Source of the DNA: Gemmatimonadota bacterium | GTDB taxonomy: Bacteria > Gemmatimonadota > Gemmatimonadetes > Longimicrobiales > Gaopeijiaceae | Length of the DNA stretch: 64,000 nt | Assembly (NCBI GenBank): GCA_003248075.1 | Contig: QJYK01000088.1 | Location: 1 to 64,000 of the forward strand | Direction of reading: 5' to 3' | Shown here: positions 1-64,000 of the stretch, one piece after another | Numbering within the stretch: position 1 is the first letter of the stretch | Layout: the number at the start of each line of letters is the position of its first letter | Translations under genes and position numbers: made by a program | Notes under the pieces: model-generated | What the model saw: only the letters and a program-made list of their open reading frames with translations | Database searches by the model: none | Told to the model about the DNA's origin: nothing

Positions 1-1731
1 GTACGCGACGAAGAACACGTTCGCGCGCACGTCGCCGCCCTCACCCCGTAGCGGAAGCGTCCCGGCGCGGGCCATGTACGGAAATGGGCGCCCGTCCAAC
101 GTGATGACGTGGCGTGTGGTGACGACGTCGCCGTCGACGCTGCGCTCAGGCGTGGACGCGGCGGGCAGGGTGACTCTTCCCGGGGACGCCTCACGCCAAG
201 CGACGGCCGCCGCGCGCACGAACGCCCCGACATCACGTCGCATCGCGAGGCGCACGGCATGCTCCTGGTACATCGCGTGACCGCCCTCGTAGCAGCGGAG
301 GCTGAAGGCGTCGCGCATCGTGGGCGGGAGCACCGCGACCAGGTGGGCGTTGAGCGCGCACGAGTTGAGCGAGTCGAAGTGGCCGGTCGCGACGTAGACG
401 CGGATCGCGGGGTCGAGGTCCAGCGCCTCGCGCAGCCACGCCGGCCTGGGACCCGGGGGGCCGTCCCCGACCGTGAGGCGCGGCGGGCCCATCTCCTCCG
501 GCGTGAAGTGGTCGTACCGCCAGCGCATGCCGGGGCTCACCGGCTCCGGCTCCCCGAGCGCGCGCGGTGCGTCCTCGAGCCCCAAGTACGCCGCGTCGGT
601 GTGGTAACCCAGCGAGTCGCGCAGATACGCGCCGACCAGCGCGGCACGGGCCCCCTCGGGAGGCTCGGGCCCGCCGACCGGCACGCGGGTATCGAAGCGG
701 GCCAGCTCGACACCCCGGTCGCGCAGAAGCCCCTCCTGAAAGTCCTGGCGATTCACGACCAGCGCGTCCGGGTCGAGCGCGTCCACCCGGAGCCCGGTGT
801 AGCGTGCCAGCCCCTCGATGATCGCCCGGCGCTCGGCAGCGTCCAGGGAGTCCCGGCGCGCCAGCGCGGGCGCGTACACGTCGGTCGCCCAACGCTCCGC
901 CTCGGCCAGCGTCGCAGCCAGGTCGCGCAGCAGGTCGGGCGCGAGCCTCCGGTGCCAGAACGCCGCCGCGGTGCGCGCGGGGAGGAGCTTGGCCACGCGC
1001 ATCTCCTCCTGCTCCACGCTCCCCACGGGAACGCCCCCGGAGACGAGCAGCACGCCGGCGACCCGGATGCCGCGCTCCTCCAAGGCCTTGGTCGCGCCCG
1101 CCGCGCGCCAGGTCCCGTAGCTCTCCCCTCCCAGGAAGAGAGGCGCGTCCCACCTGTCGAAGCGTTGGACGAAGAGGCGAACCGCCTCCGCGATGTACGC
1201 CGCGTCGGCACGCGCAGAGTAGAAGCGGTCGGCGCGCTCCTCGCCCCGTGGGCGGCTGAAGCCGGTCCCGACCGGGTCGAGGAAGACGAGGTCGGTGAAG
1301 CCGAGCCAGGTGCCGTCGTTGTCCGCGAGCGCACAGTCGCACCCCGGTGGGTCCAGGGGTGTGTCGGGCGTGCCGATGCGCCTGGGTCCGAACCCGAGCA
1401 GGTGGACCAGGACCGAGTTGGCCCCCGGGCCGCCGTTCCAGAGGAAGGTCAGAGGACGGGGGGGCTCCCCGGGCTCGGGGGCGACGGCGTAGTGGACGAA
1501 AAAGACGTCCCCCAACGCCTCGCCGGTCTCGTTGAGGCGGATGGGCAGGCGACCCGCGTCGGCCGTGTAGGCGAGCGCGCGCCCCGCGACGGAGATCTGG
1601 TGCCGCGTGGTGACGAGCTCCGGGCCCACCTGGGCGCCCGTGCCTGCCGCGCCGACCAGGAGGAGCGTCGCCGTCGCGACACCCGCGCGTCGCACGGTGC
1701 CGACGAGCGTGCACGTTCGCGTTCGGTTCAC
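1..1731 (-). CDS. Secreted S10-family serine carboxypeptidase-like protein with the start of a second S10-like domain; partial, runs off the left edge
   Basis: Manual reverse-strand translation (codons starting at positions divisible by 3): GTG at 1731 after AGGAGG; RLPIRLNETGEALGDVFFVHYAV, WNGGPGANSVLVHLLGFGPR, LFLGGESYGTWRAAG (catalytic Ser), CYEGGHAMYQE (His). Continues without a stop into VTTRHVITLDGRPFPYMARAGTLPLRGEGGDVRANVFFVAY. Not in the ORF track because it has no stop inside the window. Confidence 0.85.
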   Translation of the reverse strand, partial: MNRTRTCTLVGTVRRAGVATATLLLVGAAGTGAQVGPELVTTRHQISVAGRALAYTADAGRLPIRLNETGEALGDVFFVHYAVAPEPGEPPRPLTFLWNGGPGANSVLVHLLGFGPRRIGTPDTPLDPPGCDCALADNDGTWLGFTDLVFLDPVGTGFSRPRGEERADRFYSARADAAYIAEAVRLFVQRFDRWDAPLFLGGESYGTWRAAGATKALEERGIRVAGVLLVSGGVPVGSVEQEEMRVAKLLPARTAAAFWHRRLAPDLLRDLAATLAEAERWATDVYAPALARRDSLDAAERRAIIEGLARYTGLRVDALDPDALVVNRQDFQEGLLRDRGVELARFDTRVPVGGPEPPEGARAALVGAYLRDSLGYHTDAAYLGLEDAPRALGEPEPVSPGMRWRYDHFTPEEMGPPRLTVGDGPPGPRPAWLREALDLDPAIRVYVATGHFDSLNSCALNAHLVAVLPPTMRDAFSLRCYEGGHAMYQEHAVRLAMRRDVGAFVRAAAVAWREASPGRVTLPAASTPERSVDGDVVTTRHVITLDGRPFPYMARAGTLPLRGEGGDVRANVFFVAY

Positions 1732-1846
1732 CTGCGGCCTCCTGGGGAGCCCGGCTCGTCTGGGCCCTGGGGCAAAACGGTAGCAGTCGAATCCGCGATG
1801 CGGCAAACGTCGCCCGAGGTGGAGCCGCGCCGCGGAGGAAAGACGG

Positions 1847-2416
1847 ATGGCGACTTGGGGCCTGACGGCGCACATTGCATCGCCCTTTTCGGCGCTCGAG
1901 ACCGCGAGCACCCCGGAGGGCCTCCGTGTACGCGAATGCCCGACGTGTGGCGGACGATGGGTCCGTTCGGACGACTACTGGCGGTGGAGGGCCCATGCCA
2001 CCGAGCCGTGGCCCACGGCCACGGACGATGCGGGCTTCTCGACCCACGAGCCCGAACCGACCGCGTTCCGGTTCTGCCCCGAGGACAACTATCTCCTGAC
2101 CCGGTATCAGGTGGGGCCACCCCACTCGTTCTCGATCGACCAGTGCCGGTCGTGCTCCGGCATCTGGCTCGACGCCGGCGAGTGGGAGGCGCTGATGCGG
2201 GGCGGCCTCGCGATCAAGCTGCGCAGCATCCTGTCGCAGGCTTGGCAGGACGAGATACGGGCGGCTCCCTCCGCCGAGTCGGACGAGGAGCGCTGGCGGG
2301 GTCAGCTGGCCTTGGCGGACCTGGAGCGGATCACGGAGATCAAGGCTTGGCTCGACAGGCACCCGAAGCGCAACCACCTGTATGCGTATCTGCGCTCGAA
2401 GGACACCGGGCACTGA
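1847..2416 (+). CDS. zf-TFIIB-like zinc-ribbon protein
   Basis: CPTCGGRW and CRSCSGIWLDAGEWEAL motifs. Confidence 0.75.
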   Translation: MATWGLTAHIASPFSALETASTPEGLRVRECPTCGGRWVRSDDYWRWRAHATEPWPTATDDAGFSTHEPEPTAFRFCPEDNYLLTRYQVGPPHSFSIDQCRSCSGIWLDAGEWEALMRGGLAIKLRSILSQAWQDEIRAAPSAESDEERWRGQLALADLERITEIKAWLDRHPKRNHLYAYLRSKDTGH

Positions 2417-2500
2417 AGGACCGAATCCCCCGGCGCGTCTGGCTCGGGATCGGCGTGTGGCGGGCTCCACGCCCAGAGGACCGGACCGGAACGTCCGAGG

Positions 2501-3769
2501 TCAGCGCCCCGCTTCGCCCAGGAGCTGCTCGGTGAACTCGATCAACTCCCGTTCCAGTGCCTCGTTCATGCCGCCCAGTGCCGGACCGTAGAAGCCCGCG
2601 TGCACGCGGCGCACCTTGCCCGTCGCGTCCAGGAAGATGGTGGTGGGGAACGCGATCGGGCCGTCGAGCTGGGGCTGGGTGGCGTTGGGCGACTCGTCGT
2701 CGTTGACGCCGGCGAGCAGAAGGGGGTAGTCGATCCCGAACTTGTCGGCGAACCGTCGCACCAGCGCGCCGTCGATGGCCGGGTCCCCCGTGACCTCGTA
2801 CGCGAGGCCGACCACCTCCAGCCCGCGACCGCGGAACCGGCGGTAGAGGTCCACCATGATCGGCGCCGAGTCGTGGCAGGTGGGACACCAGGTCCCGAAG
2901 ATCTCGACGATGACCACCTTGCCCCGGAAACGCTCATCTGAGTTGGTCACCAGGTTCCCGTCGAGATCGGGGAAGGCCCACTCGAACGCCGAGGTCGTGT
3001 CCGCCTCGACGAGCCGGTCGGGCGGGGTCAGGTGCGGCGCCCCGGTGGAGCGGACGGCCACGAAGGGCCGCTGTGAGGTGAGCCCGGCGTGGAAGATCCC
3101 CTTGAGCGTGTCCCCCTCCAACGCGCCCGTCAGCATGTACACGAACGAGCCGTCGAAGTGGGACATGACGAAGCCACCGTTCTCCATTCCCCCCCAGAAG
3201 AGCCCGGAGTCCCCCGTGTTCGAGATGATCGTACCCTCGAGGCCTCGCTCGGTACGGCGCAACTCCAGGACGCGTGGGCTCGGCGAACCCTCCGGGTTGA
3301 AGAAGGCGTCCCATCGGCCGAGGATCGACTCCGGTGGCGGGGCCGCCGGCCACGAGCCCCGGGACGCCCGGAAGGGAATGGTGCGTGGGCCCCGATTGCC
3401 CACATTCCGGTACGACCCAACCAGGGAGTCGCGGGTGACCCGAGCCCGGATCGCTGCGGCGTAATCGCCGATCTCCAGGAGCACCGAGTCGCCCGGCAGC
3501 GCCTCGACCCGGGAGTAGGGCTGACAGGCCTCTCCGTTGCACAGGATGCCCGAGAGCCCGCCCTCCTCACGCAGCTCCATGCTGAAGCGCAGCGGGCCGC
3601 CGGCCAGGTCGAGCTGGGCGCGCCAGCTCCCCGCGAGGCTCGGCGCGGCGGGCGCCTGGGCCAGCGCCGTGTCTGACCTGGACAGGACGGTCCCGAGCGC
3701 CACCGCGAGCGGGAGCGCGCTGCGGAGCGTGGCGAGGCGACGGGCGCCGCGTGGGCGTTCAGTTTTCAT
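2501..3769 (-). CDS. TlpA/redoxin-family thioredoxin-like protein with long N-terminal beta-rich region, secreted
   Basis: Signal-like N-terminus; KVVIVEIFGTWCPTCHDSAPIMVDLYRRF; FPTTIFLD. Start chosen at MKTERP inside ORF 2501..3859. Confidence 0.8.
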   Translation of the reverse strand: MKTERPRGARRLATLRSALPLAVALGTVLSRSDTALAQAPAAPSLAGSWRAQLDLAGGPLRFSMELREEGGLSGILCNGEACQPYSRVEALPGDSVLLEIGDYAAAIRARVTRDSLVGSYRNVGNRGPRTIPFRASRGSWPAAPPPESILGRWDAFFNPEGSPSPRVLELRRTERGLEGTIISNTGDSGLFWGGMENGGFVMSHFDGSFVYMLTGALEGDTLKGIFHAGLTSQRPFVAVRSTGAPHLTPPDRLVEADTTSAFEWAFPDLDGNLVTNSDERFRGKVVIVEIFGTWCPTCHDSAPIMVDLYRRFRGRGLEVVGLAYEVTGDPAIDGALVRRFADKFGIDYPLLLAGVNDDESPNATQPQLDGPIAFPTTIFLDATGKVRRVHAGFYGPALGGMNEALERELIEFTEQLLGEAGR

Positions 3770-4586
3770 GGGCCTCGTAGAGCTCGCCGCCCTCGAGCCG
3801 CGCGGAAAGCGTGTTGCCCGGCCAGGGTAACGGGCAGGGGAAGAGCGGATTGTAGGCACAGAACGGGTTGCGGGCCCGATTCACGTCCAGACGATAACGG
3901 GCGCCGCCGAGGGGCCGAAGCACGACGAAGCGCCCGGGCGGATACGTCTCGTGGCCGCTGGTCCCGTCGCGGAGGAAGACCGTCACCTCGGCCTCCTCGG
4001 ACCCCGGCACCGGAATCCGGTAGGCGGTCAGCGAGACTTCCGCGTCGGACACGCGGCCCACGAAGGTCCCGGCGAGCGTCCCGGTCACCTCCACCCCGTC
4101 GAGTCCCAGCATCGGTCTCTGGGCTGGCGCTTCCGGTCGGCGGAGCTCTCCGTCGATGACGAGGTCGGCGTCGTACGGGAACCAGCCGGGATGGTCCACG
4201 GGCGTCGTCATCGGCGCGAAGACGGTGACGACGTCGGCGCGGCTCGAGGAGCTGACCCGTATCCGCCATGCCCCGAGGGGAATGTCACGGTTCCTGGGCA
4301 CCGCACGTCGGCCCTCGTCCGTCCGCAGCTCGAGACCCCGACGCGTACGGGACAGCGTCGCACCCGGCGCACCGGAGAGGGCCGCCTGGGCACCGGGTCC
4401 GAACACGAGATCTCCAGCCAGCGGCTGGTGGAAGACGGCCGCATAGGGGGACGACGCCGACGTCCTCAGCCACTGGGCGAAGTCGGCGCGCTCCGCGTCG
4501 AGCGGCGTCGAGGCCTGGGCGCGGAGCGCAAGCGGCGCGATCAGGGTCGCGCACAGGGCGGGCAGGTGCCGGGTTCGGAACGTCAC
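3759..4586 (-). CDS. DUF1684 domain protein, secreted
   Basis: Signal peptide VTFRTRHLPALCATLIAPLALRAQA; NPFCAYNPLFPCPLPWPGNTLSARLEGGE signature. Confidence 0.8.
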   Translation of the reverse strand: MTFRTRHLPALCATLIAPLALRAQASTPLDAERADFAQWLRTSASSPYAAVFHQPLAGDLVFGPGAQAALSGAPGATLSRTRRGLELRTDEGRRAVPRNRDIPLGAWRIRVSSSSRADVVTVFAPMTTPVDHPGWFPYDADLVIDGELRRPEAPAQRPMLGLDGVEVTGTLAGTFVGRVSDAEVSLTAYRIPVPGSEEAEVTVFLRDGTSGHETYPPGRFVVLRPLGGARYRLDVNRARNPFCAYNPLFPCPLPWPGNTLSARLEGGELYEAHEN

Positions 4587-4749
4587 CCGATACAAGTACG
4601 GCCTGACGCCACGTGACGCGAGGGCACGTGCCACCGAACCCCGCCTGTCACGCAGGACCGGAAGCCCGCTCCGGACGGGCACGGGCACCGCTCTTGCGTA
4701 CTCGTCGAAGGTCGACTTCACCCCACGACCGCGGAGCGAACCGCCGGCG

Positions 4750-6906
4750 ATGGACCTCGACGACGAGCGTGCCCTCCCCCTGAAGCGCGCGCTGCGGGCG
4801 CTGATCCGTATGCGCGCGGAGGCGGGAGCCCGACTCCGGCGTACCACGCCCCGGGAACGCCTGGCGCTGGGCGCCGGCACCGTCCTCGCGCTCGCTGTCG
4901 CAACGTCCGTTGTGCGCCCCCTCGTGACGTTCGATCCGTGCCGGCTCACCGACCCGTGTGTTACGGTGGACGCACTGCTCCGCGGAGCCCCCCTTCCCGA
5001 GGCGATCCACCTCTACGATCGCAACGACGCAGCGATCGCCGAGGTCGCGGGCCCGCGCCGAAGGACCGGCTTGGGGGAGGTCCCAACACGCGTCGCCGAG
5101 GCCTTCGTCGCGGTCGAGGACCGCCGCTTCCGGGAGCATGCCGGGGTCGATCTTCGGGGCGTCGCACGCGCCGCGGTGCGCAACCTGCGCGGCGCCGATC
5201 TACACGAGGGCGCCAGCACCATCCCCATGCAGCTCGCCCGCTCCGTGTGGGCCGAGGCCCTCGCCCACGTCGGCCCCTGGCGTCGCAAGCTATTCGAGGT
5301 GCGCACGGCCAAACGGCTCGTGGGTGCCCTGGGCCACGACCGCGTCCTGGAGATGTACCTGGACGCGATCTACCTCGGTGACGGGGTGTACGGCGTGCAG
5401 CAGGCCTCTCGCCACTACTTCGGTGTCCCTCCGGCGGAGCTCGACCTGGCCCAGACGGCCCTGCTCGTCGGGATGACGCGTAGTCCTGAGCGGCTGGATC
5501 CTGTCGACCACCCCGACGCGGCCCGGGCACGCCGAGCCGTCGTTCTCGATCTCCTCACGGGTGCGGGGCTCGCCGAGCCCGAGGAGGCGGACCTCGCGAA
5601 GGCAGCCGCCCTTCCCGGCCGCCTCCCGGACCGGGATCTCGGTCGAGGCTACGCGAGCGCCGCCGTCACCCGCGAGCTGCGCCGCGTGGCGCCCGAGCTC
5701 GCCGGACAGCCGGGGCTGCACGTCTATACCACGCTCGATACACTGGCGCAGCGAGCGGCAGCCGAGGCGTTGGCGGCCCAACTGGCCCGGGTCGACGTTC
5801 CCGATTCCGCCGCCAGCGATCTACTCCAGGGCGCGGTGGTCGCGCTCGACGCCTCCACAGGCGCCGTACGCGCGTGGGTCGGTGGCCGGAGTTTCGACAC
5901 GTCCGAGTTCGACCGCGTCGAGCAGGCGCGACGCCAAGTGGGCTCCCTCGTGAAGCCGTTCATCGTGGCCGCGGCGCTCGAGGGAGGACGGAGCATCCTG
6001 GATCTCGTATCGTCCGACACGCTGTCGCTGCCCGTGCCCGAGGGAGCCTGGTCGCCGGCGGATCACGTCGGCCAGCTCATGCTCCCCGTGCGCGAGGCGC
6101 TCGTGCACTCCTCGAACCGGGCAGCGGTGCGGCTCGGTCGGGCGGTCGGCGTGACCTCGGTCCGCCGGTTGGGACGCCGCGCCGGCATCGTCGCCCCCAT
6201 GCCCGACCTTCCCTCCACGCTGATCGGCTCGTTCGAGTCGACGCTGCTCGAGATGACCGCCGGCTTCGCCGTGTTCGGCAACGGCGGCATGCGGGTGCGT
6301 CCGCACCTCATCCGCCGAATCGAGAGCCCCAACGGGTCGACATTGTGGCGTGCTCCGACCGTCGCGGCCGATAGAGCCCTCGATTCCCTGACCGCCTTCA
6401 CCGTGCTCGACGCGTTGCGTGACGTGGTGGACAGGGGAACCGCGTGGCCGGTACGCCAGTCGGGATATGGGGGGGCCGCAGCCGGGAAGACCGGCACCAC
6501 GGACGGGGCCCGGGACGCCTGGTTCGTGGGACTCACCCCCGGCCTGATCGCGGGGGTGTGGATCGGGTACGACCAGCCCCGACCGATCGCCCCGGCTGCG
6601 AGCGGAGGCGCGCTCGCCGCGCCGGTCTGGTCTTCCCTGATGCGGGCGGTCGCCGCGGCGTCCGTGGTGAGTGCGGCCGAATGGAGTGTCCCGGACGGCA
6701 TGGAGCGCGTCAGGTACGATCCGTCTTCCGGTGAGATCCTCGGCGAGGATTGCAGCTCGACCGTCTCGGGCCGGAGCGTGGACGCCTGGGTCCCGGCGGG
6801 CTCGGTGCATCCCGGGTCTTGTCACGGTCCGGTCATGCGCTGGCTCGATGGGATCTGGAGCCTCTTCCGCGGCGTGCCGAAGCCCGCGATCGACACGATC
6901 CGCTGA
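4750..6906 (+). CDS. Class A penicillin-binding protein (transglycosylase/transpeptidase)
   Basis: GT51 EDRRFREHAGVD, ASTIPMQLAR; transpeptidase SLVK, SSN, KTGTT. Confidence 0.92.
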   Translation: MDLDDERALPLKRALRALIRMRAEAGARLRRTTPRERLALGAGTVLALAVATSVVRPLVTFDPCRLTDPCVTVDALLRGAPLPEAIHLYDRNDAAIAEVAGPRRRTGLGEVPTRVAEAFVAVEDRRFREHAGVDLRGVARAAVRNLRGADLHEGASTIPMQLARSVWAEALAHVGPWRRKLFEVRTAKRLVGALGHDRVLEMYLDAIYLGDGVYGVQQASRHYFGVPPAELDLAQTALLVGMTRSPERLDPVDHPDAARARRAVVLDLLTGAGLAEPEEADLAKAAALPGRLPDRDLGRGYASAAVTRELRRVAPELAGQPGLHVYTTLDTLAQRAAAEALAAQLARVDVPDSAASDLLQGAVVALDASTGAVRAWVGGRSFDTSEFDRVEQARRQVGSLVKPFIVAAALEGGRSILDLVSSDTLSLPVPEGAWSPADHVGQLMLPVREALVHSSNRAAVRLGRAVGVTSVRRLGRRAGIVAPMPDLPSTLIGSFESTLLEMTAGFAVFGNGGMRVRPHLIRRIESPNGSTLWRAPTVAADRALDSLTAFTVLDALRDVVDRGTAWPVRQSGYGGAAAGKTGTTDGARDAWFVGLTPGLIAGVWIGYDQPRPIAPAASGGALAAPVWSSLMRAVAAASVVSAAEWSVPDGMERVRYDPSSGEILGEDCSSTVSGRSVDAWVPAGSVHPGSCHGPVMRWLDGIWSLFRGVPKPAIDTIR

Positions 6907-7007
6907 GGGCTGTCGCACCTGTACCGGCGGCCCGATTGCTCGGTGCGCAAGGCCATCACCCAACGCGGCCGCTTGATGCCCGTCGCCGGGGAACGCATGG
7001 TGTCCCG

Positions 7008-9320
7008 ATGAGCCGAGAACCCAGGCGCGGTCTGGCCGCCATCATGTTCGCCGACATCGTGGGCTATACGGCGCTCATGGGGGAGGACGAGGCGGCGGCG
7101 CGGGCCGCGAGGGATCGACAGCGTGAGGTGCTGGGACGCCTCGTCCGGCAGTTCCGGGGGGAAGTCCGACAGTACTATGGCGACGGAACCCTCAGCACCT
7201 TCTCCAGCGCGGTGGAGGCGGCGCGGTGCGCCGTCGCAGTGCAGCGCGAGCTGGCAGGGTCGCCCCGGGTTCCCCTCCGGATCGGGATCCACCTGGGCGA
7301 CATCGCCGAGGAAGGCGACGGTGTCTACGGTGACGGGGTCAACATCGCGGCGCGAGTGGAGGCCTTCGCCCCGACCGGCGGCGTCGTGGTCTCGAGCCGC
7401 GTCTTCGACGAGATCCGCAACCACCGGGACCTGGACGCGGTATCGCTGGGTCCCGCCCGTCTCAAGGACGTCGCCCGGCCCGTCGAGCTGTTCGCGCTGG
7501 TGGGCGACGGGCTCCCTGTGCTGGACGGCCCGGGAGGCCATGGGCCGGCCCCGCGGAGCGCCGCACCCGTCGCCAAACCCCTGCTGGTAGCCGCCGGCGC
7601 GCTGGCGCTGGCCTTGCTCGGGGGATCCTGGCTCTACTCGATCCTCGACGGAGGGCGGGACGCCCCACCGGTCGGCGCGGGGGCCGCGGGGCGCACGTTG
7701 CCCTCCGTTGCCGTGATCCCGTTCCGCAACTTGAGCGCGGGCGAGGACGACGGCGGCTTCTTCGCGGACGGCCTTCACGACGACATACTCACGCAGCTCG
7801 CGAAGATCGGCTCGTTGGACGTCATCGCCCGTACGTCCGTGATGCGCTACGCGGGCACCGAGCTGCCCGTGCGCGTGATCGGGCGCGAGCTGGGCGTGGC
7901 CACGATCCTGGAGGGCGGCGTACAGCGCGCGGGGACTCGGATCCGGTTGAATGTCCAGCTCATCGACGGCGAGACCGACGCGCACATCTGGGCCGAGACC
8001 TACGACCGGGAGCTCACCACCGAGAACATCTTCGCCATCCAGTCGGAGCTGGCCGACTCCATCGCGCATAAACTACGTGCCGTGCTCTCAGGCGACGAGC
8101 GGCGCGCTTTGGCGAGCGTGCCGACCGCGAGCGTCGAAGCCTACGATCACTACCTGCGCGGGGCGGTGGTGTTACGGCGCGATGCGGGCAGCGCCCAGCT
8201 CGACGGCGCGCGGGCCTCACTGGACTCGGCGGTGGCGGTCGACCCGAACTTCGCGATGGCCTGGGCACGCCTCGCCTACGTGCACCTCGACTACTATTGG
8301 AACGCCTTCGACCGCTCCCCGGCGCGTCTGGCCATGGCGACGCGGGCGATCCAACGCGCCGAAGCACTGGATGCGGGCAATCCGGAGGTCCAGCTCCAGA
8401 GGGGCTACTACCACTACTGGGGCTTCCGCGACTACGACGCCGCGCTGGAAGCCTTCGACGCGGCGCAACGCGGCCTGCCCGGCGACGCCCGGGTCAACGA
8501 GGCCCGTGCGTACGTGCTTCGACGGATGGGCCGCTGGGCGGAGGCGATCGGCGAGCTGGAGCGCGCGGTGAGCCTGGACCCGCTGAACGCCGAGATGGTC
8601 CGGGCCCTCGGTCAGATGCACCTGCAGACGCGTGACTACGAGCGCGCGGAGGAGTACATCGCCCGCGCCAGCGCGATCCAGCCCGATCGGTGGACGCCCA
8701 AGTACGACTACGTCCTCCTGGGGATGTCGAGAGACGGCGACCTGTCGCGGGCCAAAGAGCTGATGGCGGAGCCCGACCCGAATGCCGTCCATCGATACGT
8801 CCGTTGGCTCATCGCCTACTCGGAGGGGGACGACCGGGTGGCGTTCCTGACCTCGGATTCGCTCTCCGCTCCGCTGGAGCAACAGGCGTCGGTCCATACG
8901 AAGGACCTGATGGATGCGCTCGTGCACCAGCGCCAGGGGCGCACGGAGCAGGCTCGGGCTTCCGCCGAGGTGGCACGGAGGGAGCTCGAGGCCATGGTCC
9001 GAAACGCCCCCGACGACCCACGTCCCCACGCGGCGTTGGGCACCGCGTTGGCTCTGCTCGGCCGACGCGAGGCTGCGCTCGCCGAGGGGCGCGAGGCGGT
9101 GCGCCTTCTCCCGGTCTCGGCGGACGCGGTCGACGGACCCGAGTACCTGCTCCACCTCGCCCGCATCCAGGTGCTGCTACGAGAGGACGACGACGCAGTA
9201 GTGACTCTGACCCGGCTCCTGTCGGTGCCGTCGGACAACTCGCTCGCGTCCGTGCTGTTGGACCCCGCCTTCGCGCCTCTGCGCGGACATCCCGACCTGG
9301 CCGGGCTCGGCGGACGCTAG
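7008..9320 (+). CDS. Class III adenylate/guanylate cyclase-like domain + TM + TolB-like + TPR protein
   Basis: AAIMFADIVGYTALM, YYGDGTLSTFSS, GDGVNIAARVEA; TM segment; PSVAVIPFRNLS...ILEGGVQRAGTRIRLNVQLID; TPR repeats. Confidence 0.9.
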   Translation: MSREPRRGLAAIMFADIVGYTALMGEDEAAARAARDRQREVLGRLVRQFRGEVRQYYGDGTLSTFSSAVEAARCAVAVQRELAGSPRVPLRIGIHLGDIAEEGDGVYGDGVNIAARVEAFAPTGGVVVSSRVFDEIRNHRDLDAVSLGPARLKDVARPVELFALVGDGLPVLDGPGGHGPAPRSAAPVAKPLLVAAGALALALLGGSWLYSILDGGRDAPPVGAGAAGRTLPSVAVIPFRNLSAGEDDGGFFADGLHDDILTQLAKIGSLDVIARTSVMRYAGTELPVRVIGRELGVATILEGGVQRAGTRIRLNVQLIDGETDAHIWAETYDRELTTENIFAIQSELADSIAHKLRAVLSGDERRALASVPTASVEAYDHYLRGAVVLRRDAGSAQLDGARASLDSAVAVDPNFAMAWARLAYVHLDYYWNAFDRSPARLAMATRAIQRAEALDAGNPEVQLQRGYYHYWGFRDYDAALEAFDAAQRGLPGDARVNEARAYVLRRMGRWAEAIGELERAVSLDPLNAEMVRALGQMHLQTRDYERAEEYIARASAIQPDRWTPKYDYVLLGMSRDGDLSRAKELMAEPDPNAVHRYVRWLIAYSEGDDRVAFLTSDSLSAPLEQQASVHTKDLMDALVHQRQGRTEQARASAEVARRELEAMVRNAPDDPRPHAALGTALALLGRREAALAEGREAVRLLPVSADAVDGPEYLLHLARIQVLLREDDDAVVTLTRLLSVPSDNSLASVLLDPAFAPLRGHPDLAGLGGR

Positions 9321-9399
9321 GCCGCGGCTCGCCTGCGACGCTTTCCGGCCCGAAGGCTATGGCCTACCATGGCGCCGGATCCCCCAATGGAGGTGACTC

Positions 9400-10890
9400 A
9401 TGAGGATCGCGATGCGCTTCGTCCGGGTCATGGCCCTGGTGGGCCTCGCACTGCCTTCGCTCTCCACGGGGTCGAGCCCTCTCCTCGCTCAGGTGGGCCC
9501 CGTCGCGCTGGTGGGCGCCACCCTGATCGACGGGAACGGCGGACCCGCCGTCGCGGACGTCACCGTGCTGGTCCGGGATGGACGCATCGCCGCGATCGGC
9601 CCCCGCGCCTCGGTGCGCCTGCCCGCCGACGCGCGGGTCGTCGACGCCGGCGGGAAGTTCGCGACGCCGGGCTTCATCGACACCAACGTGCACATCTCGC
9701 TCTACAACAACGGCGAGTCCATGGTGCGCTACGAGGACCGCTTCACAGAGCTGGTACTCGAGACGGCTCAGGTGATCCTCAAGCATGGGATCACCACGGT
9801 GCGGGACAGCTACGGTGCGCTGATCCCCCTCGTCGCGGTACGCGACTCCATCGATCGCGGTAGGGCGATCGGCCCGCGCATCCTGGTGGCCGGCAACATC
9901 GTGGGCTGGGGGGGACCCAAGTCTCCGCTCTTCTCCAACGCGACGCCCGCCACCTACTTCGACGAGCGCATGATGGACTTCATCGCCCAGGGCGCCGGCG
10001 AGGAGCTGTTGGCGATGAGCCCCGACGAGCTGCGCGTGGCGATCAACGCGTACCTCGACAAGGGCCCCGACTTCGTCAAATACGGGGGCACGTCGCACAC
10101 CAACAGCCTCATCACCTTCTCGCCGCGACAGCAGGAGGCGCTGGTGGAGGAGGTGCACCGGCGGGGCCTGTTCGCGGAGGTCCATTCCACCAATCCGGAG
10201 CCGCTCCGGCTGTCGGTGCTCGCCGGGATCGACCTGATCCAGCACCCGGAGGTCCACGACGTGCCGATCCCCGACGAGCTGGTGAGCCTCATCGTCGAAC
10301 GCGGCGTGATCTGCTCCCTCCTGTCCAACGGGATCACGGGTAAGCCGTGGAAGGAGTACCAGGATCGTCGACAGCGGGCGGACTCGGCGCGCGCGGATTC
10401 CCTGAAGGCGGACACGCTCGGGACCCGCCAGCGGACGAAGACCGGATGGGAGCTCCGCAGCGCACGCCGCGAGGAGGGGATGGCCATCCGACGCGCCAAC
10501 GCGGAGAAGCTCATCCGTGCCGGCTGCGTCACCACGCCGTCGACGGACACCTATCTGCGCGGCGCGCCGGAGTTCCTGCGCACGCCGCGCGACGACGAGC
10601 ACTACATGCCCGGCACCGCCACCCTCACCGCGATCGAGGGGCTCGTGGAGCTGGGCATGACGCCCTCGCAAGCCATCGTCGCCGCCACGCGCACCGGCGC
10701 CATCGCGTCGCAGGGTCTGGACGAGTTCGGGACGCTCGAGGTGGGCAAGCGCGCGGACATCCTCCTACTGGACGCCGACCCGCTGGCCGACATCACCAAC
10801 ATCCGCAAGCTCTCCATGGTGATGAAGGACGGACGTGTGCTCGACCTCGATCGTCTCCCCGAGAAGCCGGTGTGGTATCGCGATCCCTGA
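9400..10890 (+). CDS. Secreted amidohydrolase-family protein
   Basis: Signal peptide; GATLIDGNGGPAVADVTVLVRDGRIAAIGP; KFATPGFIDTNVH; GTLEVGKRADILLLDADPLADI. Confidence 0.88.
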   Translation: MRIAMRFVRVMALVGLALPSLSTGSSPLLAQVGPVALVGATLIDGNGGPAVADVTVLVRDGRIAAIGPRASVRLPADARVVDAGGKFATPGFIDTNVHISLYNNGESMVRYEDRFTELVLETAQVILKHGITTVRDSYGALIPLVAVRDSIDRGRAIGPRILVAGNIVGWGGPKSPLFSNATPATYFDERMMDFIAQGAGEELLAMSPDELRVAINAYLDKGPDFVKYGGTSHTNSLITFSPRQQEALVEEVHRRGLFAEVHSTNPEPLRLSVLAGIDLIQHPEVHDVPIPDELVSLIVERGVICSLLSNGITGKPWKEYQDRRQRADSARADSLKADTLGTRQRTKTGWELRSARREEGMAIRRANAEKLIRAGCVTTPSTDTYLRGAPEFLRTPRDDEHYMPGTATLTAIEGLVELGMTPSQAIVAATRTGAIASQGLDEFGTLEVGKRADILLLDADPLADITNIRKLSMVMKDGRVLDLDRLPEKPVWYRDP

Positions 10891-10945
10891 CGCCACGATC
10901 GAGGCGCCGGGCGGGCGTGGTCCGCGGGGAAGCGACGACGGGGGC

Positions 10946-12508
10946 TCAGCGCAGCGCGGGCGTGGTCGGGGGTGGCCTCCGATGGTGCGTGCCCTGCTCG
11001 AAGGCATACCCGAGGCCCAGAAGCCGGGCCTCGACGAAGGGGCGCCCGAGGAGCTCGAGCCCCACGGGGAGACCGTCGTCCGTGAAGCCGGCCGGGACCG
11101 TCAGCGCCGGGAAGCCGGTCGCGGGGCTCAGGCTCCGGTTGTCGCCTCGGGCGTAGGCGTCGTCCGGGTCGGGGTTCGTGAGCACGTCCGGCGCGATGCG
11201 CGATGGCGGATTGGTGAACGTGGGGTACGCGATCGCATCCAACGCGTGATCCGCCATCGTCTTCAGCACGAGCTGCCTCAGGGACTCCCGCGCCTTCATC
11301 AGAACCAGGTACCCCGGATCGCTCGTGGTCTTCCCCATGAGACCCATCATCCCCCGGGCCCTCCAGGGGTTGACCCGTCCACTGAGGAGGATGGCGCCCA
11401 GCGTCCGGTACGGGGCGTTGGCGTGCCCGGACAGGTAGGCATCCGTCGCAGCCTCCGTCTCGTAGACGTTCGCGATGGCGGCGGCCAGCAGGGTGTCCAG
11501 GCCCGCGAGCTCGAGGGGGTCCACGACCTCGGCACCCAGAGATGCCAGCTCACCCACGGCCGCGTCCACCACCGCAGCGACCTGCCGGAAGTCCTCGGAG
11601 GTGGTGTCCACATCACGGTCCATCGGATGGCGCAGGAGCCCGATGCGCGCACCGCGGAGCGCCTGCGCCGAGAGACCGCTCGTGTAGCTGTCGGGGACGT
11701 GCCCCACCGAGTACGCCGTGACCGGATCCCGGGGATCGTATCCCGCGATCACGTCGAGCAGGAGGGCGGCGTCCGTGACCGTGCGCGTCATCGGGCCCAT
11801 GGTGTCCTGCGTCGGGTTCGCGGGCAGGAGGCCAGTACGGCTGACCAACGGGAGCGTGGGCCGCAGCCCCACCAGGCTGCTCACCGCCGCCGGGCCCCGG
11901 ACCGAGCCACCGGTATCCTCGCCGACTCCGACCAGCCCGAAGTTGGCCGCGACGCTCGACCCGGTCCCTCCGGAGGAGCCGCTCGGATTCCGCTCGGGAT
12001 CGTAGGCGTTACGGATGATCCCGAAGGCCGAGCCGACGTAGCGCGAGGCGAACTCCCCCATCGTCGTCTTGGCGAGTATGATCGCGCCCGCCGCGCGCAT
12101 GCGCGTCACGATGGTCGCGTCCCGCTCCGGCACGAAGTCCTGGAAGAGCGCCGAGCCGTAGGTCGTGGGCATGTCCCGCGTCTCCACCTGGTCCTTGAGC
12201 AGCACCGGCACGCAGTGGAGGGGGCCGGCGGGTCCGACCGAGCGGAACACGGCGTCGAGCGAGTCCGCCTGTTCCAGCGCCCGCGGGTTCAGGTGCTGGA
12301 CGGTGTTCAGCCGCGGTCCGCGCTGGTCGTAGGCCTCGATCCGGTCGAGGTAGCCCTGCACGAGCTGGTGGCACGTGAGCCGTCCGGCGCGCATCGCCTC
12401 GTGCACGTCGTGGATCGTGGTCTCCAGGAGCTGGAAGTCCTGGGCCGCGACCGGTGAAGGGCTCGCGAGGACGACGACCAGCGCTGCGTAGAGCGTGAAC
12501 CGTAACAT
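10946..12508 (-). CDS. Secreted amidase (amidase signature family)
   Basis: LKDQVETR Lys; NPSGSSGGTGSSVAANFGLVGVGEDTGGSVRGPA signature; signal peptide. Confidence 0.92.
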   Translation of the reverse strand: MLRFTLYAALVVVLASPSPVAAQDFQLLETTIHDVHEAMRAGRLTCHQLVQGYLDRIEAYDQRGPRLNTVQHLNPRALEQADSLDAVFRSVGPAGPLHCVPVLLKDQVETRDMPTTYGSALFQDFVPERDATIVTRMRAAGAIILAKTTMGEFASRYVGSAFGIIRNAYDPERNPSGSSGGTGSSVAANFGLVGVGEDTGGSVRGPAAVSSLVGLRPTLPLVSRTGLLPANPTQDTMGPMTRTVTDAALLLDVIAGYDPRDPVTAYSVGHVPDSYTSGLSAQALRGARIGLLRHPMDRDVDTTSEDFRQVAAVVDAAVGELASLGAEVVDPLELAGLDTLLAAAIANVYETEAATDAYLSGHANAPYRTLGAILLSGRVNPWRARGMMGLMGKTTSDPGYLVLMKARESLRQLVLKTMADHALDAIAYPTFTNPPSRIAPDVLTNPDPDDAYARGDNRSLSPATGFPALTVPAGFTDDGLPVGLELLGRPFVEARLLGLGYAFEQGTHHRRPPPTTPALR

Positions 12509-12592
12509 GTCAGGCGGGGTCGGAAGAGACGGGGACGCGGCCCGGGGGTCGGCACCCCCCGGGGCCGCGCGTCGCCCTCGAGGGGCTCGGGA

Positions 12593-14620
12593 TCAGCCTC
12601 CGTTCGCGAGACCCCGTAGCACGTCGGCCAACATTCTCACCTTGGTGGCATCCATGGAGCCCGCCGCGTCGTCGCCCAGCTCCCGGGCCAACGAACCGAG
12701 CACGCCGGAGCGGGACGCGCCGGACCGTCCCTCGGCCTCGGACAGCGTCCGACGCACCGAAGCGACCCGATCCGTCCCCATCGCGCCCGAGCGCTCCAAC
12801 TGATCCACGTAGGCGCGCGCCAGCGCGAACGAGTTCGGCCACACGAACTTCGGTTGGCCCTGGGAGTTGAGCTGCTCCAGTCGGACGGATTTGGCAGCGT
12901 CGATCTCGTTCCGGGACAGCGCCTCGCTGGGCACGAGCTCCAGGATGTCCAGCCCACGCGCGATCTCGGAGCTCACGATCACGCCGTTGTACCAGTACAC
13001 GGACCAGCTTCCCCCCGAGCGCATGCGCTCGGGGTCCACCGGACCCCGGTCGAAGAAGGCGATCTCGACGGCGTGCTTAGGATCCGTCCAGTCGAATACC
13101 GAGATGCCACCCTGGTACCACCCCTGGACCATCACGTCACGGCCGGGGATGGGGATGAGCGAGCCGTTGTGGGCCACGCAGTTCTCCAGAGAAGTCTGCG
13201 CAACGGGGAGCTTGAAGTAGCTCTGGAACTCCATCCGCGTCCCCCGCAGCGTGAAGATCGCGTCCGCGCCCCACTCCATCGGGTCCGTGTCACGGCACTT
13301 CGGCGCGCCGCCCCCACCCCATTCGTCCGTGAACAGGATCTTCGTGCCGTCGTTGTTGAACGTGGCGGAGTGCCAGTAGGAGAAATTCGAGTCGGACACT
13401 GCGGCCATTCGACGGGGTTCCGCCGGGTTCTTGATGTCCAGTAGGAGACCGTAGCCCCCGCAGGCGCCGCCGGCGTAGCCGATCGCCGGATACACCGTGA
13501 TGTCATGGCACTGCGTGGGGCCAGGCGCCGGACCGTCGCTCGGTTCGGGCCGGCCCCGGCCGAAGCGCTCCTCCAGGATCGACCGCAGTGCCGCGGTGTC
13601 CGCGGCGCTCGGGGCGCCCATGCCGCCGCGCGCCTCCATGATGCTGTCCAACACGGGGGCGTACCGACGCTCCGAAACCACCCGCGCACGGTCGCCCTGT
13701 CCGACCACGAAGCCACCCGACCGCCTCGCCGCTTCGATCTCGGCGAGGTCCGCGGGCGCGAGCCCGTGCTCCGGGGGTGCGACCAGGTCGTTGAAGATCC
13801 TGGGCGAGCTCACGATGGCCGCCCGCTCCGGGTGGGCCAGGGGGACGCGGATGACCTCGATGCGGAAGAGCGCCGAGTTCGGGTCCTCGTTCGGCGAAAG
13901 GCCGGAGCACCCGGCGAGCTCCTCCGCGGGGCGCACCGACGACGAGCCGGACACATAGATGTAGACGTTGTCCCTGTCGCCGGGGTGCTCGAGCACGGTG
14001 TGCGTGTGCGAGCCGCGACAGGTCTGCACGTTGGCGATGTACCTCGGGTCACGGATGTTCGTGATGTCGAAGATGCGGATGCCCCGCAGCCGGTCGTGGC
14101 TGACCGCCTCGTCGACGCCCTGGGTCCCGCAGTCCAGCCTTCCCGTGAGCCCCTCTCCGGACACGAACAGGAGGTTGCCGTAGACGGAGACGTCGCTCTG
14201 CGACGCGGGGCAGACGTAGGTCACCACCGGCGTGGGACGGGCAGGACTCGAGATGTCCCACACCTGGATCCCGTTGTAGTTGCCCTGGATCGCGTAGTTG
14301 CCCTTGAAGGCCAGGTCGGAGTTCGTCACACCCACGAACGGAGCCGCGGGAGGTGTGGTCGAGACGAGACGGACGTTCCAGGCCGCCTGTCCCGCGTCGA
14401 AGAGACCGGCCCGGAGGCCGATGCGCGGATCCGGGCTCGGCGCTGTCACCCTGAGCGGGCGGAGCGCGGCCGGAGCCGCCGGTGTCGCCGCCGCGGTCAT
14501 GGGGGCTGGCTGGGAGGAGCTGCACCCCGCCAAGGCGAGGGAGGCGGCGAGCGGCAGGAGCGCGATCGATCGAGTCGCGTGCCGGGCGGACCGGACGGGC
14601 TCCGGGGCGAGACGGGTCAT
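12593..14620 (-). CDS. LVIVD-repeat-like beta-propeller lipoprotein
   Basis: Lipobox SLALAGC; GIQVWDISSPARPTPV, GIRIFDITNIRDPRYIANVQTCRGSHTHT, GISVFDWTDPKHAVEIAFFDRG. Confidence 0.7.
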   Translation of the reverse strand: MTRLAPEPVRSARHATRSIALLPLAASLALAGCSSSQPAPMTAAATPAAPAALRPLRVTAPSPDPRIGLRAGLFDAGQAAWNVRLVSTTPPAAPFVGVTNSDLAFKGNYAIQGNYNGIQVWDISSPARPTPVVTYVCPASQSDVSVYGNLLFVSGEGLTGRLDCGTQGVDEAVSHDRLRGIRIFDITNIRDPRYIANVQTCRGSHTHTVLEHPGDRDNVYIYVSGSSSVRPAEELAGCSGLSPNEDPNSALFRIEVIRVPLAHPERAAIVSSPRIFNDLVAPPEHGLAPADLAEIEAARRSGGFVVGQGDRARVVSERRYAPVLDSIMEARGGMGAPSAADTAALRSILEERFGRGRPEPSDGPAPGPTQCHDITVYPAIGYAGGACGGYGLLLDIKNPAEPRRMAAVSDSNFSYWHSATFNNDGTKILFTDEWGGGGAPKCRDTDPMEWGADAIFTLRGTRMEFQSYFKLPVAQTSLENCVAHNGSLIPIPGRDVMVQGWYQGGISVFDWTDPKHAVEIAFFDRGPVDPERMRSGGSWSVYWYNGVIVSSEIARGLDILELVPSEALSRNEIDAAKSVRLEQLNSQGQPKFVWPNSFALARAYVDQLERSGAMGTDRVASVRRTLSEAEGRSGASRSGVLGSLARELGDDAAGSMDATKVRMLADVLRGLANGG

Positions 14621-14649
14621 GGGCAGACCTTATAGAGGGTCGAAGCGGT

Positions 14650-15366
14650 TCAGGGGTTACGTCCGTCCTGGGACAGCGCGTCCAGCATCAGCTGCATGCG
14701 CTCGATCTCGGTGGTCTGATCGACCTGGATGTCCGAGGCGATCTTGAAGACGAGCTCGTCCTGCGCGGCGCCGTCCGTGGCGAACAGCTCGTGGACCATG
14801 GTCACGGCACCCTGATGGTGCTGGATCATATAGCGCAGGAAGAGACGATCGAAGTCGGTGCCCTTCGCGGCGAGCAGCTCGTCGAGCTGCTCGGGCGACA
14901 GCATCCCGGGCATGAGCTCGTGGTCCATGTGCATCGCGTGCTCGCCGCCAGGGGCGTGCACCGTGCCCGAGGCGTCCACCTCCGGCACAGGGCGCCCCCG
15001 ATCGCGCAGCCAGCGCTGCATCAGACCGATCTCGTCGCGCTGGGCATTGATGATGCGGGCGGTCAGCCGGCGCAACGCAGGGCCGGCCTCGTTCCGTGGG
15101 GCCATCGCCGACATGACGAGAGCCTGGGCGTGGTGGTCGATCATCCCCATCATGAACGCCACGTCCGCCTCACTCACCTCGAGGAACGCGCTGTCCTGTC
15201 GCGCACGGTACAGGGCTTCGAGCTCGGCCAGCCGGGGCGCGGCCTCCGCCGGCGCCGGCGCCGAGGAAGCGCAGGCTGCGAGCCCCAGCGCGAACGCGAG
15301 GATCATCAGGCCTCGGGCCGGGGCGATGCGGGCGTCGGGAAGGTCCCGCTGGATGGATTCCTCCAT
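14650..15366 (-). CDS. DUF305 family lipoprotein
   Basis: Lipobox GLAAC; DVAFMMGMIDHHAQALVMSAMA; FLRYMIQHHQGAVTMVHEL. Confidence 0.88.
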   Translation of the reverse strand: MEESIQRDLPDARIAPARGLMILAFALGLAACASSAPAPAEAAPRLAELEALYRARQDSAFLEVSEADVAFMMGMIDHHAQALVMSAMAPRNEAGPALRRLTARIINAQRDEIGLMQRWLRDRGRPVPEVDASGTVHAPGGEHAMHMDHELMPGMLSPEQLDELLAAKGTDFDRLFLRYMIQHHQGAVTMVHELFATDGAAQDELVFKIASDIQVDQTTEIERMQLMLDALSQDGRNP

Positions 15367-15478
15367 GGTCGGTGATCTTGGCGGGAGGCTCCCGGGAACG
15401 CAACGGGCGCCGGTAGGCGGGTCGCCTCCGAGCGTGCGCGCGCACCGGGACGGGAGCGACGCGCGGGCCGGGCTCACG

Positions 15479-18004
15479 TCAATCGGAGGGTGCTCGACTC
15501 TCTTCCCGTTGCAGATCGGCGTGCCGCTCCGCCCTAAGCAGGAGCTCCTCGAACCTGGGCTCTCCACGGAGCGGGGCGAGGCTCGGATCGAGGCGGATGA
15601 GGACCGGGTGCGGAAAGCCCTCGTCGACCGCCAATGCCAGCTGCCGCAGCGCCTCGTCGCGATGGTCGAGCACGGCGTGCGCGGCCGCGAGCTCCCACGG
15701 CGGGTCCCATCCGTCCGCACCGTCGGCGACCCGCTCCTCGACCGCCGCCAGGGCGTCCCGGGCGCTGCGCCTGCCCTCCTCCACGTCCCCCGTTTCCGTC
15801 AGGGCAGCCGCGAGGATGGTCTCGACGCGTCTCATGTCGAAGGGGTCCACACCCGGCGCCGCGTCCAGCGCCCGCGCTGCGTACGAGGCGGCGCGCTCCG
15901 GATCCCCTGCGAGCAACGCGGCGTAGGCGGCGCGGGCCAACGCTCCCACCCGAGGTGACTCGTCCTGCAGGTAGCCCTCTGCCCTGCGGAGTGCGGCGGT
16001 CGGATCGCCGCGCTCGATGTCGACGAAGGTCCGCCAGGTCCGGGTCGCGGTGAGCGAGGGGTCCGCCTGCAGCACCGCGTCCAGCCACTCGGCCGCCTCA
16101 TCCGCCCGGCCCAGTGCGGCCAGGATGGCGCCCACGTTCGAGCGCAGCTGCGGCACGGTGGGCTGTAGTCGGAACGAGCGACGGATGAGACGTTCCGCCG
16201 TCGCGACGTCGCCCAGGAAATAACGGCTCCATCCTGCGTTGTTCAGCGCATCGGCGTAGGCCGGTCTGAGCTCCAGCGCCCGCTCCGCCGCTTCCAGCGC
16301 CGCGCGGTCGCGCCCGTGCACCGAGTGGACGAAACCGAGCGTCTTGTAGGCCTCCGGGAGCTCCGGATCGAGCTCGATGGCGCGGTCGACCAGCGCCCGG
16401 GCCGTGTCCGCCCAGGTCAGATCATATCCGAAGAACTGGACGCGCTGAAGGTAGGCGTCCGCGAGCCCGGCCCACGCCGCCGCGAACGTGGCGTCCAGCG
16501 CGACCGCCATCCCGTACTCGCGGATCGCCCCGTCCATGCCCTCGAGCGAAAAGTCCACGTACGCCGCGCGGGCCCGCATGAAGTGATCGAGGGCGGCCAG
16601 ACTCTCGGTGGGCCGTCTCGCGATCCGGTCCTCCTCGCGGGGCGTGAGCACGGCACGCAGCGAGCTGGCCACCGAACGGGCGATGTCGGTCTGGACCGCA
16701 AAGACGTCGTCGAGGCGGCGATCGTAGGTCTCGGCCCAGAGCTGACCCCCCGAAGCCGGCTCGACGAGCTCGACGATGATGCGGATCCGTTCCCCCTCAC
16801 GCTGCACGCTGCCGGACATGAGGGTCGCCACGTCGAGCCGGCTGGCGATCTCGGCGAGCGGCAGCTCCGAATCGGCGTAGGCGCGCACCGCCCGGAGCGC
16901 CGTCACGTCGATCGCACCGATGCGCGACAGGTTGAAGAGGACGCTCTCGTGGACCCCGGCGGCGAAGAACGCGTTGGCGCTGTCCGGGCTGAGGTTGCGG
17001 AACGGGAGCACCGCGACCGACGGTCGCCCGGCTGCGGGGGTGGCTAGCGCACCCGGTGCTTTGAGAGGCTGCCAACCGCGCCAGGCGAGCCCCAGAGCCG
17101 CGACCGCCGCGATTCCGGCCGCCCATCGCCACCCCCTTACGCTCAGAGGGGCCGACCGCACCGCCTCGACAGAGGGGGCCGGCGCGGCGGGCGGCGCCTG
17201 CGCCGTGTCGCCGTCGACGTCCCGTGCCGAGGGGGCCGGGGACTCCGGCGAGCGAGCCCGCACGGGCTCCGCTTCCTGGAGGCTCCGTACCCTCGCCGTC
17301 AGGTCGGCGGAGGGGGCGAGGTCCAGCTCCCTGGCCAGCAGCGCCTCGAACGCGTCGTAGGCTCGCATCGCCGCGACCGTGTCCCCGGCTGCCGCGTGTG
17401 CCTCGATGAGGAGCGCGGCCCCGCGCTCCTCGAGCGGATCCAGCGCGCTCAGCCTGCGAGCCCAGTCGGCGGCCGTGACATGCTTCCCGTCGGCCAGGGC
17501 ACGCTCGGCGAGGCCCGCCGCCGCTCGGAGCGCCATGTCCCGATATCGCCGGCGGTTGCGCTCGAGCCATTCCTCGAGAGCCTGTGACCCGTCGACCGGG
17601 AGGCCGTCGAGAAACGGACCCCGATAGAGCTCGAGGGCCGCCTCGAGCCTCCCCTGGGAGACCGCGTGGTCGAACGCCTCGGCATCGCACGTGAGGAGAT
17701 CCGTCCGCACGCGCAGCAGATGCTCTCCGTCCCGCTCGATGGCTTCCGCGCCCAAGGAGCGGCGAAGGAAGTGTAGGCCCTGGCGAAGCGCGGCGAGGGC
17801 GCGCTCTTCCGGGAGCTCGGGCCAGAACGTGCCCAGGATCGAGTCCCTCGTGACCGTCCCTCCCTCCCCTGCCAACCGGAGAAACGCCAGCAGCGCGACC
17901 CTCTTGGGCTGGGTCAGTACCGATCGGACCGCGGTGCCGTCCGCCCGGACGAGCTCCGTCGGGCCCAGCACGGACAACCTCGAGGCCGGCGGGTGGTGGC
18001 TCAT
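15479..18004 (-). CDS. BTAD-type transcriptional activator domain + TM + TolB-like + TPR protein (start could be GTG at 18067)
   Basis: LSVLGPTELVRADG...ALLAFLRLAG...DSILGTFWPE...ALAALRQGLHFLRRSLG; RPSVAVLPFRNLSPDSANAFFAAG; TPRs. Confidence 0.85.
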   Translation of the reverse strand: MSHHPPASRLSVLGPTELVRADGTAVRSVLTQPKRVALLAFLRLAGEGGTVTRDSILGTFWPELPEERALAALRQGLHFLRRSLGAEAIERDGEHLLRVRTDLLTCDAEAFDHAVSQGRLEAALELYRGPFLDGLPVDGSQALEEWLERNRRRYRDMALRAAAGLAERALADGKHVTAADWARRLSALDPLEERGAALLIEAHAAAGDTVAAMRAYDAFEALLARELDLAPSADLTARVRSLQEAEPVRARSPESPAPSARDVDGDTAQAPPAAPAPSVEAVRSAPLSVRGWRWAAGIAAVAALGLAWRGWQPLKAPGALATPAAGRPSVAVLPFRNLSPDSANAFFAAGVHESVLFNLSRIGAIDVTALRAVRAYADSELPLAEIASRLDVATLMSGSVQREGERIRIIVELVEPASGGQLWAETYDRRLDDVFAVQTDIARSVASSLRAVLTPREEDRIARRPTESLAALDHFMRARAAYVDFSLEGMDGAIREYGMAVALDATFAAAWAGLADAYLQRVQFFGYDLTWADTARALVDRAIELDPELPEAYKTLGFVHSVHGRDRAALEAAERALELRPAYADALNNAGWSRYFLGDVATAERLIRRSFRLQPTVPQLRSNVGAILAALGRADEAAEWLDAVLQADPSLTATRTWRTFVDIERGDPTAALRRAEGYLQDESPRVGALARAAYAALLAGDPERAASYAARALDAAPGVDPFDMRRVETILAAALTETGDVEEGRRSARDALAAVEERVADGADGWDPPWELAAAHAVLDHRDEALRQLALAVDEGFPHPVLIRLDPSLAPLRGEPRFEELLLRAERHADLQREESRAPSD

Positions 18005-18236
18005 GGGGGATCCGCGATTGGAGGCGTCGACCGGAGGAACATGTGACCGGGGTGGGTTCACGTCCACGCTCCGGCTCGGCTCGAACGCCCGCGCAGCGGG
18101 GGCGTTCGCCGAACGTCACCTCACGTCCGGCGGCAGCGAACGGCGAGCAGACGGCTAACGCTCATCCTCCCTCCCGTGGCGCGTCACCGCCGAGGCGGGG
18201 CACGCCCACTCGAACCCGATCGAAAAGGAGAGAGAC

Positions 18237-18527
18237 ATGTCGATGCACGTGAAGTCCCTGGCGACGGTGTTCCTGATGGCCATGACCCTGGCCGCTTGCG
18301 GGGAGTCACCGACCTCACCCACTTCGCCCCTCCCGCCCGTGCAGACGGGGCCCTGGACCGGTGGAGACGGGATCCTGTGGGCCGAGCGGTCGAACCCGAC
18401 CGCGAAGCGGAGCCCGTCGAGCAGCGAGAGGGGCGGCCAGGCCCCCGTCGTCGCCGTTGATTCCGAGGCGACCGAGGGAGCATCGGGAATCGAGGACCCG
18501 GGCATGCGCCGCGCGCACAGGCCCTGA
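18237..18527 (+). CDS. Small predicted lipoprotein of unknown function
   Basis: AAAGGAGAG ribosome-binding site before ATG; lipobox MTLAAC; Ser/Pro/Thr-rich stretch after Cys. Confidence 0.6.
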   Translation: MSMHVKSLATVFLMAMTLAACGESPTSPTSPLPPVQTGPWTGGDGILWAERSNPTAKRSPSSSERGGQAPVVAVDSEATEGASGIEDPGMRRAHRP

Positions 18528-18887
18528 CGACCACCGTCGCTCGGGGTCCGGCGTCATACCCGGGCCCCGAGCCGCACGGGGCGGGCGGCGACGCCGGAGC
18601 CTTCATGCACCGGACTCGGAATCGCCCGCCCGGCGACGTATCCTCGCACGTCATCGGCGATCCGGATCGCTTCCCGGATGCCTCCGCCAGGACGGCGCCC
18701 GTCGTGACGGACTCGTCACGGCTCCCCACGGGAGGACCACCACGCCCAGGGAGAGCGCGAGCAGGTGCGACGCCCTCCCCCGTAAGGGTCAGGCCCGGCC
18801 GCACGCCGACGGTCGACGTCCGAGGCGTTAGATTCGGAATACCCTGCCCAATGCGTCGTCGTGCGTCTCCCTCCCTCTCGGGGTCTG

Positions 18888-20405
18888 ATGATGGGCCGGG
18901 TACTCCGTGACCTGCTGCGCCGGAGGGTCCCCCATGTCCTGGGGATCTATCTGGCCGGCGGATGGGGGCTTCTGGAGTTCAGCGACTTCGCGGTGCTCCA
19001 CTTCGGGCTGGCCGCCGCCTGGACGACCCGGATCATGGTCCTGCTCGCGGCGGGCCTGCCCGTGGCGCTGTGGGGCGCGTGGCGTCTGGGCGGCCGCGCT
19101 CCGACGTTCCCGATCACGGAGGCGCCGCCGCGCTCGGTGGCCGTCCTGCCCTTCGTCACCGTGGGTGAGGACCCCGACACCGACTACCTGGGCTTCGGGC
19201 TCGCGGATCAAATCGTCACCGATCTGGCTCGGATCGGGGATCTTCGCGTCGTCGCCAAGACGTCCTCGTTCGCCTACGCCGGAACGGCCGAAGACGTCCG
19301 CTCCATCGGCAGGCGGCTCGGCGCTCGGGCCATCCTGGAGGGAAGCGTCCAGCGGTCCGGTGACCGGCTACGCGTGAGCACACAGCTCGTCGACGTCGCG
19401 GACGGCTATCACCTGTGGTCCGAGCGATACGACCGGACCATGGAGGACGTGTTCCGCATCCAGGACGAGGTCGCGCACTCGGTCGCCCGCGTGCTCCACG
19501 CCGTGCTCCGCGAGTCCGAACGCGAGGCGCTCGCCCGAATACCGACGCACGACATCGACGCCTACGAGCTCTACCTCCAGGGTCGGAAGTTCATGTGGCA
19601 GACCCGACGCCGGAGCCTCCAATACGCACGAACTACGTTCCTCCGGGCCATCGGACGTGACCCGCGCTTCGCGCTGGCGTACACGGGGATCGCGGAGGCG
19701 ACGGCCTTGCTCTGCATGTACTATCCGACGGCGCGGGTCGACCTGGACGAGGCCGAGGCCGCTGCCGAGACCGCGCTCTCCATCGATCCGGAGCTACCGG
19801 AGGCTCATGCGGCGCGCGGCGCGGTGCTCTTCCTGAAGGGCGCCGTGGACGCCGCGGAGAAGGCGTTCGTGCGCGCGCTGGAACTGGACCCCCGCCTCTT
19901 CGAGGCTCTCTACCTCCACGGGCGAGCCTGCTTTCAGCAGGGCCGTTTCGCCGACGCCGCCCGACTCTTCTCGGAGGCCGGATCGGTGCGGGAGGACTAC
20001 GCAGCGGCCTACTTCACCGCGCAGTCGCTGGAGGCCCTCGGAAAGCACGACGAGGCGGAGGTCGCGTACCGGCTGGCGGCCGACGTCGCGGGGCGCCACG
20101 TGGAGCTGAACCCGGACGACCCCCGGGCCGCGACCATGCTCGCGGTCTCCCTGTGCCGGCTCGGGAAACAGGACGCCGGGCTACGCTGGGCCGAGCGGGC
20201 GCTGGAGATCGATCCCGAGGACGCGGGTGTGCGCTACAACGTCGCGTGTCTGTTCTCCGTCGCCGGCAAGCCCGATCGGGCGATCCAGTGCCTCCATGAA
20301 GCCCGCAGCGTCGGATTCGGGAACCGGGACTGGTTGGAGCGGGACCCCGACCTGGACGCGGTTCGGGACGACCCGCGCTTCAAGGCGATCCTCGAGGCGA
20401 TGTAG
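18888..20405 (+). CDS. Membrane-anchored TolB-like + TPR protein
   Basis: Two N-terminal hydrophobic segments; RSVAVLPFVTVGEDPDTDYLGFGLADQIVTDLARIGDLRVVAKTSSFAY...ILEGSVQRSGDRLRVSTQLVD; TPRs. Confidence 0.85.
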   Translation: MMGRVLRDLLRRRVPHVLGIYLAGGWGLLEFSDFAVLHFGLAAAWTTRIMVLLAAGLPVALWGAWRLGGRAPTFPITEAPPRSVAVLPFVTVGEDPDTDYLGFGLADQIVTDLARIGDLRVVAKTSSFAYAGTAEDVRSIGRRLGARAILEGSVQRSGDRLRVSTQLVDVADGYHLWSERYDRTMEDVFRIQDEVAHSVARVLHAVLRESEREALARIPTHDIDAYELYLQGRKFMWQTRRRSLQYARTTFLRAIGRDPRFALAYTGIAEATALLCMYYPTARVDLDEAEAAAETALSIDPELPEAHAARGAVLFLKGAVDAAEKAFVRALELDPRLFEALYLHGRACFQQGRFADAARLFSEAGSVREDYAAAYFTAQSLEALGKHDEAEVAYRLAADVAGRHVELNPDDPRAATMLAVSLCRLGKQDAGLRWAERALEIDPEDAGVRYNVACLFSVAGKPDRAIQCLHEARSVGFGNRDWLERDPDLDAVRDDPRFKAILEAM

Positions 20406-20967
20406 CCGCGGGCGCACCCGCCCCCGCCGGGTCCTCCGCAAGTAGCTCCTCCACGGCGCGCCGGAGCGCCTCCGTGTCGAAGGCGCCCCGGACGATCTTT
20501 CGCACCTTGCCCTCGCGGTCCACCAGGAAGGACTGGGGCAGCATCGATACGCCACCATAGGACAGCCGGAGCCCCTCGGACGCCATCGCGACCGGATAGC
20601 TGATTCCCGCCTCCCTCACCCAGGCCCTCACCGCGTCCCGACCTCCCACGTCCGTCGACAGCCCCACGACCGTGAATCCCCGGTCGCGATACGCCTCGAA
20701 CGCGGCCTGAAAGGCGGGCATCTCGCGCCGGCAGGGCGGGCACCAGGTGGCCCAGAAGTTGACCAGCACGACGTCACCGCGGAGGTCACGCAGCGCCAGG
20801 CGCCGGCCCTCGAGCGTCCTCACCGAGAACGCTGGAGCCGGCTCGTGCCAGGTCGGCCGCCCGACGTTCGGTCGAGGCAGCAGAGCCAGCGTCGCGGCGA
20901 GGCCGCCGAGCAGGGCGGCTGCGAGCATCGCGGCCCGCGCGCCGGGTGATGCCCGAGGAGCGTTCAT
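20380..20967 (-). CDS. TlpA-like thioredoxin/redoxin
   Basis: LRGDVVLVNFWATWCPPCRREMPAF; N-terminal TM; overlaps 18888..20405 convergently by 26 bp. Confidence 0.9.
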   Translation of the reverse strand: MNAPRASPGARAAMLAAALLGGLAATLALLPRPNVGRPTWHEPAPAFSVRTLEGRRLALRDLRGDVVLVNFWATWCPPCRREMPAFQAAFEAYRDRGFTVVGLSTDVGGRDAVRAWVREAGISYPVAMASEGLRLSYGGVSMLPQSFLVDREGKVRKIVRGAFDTEALRRAVEELLAEDPAGAGAPAATSPRGSP

Positions 20968-20983
20968 GCGTGGGGGGTCCGGC

Positions 20984-21562
20984 TCAGCTCGCGGCGATGA
21001 GGAACACGTCCCCGATGACGTGGACGATCCCGTTCGACGCCTCGATGCTCGCGAGGATCTTTGAGCCGTTCACGTAGGTCCCGTCCTCGCGCACCTCGAC
21101 GTCCACGTAGTGACCCGTGGCCATGTACAGCGGCACACCGTCCTTGAGCTGCTCGATGGGGAACTTCCCGGGTGCCGCATGCGACGTGATGATCTTCGCC
21201 AGCTTCTGCTTGTTCTCGGGCTTGAGCAGGTCGTCGACCGTGCCCGGAGGCAGCGCGTCGAAGGCGGCGTTCACCGGCGCGAATACGGTGAGCGGACCGG
21301 CATTGACCAACACGTTCTCGAGCTCGGCTGCCTTCACTGCCGCCACCAGCGTCGTGTGATCCGGGGACGACAGGGCGATACCGAGGATGTTCGCCTTCGA
21401 CTTCGCGTCGACCACGTACGCTTGACCTTTGTTGGAGGCGGCGTCGAAGGAGTCGCCGCCGGCGGGGGCGCCACTCTCGCCACCCCCACAGCCGGCCAGG
21501 AGCAGCAGCCCGAGCGCTCCCGGGATCAACAACACCCGAAGATCAGAGATGCTTGAGGACAT
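20984..21562 (-). CDS. Fasciclin-domain lipoprotein
   Basis: GGGAGG RBS; lipobox LLLLAGC; TLVAAVKAAELENVLVNAGPLTVFAPVNAAFDALPPGTVDDLL; NGIVHVIGDVFL. Confidence 0.92.
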   Translation of the reverse strand: MSSSISDLRVLLIPGALGLLLLAGCGGGESGAPAGGDSFDAASNKGQAYVVDAKSKANILGIALSSPDHTTLVAAVKAAELENVLVNAGPLTVFAPVNAAFDALPPGTVDDLLKPENKQKLAKIITSHAAPGKFPIEQLKDGVPLYMATGHYVDVEVREDGTYVNGSKILASIEASNGIVHVIGDVFLIAAS

Positions 21563-21700
21563 CTGAACCTCCCGAGGAGGAAAGCGGCGCGGCACTCCGC
21601 GCCAGGTGAAAAGGGGCCTCGCCGTCGGCCCGGGGCCCTTTGCCCCCACGCCGTGGCCAGCTACCGTTTGGGTGCCCCCCACCCGCGCTGCCGCGGGAGG

Positions 21701-22135
21701 ATGACAACCCAGCTCGAGCCTGCCCCCGTGCTCACAAGGACCGGTGGATACCCGCTCCACGCCGCAGTGGCGATTGCGGAGCGGGAGAGCGACGGACGTC
21801 TGGTCCTCGCGACGGAGATCGCAGCCGACCTGGACCTGCCCGCCGATTATCTCGCGAAGATCCTGCAGACGCTCGCGCGAGCCGGCATCCTCGGCTCGGA
21901 GCGGGGACGGAACGGAGGCTTCCGCATGACGCGGCCACCCCGCGAGATCCTTCTGATCGACGTCGTCGCTCCCTTCGACAACCTGGGACCGGAGCGCCAA
22001 TGCCTGCTGGGGCGCGGCACTTGCATGGAGGTGGGCGGCTGTCCCGCTCACAAGCAGTGGCGAGAGGCCAGCGCACCGGCTTTCCGGTTCTTCGAAACGC
22101 GCTCGCTCGCGGACCTCATGGGTAGACACGGTTAG
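21701..22135 (+). CDS. Rrf2-family transcriptional regulator with three-Cys motif
   Basis: GGYPLHAAVAIAE...LPADYLAKILQTLARAGILGSERGRNGGFRM; CLLGRGTCMEVGGC; convergent 4-bp overlap with nosY. Confidence 0.88.
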   Translation: MTTQLEPAPVLTRTGGYPLHAAVAIAERESDGRLVLATEIAADLDLPADYLAKILQTLARAGILGSERGRNGGFRMTRPPREILLIDVVAPFDNLGPERQCLLGRGTCMEVGGCPAHKQWREASAPAFRFFETRSLADLMGRHG

Positions 22136-22920
22136 AAGTCCATTCTCGTGAACCGTCGGAGCGCCCACGCGTAGGGAAGCGCGATCCAGGCGGTCAGCGA
22201 GACCGCCGCCCCTACCAGCCCCCACCCCTTCCCGAAGAAGTCCTGGAAAACCGCTCCCGTGTACCCGAGTAGCGCCGACGCGTCCACCGCGATGAGGATC
22301 AGAACCCTGGCCAGGTCGACCGGGTTGAGCACCATCGCAACGAGCATGGGACGCTCCAGCGGGTAGGCCGCGAACGCGTGGCTCGCGATCAACACGACCC
22401 CGTCGTACACCACCGTGAGGACCAGCCAGAGCAGGAGCGCCGCTCCGAGGCCACGCGCGGCGTCGCCCAGGGTGAAGGCGACGACAAAGCCGATGGCCGT
22501 GAAGACCGCGGTGAGGAGCGTCCCCGACAGGAGCAGCAGGACAGCCTGGCCCGGGACCTCCTGTGTGGCACCCGACGACGCCAGGGGAAGGCCGACGCCG
22601 AGCAGGAAGGCACCGATCAGCGGCAGGGTCAGCCCCAGGTACAGCCCGGCGAAGAGCGAGCGACGCCCGACCGGCTGCGACAGGAGCAGCTCCGTGAACG
22701 GCCGGCCGTCGTAGAGGAAGATGGTCGCCACCAGGAGGCTGACGAGGGGCACCGCCAGAAGCACCACGTTGGCCAGGGACGGGAGCACGCGCTCGACGCC
22801 GCCCCCGAGACGGACCAGGCCCAGCGTCGTTGCCAGGAAGAAGAGCGCGTAGCCGATCAGCGCCCGGCTCCGGACCACGTTCCGCGTCTGATAACGGAAG
22901 ACCTTGCGCGTGGTGGACAT
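22132..22920 (-). CDS. nosY: NosY-like ABC permease
   Basis: Multi-TM; FLYDGRPFTELLLSQPVGR; downstream of nosF in nos operon. Confidence 0.88.
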   Translation of the reverse strand: MSTTRKVFRYQTRNVVRSRALIGYALFFLATTLGLVRLGGGVERVLPSLANVVLLAVPLVSLLVATIFLYDGRPFTELLLSQPVGRRSLFAGLYLGLTLPLIGAFLLGVGLPLASSGATQEVPGQAVLLLLSGTLLTAVFTAIGFVVAFTLGDAARGLGAALLLWLVLTVVYDGVVLIASHAFAAYPLERPMLVAMVLNPVDLARVLILIAVDASALLGYTGAVFQDFFGKGWGLVGAAVSLTAWIALPYAWALRRFTRMDF

Positions 22921-23735
22921 CACGCCACCTCCTCGCCGCACCCGGAGGAGCGCGCTGGCCCGCTTCGCTCGTCACCGCCCTCGAGGATCAGCGCCGCGAT
23001 GGCACCTTCCAGCTCCGCCTGGCCGGTCGCCGCCAACAGCTCGGAGACCTCTCCCTCGAAGCGGACGACGCCGTCCAACAGGAAGACCACGTCGTCGGCG
23101 AGGGACTGGAGCTGGCCGAGATCGTGCGACGTCAGCAGTACGGTCCGTCCCGCGTCCCGCTCCGTACGTACGCGATCCTTGAGCACCCGCGCCGCCACCG
23201 GATCGAGACCCGCCGTGGGCTCGTCGAGAACGAGCACGGTCGCGCGGTACCTCAACGCCAGCGCCGCGTTCAGCTTCTGCTGATTGCCGCCGGAAAGGGC
23301 CCGGAAGGGCTTGGACATCTCCGTTACGATCCCGAACGACTCCACCAACGAATCGTCGGGGCGGCCCTCGAAGCCGCGCAGGTCGTCCAACATCGACGCG
23401 AGCTCGTGTCCGGTCAGGTTGTCCGGAAAGCGCGGCAGCTGCGGCATGTAGCCGATGTCGCGCCGGTACGCCGCGTCCCCGTTCACTCGGGCCTGTCCCA
23501 GCGTCACGGTGCCCTCGTCGGGTCGAACCAGCCCCAGGATCATCTTGAGCAGCGTGGTCTTCCCGGCACCGTTCGGGCCGAGAACAGCAGTGATGCGCCC
23601 CGGTCGGAAGCACACGTCCACGTCGCGGAGGACCGCCAGGTCACCATAGCTCTTGGAGACCCCGTGAACCCTCACCCATACCGGACGGGGACCCAGGTCC
23701 CGGAGCGCGCGCGCGTCGGTCACGATGGCCTCCAC
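22920..23735 (-). CDS. nosF: NosF-like ABC transporter ATPase
   Basis: Walker A GPNGAGKTT; LSGGNQQKLNAAL; VLVLDEPTAGLD; operon context. Confidence 0.92.
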   Translation of the reverse strand: MEAIVTDARALRDLGPRPVWVRVHGVSKSYGDLAVLRDVDVCFRPGRITAVLGPNGAGKTTLLKMILGLVRPDEGTVTLGQARVNGDAAYRRDIGYMPQLPRFPDNLTGHELASMLDDLRGFEGRPDDSLVESFGIVTEMSKPFRALSGGNQQKLNAALALRYRATVLVLDEPTAGLDPVAARVLKDRVRTERDAGRTVLLTSHDLGQLQSLADDVVFLLDGVVRFEGEVSELLAATGQAELEGAIAALILEGGDERSGPARSSGCGEEVA

Positions 23736-24994
23736 GGAGTCGCGATGGGGTTGAGGGCTGGACGTGCGTCCACCAGGTTGTCCGGCGTGAGCATCGGCAG
23801 CACGGACTCGGCGAGATCGAGGAGGGTAACCAGGAAGCTCCGCTGCAGGACCAGAGCCGGCTCGTTCTGCTCAACTACCAGCGAGAACAGGCGCACGGGT
23901 CGGAAGGGCACGTCGCCCGTACCGTCCCGGTCCCGATCGTAGCCGCGGTATCGGTCCCAGTAGTTGTCCTCGAAGGTGCTGTAGGTGCGGCGGCTGTTCG
24001 TCGACACGTCGAAGGAGTTGCCGACGAAGTTGTTGCGACGAAACGAGCTCTCCTCGGAGTTGGCGAGTACCTGAACGGCCCAACCGTTCGCAACGAAATC
24101 GTTCTCGACGACTTCGAGCCGGTTCGCCCCCTCGGCATGGATGCCGACGCTGTTCCTGTGGAACCGGTTTCCCGCGATGCGGGAGTCCGTGATCTCCTTG
24201 AGGAGCAGCCCGAACGCCGCGCCACCCCGATTGTCATCGAAGTCGTTCCCCTCCATCACGACCCCGCGCGTGTACATGACCGCCACGCCGGCGCCGTTCC
24301 GGCGGAACGAGTTGCGCAGGTAGCTGCACCCGTCCGAGAACATGAAGTGCAGCCCATAGCGGAGGTTGTCCTGGCTGCGGTTGCCCCGGACTCGGCTGTC
24401 CTCCACGAACTCGAAGTAGATCCCGTCCCGGTGGCCCTCCACGCGATTGTCCTCGATCGTCACACGGGCCGAATACCAGAGGTGGATGCCGTTACCCGCG
24501 CGGCTCTCCCGGTCTCCGTGGGCGATCAGGACGTTGTTCCGCACGACGCAATCCCCGGCGTTCGCCAGGTAGATTCCGAAGAAGGCGTTTTCGATGCGGT
24601 TTCCCTCGATGTGGCAGAACCGGACACGCTCGACGCGCAGCGCTGCGCGATCGTCGACGAAGGTGATCCCGGTGTCCCGCAGCGTCAGACCCAGGACCGA
24701 GACCGAGTCCGCCGCCACGACCACGAGGCCCCGGCGTCCCTCGCCGTCCAGGACGGCCCCCTCGCGCCCGAGCAGGGTCAGCGGCCGGTCGATGACGACG
24801 GTTTCCTCCCGATAGACGCCCGGCTCCACGACGACCGTGTCGTGGGGGTGTGCTGCCGCCACCGCCGCCGTCACGTTCGTGTAGGGGCCCGCGGCCCCCA
24901 CGCGGAGCACGTCGGGTCGCTGGGCTGCGGCCACGCCCGGGCGCGCGACGGCCGCAGCTACCACCGCTGCAACGGCGAGGAGCGCCCGTCTCAC
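23720..24994 (-). CDS. nosD: NosD periplasmic copper-site maturation protein (parallel beta-helix)
   Basis: GTG start after GGGAGGGTGAC; ENAFFGIYLANAGDCVVRNNVLIAHGDRESRAGNGIHLWYSARVTIEDNRVEGHRDGIYFEFVEDSRVRGN; SFDVSTNSRRTYSTFEDNYWDRYRGYDRD. Confidence 0.95.
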   Translation of the reverse strand: MRRALLAVAAVVAAAVARPGVAAAQRPDVLRVGAAGPYTNVTAAVAAAHPHDTVVVEPGVYREETVVIDRPLTLLGREGAVLDGEGRRGLVVVAADSVSVLGLTLRDTGITFVDDRAALRVERVRFCHIEGNRIENAFFGIYLANAGDCVVRNNVLIAHGDRESRAGNGIHLWYSARVTIEDNRVEGHRDGIYFEFVEDSRVRGNRSQDNLRYGLHFMFSDGCSYLRNSFRRNGAGVAVMYTRGVVMEGNDFDDNRGGAAFGLLLKEITDSRIAGNRFHRNSVGIHAEGANRLEVVENDFVANGWAVQVLANSEESSFRRNNFVGNSFDVSTNSRRTYSTFEDNYWDRYRGYDRDRDGTGDVPFRPVRLFSLVVEQNEPALVLQRSFLVTLLDLAESVLPMLTPDNLVDARPALNPIATPWRPS

Positions 24995-24995
24995 G

Positions 24996-26147
24996 TCACC
25001 CTCCCCGGGCTCCGGGGGCCTGGGTGCTGCTGTGTCCCCCGTGGGGCGGCTGGCCCTGGGGCCAGCGCTCCGCGACCAGCGCCTTGACCTCTTCCCAATC
25101 CACGGGGCGTCCACCGAACGCGTTCACCGCGCCCTCGCGGTCTTCTAGCCTGGCGAACGCCGTCAAGCCGAGTCCCATGGGAGATGCCAGCGTCGGGCTC
25201 ACGAGGAAGTGCGCTTCCTCTACCGAGACGAGGTCCGCGGGATTCGCGAAGTCCGTCACCCACATGGAGTGGACGCTGTCCGGGTCGTCCATTGCCTGGA
25301 GAAATGCCGCCATGCACTCGATGGAGTCGAAGACCCAGGCGCGGCCGGTCCGCGTGAGTAGCTCCGAGGCATGGCCTTCGTCCTCGATGCCCATCAGGCA
25401 CTGCGCACAAGCCTCGGAGCCGAACGCGATCGGGCGGGGAGTCGGCGCGCCGCATCCAGACAGCATGACCGTCGCGCCCAAAGCCAGCGCCGTCACCGTG
25501 GCGGCCCCCGACGTGTCACGGGCGCCGGAGCCGCCGCCGTCCGCGCCCCCCGTGGGGCTGCCTGTTCCCGCCATCCTCCGCCGCTCCGAGATCGCCAAGC
25601 CGACCGCGATGGCACCGGCCGCGATGGCGATCCAACCGCCCGACCCCGGCCACGAGTGCGCGGTGAAGTTCAGGATCTGTCGGCGACCGATCAGAGGGGG
25701 CTGGTAGCTCATGCCCGGGATCTTGATGATCGCGTGCTCCTGATCGAGGTCGTGCCCGTAGTCGTACTCCCACTTCCAGAAGTCCCCGAGCCCACCGAGG
25801 GCCACGACCAGGAAGAGGGTCGCCCACGCGTAGAGGACCTTCCGACGTCCGAGCGCCGCGACCAGGAGTCCGAAGCCGATCAGCACCGCCACGACGACAG
25901 GCATGATGCGCATCTCCGGAATGGACTCCGGCTCGATCCGCTTCATGCCGATGTAGTGGTTGAGGTTGTTGATGTTTCGCAGGTCGTGCTGCTTCTCACC
26001 GACGATCGTGTTGATTCGGATCACCATGCCCAGGCCCTCGGGGTACTGAGGGGCCTGCAGCCTGATGCGCCATACCGGGAGCACGTAGACCAGGCCCAGT
26101 GCCAGGGCGGCAACCAGGACCAGGATCCGGCTTCCCTTCCTCATCAT
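24996..26147 (-). CDS. nosL: Fused multi-TM membrane domain + NosL copper-chaperone-like domain
   Basis: N-term PVWRIRLQAPQYPEGLGMVIRINTIVGEKQHDLRNINNLNHYIGMKRI with several TMs; C-term GATVMLSGCGAPTPRPIAFGSEACAQCLMGIEDEGHASELLTRTGRAWVFDSIECMAAFL; one uninterrupted ORF. Confidence 0.85.
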   Translation of the reverse strand: MMRKGSRILVLVAALALGLVYVLPVWRIRLQAPQYPEGLGMVIRINTIVGEKQHDLRNINNLNHYIGMKRIEPESIPEMRIMPVVVAVLIGFGLLVAALGRRKVLYAWATLFLVVALGGLGDFWKWEYDYGHDLDQEHAIIKIPGMSYQPPLIGRRQILNFTAHSWPGSGGWIAIAAGAIAVGLAISERRRMAGTGSPTGGADGGGSGARDTSGAATVTALALGATVMLSGCGAPTPRPIAFGSEACAQCLMGIEDEGHASELLTRTGRAWVFDSIECMAAFLQAMDDPDSVHSMWVTDFANPADLVSVEEAHFLVSPTLASPMGLGLTAFARLEDREGAVNAFGGRPVDWEEVKALVAERWPQGQPPHGGHSSTQAPGARGG

Positions 26148-26219
26148 GGCTCGTTCCTCACCGGGTGGGGCGGAGGGGGCGGTGGGACTCGCCCCCTCCG
26201 GGGATTCGTCAGGGCTCGG

Positions 26220-28202
26220 TCAATTGGTTCTCCAGGTGCCTCCCGTGCCCCATCGCAGCGGCGTGCTCGACCCACGTGGCGACACGCGTGCGTATCCCTG
26301 CATCTCCTGGTGGAGCGCCGAGCAGAAGTCCGTGCAGTAGAAGGGGTAGATCCCCACCTCACGCGGCACCCATTTCAGCGTCCTGGTCTCACCAGGCATG
26401 ATGAGCAGCTCGGCGTTCTCCGCGCCCATGGCCGCGAACCCGTGCGGCACATCCCAATCCTGCTCGAGGTTGGTGACGTGGAAGTAGACTTCGTCACCCA
26501 CGCGGATCCCCTCGATGTTGTCCGGCGTGAAGTGGCTACGAATGGAGGTCATCTGGACGTGGACCTGGTTCCCCTGCCGGGTCACCCGCGTCTCGGCTTC
26601 CGACTTCGCCGCGTACGGATGGGTGTTCTCCTCGAGCGCGTAGAACTGGACCTGGTTGTTCTGGATGATCTCCGCGGCGATCCCCTGCGCGTAGTGCGGC
26701 TCGCCCTGGGTGGGGAAGTCCAGCAGGAGGCGCATCCGGTCGCCGCTGATGTCGATGAGCTGGGCGGCGTGCGCCAGCTCGGGGCCGGTGGGGAGGTAGC
26801 GGTCCTTCGTGATCTTGTTCAGGGCCACCAGGTACTTGCCCCAGGGCTGACGGGAATCGCCACCCGGAATCATCAGATGGCCGACCGAGTAGTAGACCGG
26901 GATGCGGTCCACGACCTGCCAGGTGCCGATCTGCCACTTCACGATCTCGCTGGTGATGAAGGCCGTGGTGTACGCGAAGCCGCGACCGTCGAACTCGGTG
27001 TGCAGCGGCCCGAGGCCGGCGTTCTCCACCTCACCGGCGATGACCGACTCGTAGCGGATCACGGGTATGCCGTCCACGACCTCCTCGAAGTCCCCGGCCT
27101 CGATGGCCGCGATCATCTTCGAGAACGAGTGCACGGGGATCACCGTGGCGAGCTTGCCCCCCGCGGCGATGTACTCACCGGTGGGGTCCACGTCCACGCC
27201 GTGTGGGGATTTCGGAGTGGGAAGGAAATACACCAGGTTCTCGCAGTCCGCGGGCTCGATGACGCGGACGGAGGTGAGCTCCTCCGATACCGCGATGTGA
27301 TTCTCGTCGAAGTGGTTGTGGCGGTACCGCACCTGGGACGTTCCACCGGCCCCGTTCGCGATGCATTCCTCGGCGCGACGGTAGTTCACGGCGGCGACGA
27401 AGTCCTTGTCCTTCCTCGACGCGTTGATCTCCAGGAGCGTGTGCTCTTCCTCGGAGTTGTACGAGGTGAAGAACATCCATCCGTCGGAAGGACCCTTGCC
27501 CGCGTGCGCCAGGTCGTAGTCGTAGCCGGGCATCAGGATCTGGAACGCGATCTCCATCTCGTCCGGCTGGTTCGCGCGGATGAACGACAGCGTTCCCTTG
27601 AAGTTCCCCCGGTAGTCCTCGATGGACATGTCCCGGTTGGGGATCGGCACGCTGAAGCGCGTGGACGCCACGAGGTAGTCCGAGTTGGGCGTGATGAACG
27701 GAGAGCCGTGGTTGCCCGCCGAGTTCGGGATCTCGATGATCTCGGTCGTCTCGAAGGTCGTGAGATCGATGCGTGCCACCCGGGGCGTGTTGTTCCCGTT
27801 GATGAAGATCCAACGGCCGTCCGGCACGCCGTCGGTCATCGACAGCTCGGGGTGATGCGCGTCGTCCCAGGGCAGGAAGCCGTGGGACGTCTGCAGCATG
27901 GCCTTCGTCTCCTCGGAGTATCCCCAGCCGTTCTCCGGATACTGGCTGAAGACCGGCACCGTCTTGAGGAGCCTCCCCGACGGGAGGCCCATCACCGTGA
28001 GGTTCCCGCTGAAGCCGCCGGACATGAAGGCGTAGAACTCGTCGTAGGTGCCGGGAGCCACGTAGACCGCCTGGGCGGCGCTGGCCATGTCTCCCGCTCC
28101 CACTGCGCCCCCGCCCCCACCCTGGCACGCGTAGGTGCCCGCCGTACCCGCAGCGACGAGCGCGCCGATCAGGTAGAGGCTTCGGTTGGACGTGCGACTC
28201 AT
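26220..28202 (-). CDS. nosZ: Nitrous oxide reductase, clade II/atypical type (Sec-type N-terminus, no twin-Arg)
   Basis: CuA FYCTDFCSALHQEMQGY; CuZ-type His motifs DDAHHP, GNHGSPF, RYRHNHFDENH, PKSPHGVDV, GLGPLHTEF, YYSVGHL, GEPHYAQ; AAGGAGGAG RBS. Confidence 0.97.
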   Translation of the reverse strand: MSRTSNRSLYLIGALVAAGTAGTYACQGGGGGAVGAGDMASAAQAVYVAPGTYDEFYAFMSGGFSGNLTVMGLPSGRLLKTVPVFSQYPENGWGYSEETKAMLQTSHGFLPWDDAHHPELSMTDGVPDGRWIFINGNNTPRVARIDLTTFETTEIIEIPNSAGNHGSPFITPNSDYLVASTRFSVPIPNRDMSIEDYRGNFKGTLSFIRANQPDEMEIAFQILMPGYDYDLAHAGKGPSDGWMFFTSYNSEEEHTLLEINASRKDKDFVAAVNYRRAEECIANGAGGTSQVRYRHNHFDENHIAVSEELTSVRVIEPADCENLVYFLPTPKSPHGVDVDPTGEYIAAGGKLATVIPVHSFSKMIAAIEAGDFEEVVDGIPVIRYESVIAGEVENAGLGPLHTEFDGRGFAYTTAFITSEIVKWQIGTWQVVDRIPVYYSVGHLMIPGGDSRQPWGKYLVALNKITKDRYLPTGPELAHAAQLIDISGDRMRLLLDFPTQGEPHYAQGIAAEIIQNNQVQFYALEENTHPYAAKSEAETRVTRQGNQVHVQMTSIRSHFTPDNIEGIRVGDEVYFHVTNLEQDWDVPHGFAAMGAENAELLIMPGETRTLKWVPREVGIYPFYCTDFCSALHQEMQGYARVSPRGSSTPLRWGTGGTWRTN

Positions 28203-28241
28203 GATTGCGACTCCTCCTTAGTGATTGGGATCGGGGCGCCG

Positions 28242-28760
28242 TCAGCGGTCGCCGCCGGTTCCGTTGGATGTGGACGACGCACCGGTCTGGACGGACCGGA
28301 GGTACTCGAGGATCGCCCGCGCTTCGTCGTGATCCGTCACCTGGACGGGCATTGGCGTGTAGTACTGCGCCAACAGTTCCTTCACGACCGGGTGCCGCTG
28401 GACCATCTCGTTGGAGTTGAGGATCTGATTCATCACGAACTCGGGCCGTCGCCTCGACAGGACCTGGCCCAGTTCGGGGCCCACGTAACGCTCCTCGATC
28501 TTGTGGCAAGCGGAGCACTTGGTCGTGAAGGCGGCTTCACCCGATTCCGCCAGGGCGAGATCGATGGGGCCGAGCTCCAGGTCGCGGATGGGCCCGATCC
28601 CCTGTTCCATCTCCACGTCGGTCAGCTCGGCCGCGCTCGAGGGGGCGGCGGCGCTGGGCGCGGCCGCGGTGCTCTGGGCAGGAGGCGCGTCGCCGCCACA
28701 CGCGGCGAGCGCCGCCAGCGCGCTGAGCAGGAGGGTCACGGGGGCGGTCGAGCGGTTCAT
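28242..28760 (-). CDS. Class I c-type cytochrome lipoprotein, putative electron donor to NosZ
   Basis: Lipobox ALAAC; CSACH haem motif with YTPMPVQVTDHDEARAILEYLRSV (distal Met). Confidence 0.92.
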   Translation of the reverse strand: MNRSTAPVTLLLSALAALAACGGDAPPAQSTAAAPSAAAPSSAAELTDVEMEQGIGPIRDLELGPIDLALAESGEAAFTTKCSACHKIEERYVGPELGQVLSRRRPEFVMNQILNSNEMVQRHPVVKELLAQYYTPMPVQVTDHDEARAILEYLRSVQTGASSTSNGTGGDR

Positions 28761-29209
28761 CGATCGTTCTCCGTCGGTTGGTTTGAGTGTCCCGGGCGGT
28801 CGGCCTCTTCGGGTGTCCCCGCCAGCAGATCGGCCAGGGTCGTGCGCGCCAGGCTCGCCAAGGCGGCGGCGTTCCACTGGAGGCGACGCGTGTGCGCGAC
28901 GCAGGGGTTGGACAGGTCGCACAGACCCCCCATCAGGCACACACGCGGCGTCTTCAGCTCCTGGAAAGGCGCGACCGCGGTCGCGACGGTCAGCCGGGCC
29001 GGATCGGGAACCAGACGGTAGCCGCCGCGGGCCCCCCTCGTCGCCTCGAGGATCCCCTCTCTCGAGAGCCGTTGAAGGATCTTCGCGAGGTAGTTGGCGG
29101 GAATCCCGAGCTCCCGGGCCATGTGGCCTGCGGGCACCGGTCCGTTCCGTCCCTTCGCGGCGAGATGAAGGAGGGCTTGCAGGGCGTAGAGTCCCGTCTG
29201 AGAGAGCAT
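28757..29209 (-). CDS. Rrf2-family (NsrR-like) transcriptional regulator, first gene of nos operon
   Basis: TGLYALQALLHLAAK...IPANYLAKILQRLSREGILEATRGARGGYRL; CLMGGLCDLSNPC; overlaps cytochrome c start by 4 bp. Confidence 0.92.
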   Translation of the reverse strand: MLSQTGLYALQALLHLAAKGRNGPVPAGHMARELGIPANYLAKILQRLSREGILEATRGARGGYRLVPDPARLTVATAVAPFQELKTPRVCLMGGLCDLSNPCVAHTRRLQWNAAALASLARTTLADLLAGTPEEADRPGHSNQPTENDR

Positions 29210-29232
29210 GTTCGTTCCGTGTGGCGATTAAA

Positions 29233-29250
29233 TCGGATAATAATGTCCGA
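29233..29250 (-). promoter_or_regulatory. Putative Rrf2/NsrR-type operator overlapping a -10-like element of the nos operon
   Basis: TCGGATAATAATGTCCGA: TCGGA-N8-TCCGA inverted repeat, 24 bp upstream of the Rrf2 start; contains TATTAT on the minus strand. Confidence 0.6.
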
Positions 29251-29266
29251 AAAAGGCGGGTCTGTC

Positions 29267-29278
29267 GGTGGATCCACC
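29267..29278. promoter_or_regulatory. Perfect 12-bp palindrome GGTGGATCCACC upstream of the Rrf2 site
   Basis: Exact self-complementarity in the nos upstream region. Confidence 0.4.
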
Positions 29279-29379
29279 TCTTCGTTTGTCGGGAGATCCC
29301 CTACGGCCCGGGCAGCAGGGGGCGAGGGGGGGAGGTTACCCACCGGGCAAGGGGCCGACCCATGCGCGGGGCGACCGTA

Positions 29380-30033
29380 CTAGCGAACCAGGCCGATCGC
29401 TCCGTTGCCCCTACCTCGCACCGCCACATACTCGCGCTGCCCCTCGCGCAGCGAATACGCATGCTCGATCTCGAAGGGGCGGAGCAGGCGCTCGAGCTGG
29501 GCGGGGAGAAGGTGTCCGTACGAAGGGAGCGGCGGACCGACGACCCGCTGTCGCACATGCTCCAGGTCGAGGAGCGCGAAGCTCAGCATCGGGATCGTCG
29601 GCCCTCCCGACTGATTGACCACGATGTAGAGGCGCGCGCCCGGCGCGGTCAGCTCGGCGAGACGGCGAATCAGGCCGGGGCGCGCCTCCGGGCCCACACG
29701 GTCGAGGATGTCCCAGGCGAGGACGAGGTCGTAGGGGCGCTCTGGGTCCGCCGGCAGGGCCTCGACGGCCTCTGCCCAACCCTCTCCCACGGGCGGCCTG
29801 GGGAGCAGCCCCGCGAAGCGCACCCGACGCGAGTACTGGCCGAAGAGGTGCAAGTGAGTCGTCGCGGCGTGACCAAGGTCGAGAAGCGCGAGGTCAGTTC
29901 CCGGCCGGACCCCGTGGAACAACGCCGCGATCCCGGGAGCCGCGCGGTCCACCGGAGGCGGATGGGCGTGCCAACGAGGCGCGTTGTCGTCGGACCGCGG
30001 ACGGCCGCGCAGAAGTCGATCGAGCCAACCCAC
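29380..30033 (-). CDS. SAM-dependent methyltransferase-like protein
   Basis: LALLDLGHAATTHLHLFGQYSRRVRFAG; YDLVLAWDILDRVGPEARPGLIRRLAELTAPGARLYIVV. Confidence 0.6.
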   Translation of the reverse strand: MGWLDRLLRGRPRSDDNAPRWHAHPPPVDRAAPGIAALFHGVRPGTDLALLDLGHAATTHLHLFGQYSRRVRFAGLLPRPPVGEGWAEAVEALPADPERPYDLVLAWDILDRVGPEARPGLIRRLAELTAPGARLYIVVNQSGGPTIPMLSFALLDLEHVRQRVVGPPLPSYGHLLPAQLERLLRPFEIEHAYSLREGQREYVAVRGRGNGAIGLVR

Positions 30034-30053
30034 CTAGCGAATAGATCGGAGCG

Positions 30054-30072
30054 GGGAGCAGGAAGTGCTCCC
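30054..30072 (-). terminator. Hairpin between bactofilin and methyltransferase genes (no clear U-tract)
   Basis: GGGAGCA-GGAAG-TGCTCCC perfect 7-bp stem. Confidence 0.35.
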
Positions 30073-30085
30073 TTCGATCGCTTCC

Positions 30086-30595
30086 CTATGCACCGGCCCT
30101 TCGCACCGCCTCTGCCGGTGGCGCCGGGACCGTGGTCGTGCGGATCTCCTTCTGCGCCTTCAACGAGCTCGCGGTGGTCGAGGCACGCTCGTCCGCACCC
30201 ATGTCGACCAGGCCCCTGAAGCTCGCCCCGTCCTCCAGGACCACGCGGGGCGCACGGATGTCCCCATGGACCCGCGCCGAGCTGCGCAGGACGATCTGCT
30301 CCTGGGCGGTAAGGTCGCCTTCCACCGAGCCCTCTACGGTCACGACCCGCGCCGAGATGTTGGCCTTCACGCGCCCGTCACTCCCCACGGTGACGCTGTA
30401 CTGGCCCAGATCCACCGACCCATCCACCTGTCCCTGGATCAGAAGGTCTTCGTCACCGCTCACCTCGCCGCGCACGCTGATGGAGCGCCCGATGGTAGCC
30501 CGATCGCCTCTTTGCGGCACCTTCCGCCCCGCTGCTTCGGGGAAATGGCTACTCTCGACCGAGGGCTCGGGTCCGGCTTCGTCCTTCTTCCACAT
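30086..30595 (-). CDS. Bactofilin
   Basis: IGRSISVRGEVSGDEDLLIQGQVDGSVDLGQYSVTVGSDGRVKANISARVVTVEGSVEGDLTAQEQIVLRSSARVHGDIRAPRVVLEDGASFRG. Confidence 0.95.
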   Translation of the reverse strand: MWKKDEAGPEPSVESSHFPEAAGRKVPQRGDRATIGRSISVRGEVSGDEDLLIQGQVDGSVDLGQYSVTVGSDGRVKANISARVVTVEGSVEGDLTAQEQIVLRSSARVHGDIRAPRVVLEDGASFRGLVDMGADERASTTASSLKAQKEIRTTTVPAPPAEAVRRAGA

Positions 30596-30747
30596 TGCGT
30601 TCCTCCGGGAGTGATCCGCTCGATGTACGCTCCAAGGCGCATCCCGTTCCACGCTGCAACAAACTTGCCATCGGGCATCGCCCCCTTTCCCTACCGCACG
30701 ATGCCACCAATACTGCCCGGGCCACTGGAGCCACCGTTACGAGAGAG

Positions 30748-32784
30748 ATGGTCGCATCCACCCTGTCGGCCCCGAGGGATGCCGCCGGCGTCGGTCGTGG
30801 GCGCATTCTGGGCATCACGATCGCGGTGACGGCCGTGCTGGCGGCCGGGGCGTTCGCCGTCGATCGCTGGTACTCGGAGACGGTACGTACCGAAGCCGAG
30901 AGCCGGTTGGACGCGCGCCTGGAGGGGCACGCCTCGGCGCTCGAGATGTCCCTCGCCCGGCGAGCGGCCCTGCTCGACGGCTTGACCGCGTGGATGGAGG
31001 AGCGGGCGGACGCACCCTCGGACGCCTTCGATCGGGTCGCAGCCTCCCTTCATCGGGTGGACCCCGGCGTGCGGGCCCTCCAGCGCGTGGTGGGCGGACG
31101 GATCGTGGATTCCTACCCCCTGGAGGGCAACGAGGGCGTGCTCGGACTCGACGTCCTGCACCACCCCGATCCCCAGGTGGCTTCCGCCTTGGCTCGCGCG
31201 CTGGACACGGGCTCGATGACGGTCAACGGGCCCGTGGAGCTGGTCCAGGGCGGCGTGGGAATCATCCTGCGTCGCTCCACGGGTGAGCCCGGTGATCGCG
31301 ATGCGCCCGCCGCTGCGCTGGTCGTGGACGTGGCCACGCTCATCGAGGAATCGGGGATCGCCTCGCTCATGACGTCGCTCGACGTGGCTTTGGTGGCCGA
31401 CGACGGGGATCTCGTCTATGGGGAGTCCCTCCCCGCCGCGGCCGACCCCCTGCGGGTTCCCGTCGAGCACCCCGAGGGACGCTGGTCCCTGGTCGCGGCG
31501 CCCGCGGGTGGGTGGGGCGCATTCGTCGCGCGGGACCTCCGCTCGGAGCGCCTGGTGATGGCTACCTTCGTCCTGCTGGCGGCCTGGCTCACCTGGCTCG
31601 TGGTGGGACGGGACACGCGTCTCGCCGCGGCCGTGACGGCGCGTACCGCCGAGATCACCGCCGCCAACGAGCAGCTTCGGGACTCGGCTGCCGCCCTCGC
31701 CGCCCGTGAGGAGCTCCTGCAGGCGGCGCTTACGGCCGGACGGGTCGCCACCTGGTCCTGGGACCTCCGAACGGACCGTATCTGGCGCTGGGGCCCGGAC
31801 GGGTCGGCCGACGGCGGTGGGCCGGAGCTGCCCGGTGACATCCCGGGCCTGGTGGCTCGGGTACACCCCGACGAGCGCGAGCGCGTGGCCGCGGCACTGG
31901 AGGAAGCTCGCCGGACGGGCGAGCTGGGAATCGAGTACCGTGTCGACGTCGGTCACGGGAGCTACGCGTGGATGCGCACCGAGGGTCGATGCAGCGAGCG
32001 GGATGCCGGCGGACCGGCCCACGTCGTCGGCGCCGTCGTGGACATCACCCGCATCAAGGAGCTGGAGGAGGTGGTGTTCCACAGGGGGCGCCTGGAGCTG
32101 ATCGGACGACTCGCGGGAGGCGTCGTCCACGACCTGAACAACGCCCTGGCGGTGGTGAGGGCCGAGCTGGAGATGGCGCTCGAGGACGAGTCCAGCTTCC
32201 CCCTCCCCACCGCCGCGCGGGAGTCGCTGGCCGCCTCTCAGTATGCGTCCCTGCTGATCGGTCAGCTCCTGACCTTCGCACGCAGGGACCGCGTGACTCC
32301 TTCGAGCTTCGAATGGGACGGCATGTGCGCGGAGGTGACGACGTTCCTCACGCGGCTCCTGGGGCGGACGATCGACCTCGAGCTCGAGCTCGATGCCGGG
32401 GGCGCGCGGGTGCACATGGATCGGGCCCAGGCCATGCAGATCCTGACGAATCTCGCAGTCAATGCGCGTGATGCCATGAACGGTGTCGGGACCCTCACCG
32501 TGGCCACGCGGCGCGTGACCGATGGACGTCGGATCGCACCGGAGGCTCGATCCGGTCCGGCCGTGGTCCTCGAGGTCCACGATACCGGCAGCGGGATTCC
32601 CCGGGATGCCCGACCGCACGTGTTCGAGGCCTTCTTTACGACGAAGGGCGAGGGCCGCGGCACGGGCCTCGGGCTCTCGACGACGCAGATGATCGCTCGC
32701 GAGAGTGGTGGCGACATCACGTTCCGCACGTCCTCGGAGGGGACGACGTTCCAGGTCGTCATCCCGACCGAGAACGGAGCCTGA
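30748..32784 (+). CDS. CHASE/PAS sensor histidine kinase
   Basis: Two TMs flanking CHASE-like region; PAS-like region; GGVVHDLNNALAVVRAELEMAL (H-box); NLAVNARDAM, DTGSGIP, GTGLGLSTT. Confidence 0.88.
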   Translation: MVASTLSAPRDAAGVGRGRILGITIAVTAVLAAGAFAVDRWYSETVRTEAESRLDARLEGHASALEMSLARRAALLDGLTAWMEERADAPSDAFDRVAASLHRVDPGVRALQRVVGGRIVDSYPLEGNEGVLGLDVLHHPDPQVASALARALDTGSMTVNGPVELVQGGVGIILRRSTGEPGDRDAPAAALVVDVATLIEESGIASLMTSLDVALVADDGDLVYGESLPAAADPLRVPVEHPEGRWSLVAAPAGGWGAFVARDLRSERLVMATFVLLAAWLTWLVVGRDTRLAAAVTARTAEITAANEQLRDSAAALAAREELLQAALTAGRVATWSWDLRTDRIWRWGPDGSADGGGPELPGDIPGLVARVHPDERERVAAALEEARRTGELGIEYRVDVGHGSYAWMRTEGRCSERDAGGPAHVVGAVVDITRIKELEEVVFHRGRLELIGRLAGGVVHDLNNALAVVRAELEMALEDESSFPLPTAARESLAASQYASLLIGQLLTFARRDRVTPSSFEWDGMCAEVTTFLTRLLGRTIDLELELDAGGARVHMDRAQAMQILTNLAVNARDAMNGVGTLTVATRRVTDGRRIAPEARSGPAVVLEVHDTGSGIPRDARPHVFEAFFTTKGEGRGTGLGLSTTQMIARESGGDITFRTSSEGTTFQVVIPTENGA

Positions 32785-32795
32785 CTTCCCGCGGC

Positions 32796-33650
32796 TTACG
32801 CCTGGACGCGTTCCAGGCGCACGATGCCCGACATGCGGCGTCCCTCCTCCCTGCGGGCCTCCGACTGGAGGCGTCCGATGAGGCGCCACAGCCATGCCAT
32901 CGGCATGTCACGCCCCAGCCTGTGGGCTTCCTCCCACTGCGAGCGGTACTCGGCCTCCCGCCATCCCAGGGGCTCGAAGAAGTCGGTTCCCGCGGCGGGC
33001 GCGAACTGGAAGCTCGCATTGCCCCTGTTCGCGTGCCGGCCCCACGATCGCTGCATCCACCCCAGCAGACGCGGGCTCACCAGGTCGGTCAGCCACGAAA
33101 CGATGGAATGCGTGGCATGCAGGTCGCGTCCGAGCGCCGCCACGTCCGCATCGGTCAGGTAGATGAGGAGCCCCTCGCTGACCGCCACGGCCCGAGCACT
33201 CCCTTCCGTGGCCTCGGCCAGCGCGCGGCGCCGTTGATCCTGGTCCGTGAGGTCGGCGCGGAGCGCGTGGTATTCGCAGCGTGTCGGCTCCCCGCCGAGC
33301 TCGGCCAGCTTGTAGTCGAGAATGCCCGGAAGATCCACGTCGACCCAACGCAGGGCCGGCGGGAGTGCCAACCTCCAGGGGCGCGCGTCGAGCCCGGCGG
33401 CGAGGTTCACGACGGTGTCCGCACCCTGTTCGATGCCGTCGAGCAGCAGCTCGTCGAAGACTGCGGTCCGTACGATCAGAGCCCAGGCCGTGGCCTTCCC
33501 GCGCGGGATCGAGCGCACGATCTCCAGCCCCTTCGCTCCGGCGAGCCCCCGGGCGTACGGGTCGCGGAACAGCGCATCGGGGCGCTCGCTCTCCATGGCG
33601 CGATAGACGGCGACCCAGCGGGCCGTGTCGGAGACATGCTCGATGGTCAT
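32796..33650 (-). CDS. Class I SAM-dependent methyltransferase of the leucine carboxyl methyltransferase-like family
   Basis: VSDTARWVAVYRAMESERPDALFRDPYARGLAG; VVNLAAGLDARPWRLALPPALRWVDVDLPGILDYK; SEGLLIYL. Confidence 0.85.
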   Translation of the reverse strand: MTIEHVSDTARWVAVYRAMESERPDALFRDPYARGLAGAKGLEIVRSIPRGKATAWALIVRTAVFDELLLDGIEQGADTVVNLAAGLDARPWRLALPPALRWVDVDLPGILDYKLAELGGEPTRCEYHALRADLTDQDQRRRALAEATEGSARAVAVSEGLLIYLTDADVAALGRDLHATHSIVSWLTDLVSPRLLGWMQRSWGRHANRGNASFQFAPAAGTDFFEPLGWREAEYRSQWEEAHRLGRDMPMAWLWRLIGRLQSEARREEGRRMSGIVRLERVQA

Positions 33651-33844
33651 GCGGCCTCCGGTGGGTGGCGCGGCCGGAAGACGCCCGGGGTCACGGCCAC
33701 GGCCGTCCCGGCCTGCGGGACAACCATCAGGTCGGTGTCGCCGGCGTCCGGCGCAAGTCCCCGTCCGCCGGACCACCCAGGCTTGATCCCTCCCCGACAG
33801 TCCTCACTGTGTCCCCATGCACACACCATCAACGTGAGGATCCA

Positions 33845-34411
33845 ATGACCCTCGACCCGACCCTTCCGGACTTCGTCTCGGAGCGCCGGCGGCTCTCGCG
33901 CGCGACCATGAAGGGGATCGGCATGCCGGTCGCCGGGCTGCTCTACTGGATCGCCGTGGCCGTTCTGTTGCGCACGCTCCCGATGAAGACCGCGCTCCTG
34001 TGGTGCTTCATCATGACGGGGCCGGTCTTCCCTCTGGGCTACGCGATCACGCGAGCCTTCGGAGGCGACCTGTTCGCGAAGAGCACGACGCTGACACCGA
34101 TCGGCATCCAACTCGCTGCGCTGCAGCTCTTCTACTGGCCGATCGTCGTCGTGGTGTACCGCTTCACGCCCGAGTGGACTCCCTTCACGCTGGCGGTGCT
34201 CTTCGGCTCCCACTTCCTGCCGTACGGATGGATGTACGAGAGCCGTGCCTACCCGTTCCTCACCGTCTCCCTGGGCGTGGTGCTCAGCGCCGGTGCGATC
34301 ATCACCGGGAGCGCGATGTACCTGGTCGTGCCGATCGTCGCAGCGGCGTGCTACCTGGTCGCGGCCGTGATGCTCGCCATGGAGGTCACGGTGCTCCGCC
34401 GAGCGGGCTAG
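33845..34411 (+). CDS. Conserved integral membrane protein (DUF7010-like)
   Basis: Multiple TM segments; FLPYGWMYESRAYPFLTV. Confidence 0.65.
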   Translation: MTLDPTLPDFVSERRRLSRATMKGIGMPVAGLLYWIAVAVLLRTLPMKTALLWCFIMTGPVFPLGYAITRAFGGDLFAKSTTLTPIGIQLAALQLFYWPIVVVVYRFTPEWTPFTLAVLFGSHFLPYGWMYESRAYPFLTVSLGVVLSAGAIITGSAMYLVVPIVAAACYLVAAVMLAMEVTVLRRAG

Positions 34412-35976
34412 CGGCGAGTCGCCTTCGGGGTAGGCCGGCCCTGCTTGAACAGGAAGAGGAGCGGGAGCGACGCGAGGAGCAGCGCGCCGCTGAGCAGATA
34501 GATCTTTTCGAACGCCAGCACATTGGCCTGCAGCATGATGCGGCCGTCCAATGCGCGCAGCGCAGCCGCCTTGGCACTGGTCGCGTCCATTCCCCTCGCC
34601 ATCATCCCGCTCGTGATCGCGGCCAGGCGCGACTGCGCGACGGGCGAATAGACGGAGACGGAGGAGGCCAGGATATCGTGCTCCTGGCCCACGAAGCGCG
34701 TGAGCAGCGACGCCATGGCCGCGATGCTGAAGGATCCTCCCAGCTGTCGGAAGAAGTTGTTCAGCCCGGTGGCCTGGGCCAGGTCCCGAGGTTCGATCTG
34801 GAGCAACGTGAGGTTGGTCAGGGGCACGAAGATCAGACCCAGGCCGAAGCCCCTCCAGATAAGCGGCCAGAACAGGTCACGGGTGCCGGTGAGCGCCGTG
34901 ATCGTCGAGAGCTGCCACATGCCGAGGCCGAACATGGCCGACCCGATCATGATGAGGAGTCGGTTGTCGACCGTCGCGCTCAGCCGGCCGACGACGCCCA
35001 TCGAGATCGCCGACGCGATGGCACCCGGCAAGATGATCAGCCCCGTCTGCCAGGCGGTCATCCTGAGCATCCCCTGCAGGAAGATGGGCAGGATGAACAC
35101 GGACCCGAAAAGGCCGGCGCCGAGCACGATCCCCATCAGGGAGCCGGCGCTGAACTGGGGTTGGGCCAGCAGCCTGAGGTTCACCGCCGGCTCGTGCACG
35201 CGGAGCTCGTGGACCACGAGCAGGACCGCCGAGACGAGGGAGACCGCGGCGAGGCCCAGGACGAGGCTCGAGTCGAACCAGTCGAGCCGCTCGCCCCGCT
35301 CGAGCATGAGCTGGACCGAGCCCACCGCGACGGCCAGGAGCCCGATCCCGACCCCGTCGATGCGGCGCGTGCGCTGATGCTCGGGGTTGTCGTGGACGTA
35401 CGCGCCGATCATCGCGACGGCCAGCGCTCCGACGGGAATGTTGATGAAGAAGATCCAGGGCCACGAATAGTTGTCCGTCAGCCAGCCACCCAGCGTCGGT
35501 CCCAGGGTGGGACCCACCATCACGCCCATGCCGAAGAACGCCATCCCGGTCCCCACCTCTTCACGGGGGAACGACTCCCACAGGATGGCCTGGGACGTTG
35601 CGATCAGCGCTCCCCCGCCGACCCCCTGGACGATCCGCCAGACCACGAGCTCCGTCAGCGACCCCGACGCCCCGCACAAGAAGGAGGCCACCGTGAACAG
35701 GATGATCGAGCCCAGGAGATAGCGCTTCCGCCCGAAGAAGCCCGAGAACCAGCCGGTGAGGGGAATGATGATCGCCGCCGCGATGATGTAGCCGGTCGAG
35801 ACCCATGAGATCTCTTCGACGGTGGCACCGAGGTTTCCCATCATGTGGGGGATGGCCACGTTCACGATGGAGGTGTCGATCACCTGCATCATGGAGGCCA
35901 GGGACACGGCCGCCGCGATGATGTAGCGATGGCGGTAGACCCGCTCCTGGGGGGTTTCGTCGCGGTGGACGCTCAC
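34408..35976 (-). CDS. DHA2-family MFS efflux transporter (EmrB/QacA type)
   Basis: MMQVIDTSIVNVAIPHMMGNLGATVEEISWVSTGYIIAAAI; GVMVGPTLGPTLGGWLTDNYSWPWIFFINIPVG. Confidence 0.93.
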   Translation of the reverse strand: MSVHRDETPQERVYRHRYIIAAAVSLASMMQVIDTSIVNVAIPHMMGNLGATVEEISWVSTGYIIAAAIIIPLTGWFSGFFGRKRYLLGSIILFTVASFLCGASGSLTELVVWRIVQGVGGGALIATSQAILWESFPREEVGTGMAFFGMGVMVGPTLGPTLGGWLTDNYSWPWIFFINIPVGALAVAMIGAYVHDNPEHQRTRRIDGVGIGLLAVAVGSVQLMLERGERLDWFDSSLVLGLAAVSLVSAVLLVVHELRVHEPAVNLRLLAQPQFSAGSLMGIVLGAGLFGSVFILPIFLQGMLRMTAWQTGLIILPGAIASAISMGVVGRLSATVDNRLLIMIGSAMFGLGMWQLSTITALTGTRDLFWPLIWRGFGLGLIFVPLTNLTLLQIEPRDLAQATGLNNFFRQLGGSFSIAAMASLLTRFVGQEHDILASSVSVYSPVAQSRLAAITSGMMARGMDATSAKAAALRALDGRIMLQANVLAFEKIYLLSGALLLASLPLLFLFKQGRPTPKATRR

Positions 35977-35993
35977 GGATCGAGCCCGGACCG

Positions 35994-37091
35994 TCAGCGG
36001 ACCTCGATGTGACTGACCACCGACATGCCGGGGCGCAGCGGACGGTCCGGGCCACACCCTTCCGTGACTGCGATGCGGACCGGGATTCGCTGCACGACCT
36101 TCGTGAAGTTGCCCGTCGCGTTGTCGGGTGGAATCAGGGCGAAGCGCGCCCCCGTCGCCGGGCTCAGGCTCTCCACGGCGCCCCGCGCGTCGCATCCCGG
36201 GTAGGCGTCGACGTCCAGGGCCACGCGTTGCCCCACGCGGACCTCGGCCGTCTCGGTCTCCTTCAGGTTGGCCGTGATCCAGAGCGCGGAGTCGGCGACG
36301 ACCGCCGCCAGCGGCTGACCCGGCTGCACGAGTTGACCGACCTCGACCTGGGCGCGCGTCACCACACCCGAAACCGGCGCATCGACGCGAGCCCAGCGCA
36401 GGTCGAGCCTCACGCGCTCGACCGCGGCCCGCGCTTTCGCCAGTCGGGCGGTGGCGGCGCGGCTGGACGCCTCGGACGAGCGCTCGGCCGCGCGCGCACC
36501 GGCGATGTCCCTCTCCAGCGCGGCTACCTCCGCCTCGGCGGCCTCGGCAGACGCCTGGGCCGCATCGAGCTGCTGCGTCGAGGCGATCTCCTTCGCGGCC
36601 AGCTCGGTGATCCGACCGTGATCCTTTACCGCTCGATCGCGCTGCGCCCGCGCCGACACGAGGCGGGCCTCGAGGGCCTCTCGGCGCGCATGCGATGCGG
36701 CCGTTTCGGCGTCGGCGAGTCCCGTCACACCCTCGCCGCCCGCGGCGGCCAATGCCGCGGCCAGGTCGGCCTCGGCCTCGGCCAGGCGAACCCGGAGCTC
36801 GGCGTCGTCGATGACGACCACCGGATCCCCGCGCTCGACCGCCTCGTTGTCCACCACCCTCACCTCGCTGACGTAACCGCCGACCTTCGCCAGAACCGGG
36901 ACGACGTGTCCGTCCACTTGGGCATTGTCCGTGGACACGTGCCTGCGGGCGTATTGGAAGCGCCGGACTCCCCAGACCGCAGCCGCCGCCATCGCGAGCG
37001 CCAGCAGCGACAGGAGCAGAGCTCGCCGCGCACGGCTACGCGGGCTCGGAGCCCACGACGTTTCGCCTCCTCCGGGCGATACCTCACTCAC
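35994..37091 (-). CDS. HlyD/EmrA-family membrane fusion protein
   Basis: RHVSTDNAQVDGHVVPVLAKVGGYVSEVRVVDNEAVERGDPVVVID; VDAPVSGVVTRAQVEVGQLVQPGQPL. Confidence 0.93.
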   Translation of the reverse strand: MSEVSPGGGETSWAPSPRSRARRALLLSLLALAMAAAAVWGVRRFQYARRHVSTDNAQVDGHVVPVLAKVGGYVSEVRVVDNEAVERGDPVVVIDDAELRVRLAEAEADLAAALAAAGGEGVTGLADAETAASHARREALEARLVSARAQRDRAVKDHGRITELAAKEIASTQQLDAAQASAEAAEAEVAALERDIAGARAAERSSEASSRAATARLAKARAAVERVRLDLRWARVDAPVSGVVTRAQVEVGQLVQPGQPLAAVVADSALWITANLKETETAEVRVGQRVALDVDAYPGCDARGAVESLSPATGARFALIPPDNATGNFTKVVQRIPVRIAVTEGCGPDRPLRPGMSVVSHIEVR

Positions 37092-37142
37092 GAAGACCTC
37101 CAGGCTTGGGGAGCCACACGCGGCCCCATCTTCTGGCGGGCG

Positions 37143-38504
37143 TCACGGCAGGTCCGTGACCGTGCCCAGGGCGGCGGCCAGCGCCAGCTCCGACGCCTTG
37201 AGCGTCGACAGCGCGTCCACGCGCGCCGTCCGAGCATCCACGAGGCGGAGGGCGGCGCGAACCACCTCGCCGGTCCCGGCCACACCGGCTCGGACGCGCT
37301 CCTCCTCCTGGGCGACTTCGAGGCTCGCCAGGCGCAGGCTCTCGTCCGCCGCATCCAGTTGCTCACGGGCGGCCTCGCGGCGGAGCAGGGCCCGACGCAC
37401 CTCGAATCGGATCTGCTCCCGGAGGTCCTCGGCGCGCAGCTCCAGCTGGCGTACGCGCGCCTGGTCTTCCCGGACCTCGGCGGACCGCTGGAATCCGTCG
37501 AAGAGCGGCACGCTCACGCGGAACGTCCACGCATACGTGTTCAGCACGTGTCCGAAGCCACGCCCGTAGTAGCCGTCGTCCAAAACAGCGCTGAGCCGGG
37601 GCAGGCGGCCCGCCCTGTCCGCCGACACCGCCTCCTCCGCGGCGACCCGGTACGCCTCCACGGCGCGAAGGTCCCGACGCGACGCGAGCGCACCGGCGAG
37701 CGCATCCTCGCCCTGCGACGCTGCCCCGGCGACGACGCCTTCCAGGTCGTCGACGAGCTGCAGCTCGTCCTCTTCCGAAAGGCGCAGCTCCCGGCGAAGC
37801 GCGAGCTCGGCGGTCTCGGCGCCGTACCGGGCCCCGACGAGCTGTGCCCTCACCGACGCGACCTGGGCCTGGGCCCGGGTCACGTCGAGCTGGATGGCTA
37901 CGCCGGCCTCCAGCTGTCCCCGCGCCACCTGGAGCAGCTCCTTCGCCAGACCCAGGTCCTGCTCCCTGGCGTCCAGGACCGCCCGCGCACGCAGCACCGC
38001 CAGATAGCTCACTCCCGCCGAGGTCGCCGCCCTTTCCTGCATCGCCAGCACCTCGCCCGCCGCCGCGTCGACGTCGGCCGTCGCGCTGCGGCGGCGTCCC
38101 CAGGCGAGCAGGTCGACGATGGGGACCTCCGCGCGAAGCCGCAGATCGGCGGATTTCACGGGGCCGACCACCTCCCCCTCCGGATCGAAGAACGGCTCCT
38201 GACCCGGGATCGTCGGGAAATCCAGTCCGAAGGACGCGGTGTTGAAGGTGCGGGCGCCGCGCACGAGGTCCGCCCCGAGATCGGGGAAGAGCGCAGCGGT
38301 TCGTTGCCTGAGACGCGCCTCCGCTCCGAGGACACGGCTGCGCGCCTCCTCGACGGACGAGTTGCGCTCGGCTGCGAGTCGCGCCGCATCACCCAGCGTC
38401 AGTCGGTAGGGGCCACCGCCCTGTGCCAGTCCGGCTCGCGGCAGGAAGACCAGCAGCGCAAGCGCGACGCTCACCCGCGCCACCGACCACTGCGTCCCGA
38501 TCAT
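37143..38504 (-). CDS. TolC-family outer membrane efflux protein
   Basis: Signal peptide; LTLGDAARLAAERNSSVEEARSRVLGAEARLRQRTAALFPDL; repeat architecture. Confidence 0.9.
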   Translation of the reverse strand: MIGTQWSVARVSVALALLVFLPRAGLAQGGGPYRLTLGDAARLAAERNSSVEEARSRVLGAEARLRQRTAALFPDLGADLVRGARTFNTASFGLDFPTIPGQEPFFDPEGEVVGPVKSADLRLRAEVPIVDLLAWGRRRSATADVDAAAGEVLAMQERAATSAGVSYLAVLRARAVLDAREQDLGLAKELLQVARGQLEAGVAIQLDVTRAQAQVASVRAQLVGARYGAETAELALRRELRLSEEDELQLVDDLEGVVAGAASQGEDALAGALASRRDLRAVEAYRVAAEEAVSADRAGRLPRLSAVLDDGYYGRGFGHVLNTYAWTFRVSVPLFDGFQRSAEVREDQARVRQLELRAEDLREQIRFEVRRALLRREAAREQLDAADESLRLASLEVAQEEERVRAGVAGTGEVVRAALRLVDARTARVDALSTLKASELALAAALGTVTDLP

Positions 38505-39184
38505 CGCGACCCTCCAGTGGTGAACCCGCCGGCCGCACCCAGGGCATGGAAGACGAACTCGCTCACCTCCTGCACGAGGGTGTCGTCGCTCCGCCCGCGG
38601 ATCGGTGCGTAGAAGTCCCTGCGGTTCGCCCACAGGGCGTGCTGAAGGAGAAGCCCGACCACCATGCGCGCCGCGACCAGCGGATCTACCTGGCGGAAGG
38701 CGCCCCCCTGCATGCCATCCGTGACGATCGCCGCGATCAGGCCGGTGACCTTGCCCGAGATCTCCGCAGCGTAGAAGCGGGCGAGCTCGGGAAACTGCTG
38801 CAGCTCGGCATGGATGAGCCGATGCAGCTTGTCGAAGCCGGGGCGGCGCAGGTCGGACCAAAGCGCCGTGATGAATCGGGCGAGGCGCTCGCGAGGCTCG
38901 CCGGGGGGCGCGGCGGACGACAGGCTAGCCAGCAGGCTCCCCACCCGGGTCCGGATGGCCTCTCGAAAGAGCTCCTCCTTGCCGCTGAAATAGAGGTAGA
39001 GCGTGCCCTTCGAGACACCTGCCCTGTAAGCGATGTCCTCCACCCGCGCCCCGGCGAGCCCCTGCTCCTGGAAAACCTCCAGAGCCGCGTCGAGGATCTC
39101 TGCAGGGCGCTCGGTCGGGCGTCGTCGCCAGCGGGGTGGAGAGGCTTCGGGCAGGGACACGGGCGGCACCGAACAGCGGGACAA
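38501..39184 (-). CDS. TetR-family transcriptional regulator
   Basis: ILDAALEVFQEQGLAGARVEDIAYRAGVSKGTLYLYFSGKEELFREAI. Confidence 0.93.
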   Translation of the reverse strand: MSRCSVPPVSLPEASPPRWRRRPTERPAEILDAALEVFQEQGLAGARVEDIAYRAGVSKGTLYLYFSGKEELFREAIRTRVGSLLASLSSAAPPGEPRERLARFITALWSDLRRPGFDKLHRLIHAELQQFPELARFYAAEISGKVTGLIAAIVTDGMQGGAFRQVDPLVAARMVVGLLLQHALWANRRDFYAPIRGRSDDTLVQEVSEFVFHALGAAGGFTTGGSR

Positions 39185-39190
39185 TTAATG

Positions 39191-39204
39191 ACTGACCGGA
39201 CAGT
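39191..39204. promoter_or_regulatory. Putative TetR operator
   Basis: ACTGACCGGACAGT, near-palindrome (one mismatched pair), 7 bp upstream of the TetR start. Confidence 0.55.
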
Positions 39205-39372
39205 AAGTTAATCCGCTGCGGCCGACCCGCCAGTCCCTTCCGGGTCGGTCCGGGTACGTCCGAGCCTGGCCACCGGATCGCGGACCGGCACGCGGGTTGC
39301 CTATGTCCCCTGGGTCGCGGGGCGCGAGATCGCACGCGGCGAAAGACCACGGATCGCTCGGAGGATGGGGTG

Positions 39373-41079
39373 ATGGAGACCCGGAAGCGCCCAGTTGCCG
39401 AGGCTCTTTGCCTCTTGCTGCTACTCGCCGCGGCGGGCTGCGGAGACGACGGCCTGAAGCCCGACGGACCCGCGCCGTCCCTTCTGTCCGTCAGCCCCGC
39501 CGTCGGGACCGTAGGAACAGAATTGCGCCTCGGCGGCAACGATTTCCGGCCGGGCGCCTCCGTGCTGGTCGGGGGGACCCCTTCGGGCACGGTGGACGTG
39601 GTGGGTTCCACGGAAACGTTCGCGCTCGTCCCGGAAGGGGTGGTGGAGGGGACCACCTACGACGTGGAGATCCGCAACTCCGACGGGACCAGCTTCAAGA
39701 TGCCGGCGGCGTTCACTGCGGTCGCTCCGCACCTCTCCTTCGTGAACAGCGCCACGAAGCCCTCCGGCAACACCGGCAGCACCGTGATCGTCGAGGGGGA
39801 CGCCTTCGGTGACGTGCGCGGCGACGGCCAGATCCTCTTCTCGGACGGCGTGGGCGGAACGATCGCCGCGACCATCGCCGCCGCGGAGGACTGGACGAAC
39901 ACGTTCATCGTCACGACGGTGCCCAGCGGGGCCCAGACCGGGCCGATCACGGTTTCGACCGCCACCGGGACCAGCGAGAGCCTCCCGTTCACGGTGACCC
40001 AGAACGCCGTGTTCAGTCCGTCCGCGATCCACTGGACCGAAACCTCGGCCATGCCCGGGGGCGTGAGCGGACATGCCGCGTTGTACGTGCCGGTCGAGGA
40101 CCCCACCGGGGTCACGGTGCAACGGGTGTACGTGGTCGGCGGCGTCGGCCAGGGAGGAGCCGTGTCCGGCGACGTCCTGCAGGCCGAGATCCTCGCCTCG
40201 GGGGGCGTCGATACCTGGGAGAGCCTGACCGGCCTGTCCGCTCCACGAGCCTTCGCCGAGGCGGTCGCCGCGACCCCGTTCAACTCGAAGGTCCCCGGAG
40301 CGGGACGGCTGTTCGTCATCGGCGGCGTGGACGGGACGGGGGCACCCACCACCACGGTGTCCGTGTTGGTGCTCGATTCGCTGGGTGCCGTGACCACGGT
40401 GACGTCGGCCACTCCCCTACCCGTAGCCCTCCGCTCTGCGGGCGCTGTCGTGTTCCGGAGCCAGGTGTACGTGGCTGGCGGCGCGACCACCGACGACCAA
40501 CCGGTCGCCACGGTGTACCGGGCGGCGATCGACACCCTGGGCGCGCTAGGCCCGTGGGTGGAGCTCCCGAGCCTGCCCTCCGCTCGCGCCACGCACGGCT
40601 TCCAGGTGTTCGGTGGCGTGCTCTACGCCGTGGGCGGCGACTCGAGCCCGGTCGCCCCCGGGGACCCGGCCACCAACCAGCAGGGGCGCCTGGATCAGGT
40701 CGCGTTCGCGAAGATCAACCTACGCACCGGAGACCTCGCGGGCCCGTGGACCGTCAACGGCGCGAGCCTGGGCAAGGTGCGTGCGAAGCACTCGGCCCTG
40801 GCGGCGGGAGGCAACATGTTCGTGTCCGCGGGCCTGTACTCGGCCGCCCAGCAAGGGTCGAGCGAGAACACCTACGCACAGATCAACGCCGACGGAACCG
40901 TGGGATCCTTCGGCGGAGCCACCGGCTCGAACACGCTCCTCTCGGCCGGAGCCGGCAACCTCTTCAACCACGCGGCGATCGCCTACATCGACGCGGACGG
41001 AGTCGCGCACGTGATGGTTCTCGGCGGCGAGAGCGTCAACGCTCCCGGCACCCGATCGGGCAAGGTGTTCTACTACTGA
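39373..41079 (+). CDS. IPT/TIG + kelch-like propeller lipoprotein
   Basis: Lipobox LLLAAAGC; PSLLSVSPAVGTVGTELRLGGNDFRPGASVLVGG; repeats RVYVVGGVGQGG, RLFVIGGVDGTG, QVYVAGGATTDD, VLYAVGGDSSPV. Confidence 0.78.
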   Translation: METRKRPVAEALCLLLLLAAAGCGDDGLKPDGPAPSLLSVSPAVGTVGTELRLGGNDFRPGASVLVGGTPSGTVDVVGSTETFALVPEGVVEGTTYDVEIRNSDGTSFKMPAAFTAVAPHLSFVNSATKPSGNTGSTVIVEGDAFGDVRGDGQILFSDGVGGTIAATIAAAEDWTNTFIVTTVPSGAQTGPITVSTATGTSESLPFTVTQNAVFSPSAIHWTETSAMPGGVSGHAALYVPVEDPTGVTVQRVYVVGGVGQGGAVSGDVLQAEILASGGVDTWESLTGLSAPRAFAEAVAATPFNSKVPGAGRLFVIGGVDGTGAPTTTVSVLVLDSLGAVTTVTSATPLPVALRSAGAVVFRSQVYVAGGATTDDQPVATVYRAAIDTLGALGPWVELPSLPSARATHGFQVFGGVLYAVGGDSSPVAPGDPATNQQGRLDQVAFAKINLRTGDLAGPWTVNGASLGKVRAKHSALAAGGNMFVSAGLYSAAQQGSSENTYAQINADGTVGSFGGATGSNTLLSAGAGNLFNHAAIAYIDADGVAHVMVLGGESVNAPGTRSGKVFYY

Positions 41080-41138
41080 CCCAGCCGCGCCCGGGCGAGC
41101 CCTCAGGGGGAGCTCTGCACGAGTAGGGCTTCCTAACG

Positions 41139-43865
41139 TCAATCCGACCGGAGCGCGCGCATCGGGTCGATCCGGGTCGCCCGACGCGCCGGCATCCAGG
41201 AGGCCAGCAGGCCGACCGCGAGGAGTCCGGCGGACGCGCCGACGAACGCGGCAGGGTCGAGAGGCTCCACGCCGAACAGCAGGCTCTCGAGGAACGGCGT
41301 CAGCCACCAGGCCCCGAGCAACCCGAGCAGGACCCCGCCCGCGGTCACCGACATGCCCTGGCGCACGATCAACGTCAACAGGGATCGGCTGTCCGCGCCG
41401 AGCGATGCGCGCAGTCCGATCTCACGGGTGCGGCGCGCCACGCTGAACGCGAGGACCCCGTACAGGCCGGCCCCCACGAGCAAGAGGGCGACCGCAGCGA
41501 AGACCGTGAGGAGCAACGACACCACACGTGGACGGGCGGTCACGTGCGCGAGCCGGTCCTCGAGCATCCTGGGATCGGTGAGCGCGACGTTGGGGTTCAG
41601 GGAGGACAGCGCGGCGCGGATGGGCCGAACCGCGCCGAGCGGGTCCCCCCCGACTCGGACGAGGAGGCCCGACGCGAGCTGCGGAGCCTGGCGCACGGCC
41701 AGGAATCCCTGAAGCTCCGCAGGCCCGCCGGGGCGCATGTACTCCAGGTCGTCCACCACACCGACCACCCTGGTTCCCCCCATGTAGCCCGGCCACGGCA
41801 GCTGGATGGTTCGGCCCAGGGGGCTGCCATCCGGGAAGAGCGCGCTCGCCGCGGAGCGGTTCAGGACCACGACGCGTTCCGTCTCCTGGCCGTCCGTGGC
41901 GGCGATCGTGCGTCCCTCCGACAGGCGTGCGCCCAATAGCTCGAGGTATCCCTCGGACGCGGGCTGCAGGCGGATCCAGGTGTGCATCTCGGGGGTGAGA
42001 TCGGGCCGTCCCTCCGATCCCATCACGATCGTGCGGTAGGTCGGCCCCTCCATCGGGACCTCCCCCAACGCCGCATCCGCCACCCCGGGGAGGGATCGAA
42101 CCGCCTCGAGGAAGCTCGGATGGAATACGACCGGATCCACACCGGCCTCACGGTCCGCCGCGGTGAGCGTGTACGTCGCCGTCAGCAAGCCCGCGGGCTC
42201 GAAGCCGAGATCCACCGCCTGCAGACGGTCGACGCTCCGCAGGGTGAGCGCGGCCCCGGTGAGCAGCACCACGGCCAGCCCTACCTGAACGACGACCAAT
42301 CCACCGCGGAGGGGGTCGTGTCGCCCGCCCCGTCGGCGACCCACCGATCCACCGCCTGCGCGGAGCGTCGAGCCGGGGTCGGTGCGGGCTGCCTGCCACG
42401 CCGGCGCGATTCCGCACAGCACGCCTACCGAGACGGTGAGCAGGAGCGCGAAGCCGAGAACGCTCCAGTCCAGGGAGAGCTCCCCCGGGTCGAGATACTG
42501 CAGGCTGCGTCCCCCCTGGGTGCCGACCGCGTCCGTCAGCCATCCACCCAGCACGCCCATGCCGACCCGTGCGAGGAGCACGCCGGTCGCACCCCCGATC
42601 GCCGCCAGGGTGAGGGACTCGGCCAGGAGTTGCCCGAGCAACCTGCCACGTCCGGCACCCAGCGAAGCACGCACCGCGGCCTCCACCCGTCGACCCGCCC
42701 CCCTCGCCAGCATCAGCGCGGCGAGGTTGGCGGTCGCGGCGAGGAGCATCAGGGACACGGCGCCGAACAGAGCGAGCATGGACGTGCGCGCCAGCGGATT
42801 GACCCGGGCCTCCAGGAACGGGACCACATCGGCTCCAGCGCGCAGCCGGGACGCCCCTGGAGGGGGTGGAAAGCGCTCCAGGATCGTGGCGCCGAAGCGC
42901 TGCGCTTCGGCGCGGGCCACCTCCAGCTCGACGCCCGGCATCAAGCGACCGACCACGTGGAAATACTGTTTCCACGGGTCTTCGAGCGCCTGGTCGTCCT
43001 CGAGGGCCCGCAGGGAGGACGCAGGCACCCAGACGTCGACGCCCCCCGTGAGACCTCCGAAGCCCGCCGGAAGCACTCCCAGGATCCGGAAGTCGACCCG
43101 ATCGAGGGTGATCGAGCTCCCGATCGCCTCGAGGGCACCGCCGAGCCGGTCGTGCCAGAACGCCTCGCCGATCACGGCGACCCTCGTTGGGGCGCCCTGG
43201 TCCTCTTCTTCCGAGGAGAAGACGCGCCCGAGGGACGCTTGGACTCCCAAGAGGGAGAAGTACGCCGGGGAGACCACTTCCACAGACACGATCGCCGCGT
43301 CGCCGAGGTCGGTGAGCGTGAGGGTGCGATCGCCGTAGGCGGCCGGCTGCACGACCGCGCGCGATTCGGCCCGGTAGGCCTCGAATCGGGCGTACGACCA
43401 CATGCTGGGCTGCAGCTCGCTCTCCGGCATCGCGAAGAGGTTGTCCACGACCACGATCCGTTCCGGATCGGGGTACGGCGGCGCCGAAAGCACCGCCTCT
43501 TCGAGCAAGGAATAGAGTGCGGTGCTTCCTCCGATGCCCAGCGTCAGGAGCGTGATCGCCGCCAGCGTGAAGCCGGGGCTACGCGCGAGTCCCCGAAGCG
43601 TGAGCCGCAGATCACTCACAAAAGTCTCCATCGTCCACCCCTCCATCCGCTCCCAGGTTGCGTGCCAGATCGCCCCTGTCAGGAAGGCCGCGAGCCTCAC
43701 CGGTCGGTCGCCGCGGGTCCTGAGCTGCCAGAGCTCGCCCTCCCATTCCATCCCCCAGGCCCGGCGGCGGCCTTCCGGGACCAACCCCGCGACCCGCCCG
43801 AGCATCCAGCGCGCCAGTCGTGTGGCCCGATCGCCAGGCCAGACGGGACCGGAGCCGGCGCTCAT
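41139..43865 (-). CDS. ADOP-type MacB-like ABC permease (duplicated FtsX-like)
   Basis: LRLTLRGLARSPGFTLAAITLLTLGIGGSTALYSLLEEAVL; ILGVLPAGF; AFSVARRTREIGLRASLGA; RRATRIDPMRALRSD. Confidence 0.93.
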   Translation of the reverse strand: MSAGSGPVWPGDRATRLARWMLGRVAGLVPEGRRRAWGMEWEGELWQLRTRGDRPVRLAAFLTGAIWHATWERMEGWTMETFVSDLRLTLRGLARSPGFTLAAITLLTLGIGGSTALYSLLEEAVLSAPPYPDPERIVVVDNLFAMPESELQPSMWSYARFEAYRAESRAVVQPAAYGDRTLTLTDLGDAAIVSVEVVSPAYFSLLGVQASLGRVFSSEEEDQGAPTRVAVIGEAFWHDRLGGALEAIGSSITLDRVDFRILGVLPAGFGGLTGGVDVWVPASSLRALEDDQALEDPWKQYFHVVGRLMPGVELEVARAEAQRFGATILERFPPPPGASRLRAGADVVPFLEARVNPLARTSMLALFGAVSLMLLAATANLAALMLARGAGRRVEAAVRASLGAGRGRLLGQLLAESLTLAAIGGATGVLLARVGMGVLGGWLTDAVGTQGGRSLQYLDPGELSLDWSVLGFALLLTVSVGVLCGIAPAWQAARTDPGSTLRAGGGSVGRRRGGRHDPLRGGLVVVQVGLAVVLLTGAALTLRSVDRLQAVDLGFEPAGLLTATYTLTAADREAGVDPVVFHPSFLEAVRSLPGVADAALGEVPMEGPTYRTIVMGSEGRPDLTPEMHTWIRLQPASEGYLELLGARLSEGRTIAATDGQETERVVVLNRSAASALFPDGSPLGRTIQLPWPGYMGGTRVVGVVDDLEYMRPGGPAELQGFLAVRQAPQLASGLLVRVGGDPLGAVRPIRAALSSLNPNVALTDPRMLEDRLAHVTARPRVVSLLLTVFAAVALLLVGAGLYGVLAFSVARRTREIGLRASLGADSRSLLTLIVRQGMSVTAGGVLLGLLGAWWLTPFLESLLFGVEPLDPAAFVGASAGLLAVGLLASWMPARRATRIDPMRALRSD

Positions 43866-43878
43866 GGTCCGTCCCCGC

Positions 43879-44196
43879 TCACGCCGAGGCGCCGGGCGCG
43901 GGCGGGCCGAACAGGCCCCGCGCCAGCTCCCCATAATGCACGAGCGCCTCGTCGAGCGCGCGATCCCCTGCACCGGTCAACTCGTAGTAGCGACGCCTCG
44001 GGCGGCGCTCCTCCTCGGCCAGGTCCGCTTCCTCCCAGCGACCCCGGACGAGGTCGCGCGACTCGAGGCGCCGCAGCGCCGTGTACACGGTGCCGGGATG
44101 GAGGTCCGTTCGCTGCGTGATGTCCAGCCCGTAGCGGGCCCCCCGGCGCAGGGTGGCCAGGATCACGGTGGTCGTCATTCCGAGCGGTCGGCTCAT
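43879..44196 (-). CDS. PadR-family transcriptional regulator
   Basis: YGLDITQRTDLHPGTVYTALRRLESRDLVRGRWEE; RRRYYELTGAGDRAL. Confidence 0.93.
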   Translation of the reverse strand: MSRPLGMTTTVILATLRRGARYGLDITQRTDLHPGTVYTALRRLESRDLVRGRWEEADLAEEERRPRRRYYELTGAGDRALDEALVHYGELARGLFGPPAPGASA

Positions 44197-44228
44197 GGAC
44201 GGTCGATTCGTGTGCGCGGGTGACTATG

Positions 44229-44246
44229 TAGTAGTGAGTACTACTA
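44229..44246. promoter_or_regulatory. Putative PadR operator
   Basis: TAGTAGT-GAGT-ACTACTA, perfect 7-bp inverted repeat 33 bp upstream of padR start. Confidence 0.6.
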
Positions 44247-44368
44247 ATCGCTCACACCCTGGACCGCAAGCCCGGCGAGCGGGAGCGCGGGCGTTGCCTC
44301 CTCGGAGCCTTGCCGTCATCCTCTCAGGTGTCCGTTTCGCCGTCAGCCCCACGGGAGCCACCCAGCGA

Positions 44369-45289
44369 ATGAAGCCCTCCGTTGTCGCCTTATCGATGCT
44401 CCTGGCCGCTTCCGCCGGCACCGTGAGGGCGGACGCCCAGATCCGTGGAAGCGAGCGCTCCTCCCTCACGCAGACGATCGACGGCACCGATCTCCGGATC
44501 GAGTACTACCGCCCCCGTATGCGCGGGCGGGAGAAGGCGTTCGGCGACGGCGGCATCGTATGGGAGCACGTCTGGACACCCGGGGCCAATTGGGCGACCA
44601 AGTTCTCCTTCCAGAAGCCCGTCACGTTCGCGGGCACCGCCGTGCCGGCGGGTACCTACTCGATCTGGTTCCAGACCGACGAGCACTTCGTCCCCGTCGA
44701 GCTCTTCTTCGAGCCGGATACGCTGATCTTCCACCTGGCGGGACCGGCGCGCGCGGAGGATCAGATCCGCATCCCGCTCACCGTCGAGGAGGCACCCTTC
44801 AGGGAGGTCCTGACCTGGGACTTCGAGGACATCCGCAGCGATGGAGGCACCCTGACGATGCGATGGGGCACCAGCCGCGTCGCCATCGACGTCGAGGTCG
44901 AGCCGAGCATGAGGCTCACGACCACGCCGGAGGAGGCCGCCCCCGCGCTCGGGATCTACCAGGCGACCATGATGGGTCCTGGCGGTTCGGCGGGTCCCCC
45001 GTTCACGATCACGGTCCGCCGAACGGACGACGGGATCCTGCACGCGGACTGGGAGGAGGTGGCCGAGGGGCCGGATGGCATGGGCGCCTTCCTGAACGCC
45101 CTCGACATGTGGCTGCTCCCGGGAGGGGCAGAGGGCTGGTTCGTGCCAGCGGAGGCGTACGACGGTGAGCTCTGGGAGACCTGGGCGGGGTCGTTCTTCG
45201 AGTTCGAGGTGACGGGCGGAGCGAGCCCCTCGTTCGTCCTGCGGGACGACAGCGACAACGTCATGGCGCGGGGGTCGCGCAAGCAATGA
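44369..45289 (+). CDS. DUF2911 domain protein, secreted
   Basis: LRIEYYRPRMRGREKAFGDGGIVWEHVWTPGANWATKFSFQKPVTFAGTAVPAGTYSIWF. Confidence 0.88.
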   Translation: MKPSVVALSMLLAASAGTVRADAQIRGSERSSLTQTIDGTDLRIEYYRPRMRGREKAFGDGGIVWEHVWTPGANWATKFSFQKPVTFAGTAVPAGTYSIWFQTDEHFVPVELFFEPDTLIFHLAGPARAEDQIRIPLTVEEAPFREVLTWDFEDIRSDGGTLTMRWGTSRVAIDVEVEPSMRLTTTPEEAAPALGIYQATMMGPGGSAGPPFTITVRRTDDGILHADWEEVAEGPDGMGAFLNALDMWLLPGGAEGWFVPAEAYDGELWETWAGSFFEFEVTGGASPSFVLRDDSDNVMARGSRKQ

Positions 45290-45295
45290 CTCCGA

Positions 45296-45505
45296 TCAAT
45301 ACATGGAGATCAGGAGCGTCGAGAGCCCGCTGATCCCGAAGCCGAGGAGCCCGATGTCTCGCTGGATCAGGCGACGGCGCTTGAGACGGCTCTCCTTCAG
45401 GACGGCATTGGCTCCGAAGGCGAGACCCAGCACGGGAGAGACGAGCGGAACTGGCACCATGAACGGCAGCGCTCCGAGGAGTACCGACAAGACCGCGGAG
45501 AACAC
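45296..45505 (-). CDS. Small integral membrane protein (69 aa)
   Basis: AGGAGG-N5-GTG start; VFSAVLSVLLGALPFMVPVPLVSPVLGLAFGANAVLKESRLKRRRLIQRDIGLLGFGISGLSTLLISMY (two TMs). Confidence 0.65.
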   Translation of the reverse strand: MFSAVLSVLLGALPFMVPVPLVSPVLGLAFGANAVLKESRLKRRRLIQRDIGLLGFGISGLSTLLISMY

Positions 45506-45520
45506 AGGTGCCTCCTGCCA

Positions 45521-45572
45521 GGGGGGGGGTGCCAACCCGCCCCGTCCTCGAGGGAGGGGGCGGGTGGTGGGG
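45521..45572 (+). repeat. G9 homopolymer plus canonical G-quadruplex motif
   Basis: G9 at 45521-45529; GGGAGGGGGCGGGTGGTGGGG at 45552-45572. Confidence 0.6.
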
Positions 45573-45702
45573 TCCGCCGACCACGCGGAAGTCGGGCGCT
45601 TCCCGCGAGCCTGGGGGGGACCGTCGACGAACCCGTGAACGGTTGATGGCAACAAGGGTGCCCCCAGCGCGCGCCAGGCGTCCACCCGCCTCCGGTCGAC
45701 CA

Positions 45703-45743
45703 TGCTTCGACATTTTGTGACAACGACTTAGGGTGCTTCGACA
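45703..45743. repeat. Direct repeat TGCTTCGACA x2 with 31-bp period
   Basis: Identical 10-mers at 45703-45712 and 45734-45743. Confidence 0.55.
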
Positions 45744-45755
45744 CCCCTGAAGAAG

Positions 45756-45772
45756 GGGGGTCGACGACCCCC
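45756..45772. repeat. 17-bp palindrome GGGGGTCGACGACCCCC
   Basis: Exact inverted repeat GGGGGTCG-A-CGACCCCC. Confidence 0.6.
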
Positions 45773-45822
45773 GCCTGGACCCCCCTCCGGACCCCCCGTT
45801 TTGACGCGCCCGCTCTGCACAC

Positions 45823-45840
45823 TGTGGTGCCTCCACCACA
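45823..45840. repeat. Hairpin TGTGGTG-CCTC-CACCACA
   Basis: Perfect 7-bp stem, 4-nt loop, 20 bp before the pseudogene ATG. Confidence 0.55.
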
Positions 45841-45859
45841 AGAAACATATGGTTCCCAC

Positions 45860-46407
45860 ATGTCTCCCTATCCGGCCCCCTCCGTTCATGACGTCGTGGT
45901 CCTGGGAGGCGGCCCGGCCGTAGCGTCCGCAGCTGCGCTCCTGGCCGGATGGGGTCATGACGTGGCCCTGGTCACGCGGGCGGCCCCGCCCGCACCCCTC
46001 GATCTCGCCGTCGGCACGGCGCCTCCTCGAACTCGTCGAAGTGCTCCCGCACATGGAGGCCGAGGCCTTTCCGCAAGACGCCGGCAACACCGTCTGGTGG
46101 GCGAGCTTGTCCTTCTCGGCACCGCTCGTCGCGCGTCCATCGAGGAGTACCCGCAGCCGACGGACGCACGGGTCCCGATGGCTCGTCGAAGAGGAGGCGC
46201 ATCGGACGCGCCGACACGTCGACGTCGACCCTCGCCCCGGTACGACGCTGGCGCCTCGGCGCCGGAGACCCTTGGCGCGACCAGACGCTCGTCGAGAGCT
46301 ACGTGGACCTCTGGGCCTGCCCGTCGTCACTCTACGCCTCGAGCGGGTTCGGAGGGCCCGGCTTCCTGCCGGTAGCGGGGTCGTTCATCGACCCGGTCGT
46401 CCTGTAG
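45860..46407 (+). pseudogene. Decayed FAD-dependent halogenase/monooxygenase-like gene
   Basis: Frame 2: HDVVVLGGGPAVASAAALLAGWGHDVALVTRAAPPAPLDLAV; frame 0: SARRLLELVEVLPHMEAEAFPQDAGNTVWWA; frame 1: PWRDQTLVESYVDLWA...GFGGPGFLPVAGSFIDPVVL*. Three frames, too short for an intact enzyme. Confidence 0.72.
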
Positions 46408-46693
46408 GGAATCTGGCGCGTGATCGGTGGGGTCACGTCGCTGGGCACGTTTCGGACGGTAGCGACAGCCGGAGAGCGCGGCACACTGATTGTGTCCGCG
46501 AGCTGCGACACGCCGGCGTCCCGCCGGAGCGCAACCTGCCCGGCATAAGCTTTGCGGTTGCCAATTAGGTCTCGCCGCCCTCCTGGCGAGGGGATCCGAG
46601 CGGCGGACGCGCGGGAGGCGATCGCGGCGCTCCGTGCCGCGGCATAGCATCAGTGCAGGTACTTCTCGAATTCCTGGAAACGGAGCCCGTGCG

Positions 46694-47560
46694 ATGCGTG
46701 ACTTCCTGAGCGGGATCGTCGATCGACTCGCCACCATCTTCGACCCGGCCATGATGGGAGCGGCAGCCGCCGAGCTCCTCGCCAACCTGCTGATCGGGGT
46801 CGTGACTTTCTCCGTCTACTACGGGCTCTGGCGGATCCTGGCTGTCGCGTTCCGTGCCCTGGCGGCACGAACCGGAATGGACGCCACATCCCGCGACTTC
46901 ACCCGCACGCTCCTCAAGTTCGCTGTGCTGGCCATCGGTCTGGTGAGTGCCTTGGCCGCGGTGGGGGTGAACACGGCCTCGCTTCTCACCTCCCTCGGCG
47001 TCGCCGGGCTGACCCTCGGCTTCGCGGCGCGGGACGCCCTGTCCAACATGATCTCCGGACTGCTCATCTTCTGGGACCGCCCCTTCGTCATCGGCGACCT
47101 GGTGGAGGTCGGTGGTGCGTACGGGCGGGTGGAGCGCATCACGCTCCGTTCCACCCGCGTTGTGACCCCCGACGGACGGATGCTCGCGGTGCCGAACACC
47201 CAGATCATCAACACGACCGTGGCGTCCTACACGAACTTCCCGCACCTGCGGCTGGAGGTACCGGTCACGATCGGGACGGACCAGGATCTGGGCCGCGTGC
47301 GCACGATCCTCCTGGACCTGGTTCGCGGGAAGGAAGGCTTCATGGGTGACCCCGCCCCAACCGTCGTGGTGAGCCAGCTCAACGACTACAACGTGCGGGT
47401 CGAGCTGTGGGCGTGGATCCGCGACGAGCGCACCCACGTCGAGGCGCGCCTCGAGCTCCGGGAGCGAGTCTTCCGCGCCCTGTCGGAGGCCGGGATCGAC
47501 ATGCCGTTCGAAACCCTTCGCCTGGAGCCGCTGACCATCCGCCGCGAGCAGGCCGCGTGA
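46694..47560 (+). CDS. MscS-family mechanosensitive channel
   Basis: VGVNTASLLTSLGVAGLTLGFAARDALSNMISGLLIFWDRPFVIGDLVEVGGAYGRVERITLRSTRVVTPDGRMLAVPN. Confidence 0.95.
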   Translation: MRDFLSGIVDRLATIFDPAMMGAAAAELLANLLIGVVTFSVYYGLWRILAVAFRALAARTGMDATSRDFTRTLLKFAVLAIGLVSALAAVGVNTASLLTSLGVAGLTLGFAARDALSNMISGLLIFWDRPFVIGDLVEVGGAYGRVERITLRSTRVVTPDGRMLAVPNTQIINTTVASYTNFPHLRLEVPVTIGTDQDLGRVRTILLDLVRGKEGFMGDPAPTVVVSQLNDYNVRVELWAWIRDERTHVEARLELRERVFRALSEAGIDMPFETLRLEPLTIRREQAA

Positions 47561-47685
47561 AGGAAGATCGAGCGAGCGGCGGCGTTCCCGGGGGATCGGT
47601 TGCGGCTGAGGGCGGCTCCGGCAACCCTCCGGTCCCGTCCGGCAATCCGACGGGTGTAGATTTCCCCCGGAAGAACGAGGGAGTC

Positions 47686-48696
47686 GTGGCCACACGCGAG
47701 GCGCGAATGCACGCGGATATCGAGGTCATTCAGCAGAAGATCAGGCTCGAGAGCGCCTTCGTCGAACGGCTGGTCGACGAGGTGGGACGGGTGATCGTGG
47801 GCCAGAAGACCATGATCGAGCGTTTGCTCATCGGCCTGCTCGCCGATGGCCACGTGCTCATGGAAGGGGTCCCCGGCCTGGCGAAGACCATGGCGGTCAA
47901 GACCCTGGCCTCGGCGATCAACACCTCGTTCCAGCGGATCCAGTTCACCCCGGACCTGCTGCCGGCCGACCTGGTGGGGACGTTGGTCTACGACCCCAAG
48001 GAGCAGGAGTTCAGGACCAAGCGCGGCCCGATCTTCGCCAACGTAATCCTGGCCGACGAGATCAACCGGTCACCGGCCAAGGTGCAGTCGGCGCTCCTAG
48101 AGGCCATGCAGGAGCACCAGGTGACGATCGGAGATCGGACCTACCCCCTGTCGGACCCCTTCCTGGTCCTCGCGACCCAGAACCCCATCGAGCAGGAGGG
48201 CACGTATCCGCTGCCGGAAGCTCAAGTGGACCGATTCATGCTCAAGCTGTCCGTCGGCTATCCCGACAAAGACGATGAGCTCGAGATCCTGCGTCGCATG
48301 AGCACGGGCGCACCGCCCGCGGTCCAGCACGTCGTCACGCCCGAGGAGATCCTGCGGGCGCGCAAGGCCGTGGAGATGATCTACATGGACAACCAAGTCG
48401 AGCGTTACATCGTGGAGCTGGTCTTCGCGACCCGCGACCCGGGGGCGGCCGGCCTCGACGACCTGGGCGACCTGATCGCGTACGGGGCCTCGCCGCGCGC
48501 GACCATCAACCTCGCGAAGGCGGCTCGAGCGCACGCGTTCCTGCGACATCGGGGCTACGTCACGCCAGAGGATGTTCGCGCGATCGGCATGGACGTGCTG
48601 CGTCACCGGGTCTTGCTGACCTACGAAGCGGAGGCCGAGGAGGTCACGGCCGAGGACGTGGTGACCCAGGTGCTCAACTCGGTGGAAGTTCCCTGA
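47686..48696 (+). CDS. moxR: MoxR-family AAA+ ATPase
   Basis: GHVLMEGVPGLAKTMAVKTLA; RIQFTPDLLPADLVGT; ILADEINRSPAKVQSALLEAMQEHQVT; ATQNPIEQEGTYPLPEAQVDRF. Start GTG 47686 or ATG 47707. Confidence 0.95.
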   Translation: MATREARMHADIEVIQQKIRLESAFVERLVDEVGRVIVGQKTMIERLLIGLLADGHVLMEGVPGLAKTMAVKTLASAINTSFQRIQFTPDLLPADLVGTLVYDPKEQEFRTKRGPIFANVILADEINRSPAKVQSALLEAMQEHQVTIGDRTYPLSDPFLVLATQNPIEQEGTYPLPEAQVDRFMLKLSVGYPDKDDELEILRRMSTGAPPAVQHVVTPEEILRARKAVEMIYMDNQVERYIVELVFATRDPGAAGLDDLGDLIAYGASPRATINLAKAARAHAFLRHRGYVTPEDVRAIGMDVLRHRVLLTYEAEAEEVTAEDVVTQVLNSVEVP

Positions 48697-48703
48697 CCCG
48701 CAG

Positions 48704-49582
48704 ATGATCCCGAGGGAGATCCTCAAGAAGGTCCGCTACGTGGAGATCTCGACCCGAGGCCTGGTCGACGAGGTCTTCGGCGGCGAATACCACTCGGTGT
48801 TCAAGGGGCGGGGCATCGACTTCGCCGAGGTCCGGGAGTACCAGTACGGCGACGACGTGCGCACCATCGATTGGAACGTGACAGCACGTACCGGACAGCC
48901 CTTCGTCAAGGTCTATCAGGAGGAGCGGGAGCTGACCGTCATGCTCCTGGTGGACGTGAGTGCCTCCGGCGATTTCGGATCCCGTGAGCAGATGAAGGGC
49001 GAGATGGCCATCGAGCTGTGCGCGGTCCTCGCGTTCAGCGCGATCAAGAACAACGACAAGGTCGGTCTGATCATCTTCTCCGATCGGGTCGAGAAGTTCG
49101 TGCCGCCCCGCAAGGGGCGAAGCCATGTCCTTCGCGTTCTGCGCGAGCTCTTCTTCCACGAGCCCGAGGGCCGGCGGACCGACCTGAGCGCCCCCCTCGA
49201 GTACATGTCGCGCGTGCTGCGTCGGCGGGCGGTCGCCTTCGTGGTATCCGACTTCCTCGGCGAGGACTTCGGGAAATCGCTGGCGGTGGCGGGGCGCAGG
49301 CACGACGTGATCGCGGTTCGCACCGGCGACCGTCGGGAGGCCGACCTTCCGGCGATGGGCCTCGTAGAGTTCGAGGACCCGGAGACCGGTCGGCACGCCG
49401 TCGTGAACACCTCGAGTCGGGCATTCCGCGAACGCTACCGGACGCTTGCCGCGCAGAGGCGCGAGCAGCAGGACCAGGTCTTTCGGAGAAGTGCCGTCGA
49501 CGTGATCGACATCGAGACCGGACGCCCCTACGTGCAGCCGTTGAGGCGGTTCTTCGAAGAGCGCGCCCGCAGGATCCGCTGA
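48704..49582 (+). CDS. DUF58 domain protein
   Basis: HSVFKGRGIDFAEVREYQYGDDVRTIDWNVTARTGQPFVKVYQEERELTVMLLVDVSAS. Confidence 0.95.
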   Translation: MIPREILKKVRYVEISTRGLVDEVFGGEYHSVFKGRGIDFAEVREYQYGDDVRTIDWNVTARTGQPFVKVYQEERELTVMLLVDVSASGDFGSREQMKGEMAIELCAVLAFSAIKNNDKVGLIIFSDRVEKFVPPRKGRSHVLRVLRELFFHEPEGRRTDLSAPLEYMSRVLRRRAVAFVVSDFLGEDFGKSLAVAGRRHDVIAVRTGDRREADLPAMGLVEFEDPETGRHAVVNTSSRAFRERYRTLAAQRREQQDQVFRRSAVDVIDIETGRPYVQPLRRFFEERARRIR

Positions 49583-49583
49583 G

Positions 49584-50630
49584 ATGACGGTGCGTCGAAT
49601 CCACGTCCGCGGCTTGTCCAGCTGCCTCCTCTTCGTGGGCGGGACCCTCGTCGCGACGCCGGTCCGCGCCCAGGAGGCCCGGATCCGTACGCAGGCGGAC
49701 ACGTCACTCCTGACTGTCGGGGACCGGGTCACGCTCACCCTCGAGGTCGAGCACGCTCCGGGTCAACGCGTTCTCTGGCCGGACTCGGTCGACGTCTCTC
49801 CCTTCGAGGTCCTTTCGGCGGAAGCGCTGCCCTCCGTAAACGAGGCCGGCGGGGTTCGCAGCGCGGCGCGGCTCGTGCTCACGGCCTTCGAGCTCGGCAC
49901 CCTCGAGATCCCCGGCATCCGGGTCCCCGTGGCGTCGGCCGACGGATCCGTGGACACCCTCGTCTCCGACGGATGGTGGGTCACGGTCACCTCGGTGGGC
50001 CTGGACCAGGGAGGAGACATCCGCGGCATCCGGGGCCCGCTGTCGATGCCGTTCGCGGTCGTCACCCTCGTCCCGTGGCTGTTCCTGGCCGCCCTCGTGG
50101 CCCTGCTCGCCTTCTGGTGGTGGCGACGGCGTCGAAGATCCGTCGCGCAGCCGGAGGTCGCGCCGCCTCCCGCCCCGCGCCGGCCGCCGCACGAGATCGC
50201 CCTCGAAGCCCTCGCCCAGCTCGAGGGCTCGGACCTCCTTCAGCGAGGCGAGATCAAGGAGTACCACGTCCGCGTCTCGGAGATCATCCGCGCATACGTG
50301 GAGGCGTTCTATCGCGTGCCGGCACTCGAGATGACGACCGGCGAGGTTCTCCGGGGCCTCGAGCGCGTGGGAGTTCACGGCGCACCCATCGACCATCTCG
50401 AGGGGTTCCTCGAGCAGTGTGACCTGGTGAAGTTCGCGAAGCTGCGCCCGGCCTCCGGAGACTCCCGAGCGATGTGCGCACTCGCGCGTGGTTTCGTCGA
50501 GGAGACACGTCCTCGGGTCGGCGAAGTCGCGCTGCTGGGAACGGACGAGGTGGAGTCCGGCGCCGTGGCGAGCGACGCTTCCGGCGCCGCCGCGGGCGAG
50601 GGAGCGCGAGTCACGGGGGTGGACGCGTGA
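49584..50630 (+). CDS. Bat-operon accessory protein: beta-sandwich N-terminus, TM, DUF4381-like C-terminus
   Basis: Signal peptide; RVTLTLEVEHAPGQRVLWPDSVDVSPFEVL; TM; IKEYHVRVSEIIRAYVEAFYRVPALEMTTGEVLRGL. Confidence 0.7.
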   Translation: MTVRRIHVRGLSSCLLFVGGTLVATPVRAQEARIRTQADTSLLTVGDRVTLTLEVEHAPGQRVLWPDSVDVSPFEVLSAEALPSVNEAGGVRSAARLVLTAFELGTLEIPGIRVPVASADGSVDTLVSDGWWVTVTSVGLDQGGDIRGIRGPLSMPFAVVTLVPWLFLAALVALLAFWWWRRRRRSVAQPEVAPPPAPRRPPHEIALEALAQLEGSDLLQRGEIKEYHVRVSEIIRAYVEAFYRVPALEMTTGEVLRGLERVGVHGAPIDHLEGFLEQCDLVKFAKLRPASGDSRAMCALARGFVEETRPRVGEVALLGTDEVESGAVASDASGAAAGEGARVTGVDA

Positions 50631-51616
50631 TCTATCGGTTCGCCGACCCTTGGTACCTCCTCGCCCTGCTGTCCCTGCCGGTGCTCTTGATCTGGTATGT
50701 GCGCCGGCTGCGTCGGGGAGGGACGCTGCGCTTCACCCGCGTCGACGAGCTCAGAGAGGCGGACCTGCGCCGCACGGGTCGGCTGCGTCACCTCCTCTTC
50801 GTGCTCCGCGCGCTCGCCGTGACGGCGCTGGTCGTCGCCTTCGCCCGGCCCCAGACCAGCGTCACGGACCAACGGGTGACCACCGAGGGGATCGACATCG
50901 TGCTCGCGCTGGACGTCTCCAGCTCCATGCTCGCCGAGGACATCGCACCCAATCGCCTGGACGCTGCCAAGGAGGTGGGCGCCGAGTTCGTGGCCGGTCG
51001 CCCGAACGACCGCATCGGGCTGGTGATCTTCGGAGGTGACGCCTACTCGCAGGTCCCGCTCACCCTCGACCACGCCGTCGTCAACGAGCTCATGGGACGC
51101 CTCCAGGTCGGAATGGTCGAGGACGGGACCGCGGTCGGCATGGGGCTTGCCACCGCGGTCAAGCGCCTACAGGGGAGCGACGCGGTCTCACGTGTCGTGA
51201 TCCTGCTCACGGACGGGCGCAACAATCGGGGTGAGATCGGCCCGGTCACGGCGGCGCAGATGGCGCGGGCGCTGGGCGTCCGCGTCTACACCATCGGAGC
51301 CGGTACCCGGGGCCAGGCTCGCGTGCCCATCGACAACCCCGTGCTCGGACGCCAGTACGTGACGGTTCAGGCGGACGTGGACGAGCCCACGCTCAAGGAG
51401 ATGGCGGAGATCACCCGCGGCTCTTACTTCCGCGCAACCGATCGCGAGAGCCTCACCGCCATATGGAGCCAGATCGACCAGCTGGAACGGACGGAGATGG
51501 AGGTGGAGCACTTCACGCGCTATGGCGAGCTGTTCGAATGGCCGTTGGGCTTGGGCGTCGCCCTCCTCGCGCTGGAGCTGCTCCTGTCGAACACGCTCTT
51601 GCGAAGGCTACCCTAG
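50627..51616 (+). CDS. batA: BatA-like VWA domain protein
   Basis: FADPWYLLALLSLPVLLIWY; GIDIVLALDVSSSMLAEDIAPNRLDAAK; ILLTDGRNNRGEIGP; GTG overlaps upstream TGA. Confidence 0.92.
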   Translation: MIYRFADPWYLLALLSLPVLLIWYVRRLRRGGTLRFTRVDELREADLRRTGRLRHLLFVLRALAVTALVVAFARPQTSVTDQRVTTEGIDIVLALDVSSSMLAEDIAPNRLDAAKEVGAEFVAGRPNDRIGLVIFGGDAYSQVPLTLDHAVVNELMGRLQVGMVEDGTAVGMGLATAVKRLQGSDAVSRVVILLTDGRNNRGEIGPVTAAQMARALGVRVYTIGAGTRGQARVPIDNPVLGRQYVTVQADVDEPTLKEMAEITRGSYFRATDRESLTAIWSQIDQLERTEMEVEHFTRYGELFEWPLGLGVALLALELLLSNTLLRRLP

Positions 51617-51625
51617 GAGGAGGAC

Positions 51626-52657
51626 GTGTTCCGTTTCGCAGACGTCGACGCGCTCTGGGGACTGGCCTTCGTGCCCGTGCTCGTGCTCCTCTTCCTCCTG
51701 ACCTTCCGGGCGCGTCGCAGAGCGCTCACACGCTTCGGGGATTCGCCACTGGTACAGAAGCTGAGCGGCTCGGTCAGCACGCGTGGGCGAGTCGCCAAGG
51801 CCACCCTGCTGGTCGCCACGACCGCCTTGCTGATCCTGGCGCTCGCGCGACCGCAGTTCGGCACGCGGGTGGAGACAATACGAAGCGAGGGACGTGACGT
51901 CATGGTCGCGCTCGACGTCTCTGCGTCGATGCTGGCGGAGGACGTGCCCCCCACCCGCCTCGACCGCGCCCGGCTCGAGATCGCCCGCCTCATCCGGGGA
52001 CTGGACGGCGACCGCGTCGGGCTCGTGGCGTTCGCCGGGAACGCGTTCGTGCAGAGTCCCCTGACCACGGACTACGCGGCCGCGCTCATGTTCCTCCAGT
52101 CGATGGACACCGAGATGATCTCGGCGCAGGGAACGAACCTGGGAGCCGCATTGAGCGTAGCATTGGATGCGTTCGAAGAAGGCGCCACAGGCGACCAATC
52201 CGTGCTCGTGGTCATCACCGACGGTGAGGATCACGAAGGCGAGATCGAACCCGCGGTCCAACGTGCCGCGGACATGGGCGTCGAGATCGATGCGGTCGGG
52301 ATCGGCTCACCGGGCGGCGCACCGATCCCCCTGGTGGACGAGCGGGGCAATCGGTCCTTCCTGCGCGACGACGAGGGCAATGTGGTCACGACACGCCTGG
52401 AAGAGCGACCATTGCGGGAGATCGCGGAGGCGACGGGGGGGCGTTACGTGCCGGTCTACGGGGGCTCGGAAGCCCTGCAGCGTCTGGTCGACGAGATCGC
52501 CACCGGTGTCGGCCGGGAGCTCCAGAGCAGGCAAGTGACGCAGTTCGAGGAGCAATACCAGATCTTCCTGGGGCTCGCGATTCTGCTGCTGCTGCTCGAG
52601 GCGGCAGTGCCCGACCGGAAGAAGATGTCGGAGCAGTGGACCGGGAGGTTCCAATGA
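51626..52657 (+). CDS. batB: BatB-like VWA domain protein
   Basis: FADVDALWGLAFVPVLVLLFLL; DVMVALDVSASMLAEDVPPTRLDRAR; VVITDGEDHEGEIE. Confidence 0.92.
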   Translation: MFRFADVDALWGLAFVPVLVLLFLLTFRARRRALTRFGDSPLVQKLSGSVSTRGRVAKATLLVATTALLILALARPQFGTRVETIRSEGRDVMVALDVSASMLAEDVPPTRLDRARLEIARLIRGLDGDRVGLVAFAGNAFVQSPLTTDYAAALMFLQSMDTEMISAQGTNLGAALSVALDAFEEGATGDQSVLVVITDGEDHEGEIEPAVQRAADMGVEIDAVGIGSPGGAPIPLVDERGNRSFLRDDEGNVVTTRLEERPLREIAEATGGRYVPVYGGSEALQRLVDEIATGVGRELQSRQVTQFEEQYQIFLGLAILLLLLEAAVPDRKKMSEQWTGRFQ

Positions 52658-53451
52658 CGATCGCGAGGCGCGGACGCACGGCGCTTCTGACGACTTTGTT
52701 GATGGGTTCAGTCCTCCCCGGCGTCCAGCCCGTCTCGGCGCAGGCCGGAAGGGCCACCGTCGAGGAAGGGAACCGCCTCTATGCGGAGGGACGTTTCGAG
52801 GAGGCCTACCGCAAGTACGTCGAGGCGTTGCGTGAGGCGCCGGAGTCGCCCCTGATCCGATTCAACGAGGGGAATGCGCTCTACGAGACCGAGGCATACG
52901 ATCGAGCCCTGGAAGCCTACCGGGATGCGATCGCCAACGGCGATCCCGCGCTGGCACCGTCCGCCTGGTACAATCTGGGGAACACCCTCTACCGAGGGCA
53001 GCAGCTCGAGGAGAGCCTCGAAGCCTTCAAGCAGGCGCTGCGGGCCGACCCCCGCAACGTCGACGCGAAGCACAACCTCGAGCGGGTTCTCGAGGAGATG
53101 AAGCAACAGCAGCAGCAAGACCAGCAACAGGACCGCCAGCAGGACGAGAGCGACGAGAACCAGCAGAACCCCCAGCAGCCTCAGGATCAACAAGGCCGCG
53201 GCGACCAGCAGGACGACCCGAGGCAGGGCCAGGGTCAAGACCAACCGCAGCCGCAGCGAGACGAGGGTGATCAGGACAGGCCGGATACGGGTCAGCGGGA
53301 GGACCGGCAGGGCGAGGCCCAGCCGCAGCCCGGGGAGATGTCGCGCGAGGAAGCCGAGCGACTTCTGCAGGCGGTCCAGGAGGATCCCGACGAGGTGAAC
53401 CGCAAGCCCGCGCAGGAAGTGCCGGGAAGGCAGCCCAGGAAGAAGTGGTGA
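52654..53451 (+). CDS. batC: BatC-like TPR protein with Gln/Asp-rich C-terminal tract
   Basis: Signal peptide; TPRs NRLYAEGRFEEAYRKYVEALREAPES, SAWYNLGNTLYRGQQLEESLEAFKQALRADP; KQQQQQDQQQDRQQDESDENQQNPQQPQDQQ. Confidence 0.88.
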   Translation: MTIARRGRTALLTTLLMGSVLPGVQPVSAQAGRATVEEGNRLYAEGRFEEAYRKYVEALREAPESPLIRFNEGNALYETEAYDRALEAYRDAIANGDPALAPSAWYNLGNTLYRGQQLEESLEAFKQALRADPRNVDAKHNLERVLEEMKQQQQQDQQQDRQQDESDENQQNPQQPQDQQGRGDQQDDPRQGQGQDQPQPQRDEGDQDRPDTGQREDRQGEAQPQPGEMSREEAERLLQAVQEDPDEVNRKPAQEVPGRQPRKKW

Positions 53452-55238
53452 GTCGGGGCCGAATCCTCGCCCTCTGGGCGCTCGCCTCCCTGCTCGGGGA
53501 CCCTTCCACGGGCTCCTCCCAGGCGACGGCTCGCGCCTATCTGGACCGCAATCCCGTCGTCCTCAACCAACCCTTCACCCTCTCGGTTGAGGTCACCGGC
53601 GCCCAGAGGCTCGACGCGCCCCCACCGGTGCCGGCCATCTCGCAGTACGCACGCTTCGTGCGCTCGGCGTCCAGCACGAGCATACAGATGGTGAATGGCT
53701 CGACCACCGCCAGCGTGACCCACCAGTTCACGTTCGTGGCGATCCGGGCGGGCACGTACCAGGTCCCGTCGCTCGAGGTCCAGGCGAACGGTCAGGCGTT
53801 GCGCACGGCCCCGTTCTCGGTGTCCGTGACGGACGCACCTGCTGCCGGCTCCCCGGGGGAGCTCGCGCCTGGTGTTCCCAGGGAGGCGGTGCTGCTGGTC
53901 GCCGAAGCGAACCAGCGCCGCGTCTTTCCCAACCAACCGATCACCGTCGAGTACCGGCTTTTCACCCAGGTCGACGTGACCAGCTACTCGGTCACTTCCG
54001 CGCCCAGCACCGAGGGCTTCTGGGCCGAGGAGGTCCCCATGCCCGACGGGCCTACGGTCGAGCAGATCCTGCGAGACGGCGTGCAATACACCTCGGCCGT
54101 GCTCCGGCGCGTTACGCTCTTCCCGACCAGCCCCGGAGCGCGGACGCTCGAGCCGATGGTGATCGAGCTCCAGGCACGGATCCGGCGGCGCGGGGGGTCG
54201 GTGTTCGACAACATCTTCGGTGGCGGCCTGTTCGACTCCACCGTCCCGCTCGTGGTCTCCTCCCAGCCCATTCAGATCGAAGTGCGTCCGCTGCCCCCCG
54301 GGAAGGCGGACGCGTTCACGGGGATCGTGGGGTCCCTGGCCGTGAGGGCGTCTCTCGACCGCTCGAACGTCGACGCGAACGAGGCGGCCACGGTGACCGT
54401 GGAAGTCTCGGGGCAGGGCAACCTCCGCACTCTAGCTCCGCCCGCCATCGAGCTTCCACCCGATTTCGAGGTCTTCGAACCCGAGGTCACCGAAAAGCTG
54501 GCGCTGGTGGAAGGCACCCTCCGGGGTACGAAGTCGTACCGATGGGTCGTGATCCCCAGGGCCCCCGGCCGACGGGAGATCCCTCCGATCCGCCTCGAGT
54601 ACCTCGATCCGTCCACGGGCCGATACGAGACGGCGGCTTCGGAGCCGCTCACCCTGGACGTGGGCGGCGAGCCGCCGCTGACCGGCACCGGCGTGCGCAC
54701 CGGCGTGGAGACGTTGCGCGAGGACATCCGTTTCATCCGCCTGGGTGATCCCGACCTCCGCCCCGTGCGCCGTCCGCTCGAACGCCGGCCGGGGTTCTGG
54801 ATCGTCGCGTTGTTGCCGTTGGTTGCCGCCGCGGGCGCCCTCGCGCTCCGACGGCACCAGGCCCGCCTCTCCGGTGACGTCGCGTGGGCCCGAGGCCGTA
54901 GAGCACACCGCATCGCCCGAAAGCGGCTGCGCCGGGCGCGGGCGTTGGCGCAGGGCCAGGACGTGAAGGGGTTCTACGCGGAGGTGGGACGCGCGCTCCA
55001 GGGCTTCCTCGCAGACAAGCTCAACCTGCCGCCCGCGGGGATCATGACGCACGAGGCGACCGGAGAGCTCAGGCGTCGCGGAGTGAAGTACGATGTCGCC
55101 CAGGAGCTGGTGGGGTGTCTCGAGCTGTGCGACCGTCAGCGCTTCGCTCCGACCCCTGACGCCGCCGAGGAGCGCACAGGATTCCTGCAGCGGGCGGAAG
55201 ACGCGATGTCCGGACTCCACAGGGAGCTGCGTCGATGA
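53448..55238 (+). CDS. batD: BatD-family protein
   Basis: ARAYLDRNPVVLNQPFTLSVEVTGAQRLDAPPPVP; TASVTHQFTFVAIRAGTYQVPSLEV; C-terminal TM. Confidence 0.92.
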   Translation: MSRGRILALWALASLLGDPSTGSSQATARAYLDRNPVVLNQPFTLSVEVTGAQRLDAPPPVPAISQYARFVRSASSTSIQMVNGSTTASVTHQFTFVAIRAGTYQVPSLEVQANGQALRTAPFSVSVTDAPAAGSPGELAPGVPREAVLLVAEANQRRVFPNQPITVEYRLFTQVDVTSYSVTSAPSTEGFWAEEVPMPDGPTVEQILRDGVQYTSAVLRRVTLFPTSPGARTLEPMVIELQARIRRRGGSVFDNIFGGGLFDSTVPLVVSSQPIQIEVRPLPPGKADAFTGIVGSLAVRASLDRSNVDANEAATVTVEVSGQGNLRTLAPPAIELPPDFEVFEPEVTEKLALVEGTLRGTKSYRWVVIPRAPGRREIPPIRLEYLDPSTGRYETAASEPLTLDVGGEPPLTGTGVRTGVETLREDIRFIRLGDPDLRPVRRPLERRPGFWIVALLPLVAAAGALALRRHQARLSGDVAWARGRRAHRIARKRLRRARALAQGQDVKGFYAEVGRALQGFLADKLNLPPAGIMTHEATGELRRRGVKYDVAQELVGCLELCDRQRFAPTPDAAEERTGFLQRAEDAMSGLHRELRR

Positions 55239-55996
55239 GCGTGCGGGGTGCGCTCCTGCTGGTCGCCTTGTCGGCGCTCGCGTCCGTGAGGGCGGCCGCG
55301 CAGGAGGAGATCTTCCAGAACGGCAACCGCCTCTATCAGGAAGGTCGGTACGAGGAAGCGGTCGAAGCGTGGCAGCGGGTGCGTGAGGCGGGCTTCACGA
55401 GCGCGGCCGTCCACTTCAATCTCGGGAACGCCTATTTCAAGCTGGGTCGGCTCGGCCCCGCCATCCTCGAATACGAGCGGGCCGGACGCATCGCTCCGGG
55501 CGACGAGGACGTAGCGGCCAACCTGCGACTGGCTCGCTCCGTCACCGCGGACGATATCGAGCCCCTCCCTCGCTTCTGGTTGCTGGCCGCGTGGGACTGG
55601 TGGGTGGATCTGCTGCCGCTCGGCGCGTTGGGTTGGGCCACGGCGGCCTCCTGGTTGCTCGCCGGAGGGGGGCTCGTGATGCTGATCCTGGCTCGCGGGC
55701 CCGGCTCTCGGCGCACCGGGGCGGTCGCGCTCACGACGGCGGCCGGGACGACTCTGCTGCTCGGCCTGAACCTGGCGGTGCGAGAGCTGGGCCTGGGGCG
55801 TCCCGAGGAGGCCGTCGTCATGGCGGTCGAGGTGGGCGTGAAGAGCGCGCCGACCGAAGACCCGAACCTGACGATCTTCAATATCCACGAGGGCACCGTG
55901 GTCCAGGTGGAGCGCCACTCGGACGCGTGGGCCGAGATCAAGCTGGAGGACGGGCGCGTCGGTTGGGTGCCGGCCACGGTGTTCGAGGCGATCTAA
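55235..55996 (+). CDS. batE: BatE-like TPR + SH3-type protein
   Basis: FQNGNRLYQEGRYEEAVEAWQRVREAGFTSAAVHFNLGNAYFKLG; two TMs; NIHEGTVVQVERHSDAWAEIKLEDGRVGWVPATVFEAI. Confidence 0.88.
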   Translation: MSVRGALLLVALSALASVRAAAQEEIFQNGNRLYQEGRYEEAVEAWQRVREAGFTSAAVHFNLGNAYFKLGRLGPAILEYERAGRIAPGDEDVAANLRLARSVTADDIEPLPRFWLLAAWDWWVDLLPLGALGWATAASWLLAGGGLVMLILARGPGSRRTGAVALTTAAGTTLLLGLNLAVRELGLGRPEEAVVMAVEVGVKSAPTEDPNLTIFNIHEGTVVQVERHSDAWAEIKLEDGRVGWVPATVFEAI

Positions 55997-56643
55997 GAAA
56001 CCGGCGGCGCTCGGTCCAGGGTCCCGCAGGATCCCCCGATGTCGAAGCTCACGTCGAGGTCGACGGTTTCACCTCCGGCATCCTCGAGCCCCTGCGCGAC
56101 GAGCCGCCCGGTCATGCGCCGGGCGTCGGGTCTGGCGTCGTGTCGGGAGATCTCGAGTGAGCCGGAACCCCAGTACGTGGTGCGTGCCCGGGAGCCCAGC
56201 CGCGGGTACCAAAAGGACGCCGAGTCGACGGGAAAGGAGCCCGTGGCACCGGCTTCCACGTTCGTCGACGCGGTCCATCGAAATGCCCCGGCCGGCGTCC
56301 CATCGGGGCGTTGGAAGGTGAACCCGAGTCGGAGGGCGCCGTCGCTGCGGCATCCCCCGGCGGGACTGACGTTCCCCTCTGCGGTACTGCCCTCGTACGT
56401 GGTGTCGCGCGCCCCCGAGACGATGGCGGTCACCGAGGCGATCTCGCCCAGCCTGAGGACCTGCTGGCCCGCCGCCGGCCGTACTTCGGCGAGGCGTACG
56501 GGGACGGGGCCGGACTCGGAGGCCGCCTTCGCCGGCGCATCTTGGCCAACACCTGCCCGACAAGCCGCGCAGCACAGAGCCAACACGACCCGGCTTCGCC
56601 GAACGGCCTGTGGCGCGTTCAAGCCGATCATCCATTGGGGCAT
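55993..56643 (-). CDS. Hypothetical secreted protein
   Basis: GGAGGACCGCAG-ATG start; ORF with signal-like N-terminus; convergent 4-bp overlap with batE. Confidence 0.55.
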   Translation of the reverse strand: MPQWMIGLNAPQAVRRSRVVLALCCAACRAGVGQDAPAKAASESGPVPVRLAEVRPAAGQQVLRLGEIASVTAIVSGARDTTYEGSTAEGNVSPAGGCRSDGALRLGFTFQRPDGTPAGAFRWTASTNVEAGATGSFPVDSASFWYPRLGSRARTTYWGSGSLEISRHDARPDARRMTGRLVAQGLEDAGGETVDLDVSFDIGGSCGTLDRAPPVS

Positions 56644-56916
56644 CTGCGGTCCTCCAGCTTCGAGCTCCGGTGCCCTTAGGCCCGGGCGCGCCCATACGCC
56701 GCCCGCGACGTCGGATTCCTGGGTGACATCGTCGGGCGAACCTACCCGTTCGGGATGCGCGCCCGCAAACGGGACCGCCGGGTGGCGACACGAGGGCCGA
56801 AAGAGCTCGCCAGCAGGCGACGGCGTCTGGAGCCGGCCGGGAGGTGGCGTCGAAACCGGTGGCCAACGTTTGCACCAAGGGATAGCTTCGATCAAGACGA
56901 TTCAGGAGGTCTGCCC

Positions 56917-58050
56917 ATGTCGCCGTCCCGCACCGCAAGATCGCTGGACCCCCGTCGCCCGCATCTGATCCTGGCCGCTGCGCTCCTGACCGCAGCCGTT
57001 CCGATTCCCTCCGCCGGAGCTTTTCAGGAGCCGACCGAGGACCCGTGGCGCGTGAGCGAGGAAGACGTCGAGCGCGCCAGGAACGCGCCGCTGTTCGCGT
57101 CTGCGGACGTCTTGGAGCTCACACTGACGGCCGAGTTCGACCGCATCTCGAAGGAGGACCGGGGCGAGAATCCAGAAGAGCGTCCTGCGACGCTCACGTT
57201 CCCGGGCGAGGAAGGAGAGGTGACCGTCGAGCTCAAGCTCCAGACACGCGGTGACTGGCGACGCCGGCGGGAGAACTGCGACTTCCCTCCGCTCTGGCTA
57301 GATCTGGACAAGGACGATCCGGCCCTGCCCGGCACGGTGTTCGAGGGCCAGAATCGGCTCAAGCTCTACGTTACGTGCCAGAAGGGCCGGGACGTGTACG
57401 AGCAGTACATCCTCCAGGAGTACCTCGTCTACCCGACGTACAACCTCCTGACCGATCTGAGCTTCAGGGCTCGGCCCGTGCTCGTCCACTACGTCGACTC
57501 GGAGAAACCGGACAACTCGTTCACCCGGCACGCGTTTCTCCTGGAGCACAAGAGCGCCATGTCCGCGCGCAACCGCGCGGTTCCCTTGGAGGCGCCGCAG
57601 GTGCATCCGGCACAGATGAGCGGAGAGGATGCGGCGTTCCTGGCGATCTTCAACTACATGATCGGCATGACCGACTGGACGTCGGTCTTCATGCACAATG
57701 TCGAGACGATCCGCCTGATGGACGACGGCAGGCTCATCCCGATCGGGTACGACTTCGACTGGTCGGGTCTGGTGAACACGCGGTACGCCGTTCCCAGCGA
57801 GCAGCTCAACATCCGAAACGTGCGTCAGCGCGTCTACCAGGGCTTCTGCAGGGACATCGACTTCGACGCCATTTTCCAGCGCTTCCTCGATCGGCGCGAG
57901 GACATCCTGGCCCTCTGGACGAACTTCGACCTCCTCGAGGAGAACCGGCGCAAGGATGCGGTCAAGTATCTCCAGGAGTTCTTCGAGCGGATTGAGGATC
58001 AGGGGAGACGGAACCGGGTCACCCGGGACTGCACGCCGATCCCTCGTTGA
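56917..58050 (+). CDS. Secreted protein of unknown function (CotH-kinase-like features possible)
   Basis: CAGGAGGT RBS; signal peptide; RLKLYVTCQKGRDVYEQYILQEYLVYPTYNLLTDLSFRARPVLVHYVD; LIPIGYDFDWSGLVNTRYA. Confidence 0.75.
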   Translation: MSPSRTARSLDPRRPHLILAAALLTAAVPIPSAGAFQEPTEDPWRVSEEDVERARNAPLFASADVLELTLTAEFDRISKEDRGENPEERPATLTFPGEEGEVTVELKLQTRGDWRRRRENCDFPPLWLDLDKDDPALPGTVFEGQNRLKLYVTCQKGRDVYEQYILQEYLVYPTYNLLTDLSFRARPVLVHYVDSEKPDNSFTRHAFLLEHKSAMSARNRAVPLEAPQVHPAQMSGEDAAFLAIFNYMIGMTDWTSVFMHNVETIRLMDDGRLIPIGYDFDWSGLVNTRYAVPSEQLNIRNVRQRVYQGFCRDIDFDAIFQRFLDRREDILALWTNFDLLEENRRKDAVKYLQEFFERIEDQGRRNRVTRDCTPIPR

Positions 58051-58116
58051 GGCGAGGAGCCGGCCCCGACGCGACGGGACCCACGCGACCGGGCCGGATG
58101 CGTCCGACGCTCGCCG

Positions 58117-59736
58117 CTACTGCGAGACCTGTCCGATCCGGCAGACGCCGTCGGCGGATCGGAAGGTGGGGTACGCGACCCCCAGCTGCTCGAGGTAGGT
58201 GTCGTACCTGTCCGGATCGTAGTAGTACTTCGACATCTCGTCGCGGAATTCGTCCATGACCGCCCGGTTCATCTCGATCGCCGGTCGATCTTCGGGGCGG
58301 ATGAGCGGCGTATAGCCGAGGTCCTTCGTCTGCACGTCCCGGAAATAGGCCCACGCGGCCTCCACGAGCTCGGGACGGACCATGAAGTCGAGCAGGGTCA
58401 TGGCCTGGGCCTTCGCCCCGGCGGTGGCTCCTTTGTGCGCGATCGGCGTCGCCATCGCGATGGCGTTCGCCCAGTTGTGGCCCGGAAGCCCTGGGATGTT
58501 GGACGGGAACGAGAGCACCGCGGTCGGGACGTTCCAGGACACGTCCCCGACGTCGTCGGCGAACCCCGCGGTTCTTTGTGATTCCCTGAGCGCCGGTCCA
58601 AGCGGCTCGACCTCGCTGGACAGGCCCACCTCGGGCCCGTTCACCTCTCGCTGCACCGCTCGTGCGAACTCCTGATCGGCCGGCGTCCAACGGGGCTGGC
58701 CGACGCGCTCGAGGTTCGCCTGCATGGTCTCGGCGATAACCTTGTTGAAGTGCCCCGGCCAAGCCGATCCCACGACGCGGACTCCGGAGAGCCGGGTGCC
58801 GGACATCATCGCCGCCCCTTGCGCCACCGAGTCGGCCACGGCGAAGAGGTCGCGGATGTCCGGATAGCCCATTTCCCGGAAGTAGTACCAGATCGACGCC
58901 TGGGAGGGCACGACGTTCGGCTGGTCGCCCCCGTCCACGATCACCGAGTGCGAGCGCTGCAGGGGGCGCAGGTGCTCGCGCCTGAAGTTCCAGCCCACGT
59001 CCATGAGCGTGACCGCGTCCGCGGCGCTGCGGCCGCGCCACGGCGCGACCCCCGCGTGGGCCGGGAAGCCCTCGAAGGTGAAGATGGCCGACACGAGTCC
59101 CGTCCCCGGTGTGATCCCCCACCCGGTCCCGAGGCTCGATCCGACGTGCGCGTACAGCACGATGTCGACGTCCTCGAAAACGCCCGCACGCACGTAATAC
59201 GCCTTCGATCCGAGCAGCTCCTCGGCGACGCCGGGCCAGATCATGATGGTCCCCGGGAGGCCCTCGCGCTCCATGAGCGTCTTCACTGCGAGCGCCGCGG
59301 TGATGTTGACCGCCTGTCCTCCGTTGTGGCCCTCGCCGTGTCCCGGCGCACCTTCGACGAGCGGCAGCCGGCAGGCGACACCCGGCGTCTGCGATGCCTT
59401 GGGGATGTCGTCGATGTCGGTTCCGAGCGAGACCACCGGCCGGCCGGAGCCCCACCGCGCGACCCATGCCGTCGGGATCCCGGCGATCCCTTCCTCCACC
59501 GTGAAGCCGTTCTCCCGAAGGAGGCCGACGAGGTAGCGGGAGGTCTCGAACTCCTGAAAGCCCAACTCGGCGTATGAGAAGATCCTGTCGACGATCTCCT
59601 GCGTGAGGTCGGCCTGAGCGTCCACTTCGGCCGCAAGCTCCAGCTTCCAGCGGTCCAGTCGGGCGTCCTGTGCGCGAGCGCCCGGAACGGCTGCGCACAC
59701 GAGCGTCACGGTAAACAAGCTGGACACGGTCCTCAT
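58117..59736 (-). CDS. Secreted M20-family amidohydrolase/peptidase (AbgB-like)
   Basis: Signal peptide; YAELGFQEFETSRYLVGLLRENGFTVEEGIAGIPTAWVARWGSGRPVVSLGTDIDDIPKASQ; GHGEGHNGGQAVN; GFPAHAGVAPWRGRSAADAVTLMDV. Confidence 0.92.
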   Translation of the reverse strand: MRTVSSLFTVTLVCAAVPGARAQDARLDRWKLELAAEVDAQADLTQEIVDRIFSYAELGFQEFETSRYLVGLLRENGFTVEEGIAGIPTAWVARWGSGRPVVSLGTDIDDIPKASQTPGVACRLPLVEGAPGHGEGHNGGQAVNITAALAVKTLMEREGLPGTIMIWPGVAEELLGSKAYYVRAGVFEDVDIVLYAHVGSSLGTGWGITPGTGLVSAIFTFEGFPAHAGVAPWRGRSAADAVTLMDVGWNFRREHLRPLQRSHSVIVDGGDQPNVVPSQASIWYYFREMGYPDIRDLFAVADSVAQGAAMMSGTRLSGVRVVGSAWPGHFNKVIAETMQANLERVGQPRWTPADQEFARAVQREVNGPEVGLSSEVEPLGPALRESQRTAGFADDVGDVSWNVPTAVLSFPSNIPGLPGHNWANAIAMATPIAHKGATAGAKAQAMTLLDFMVRPELVEAAWAYFRDVQTKDLGYTPLIRPEDRPAIEMNRAVMDEFRDEMSKYYYDPDRYDTYLEQLGVAYPTFRSADGVCRIGQVSQ

Positions 59737-61001
59737 GGGCTCGCTCCTCGTTCGAGACGGGTCACTTCGAGACGCACCACCGACTCCACGCCGAGCCGGT
59801 CCCGCAGCACGCCGTACACGTGCGTCCCTCGGATGCGGCTCGCACGGAAGCGGGGGGGCGTCTCCACGATGCCGACGCGCCGTCCTTCGCCGTCCAGCAC
59901 ATCCCAATGCGAACCGCCCCACCCCGTCGGCGGGTCGGGGCTGTTGATCGCCATCGGGTGTACGTCGCCCACCTCCCCACGCCGCTGCACCCAGATGGTG
60001 CCGTCGGGCCCCGCGAGCACCGACGTGATCGCAGGAAGCACGCGCGGCCGGTCCACCGGCACCGCGTCCACCGCCTGGGGACTTCCGCCCAGCATGCGCA
60101 TCTTCTCGCGGGCGAGGTCGATCAGCGCCGTGTTCTCGGCGTCGCTGGGAGGCTCGAGCCGCCAGTCCTCGGCGCGCGCGATGCGCTCCAGGCCGGTGGG
60201 GCCGACGAAGCGGAGCTCTTCCGCCTGGAGCGTCCCCCAGACCACGCGCCCGTCGGCGAGCTGCGCCCAGAACGGCGCGTCCACAACGAGGGGCAAACGC
60301 ACGTTGCCGGGTCCGCCGAGGTCGGTGACCGGATACGTGAAGACCAGGAGTGTATCCGCCTCGTCCGCGTGCGCCGCCCCCACGCGGTAGAGCGCGTCGT
60401 GCCCACCCCAGCGCCCGTCCTCGCGGACCAGCCGCCTGAGCGACCTGAACAGCAAACTCCCGTCGGCACCTGCGCTCCACCAGCTCCGTGGGCCGCCTCC
60501 ACCGGGGAACGGCCGGGAATCCACGAAGGAGCCGTCGAGCAGGAACCGATGGAGGCGGGAGCGGCCCCAGTCACCCACGGCAAGCGTATCCCCGGTCAGG
60601 ATCAGCGAGGCAGCGAAGGCGCTCAGCTCGCCGGGGCCGTCACCGGCCCGTCCGATCACTCCCAGCGACCCTCCGTCCGCCCCGAAGACGCGCACTTCCT
60701 GCGCGTGTTGATCCAGAACGTACACCCGGCCCTCGGCGTCCACCTCGACGTCGGCGACATACCCGAAGAGCGTCTCCGGTCGGCTGTCGTCCGCACCGAT
60801 GACCAGGTCGGGTCGCGCCACCCTGCGAGGCGCCCGATCGTCCATGGGGCTGGTGACGACGGCGACCCCGGCGGAGTCCACCAGGGTCCCGCTCCACCCC
60901 GTCCGATCCGCCTCGACGCAGGCCAGGCCGGCGACCAGCGTGAGGGGCACGCCCCGCGCAAGCCACGTCGAGCTCCGATTCATCGTCACGCTCCGCGCCA
61001 T
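59733..61001 (-). CDS. 6-bladed beta-propeller protein, secreted/lipoprotein-like
   Basis: VADVEVDAEGRVYVLDQHAQEVRVFGADGGSLGVIGRAGDGPGEL; GPDGTIWVQRRGEVGDVHPMAI. Confidence 0.8.
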   Translation of the reverse strand: MARSVTMNRSSTWLARGVPLTLVAGLACVEADRTGWSGTLVDSAGVAVVTSPMDDRAPRRVARPDLVIGADDSRPETLFGYVADVEVDAEGRVYVLDQHAQEVRVFGADGGSLGVIGRAGDGPGELSAFAASLILTGDTLAVGDWGRSRLHRFLLDGSFVDSRPFPGGGGPRSWWSAGADGSLLFRSLRRLVREDGRWGGHDALYRVGAAHADEADTLLVFTYPVTDLGGPGNVRLPLVVDAPFWAQLADGRVVWGTLQAEELRFVGPTGLERIARAEDWRLEPPSDAENTALIDLAREKMRMLGGSPQAVDAVPVDRPRVLPAITSVLAGPDGTIWVQRRGEVGDVHPMAINSPDPPTGWGGSHWDVLDGEGRRVGIVETPPRFRASRIRGTHVYGVLRDRLGVESVVRLEVTRLERGASP

Positions 61002-61094
61002 GCGTCTCTGGCCTCCATGGCCGGCGGCGAAGGTACGAGCCGGCGGCGGGGACCGCACGGTTGGCACCTTCCGCCCGCGGGACTATCGTCCTTC

Positions 61095-61400
61095 ATGACC
61101 CAGCTCACCCCGAAGCAGCGGGCCTTCCTCCGGTCCATCGCTCACCACTTGAGACCCGTGGTCCACATCGGGGCAGAAGGGGTCACGCCCGCCACGCTGA
61201 CGAGCATCATGGAAGCCTTCAACACGCGGGAGCTCCTCAAGGTGAAGGTTCTGGAGAGCGCTCCGGAAACCGCCAGGGATACCGCCGACCGGGTTGCCGC
61301 GGCGCTCGAAGACGTGCGGGCCGTCCAGACCATCGGGCGCACCGTGGTCCTCTACCGTCGTCACCCGCAGAAGCCCGAGATCCGGCTTCCGGGAGCGTGA
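61095..61400 (+). CDS. yhbY: YhbY-family CRM-domain RNA-binding protein
   Basis: LTPKQRAFLRSIAHHLRPVVHIGAEGVTPATLTSIMEAFNTRELLKVKVLE. Confidence 0.93.
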   Translation: MTQLTPKQRAFLRSIAHHLRPVVHIGAEGVTPATLTSIMEAFNTRELLKVKVLESAPETARDTADRVAAALEDVRAVQTIGRTVVLYRRHPQKPEIRLPGA

Positions 61401-61407
61401 CGGAACG

Positions 61408-61692
61408 GTGTCACGCGCTTTCGTGAACGAGGATGCGGGTGGGACGGCGGAGCCCGAGTATCGTCTCCCGGACCCCGAATCGCCCTACTTCTCCGAGGCC
61501 GCGGCCTGGGCGCTCATCCAGGGGGCCGACGCCGGCGACTCGCGCAGCGCCGAAGATGCGACGGGATACCGCTGGGGCGATCCGCTTCTCGTGGCGGAGG
61601 TCCGTGAGATCCTCGAACGGGCCGAGAACGAGGGCCAGGACCGCGTCGCCCAGCTCGCCCGCCGATTCCTGCGCGAAGCAGCGCGCGGCTGA
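61408..61692 (+). CDS. Hypothetical protein
   Basis: ORF with GTG start 8 bp after yhbY; acidic composition consistent with coding. Confidence 0.55.
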   Translation: MSRAFVNEDAGGTAEPEYRLPDPESPYFSEAAAWALIQGADAGDSRSAEDATGYRWGDPLLVAEVREILERAENEGQDRVAQLARRFLREAARG

Positions 61693-61710
61693 GGTACGCC
61701 CGAACGTGCG

Positions 61711-61740
61711 CGGGCCCCGAGGCGCGTGCCCCGGGGCCCG
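61711..61740. terminator. GC-rich hairpin between convergent genes
   Basis: CGGGCCCCG ... CGGGGCCCG perfect 9-bp stem; no U-tract. Confidence 0.45.
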
Positions 61741-61769
61741 TCGGCCCGTCCCGCGTCTTCGGACCGGCC

Positions 61770-62666
61770 CTACATTTCCTGCGGCGGCTGGGCGTTGGTC
61801 ACGCCCCACTGGATCTTCCAGGATCCGTCCGCCTGCTGCTGCAGCAGGTTGAGGTACGCTCCGGTCTGGACCCGCGCGCCGTCGACGGCCAGCTCGTACC
61901 AGCCGCCATCGATCGCATAGCCCTCGCCCAGCGTCTCCGTGCCTACGTCGTGCACGGTGAGCGTGGTCGGCGGGCCGGGACGCGCCTCGAGGAAGGCCGC
62001 CACCTCCGCCTTGCCGTGCGCCATCGCGCTGTTGGAGAACGCGACGATCGCATCGTCGGTGTAGAAGTCGGCCACCATCGCCGGGTGGTTCAGGTTCCAG
62101 TGGCGCGTGTACTCGGCGACGAGGTCGCCCATGGTGCCGTCCTCGGGGGGCGCCTCGTCCATGCCCTCGTCCCAGGCCCACCCCTCGGGCCGTTCGCTGT
62201 CATAGTTGGTGATCTGGCCTACGACCTTCCATTCGCCCGAGGCCTTGGTGGCCACGGTCAGGTAGCTGCCTCCGTACTGCATGGCCTCCCCACCCTCGGG
62301 GGTGGCGCTCACGGTGTAGGTGCCCATGGTGACCGCCATTTCACCGAAGACCCTCCGGTGCATCGGCGAGATCTCGACGGTGGGCTGGGCGGCCATCGAC
62401 TCGGTGAGGGAGCTCTCGATCGCCGCCTTTCCCATGTTCACCTCGCCGTCGGCGAGGAGGGCGAAGGCACTGTCCGTGAAGATGCTGGCGACCATCGACG
62501 GATGGTGCATGTTGAAGTGGGTCTCGTAGTACTCCGCCAGGCCGTCGAGCGCTTCCTCGTCCGAGGGAGCTTCCGCGGTGGTGGCTTGTTCTTCGGCCGG
62601 CTCTCTTCCCCCACAGGCCGCAACGAACAGCCCGATGAGCAGAAGGGTGACTCGACACTTCGGCAT
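61770..62666 (-). CDS. Lipoprotein with two tandem SnoaL/DUF4440-like (NTF2-fold) domains
   Basis: Lipobox LFVAAC; LAEYYETHFNMHHPSMVASIFTDSAFALLADGEVNMGKAAIESSL versus VAEYTRHWNLNHPAMVADFYTDDAIVAFSNSAMAHGKAEVAAFL. Confidence 0.8.
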   Translation of the reverse strand: MPKCRVTLLLIGLFVAACGGREPAEEQATTAEAPSDEEALDGLAEYYETHFNMHHPSMVASIFTDSAFALLADGEVNMGKAAIESSLTESMAAQPTVEISPMHRRVFGEMAVTMGTYTVSATPEGGEAMQYGGSYLTVATKASGEWKVVGQITNYDSERPEGWAWDEGMDEAPPEDGTMGDLVAEYTRHWNLNHPAMVADFYTDDAIVAFSNSAMAHGKAEVAAFLEARPGPPTTLTVHDVGTETLGEGYAIDGGWYELAVDGARVQTGAYLNLLQQQADGSWKIQWGVTNAQPPQEM

Positions 62667-62829
62667 AGTCTCCTCCGGGAGGGTTGACGCCCTCGGGGCC
62701 ACGACCGGGGGGGGTGCATGACCCTGTCAGCGTAGACGGTCGGGGGGGCCGCGTCAACGACGGCCCGGGATTCCCGTCCCGGCGCCGGAGCCATCCAGCG
62801 GTCGCCCGGACGGGACTCCCCCCGGCTGC

Positions 62830-63531
62830 TCAGCCGACGATCTCGAGCATCTCGATCTCGAAGATCAAGGTAGCGTTGGGGCCGATGTCGCCACCCGTGC
62901 CGTCGGCCCCGTACCCGAGGTCGCCGGGGATGACCACCCGGTATTGGCTGCCGACCGGCATGAGCTGGAGCGCCTCGGCGAAGCCCGGGATGACGCCGTC
63001 GACGCCGAACACGGCGGGCTGGCCCCCGTAGGAGCTGTCGAACTCGGTCCCGTCGATGAGCGTGCCCTTGTAATGGATGCTCACACGGTCGGTCGCGGTC
63101 GGATGGGGGCCGTTGCCCTGGCGCAGGACCTCGTACTGGAGACCGCTCTCCGTCGTGGTGACGCCCTCCTTGGCACCGTTTTCGGCGAGATAGGCGTCAC
63201 CCTCCGCCAGGTTCTTCTCGGCCTCGGCAGAGCGCCGTGCCTCCTGCTCCTGCATGACCGCCTCACCGAAGGCCCGCAGCGCGGTCTGGATCTCGGCTTC
63301 GTCGACCGCCGGCTCCGCGCGCGCCATGGCGTCCTCGAGGCCCCTGAGGAAGGCTGCGCGGTCCAGTCGACTCTCGGCGCCCTGCATGTTCCGGCCCATG
63401 TTCAGGCCGATGCCATAGCTGGCCTTCTGATCCTCGGTGTCCAGGCGGGCGTTCGACGCGCCGGGGCCAGACCCGCAGGCGGCGAGCGAGATGCCGATGC
63501 CCAGAAGCGCCGCGAAATGACGGAATCGCAT
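62830..63531 (-). CDS. FKBP-type peptidyl-prolyl isomerase (Mip-like, lipoprotein)
   Basis: DRVSIHYKGTLIDGTEFDSSYGGQPAVFGVDGVIPGFAEALQLMPVGSQYRVVIPGDLGYG; lipobox SLAAC. Confidence 0.95.
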   Translation of the reverse strand: MRFRHFAALLGIGISLAACGSGPGASNARLDTEDQKASYGIGLNMGRNMQGAESRLDRAAFLRGLEDAMARAEPAVDEAEIQTALRAFGEAVMQEQEARRSAEAEKNLAEGDAYLAENGAKEGVTTTESGLQYEVLRQGNGPHPTATDRVSIHYKGTLIDGTEFDSSYGGQPAVFGVDGVIPGFAEALQLMPVGSQYRVVIPGDLGYGADGTGGDIGPNATLIFEIEMLEIVG

Positions 63532-63612
63532 GTGAGGTCCTCTGTGGTTCTGGAAAACGACCGCGGAAGGTAACGGAGCGGCCCGATCGGCCCAATCCCC
63601 CGGTGGGGTGGC

Positions 63613-64000
63613 TCAGGCTCCGGTGCGCCGCGGCACGACCGCCTCCGCCTCGATCTCGACCAGGTGCTCGTCTCCAATGATTCCCGCCTGCACGAGCGTG
63701 TTGGCCGGCTTCACACCCCCGAACCGGCGTCCGTGTACCTTCGACACGGCTTCCCAGTCGTCGACGCTCCGGACGTAGACGCGGGTGCGCACCACGTCCT
63801 CGAGACCGGCGCCCAACGAGATCAGGGCGCCCTCGATCTTGTCCACACAGAATTCGGCCTGGGCTTCCGGATCGGCGCCGCCGACGCAGCGGTCGCCGTG
63901 GGTGGCCGTGGTGCCGGAGACGAGGATCCGGTCGCCGTCGCGGACGGCGCGCGAAAACCCGGCCAGGTCCTCCCACACCGTCCCGGACAAGGCCCGGGCC
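63613..64000 (-). CDS. RidA-family protein, probably partial (true start likely beyond the right edge)
   Basis: GFSRAVRDGDRILVSGTTATHG; FCVDKIEGALISLGAGLEDVVRTRVYVRSVDDWE; ANTLVQAGIIGDEHLVEIEAEAVVPR. Confidence 0.88.
   Translation of the reverse strand, partial: ARALSGTVWEDLAGFSRAVRDGDRILVSGTTATHGDRCVGGADPEAQAEFCVDKIEGALISLGAGLEDVVRTRVYVRSVDDWEAVSKVHGRRFGGVKPANTLVQAGIIGDEHLVEIEAEAVVPRRTGA

Follow-up and report, generated by a model that had tools for sequence, protein, structure and literature searches.

A NosB-NosL fusion gene within a clade II nos operon

The window, by which we mean the whole 64,000-nucleotide stretch of a Gemmatimonadota genome that was analysed, carries an intact nos operon on its minus strand, in the order cytochrome c, nosZ, the fusion gene nosBL, nosD, nosF and nosY. 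The fusion gene lies directly after a clade II nosZ and before nosDFY, and it is a single open reading frame of 383 codons that runs from an ATG at 26147 to a TGA ending at 24996, with no internal stop. A sequence-only reading of this DNA had proposed an uninterrupted frame joining a multi-TM protein to NosL inside a nos operon. The reading of the frame and a Pfam NosL match confirm the first point, and profile matches for nosZ and nosD, with nosF and nosY behind them, confirm the second. The features are, in the direction of transcription:

28242..28760, minus strand: c-type cytochrome upstream of nosZ, lipobox-like N-terminus (PF00034; start inferred, by eye)
26220..28202, minus strand: nosZ, clade II, Sec-type, lipobox-like N-terminus (TYAC) (TIGR04246, 919.5 bits)
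24996..26147, minus strand: nosBL, NosB-NosL fusion frame, 383 aa (single ORF, NosL Pfam match, NosB motifs, same fusion in relatives)
25575..26147, minus strand: NosB half, aa 1-191, four TM helices, LNHYIGM and YGHD motifs (AlphaFold mean pLDDT 93.5; conserved columns)
25506..25574, minus strand: variable linker, aa 192-214, predicted cytoplasmic (pLDDT <50 at 203-212; length differs widely among fusions)
25452..25505, minus strand: internal lipoprotein-type signal, hydrophobic helix aa 215-229 and lipobox MLSG-C (Cys232 codon 25454..25452)
25080..25418, minus strand: NosL domain, PF05573, CXXCXM at aa 247-252, second Met M324 (Pfam, alignment, fold match to 7og7, 7osf and 7znq)
23720..24994, minus strand: nosD (TIGR04247, 416 bits; GTG start inferred, one base past the nosBL stop codon)
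22920..23735, minus strand: nosF, ABC ATPase (PF00005; NosF profile)
22132..22941, minus strand: nosY, ABC permease (PF12679; NosY profile)

Rrf2-type regulators appear on both flanks of the operon (21653-22135, plus strand, and 28757-29209, minus strand, the latter matching PF02082), and a fasciclin-like lipoprotein, judged by eye, lies downstream of it (20984-21560, minus strand). The lipobox-like N-terminus of NosZ recurs in 121 of 180 NosZ frames examined, many of which are truncated.

We identify the N-terminal half of the fusion as NosB on its published motifs and its operon place. PMC9697520 gives the stretches LNHYIGM and YGHN and a position after nosZ as hallmarks, and PMC11388526 gives four or six TM helices beside clade II nosZ. 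In the window LNHYIGM occupies aa 62-68 and YGHD aa 130-133, with D in place of N, a substitution that many relatives share; in the alignment of NosB sequences H64, M68 and G131 are invariant and H132 is nearly so. AlphaFold places TM helices at 4-21, 78-99, 102-129 and 169-194, four in all. The unnamed multi-TM partner of the sequence-only reading is therefore a membrane protein, as it had said, and more specifically a known one. NosB is essential in Wolinella, and electron transport or copper handling has been suggested as its role (PMC9697520). The half gave no match above cut-off in Pfam or NCBIfam, and searching PDB sequences with a profile of NosB gave none either. Foldseek matched the NosB model (25575-26147, minus strand) mainly to claudin, TARP and DUOXA1 (best E 2e-4, modest TM-scores of about 0.4-0.5), a topology lead, as a four-helix class, and not homology.

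The C-terminal half has the character of a canonical clade II NosL with its copper-site residues kept. The Pfam model PF05573 scores 37.9 bits over aa 244-356 (cut-off 24), and the two features expected of clade II NosL, CXXCXM and a second conserved methionine (PMC6530538), are present as CAQCLM at aa 247-252 and as M324 within SPMG. The stretch FDSIECMAAFL lies at aa 273-283, as described earlier, and Foldseek finds that the half resembles the solved NosL structures 7og7, 7osf and 7znq. It shares the Pfam family, a CXM copper motif, the second methionine and a lipobox, with a match in fold, with NosL of Paracoccus denitrificans (PMC6530538) and NosL of the solved NosDFYL complexes (7osf-7osj, 7znq). 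Both of those, unlike the protein in the window, are standalone lipoproteins with an N-terminal signal. A Pfam search of the 5.6-Mb draft genome found nosBL as its only NosL match and no second NosL elsewhere, so any use that is made of NosL must rely on the copy in the window.

Fused, separate and related arrangements

Fusions of this kind are already known, having been published in PMC9697520. That paper, with reference to van Spanning 2011 and to Hein et al. 2017, describes a NosB-NosL fusion in Dyadobacter fermentans, infers one in Flavobacterium as well, and uses the name 'NosB-L', also for Flavobacterium azooxidireducens. These proteins resemble ours in their two domains and the order of these, in the position between clade II nosZ and nosD, and in the LNHYIGM and YGHN motifs; they differ in that the window belongs to a member of Gemmatimonadota. 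The available part of the paper does not discuss a lipobox at the junction or processing of NosB-L. The window thus holds a further case of a known fusion type, and the new point is that the lipobox is kept in every fusion examined.

The comparison of fused with split genes that the sequence-only reading had proposed was carried out on 165 distinct NosB loci, whose proportions are not population frequencies because relatives of the query are over-represented among them. NosB forms a fusion with NosL at 39 of these loci, stands beside a separate nosL at 86, the commonest state, lacks an adjacent NosL at 33, is fused to NosD at three and is cut by a contig end at four. The separate clade II proteins have the same sequences, operon position and lipobox as the fused protein, differing in being two genes. 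Matches to the query occur in 103 of 298 genomes of the phylum; Bacteroidota were covered by loci fetched from genome contigs and by the literature. A search of viral contigs for relatives of the fusion found none.

The same uninterrupted fusion, 56-61% identical along the whole alignment, occurs in five relatives (G190, G075, G167, G252 and L053). A quickly built NosB tree, many of whose forks are weak, places the window within a supported clade of six fused sequences; the fusion recurs in several phyla, and the fused or split label needs 20 changes, at least 10 of them forced by well-supported branches. This distribution indicates that fusion or fission of NosB and NosL has recurred. A recent fusion, one of the two origins that had been offered for the retained lipobox, we reject, since the supported clade and several phyla carry it.

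Other fusions occur in the same operons. NosL is joined to NosD in one frame at three loci (L032, 2853-5087, minus strand; L042, 349-2466, plus strand; L209, 3303-5264, minus strand), in the nos operons of G117, G093 and G229. NosB is joined directly to NosD at three more (L189, 3676-5682, minus strand; L148, 4981-6870, plus strand; L150, 3786-5741, minus strand), in those of G048, G016 and G156; these three genomes have nosZ, nosF and nosY and gave no Pfam NosL match. Twelve further genomes with nosZ-nosB-nosDFY, all listed as at least 95% complete, gave no Pfam NosL match either (G021, G023, G177, G029, G142, G044, G012, G277, G030, G109, G200 and G049), and in these NosL is either dispensable or too diverged. 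Eight loci (L032, L034, L035, L036, L037, L040, L042 and L126) encode a NosL-like domain that lacks CXXCXM and the second methionine and keeps the lipobox cysteine. This degenerate domain is fused to NosB in most of them and separate in L126, and a canonical NosL comes after it wherever the downstream region is covered. The persistence of the lipobox where the copper site has gone supports the view that processing or lipidation is what has been conserved.

The junction and its possible processing

The stretch LGATVMLSGCGAP lies at aa 223-235 of the fusion and contains the lipobox MLSGC (aa 228-232), internal to the frame. AlphaFold gives, beyond the four NosB helices, a disordered linker, then a short helix of 15 residues (215-229) ahead of Cys232, and after it a NosL domain. 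The junction cysteine is present in all 39 fusions, always preceded by G, A or S. Among the 33 fusions that were aligned it is invariant, and position 231 holds only three residue types; the flanking hydrophobic columns carry 7-10. A PROSITE-like lipobox pattern matches 37 of 39 junction cysteines, compared to 2 of 132 other cysteines in the same proteins, in agreement with the earlier suggestion that NosL keeps its own lipobox at the joint. Within clades that are entirely fused, about 5.6 substitutions have accumulated per NosB column and the junction cysteine has been lost zero times. We conclude, from this conservation, that lipidation at Cys232 appears to be under selection. The genome of the window encodes Lgt and LspA.

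We propose that nosBL encodes a polyprotein that is cut at its internal lipobox and releases a lipid-anchored NosL, a reading to which we give a probability of roughly 60%. NosB would span the membrane four times, with both ends in the cytoplasm, and be followed by a flexible cytoplasmic linker. With four helices NosB ends on the side on which it starts, taken as the cytoplasm, and so the NosL signal would be correctly oriented for export: it would re-enter the membrane and carry the NosL domain to the periplasm. Lgt would then lipidate Cys232, and LspA, whose cutting normally follows lipidation, would be likely to cut just ahead of it. Cleavage would leave NosB in the membrane, where it would perform a separate job of its own, and free a normal lipid-anchored NosL in equal amount, which would work with NosDFY to provide Cu(I) to the CuZ centre of NosZ. 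We infer the topology from the model, and we likewise infer lipidation, cleavage and stoichiometry. Post-translational separation, the other origin offered by the sequence-only reading, is the one that the strictly conserved junction cysteine favours.

A comparable arrangement is fbcH of Bradyrhizobium, a cytochrome b/c1 polyprotein in which a membrane protein and its periplasmic partner are cut apart at an internal signal. Its proteins are unrelated to NosB and NosL, and the enzyme that makes the cut is ordinary signal peptidase, not LspA. It would be unusual for LspA to act at such a distance from an N-terminus, the fbcH precedent using a different peptidase. Our literature search for internal-lipobox polyproteins returned only an unrelated match, and the use of an internal lipobox to make a membrane protein and a lipoprotein at a set ratio was not found described. 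The internal lipobox and the polyprotein prediction were likewise not found in the literature searched, and we claim no priority over the primary papers on the published fusions (van Spanning 2011; Hein et al. 2017).

The main rival, the covalent tether raised by the sequence-only reading, is a protein that stays uncut, in which the fifth hydrophobic segment would be a permanent anchor, perhaps with lipid on Cys232, and copper delivery by NosL would be tethered to NosB. We consider this possible but doubtful. The frame is continuous, interacting proteins once fused often remain so, and NosL-NosD and NosB-NosD fusions exist too. In fusions the hydrophobic run before the junction cysteine also exceeds that of separate NosL slightly (median 15 compared to 13 residues, p=7e-7), and a partly anchor-like role would give such a difference. 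However, a permanent tether leaves unexplained the invariant lipobox cysteine after G, A or S (39 of 39), including in fusions that have lost their copper residues, and the segment, itself short, falls below the first TM helix of NosB in hydrophobicity: its best-19 hydropathy is like that of separate NosL signals (p=0.27) and below that of NosB TM1 (p=1e-10). The run is signal-like and stops soon past the cysteine, in most fusions with a charged, polar or proline position one residue on. Lipid attachment without cutting, or with slow cutting, would also conserve Cys232.

NosL might also, or mainly, be made separately by translation restart at the ATG of codon 192, upstream of which GGAG-like bases lie in the window. 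As a rule for the family we judge this improbable and set it aside: an internal start with a Shine-Dalgarno-like site occurs in only 7 of 39 fusions, and in four the linker contains no in-frame start codon. In the window itself the nearest purine-rich bases abut the ATG, and the leader from codon 192 would be long and nearly uncharged. Finally, although separate adjacent nosB and nosL are the commonest arrangement, we reject the joining of two ordinary genes by sequencing or assembly error, the junction fault that would have undone the sequence-only reading, as having next to no chance, because the five relatives carry the same uninterrupted fusion in other assemblies and the linker keeps the reading frame and has a GC3 similar to that of the remainder.

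Copper delivery and N2O reduction

NosZ is, to our knowledge, the only biological sink for N2O. The recurrence of fusions between NosB and NosL, NosL and NosD, and NosB and NosD links NosB with the copper and maturation branch of this system, and not only to electron transfer. We regard it as evenly balanced whether NosB and NosL are repeatedly produced by clade II N2O reducers in the form of an LspA-cut polyprotein, which would fix the ratio of membrane protein to lipoprotein. For this family of fusions, the invariant internal lipobox yields a simple and testable prediction of processing.
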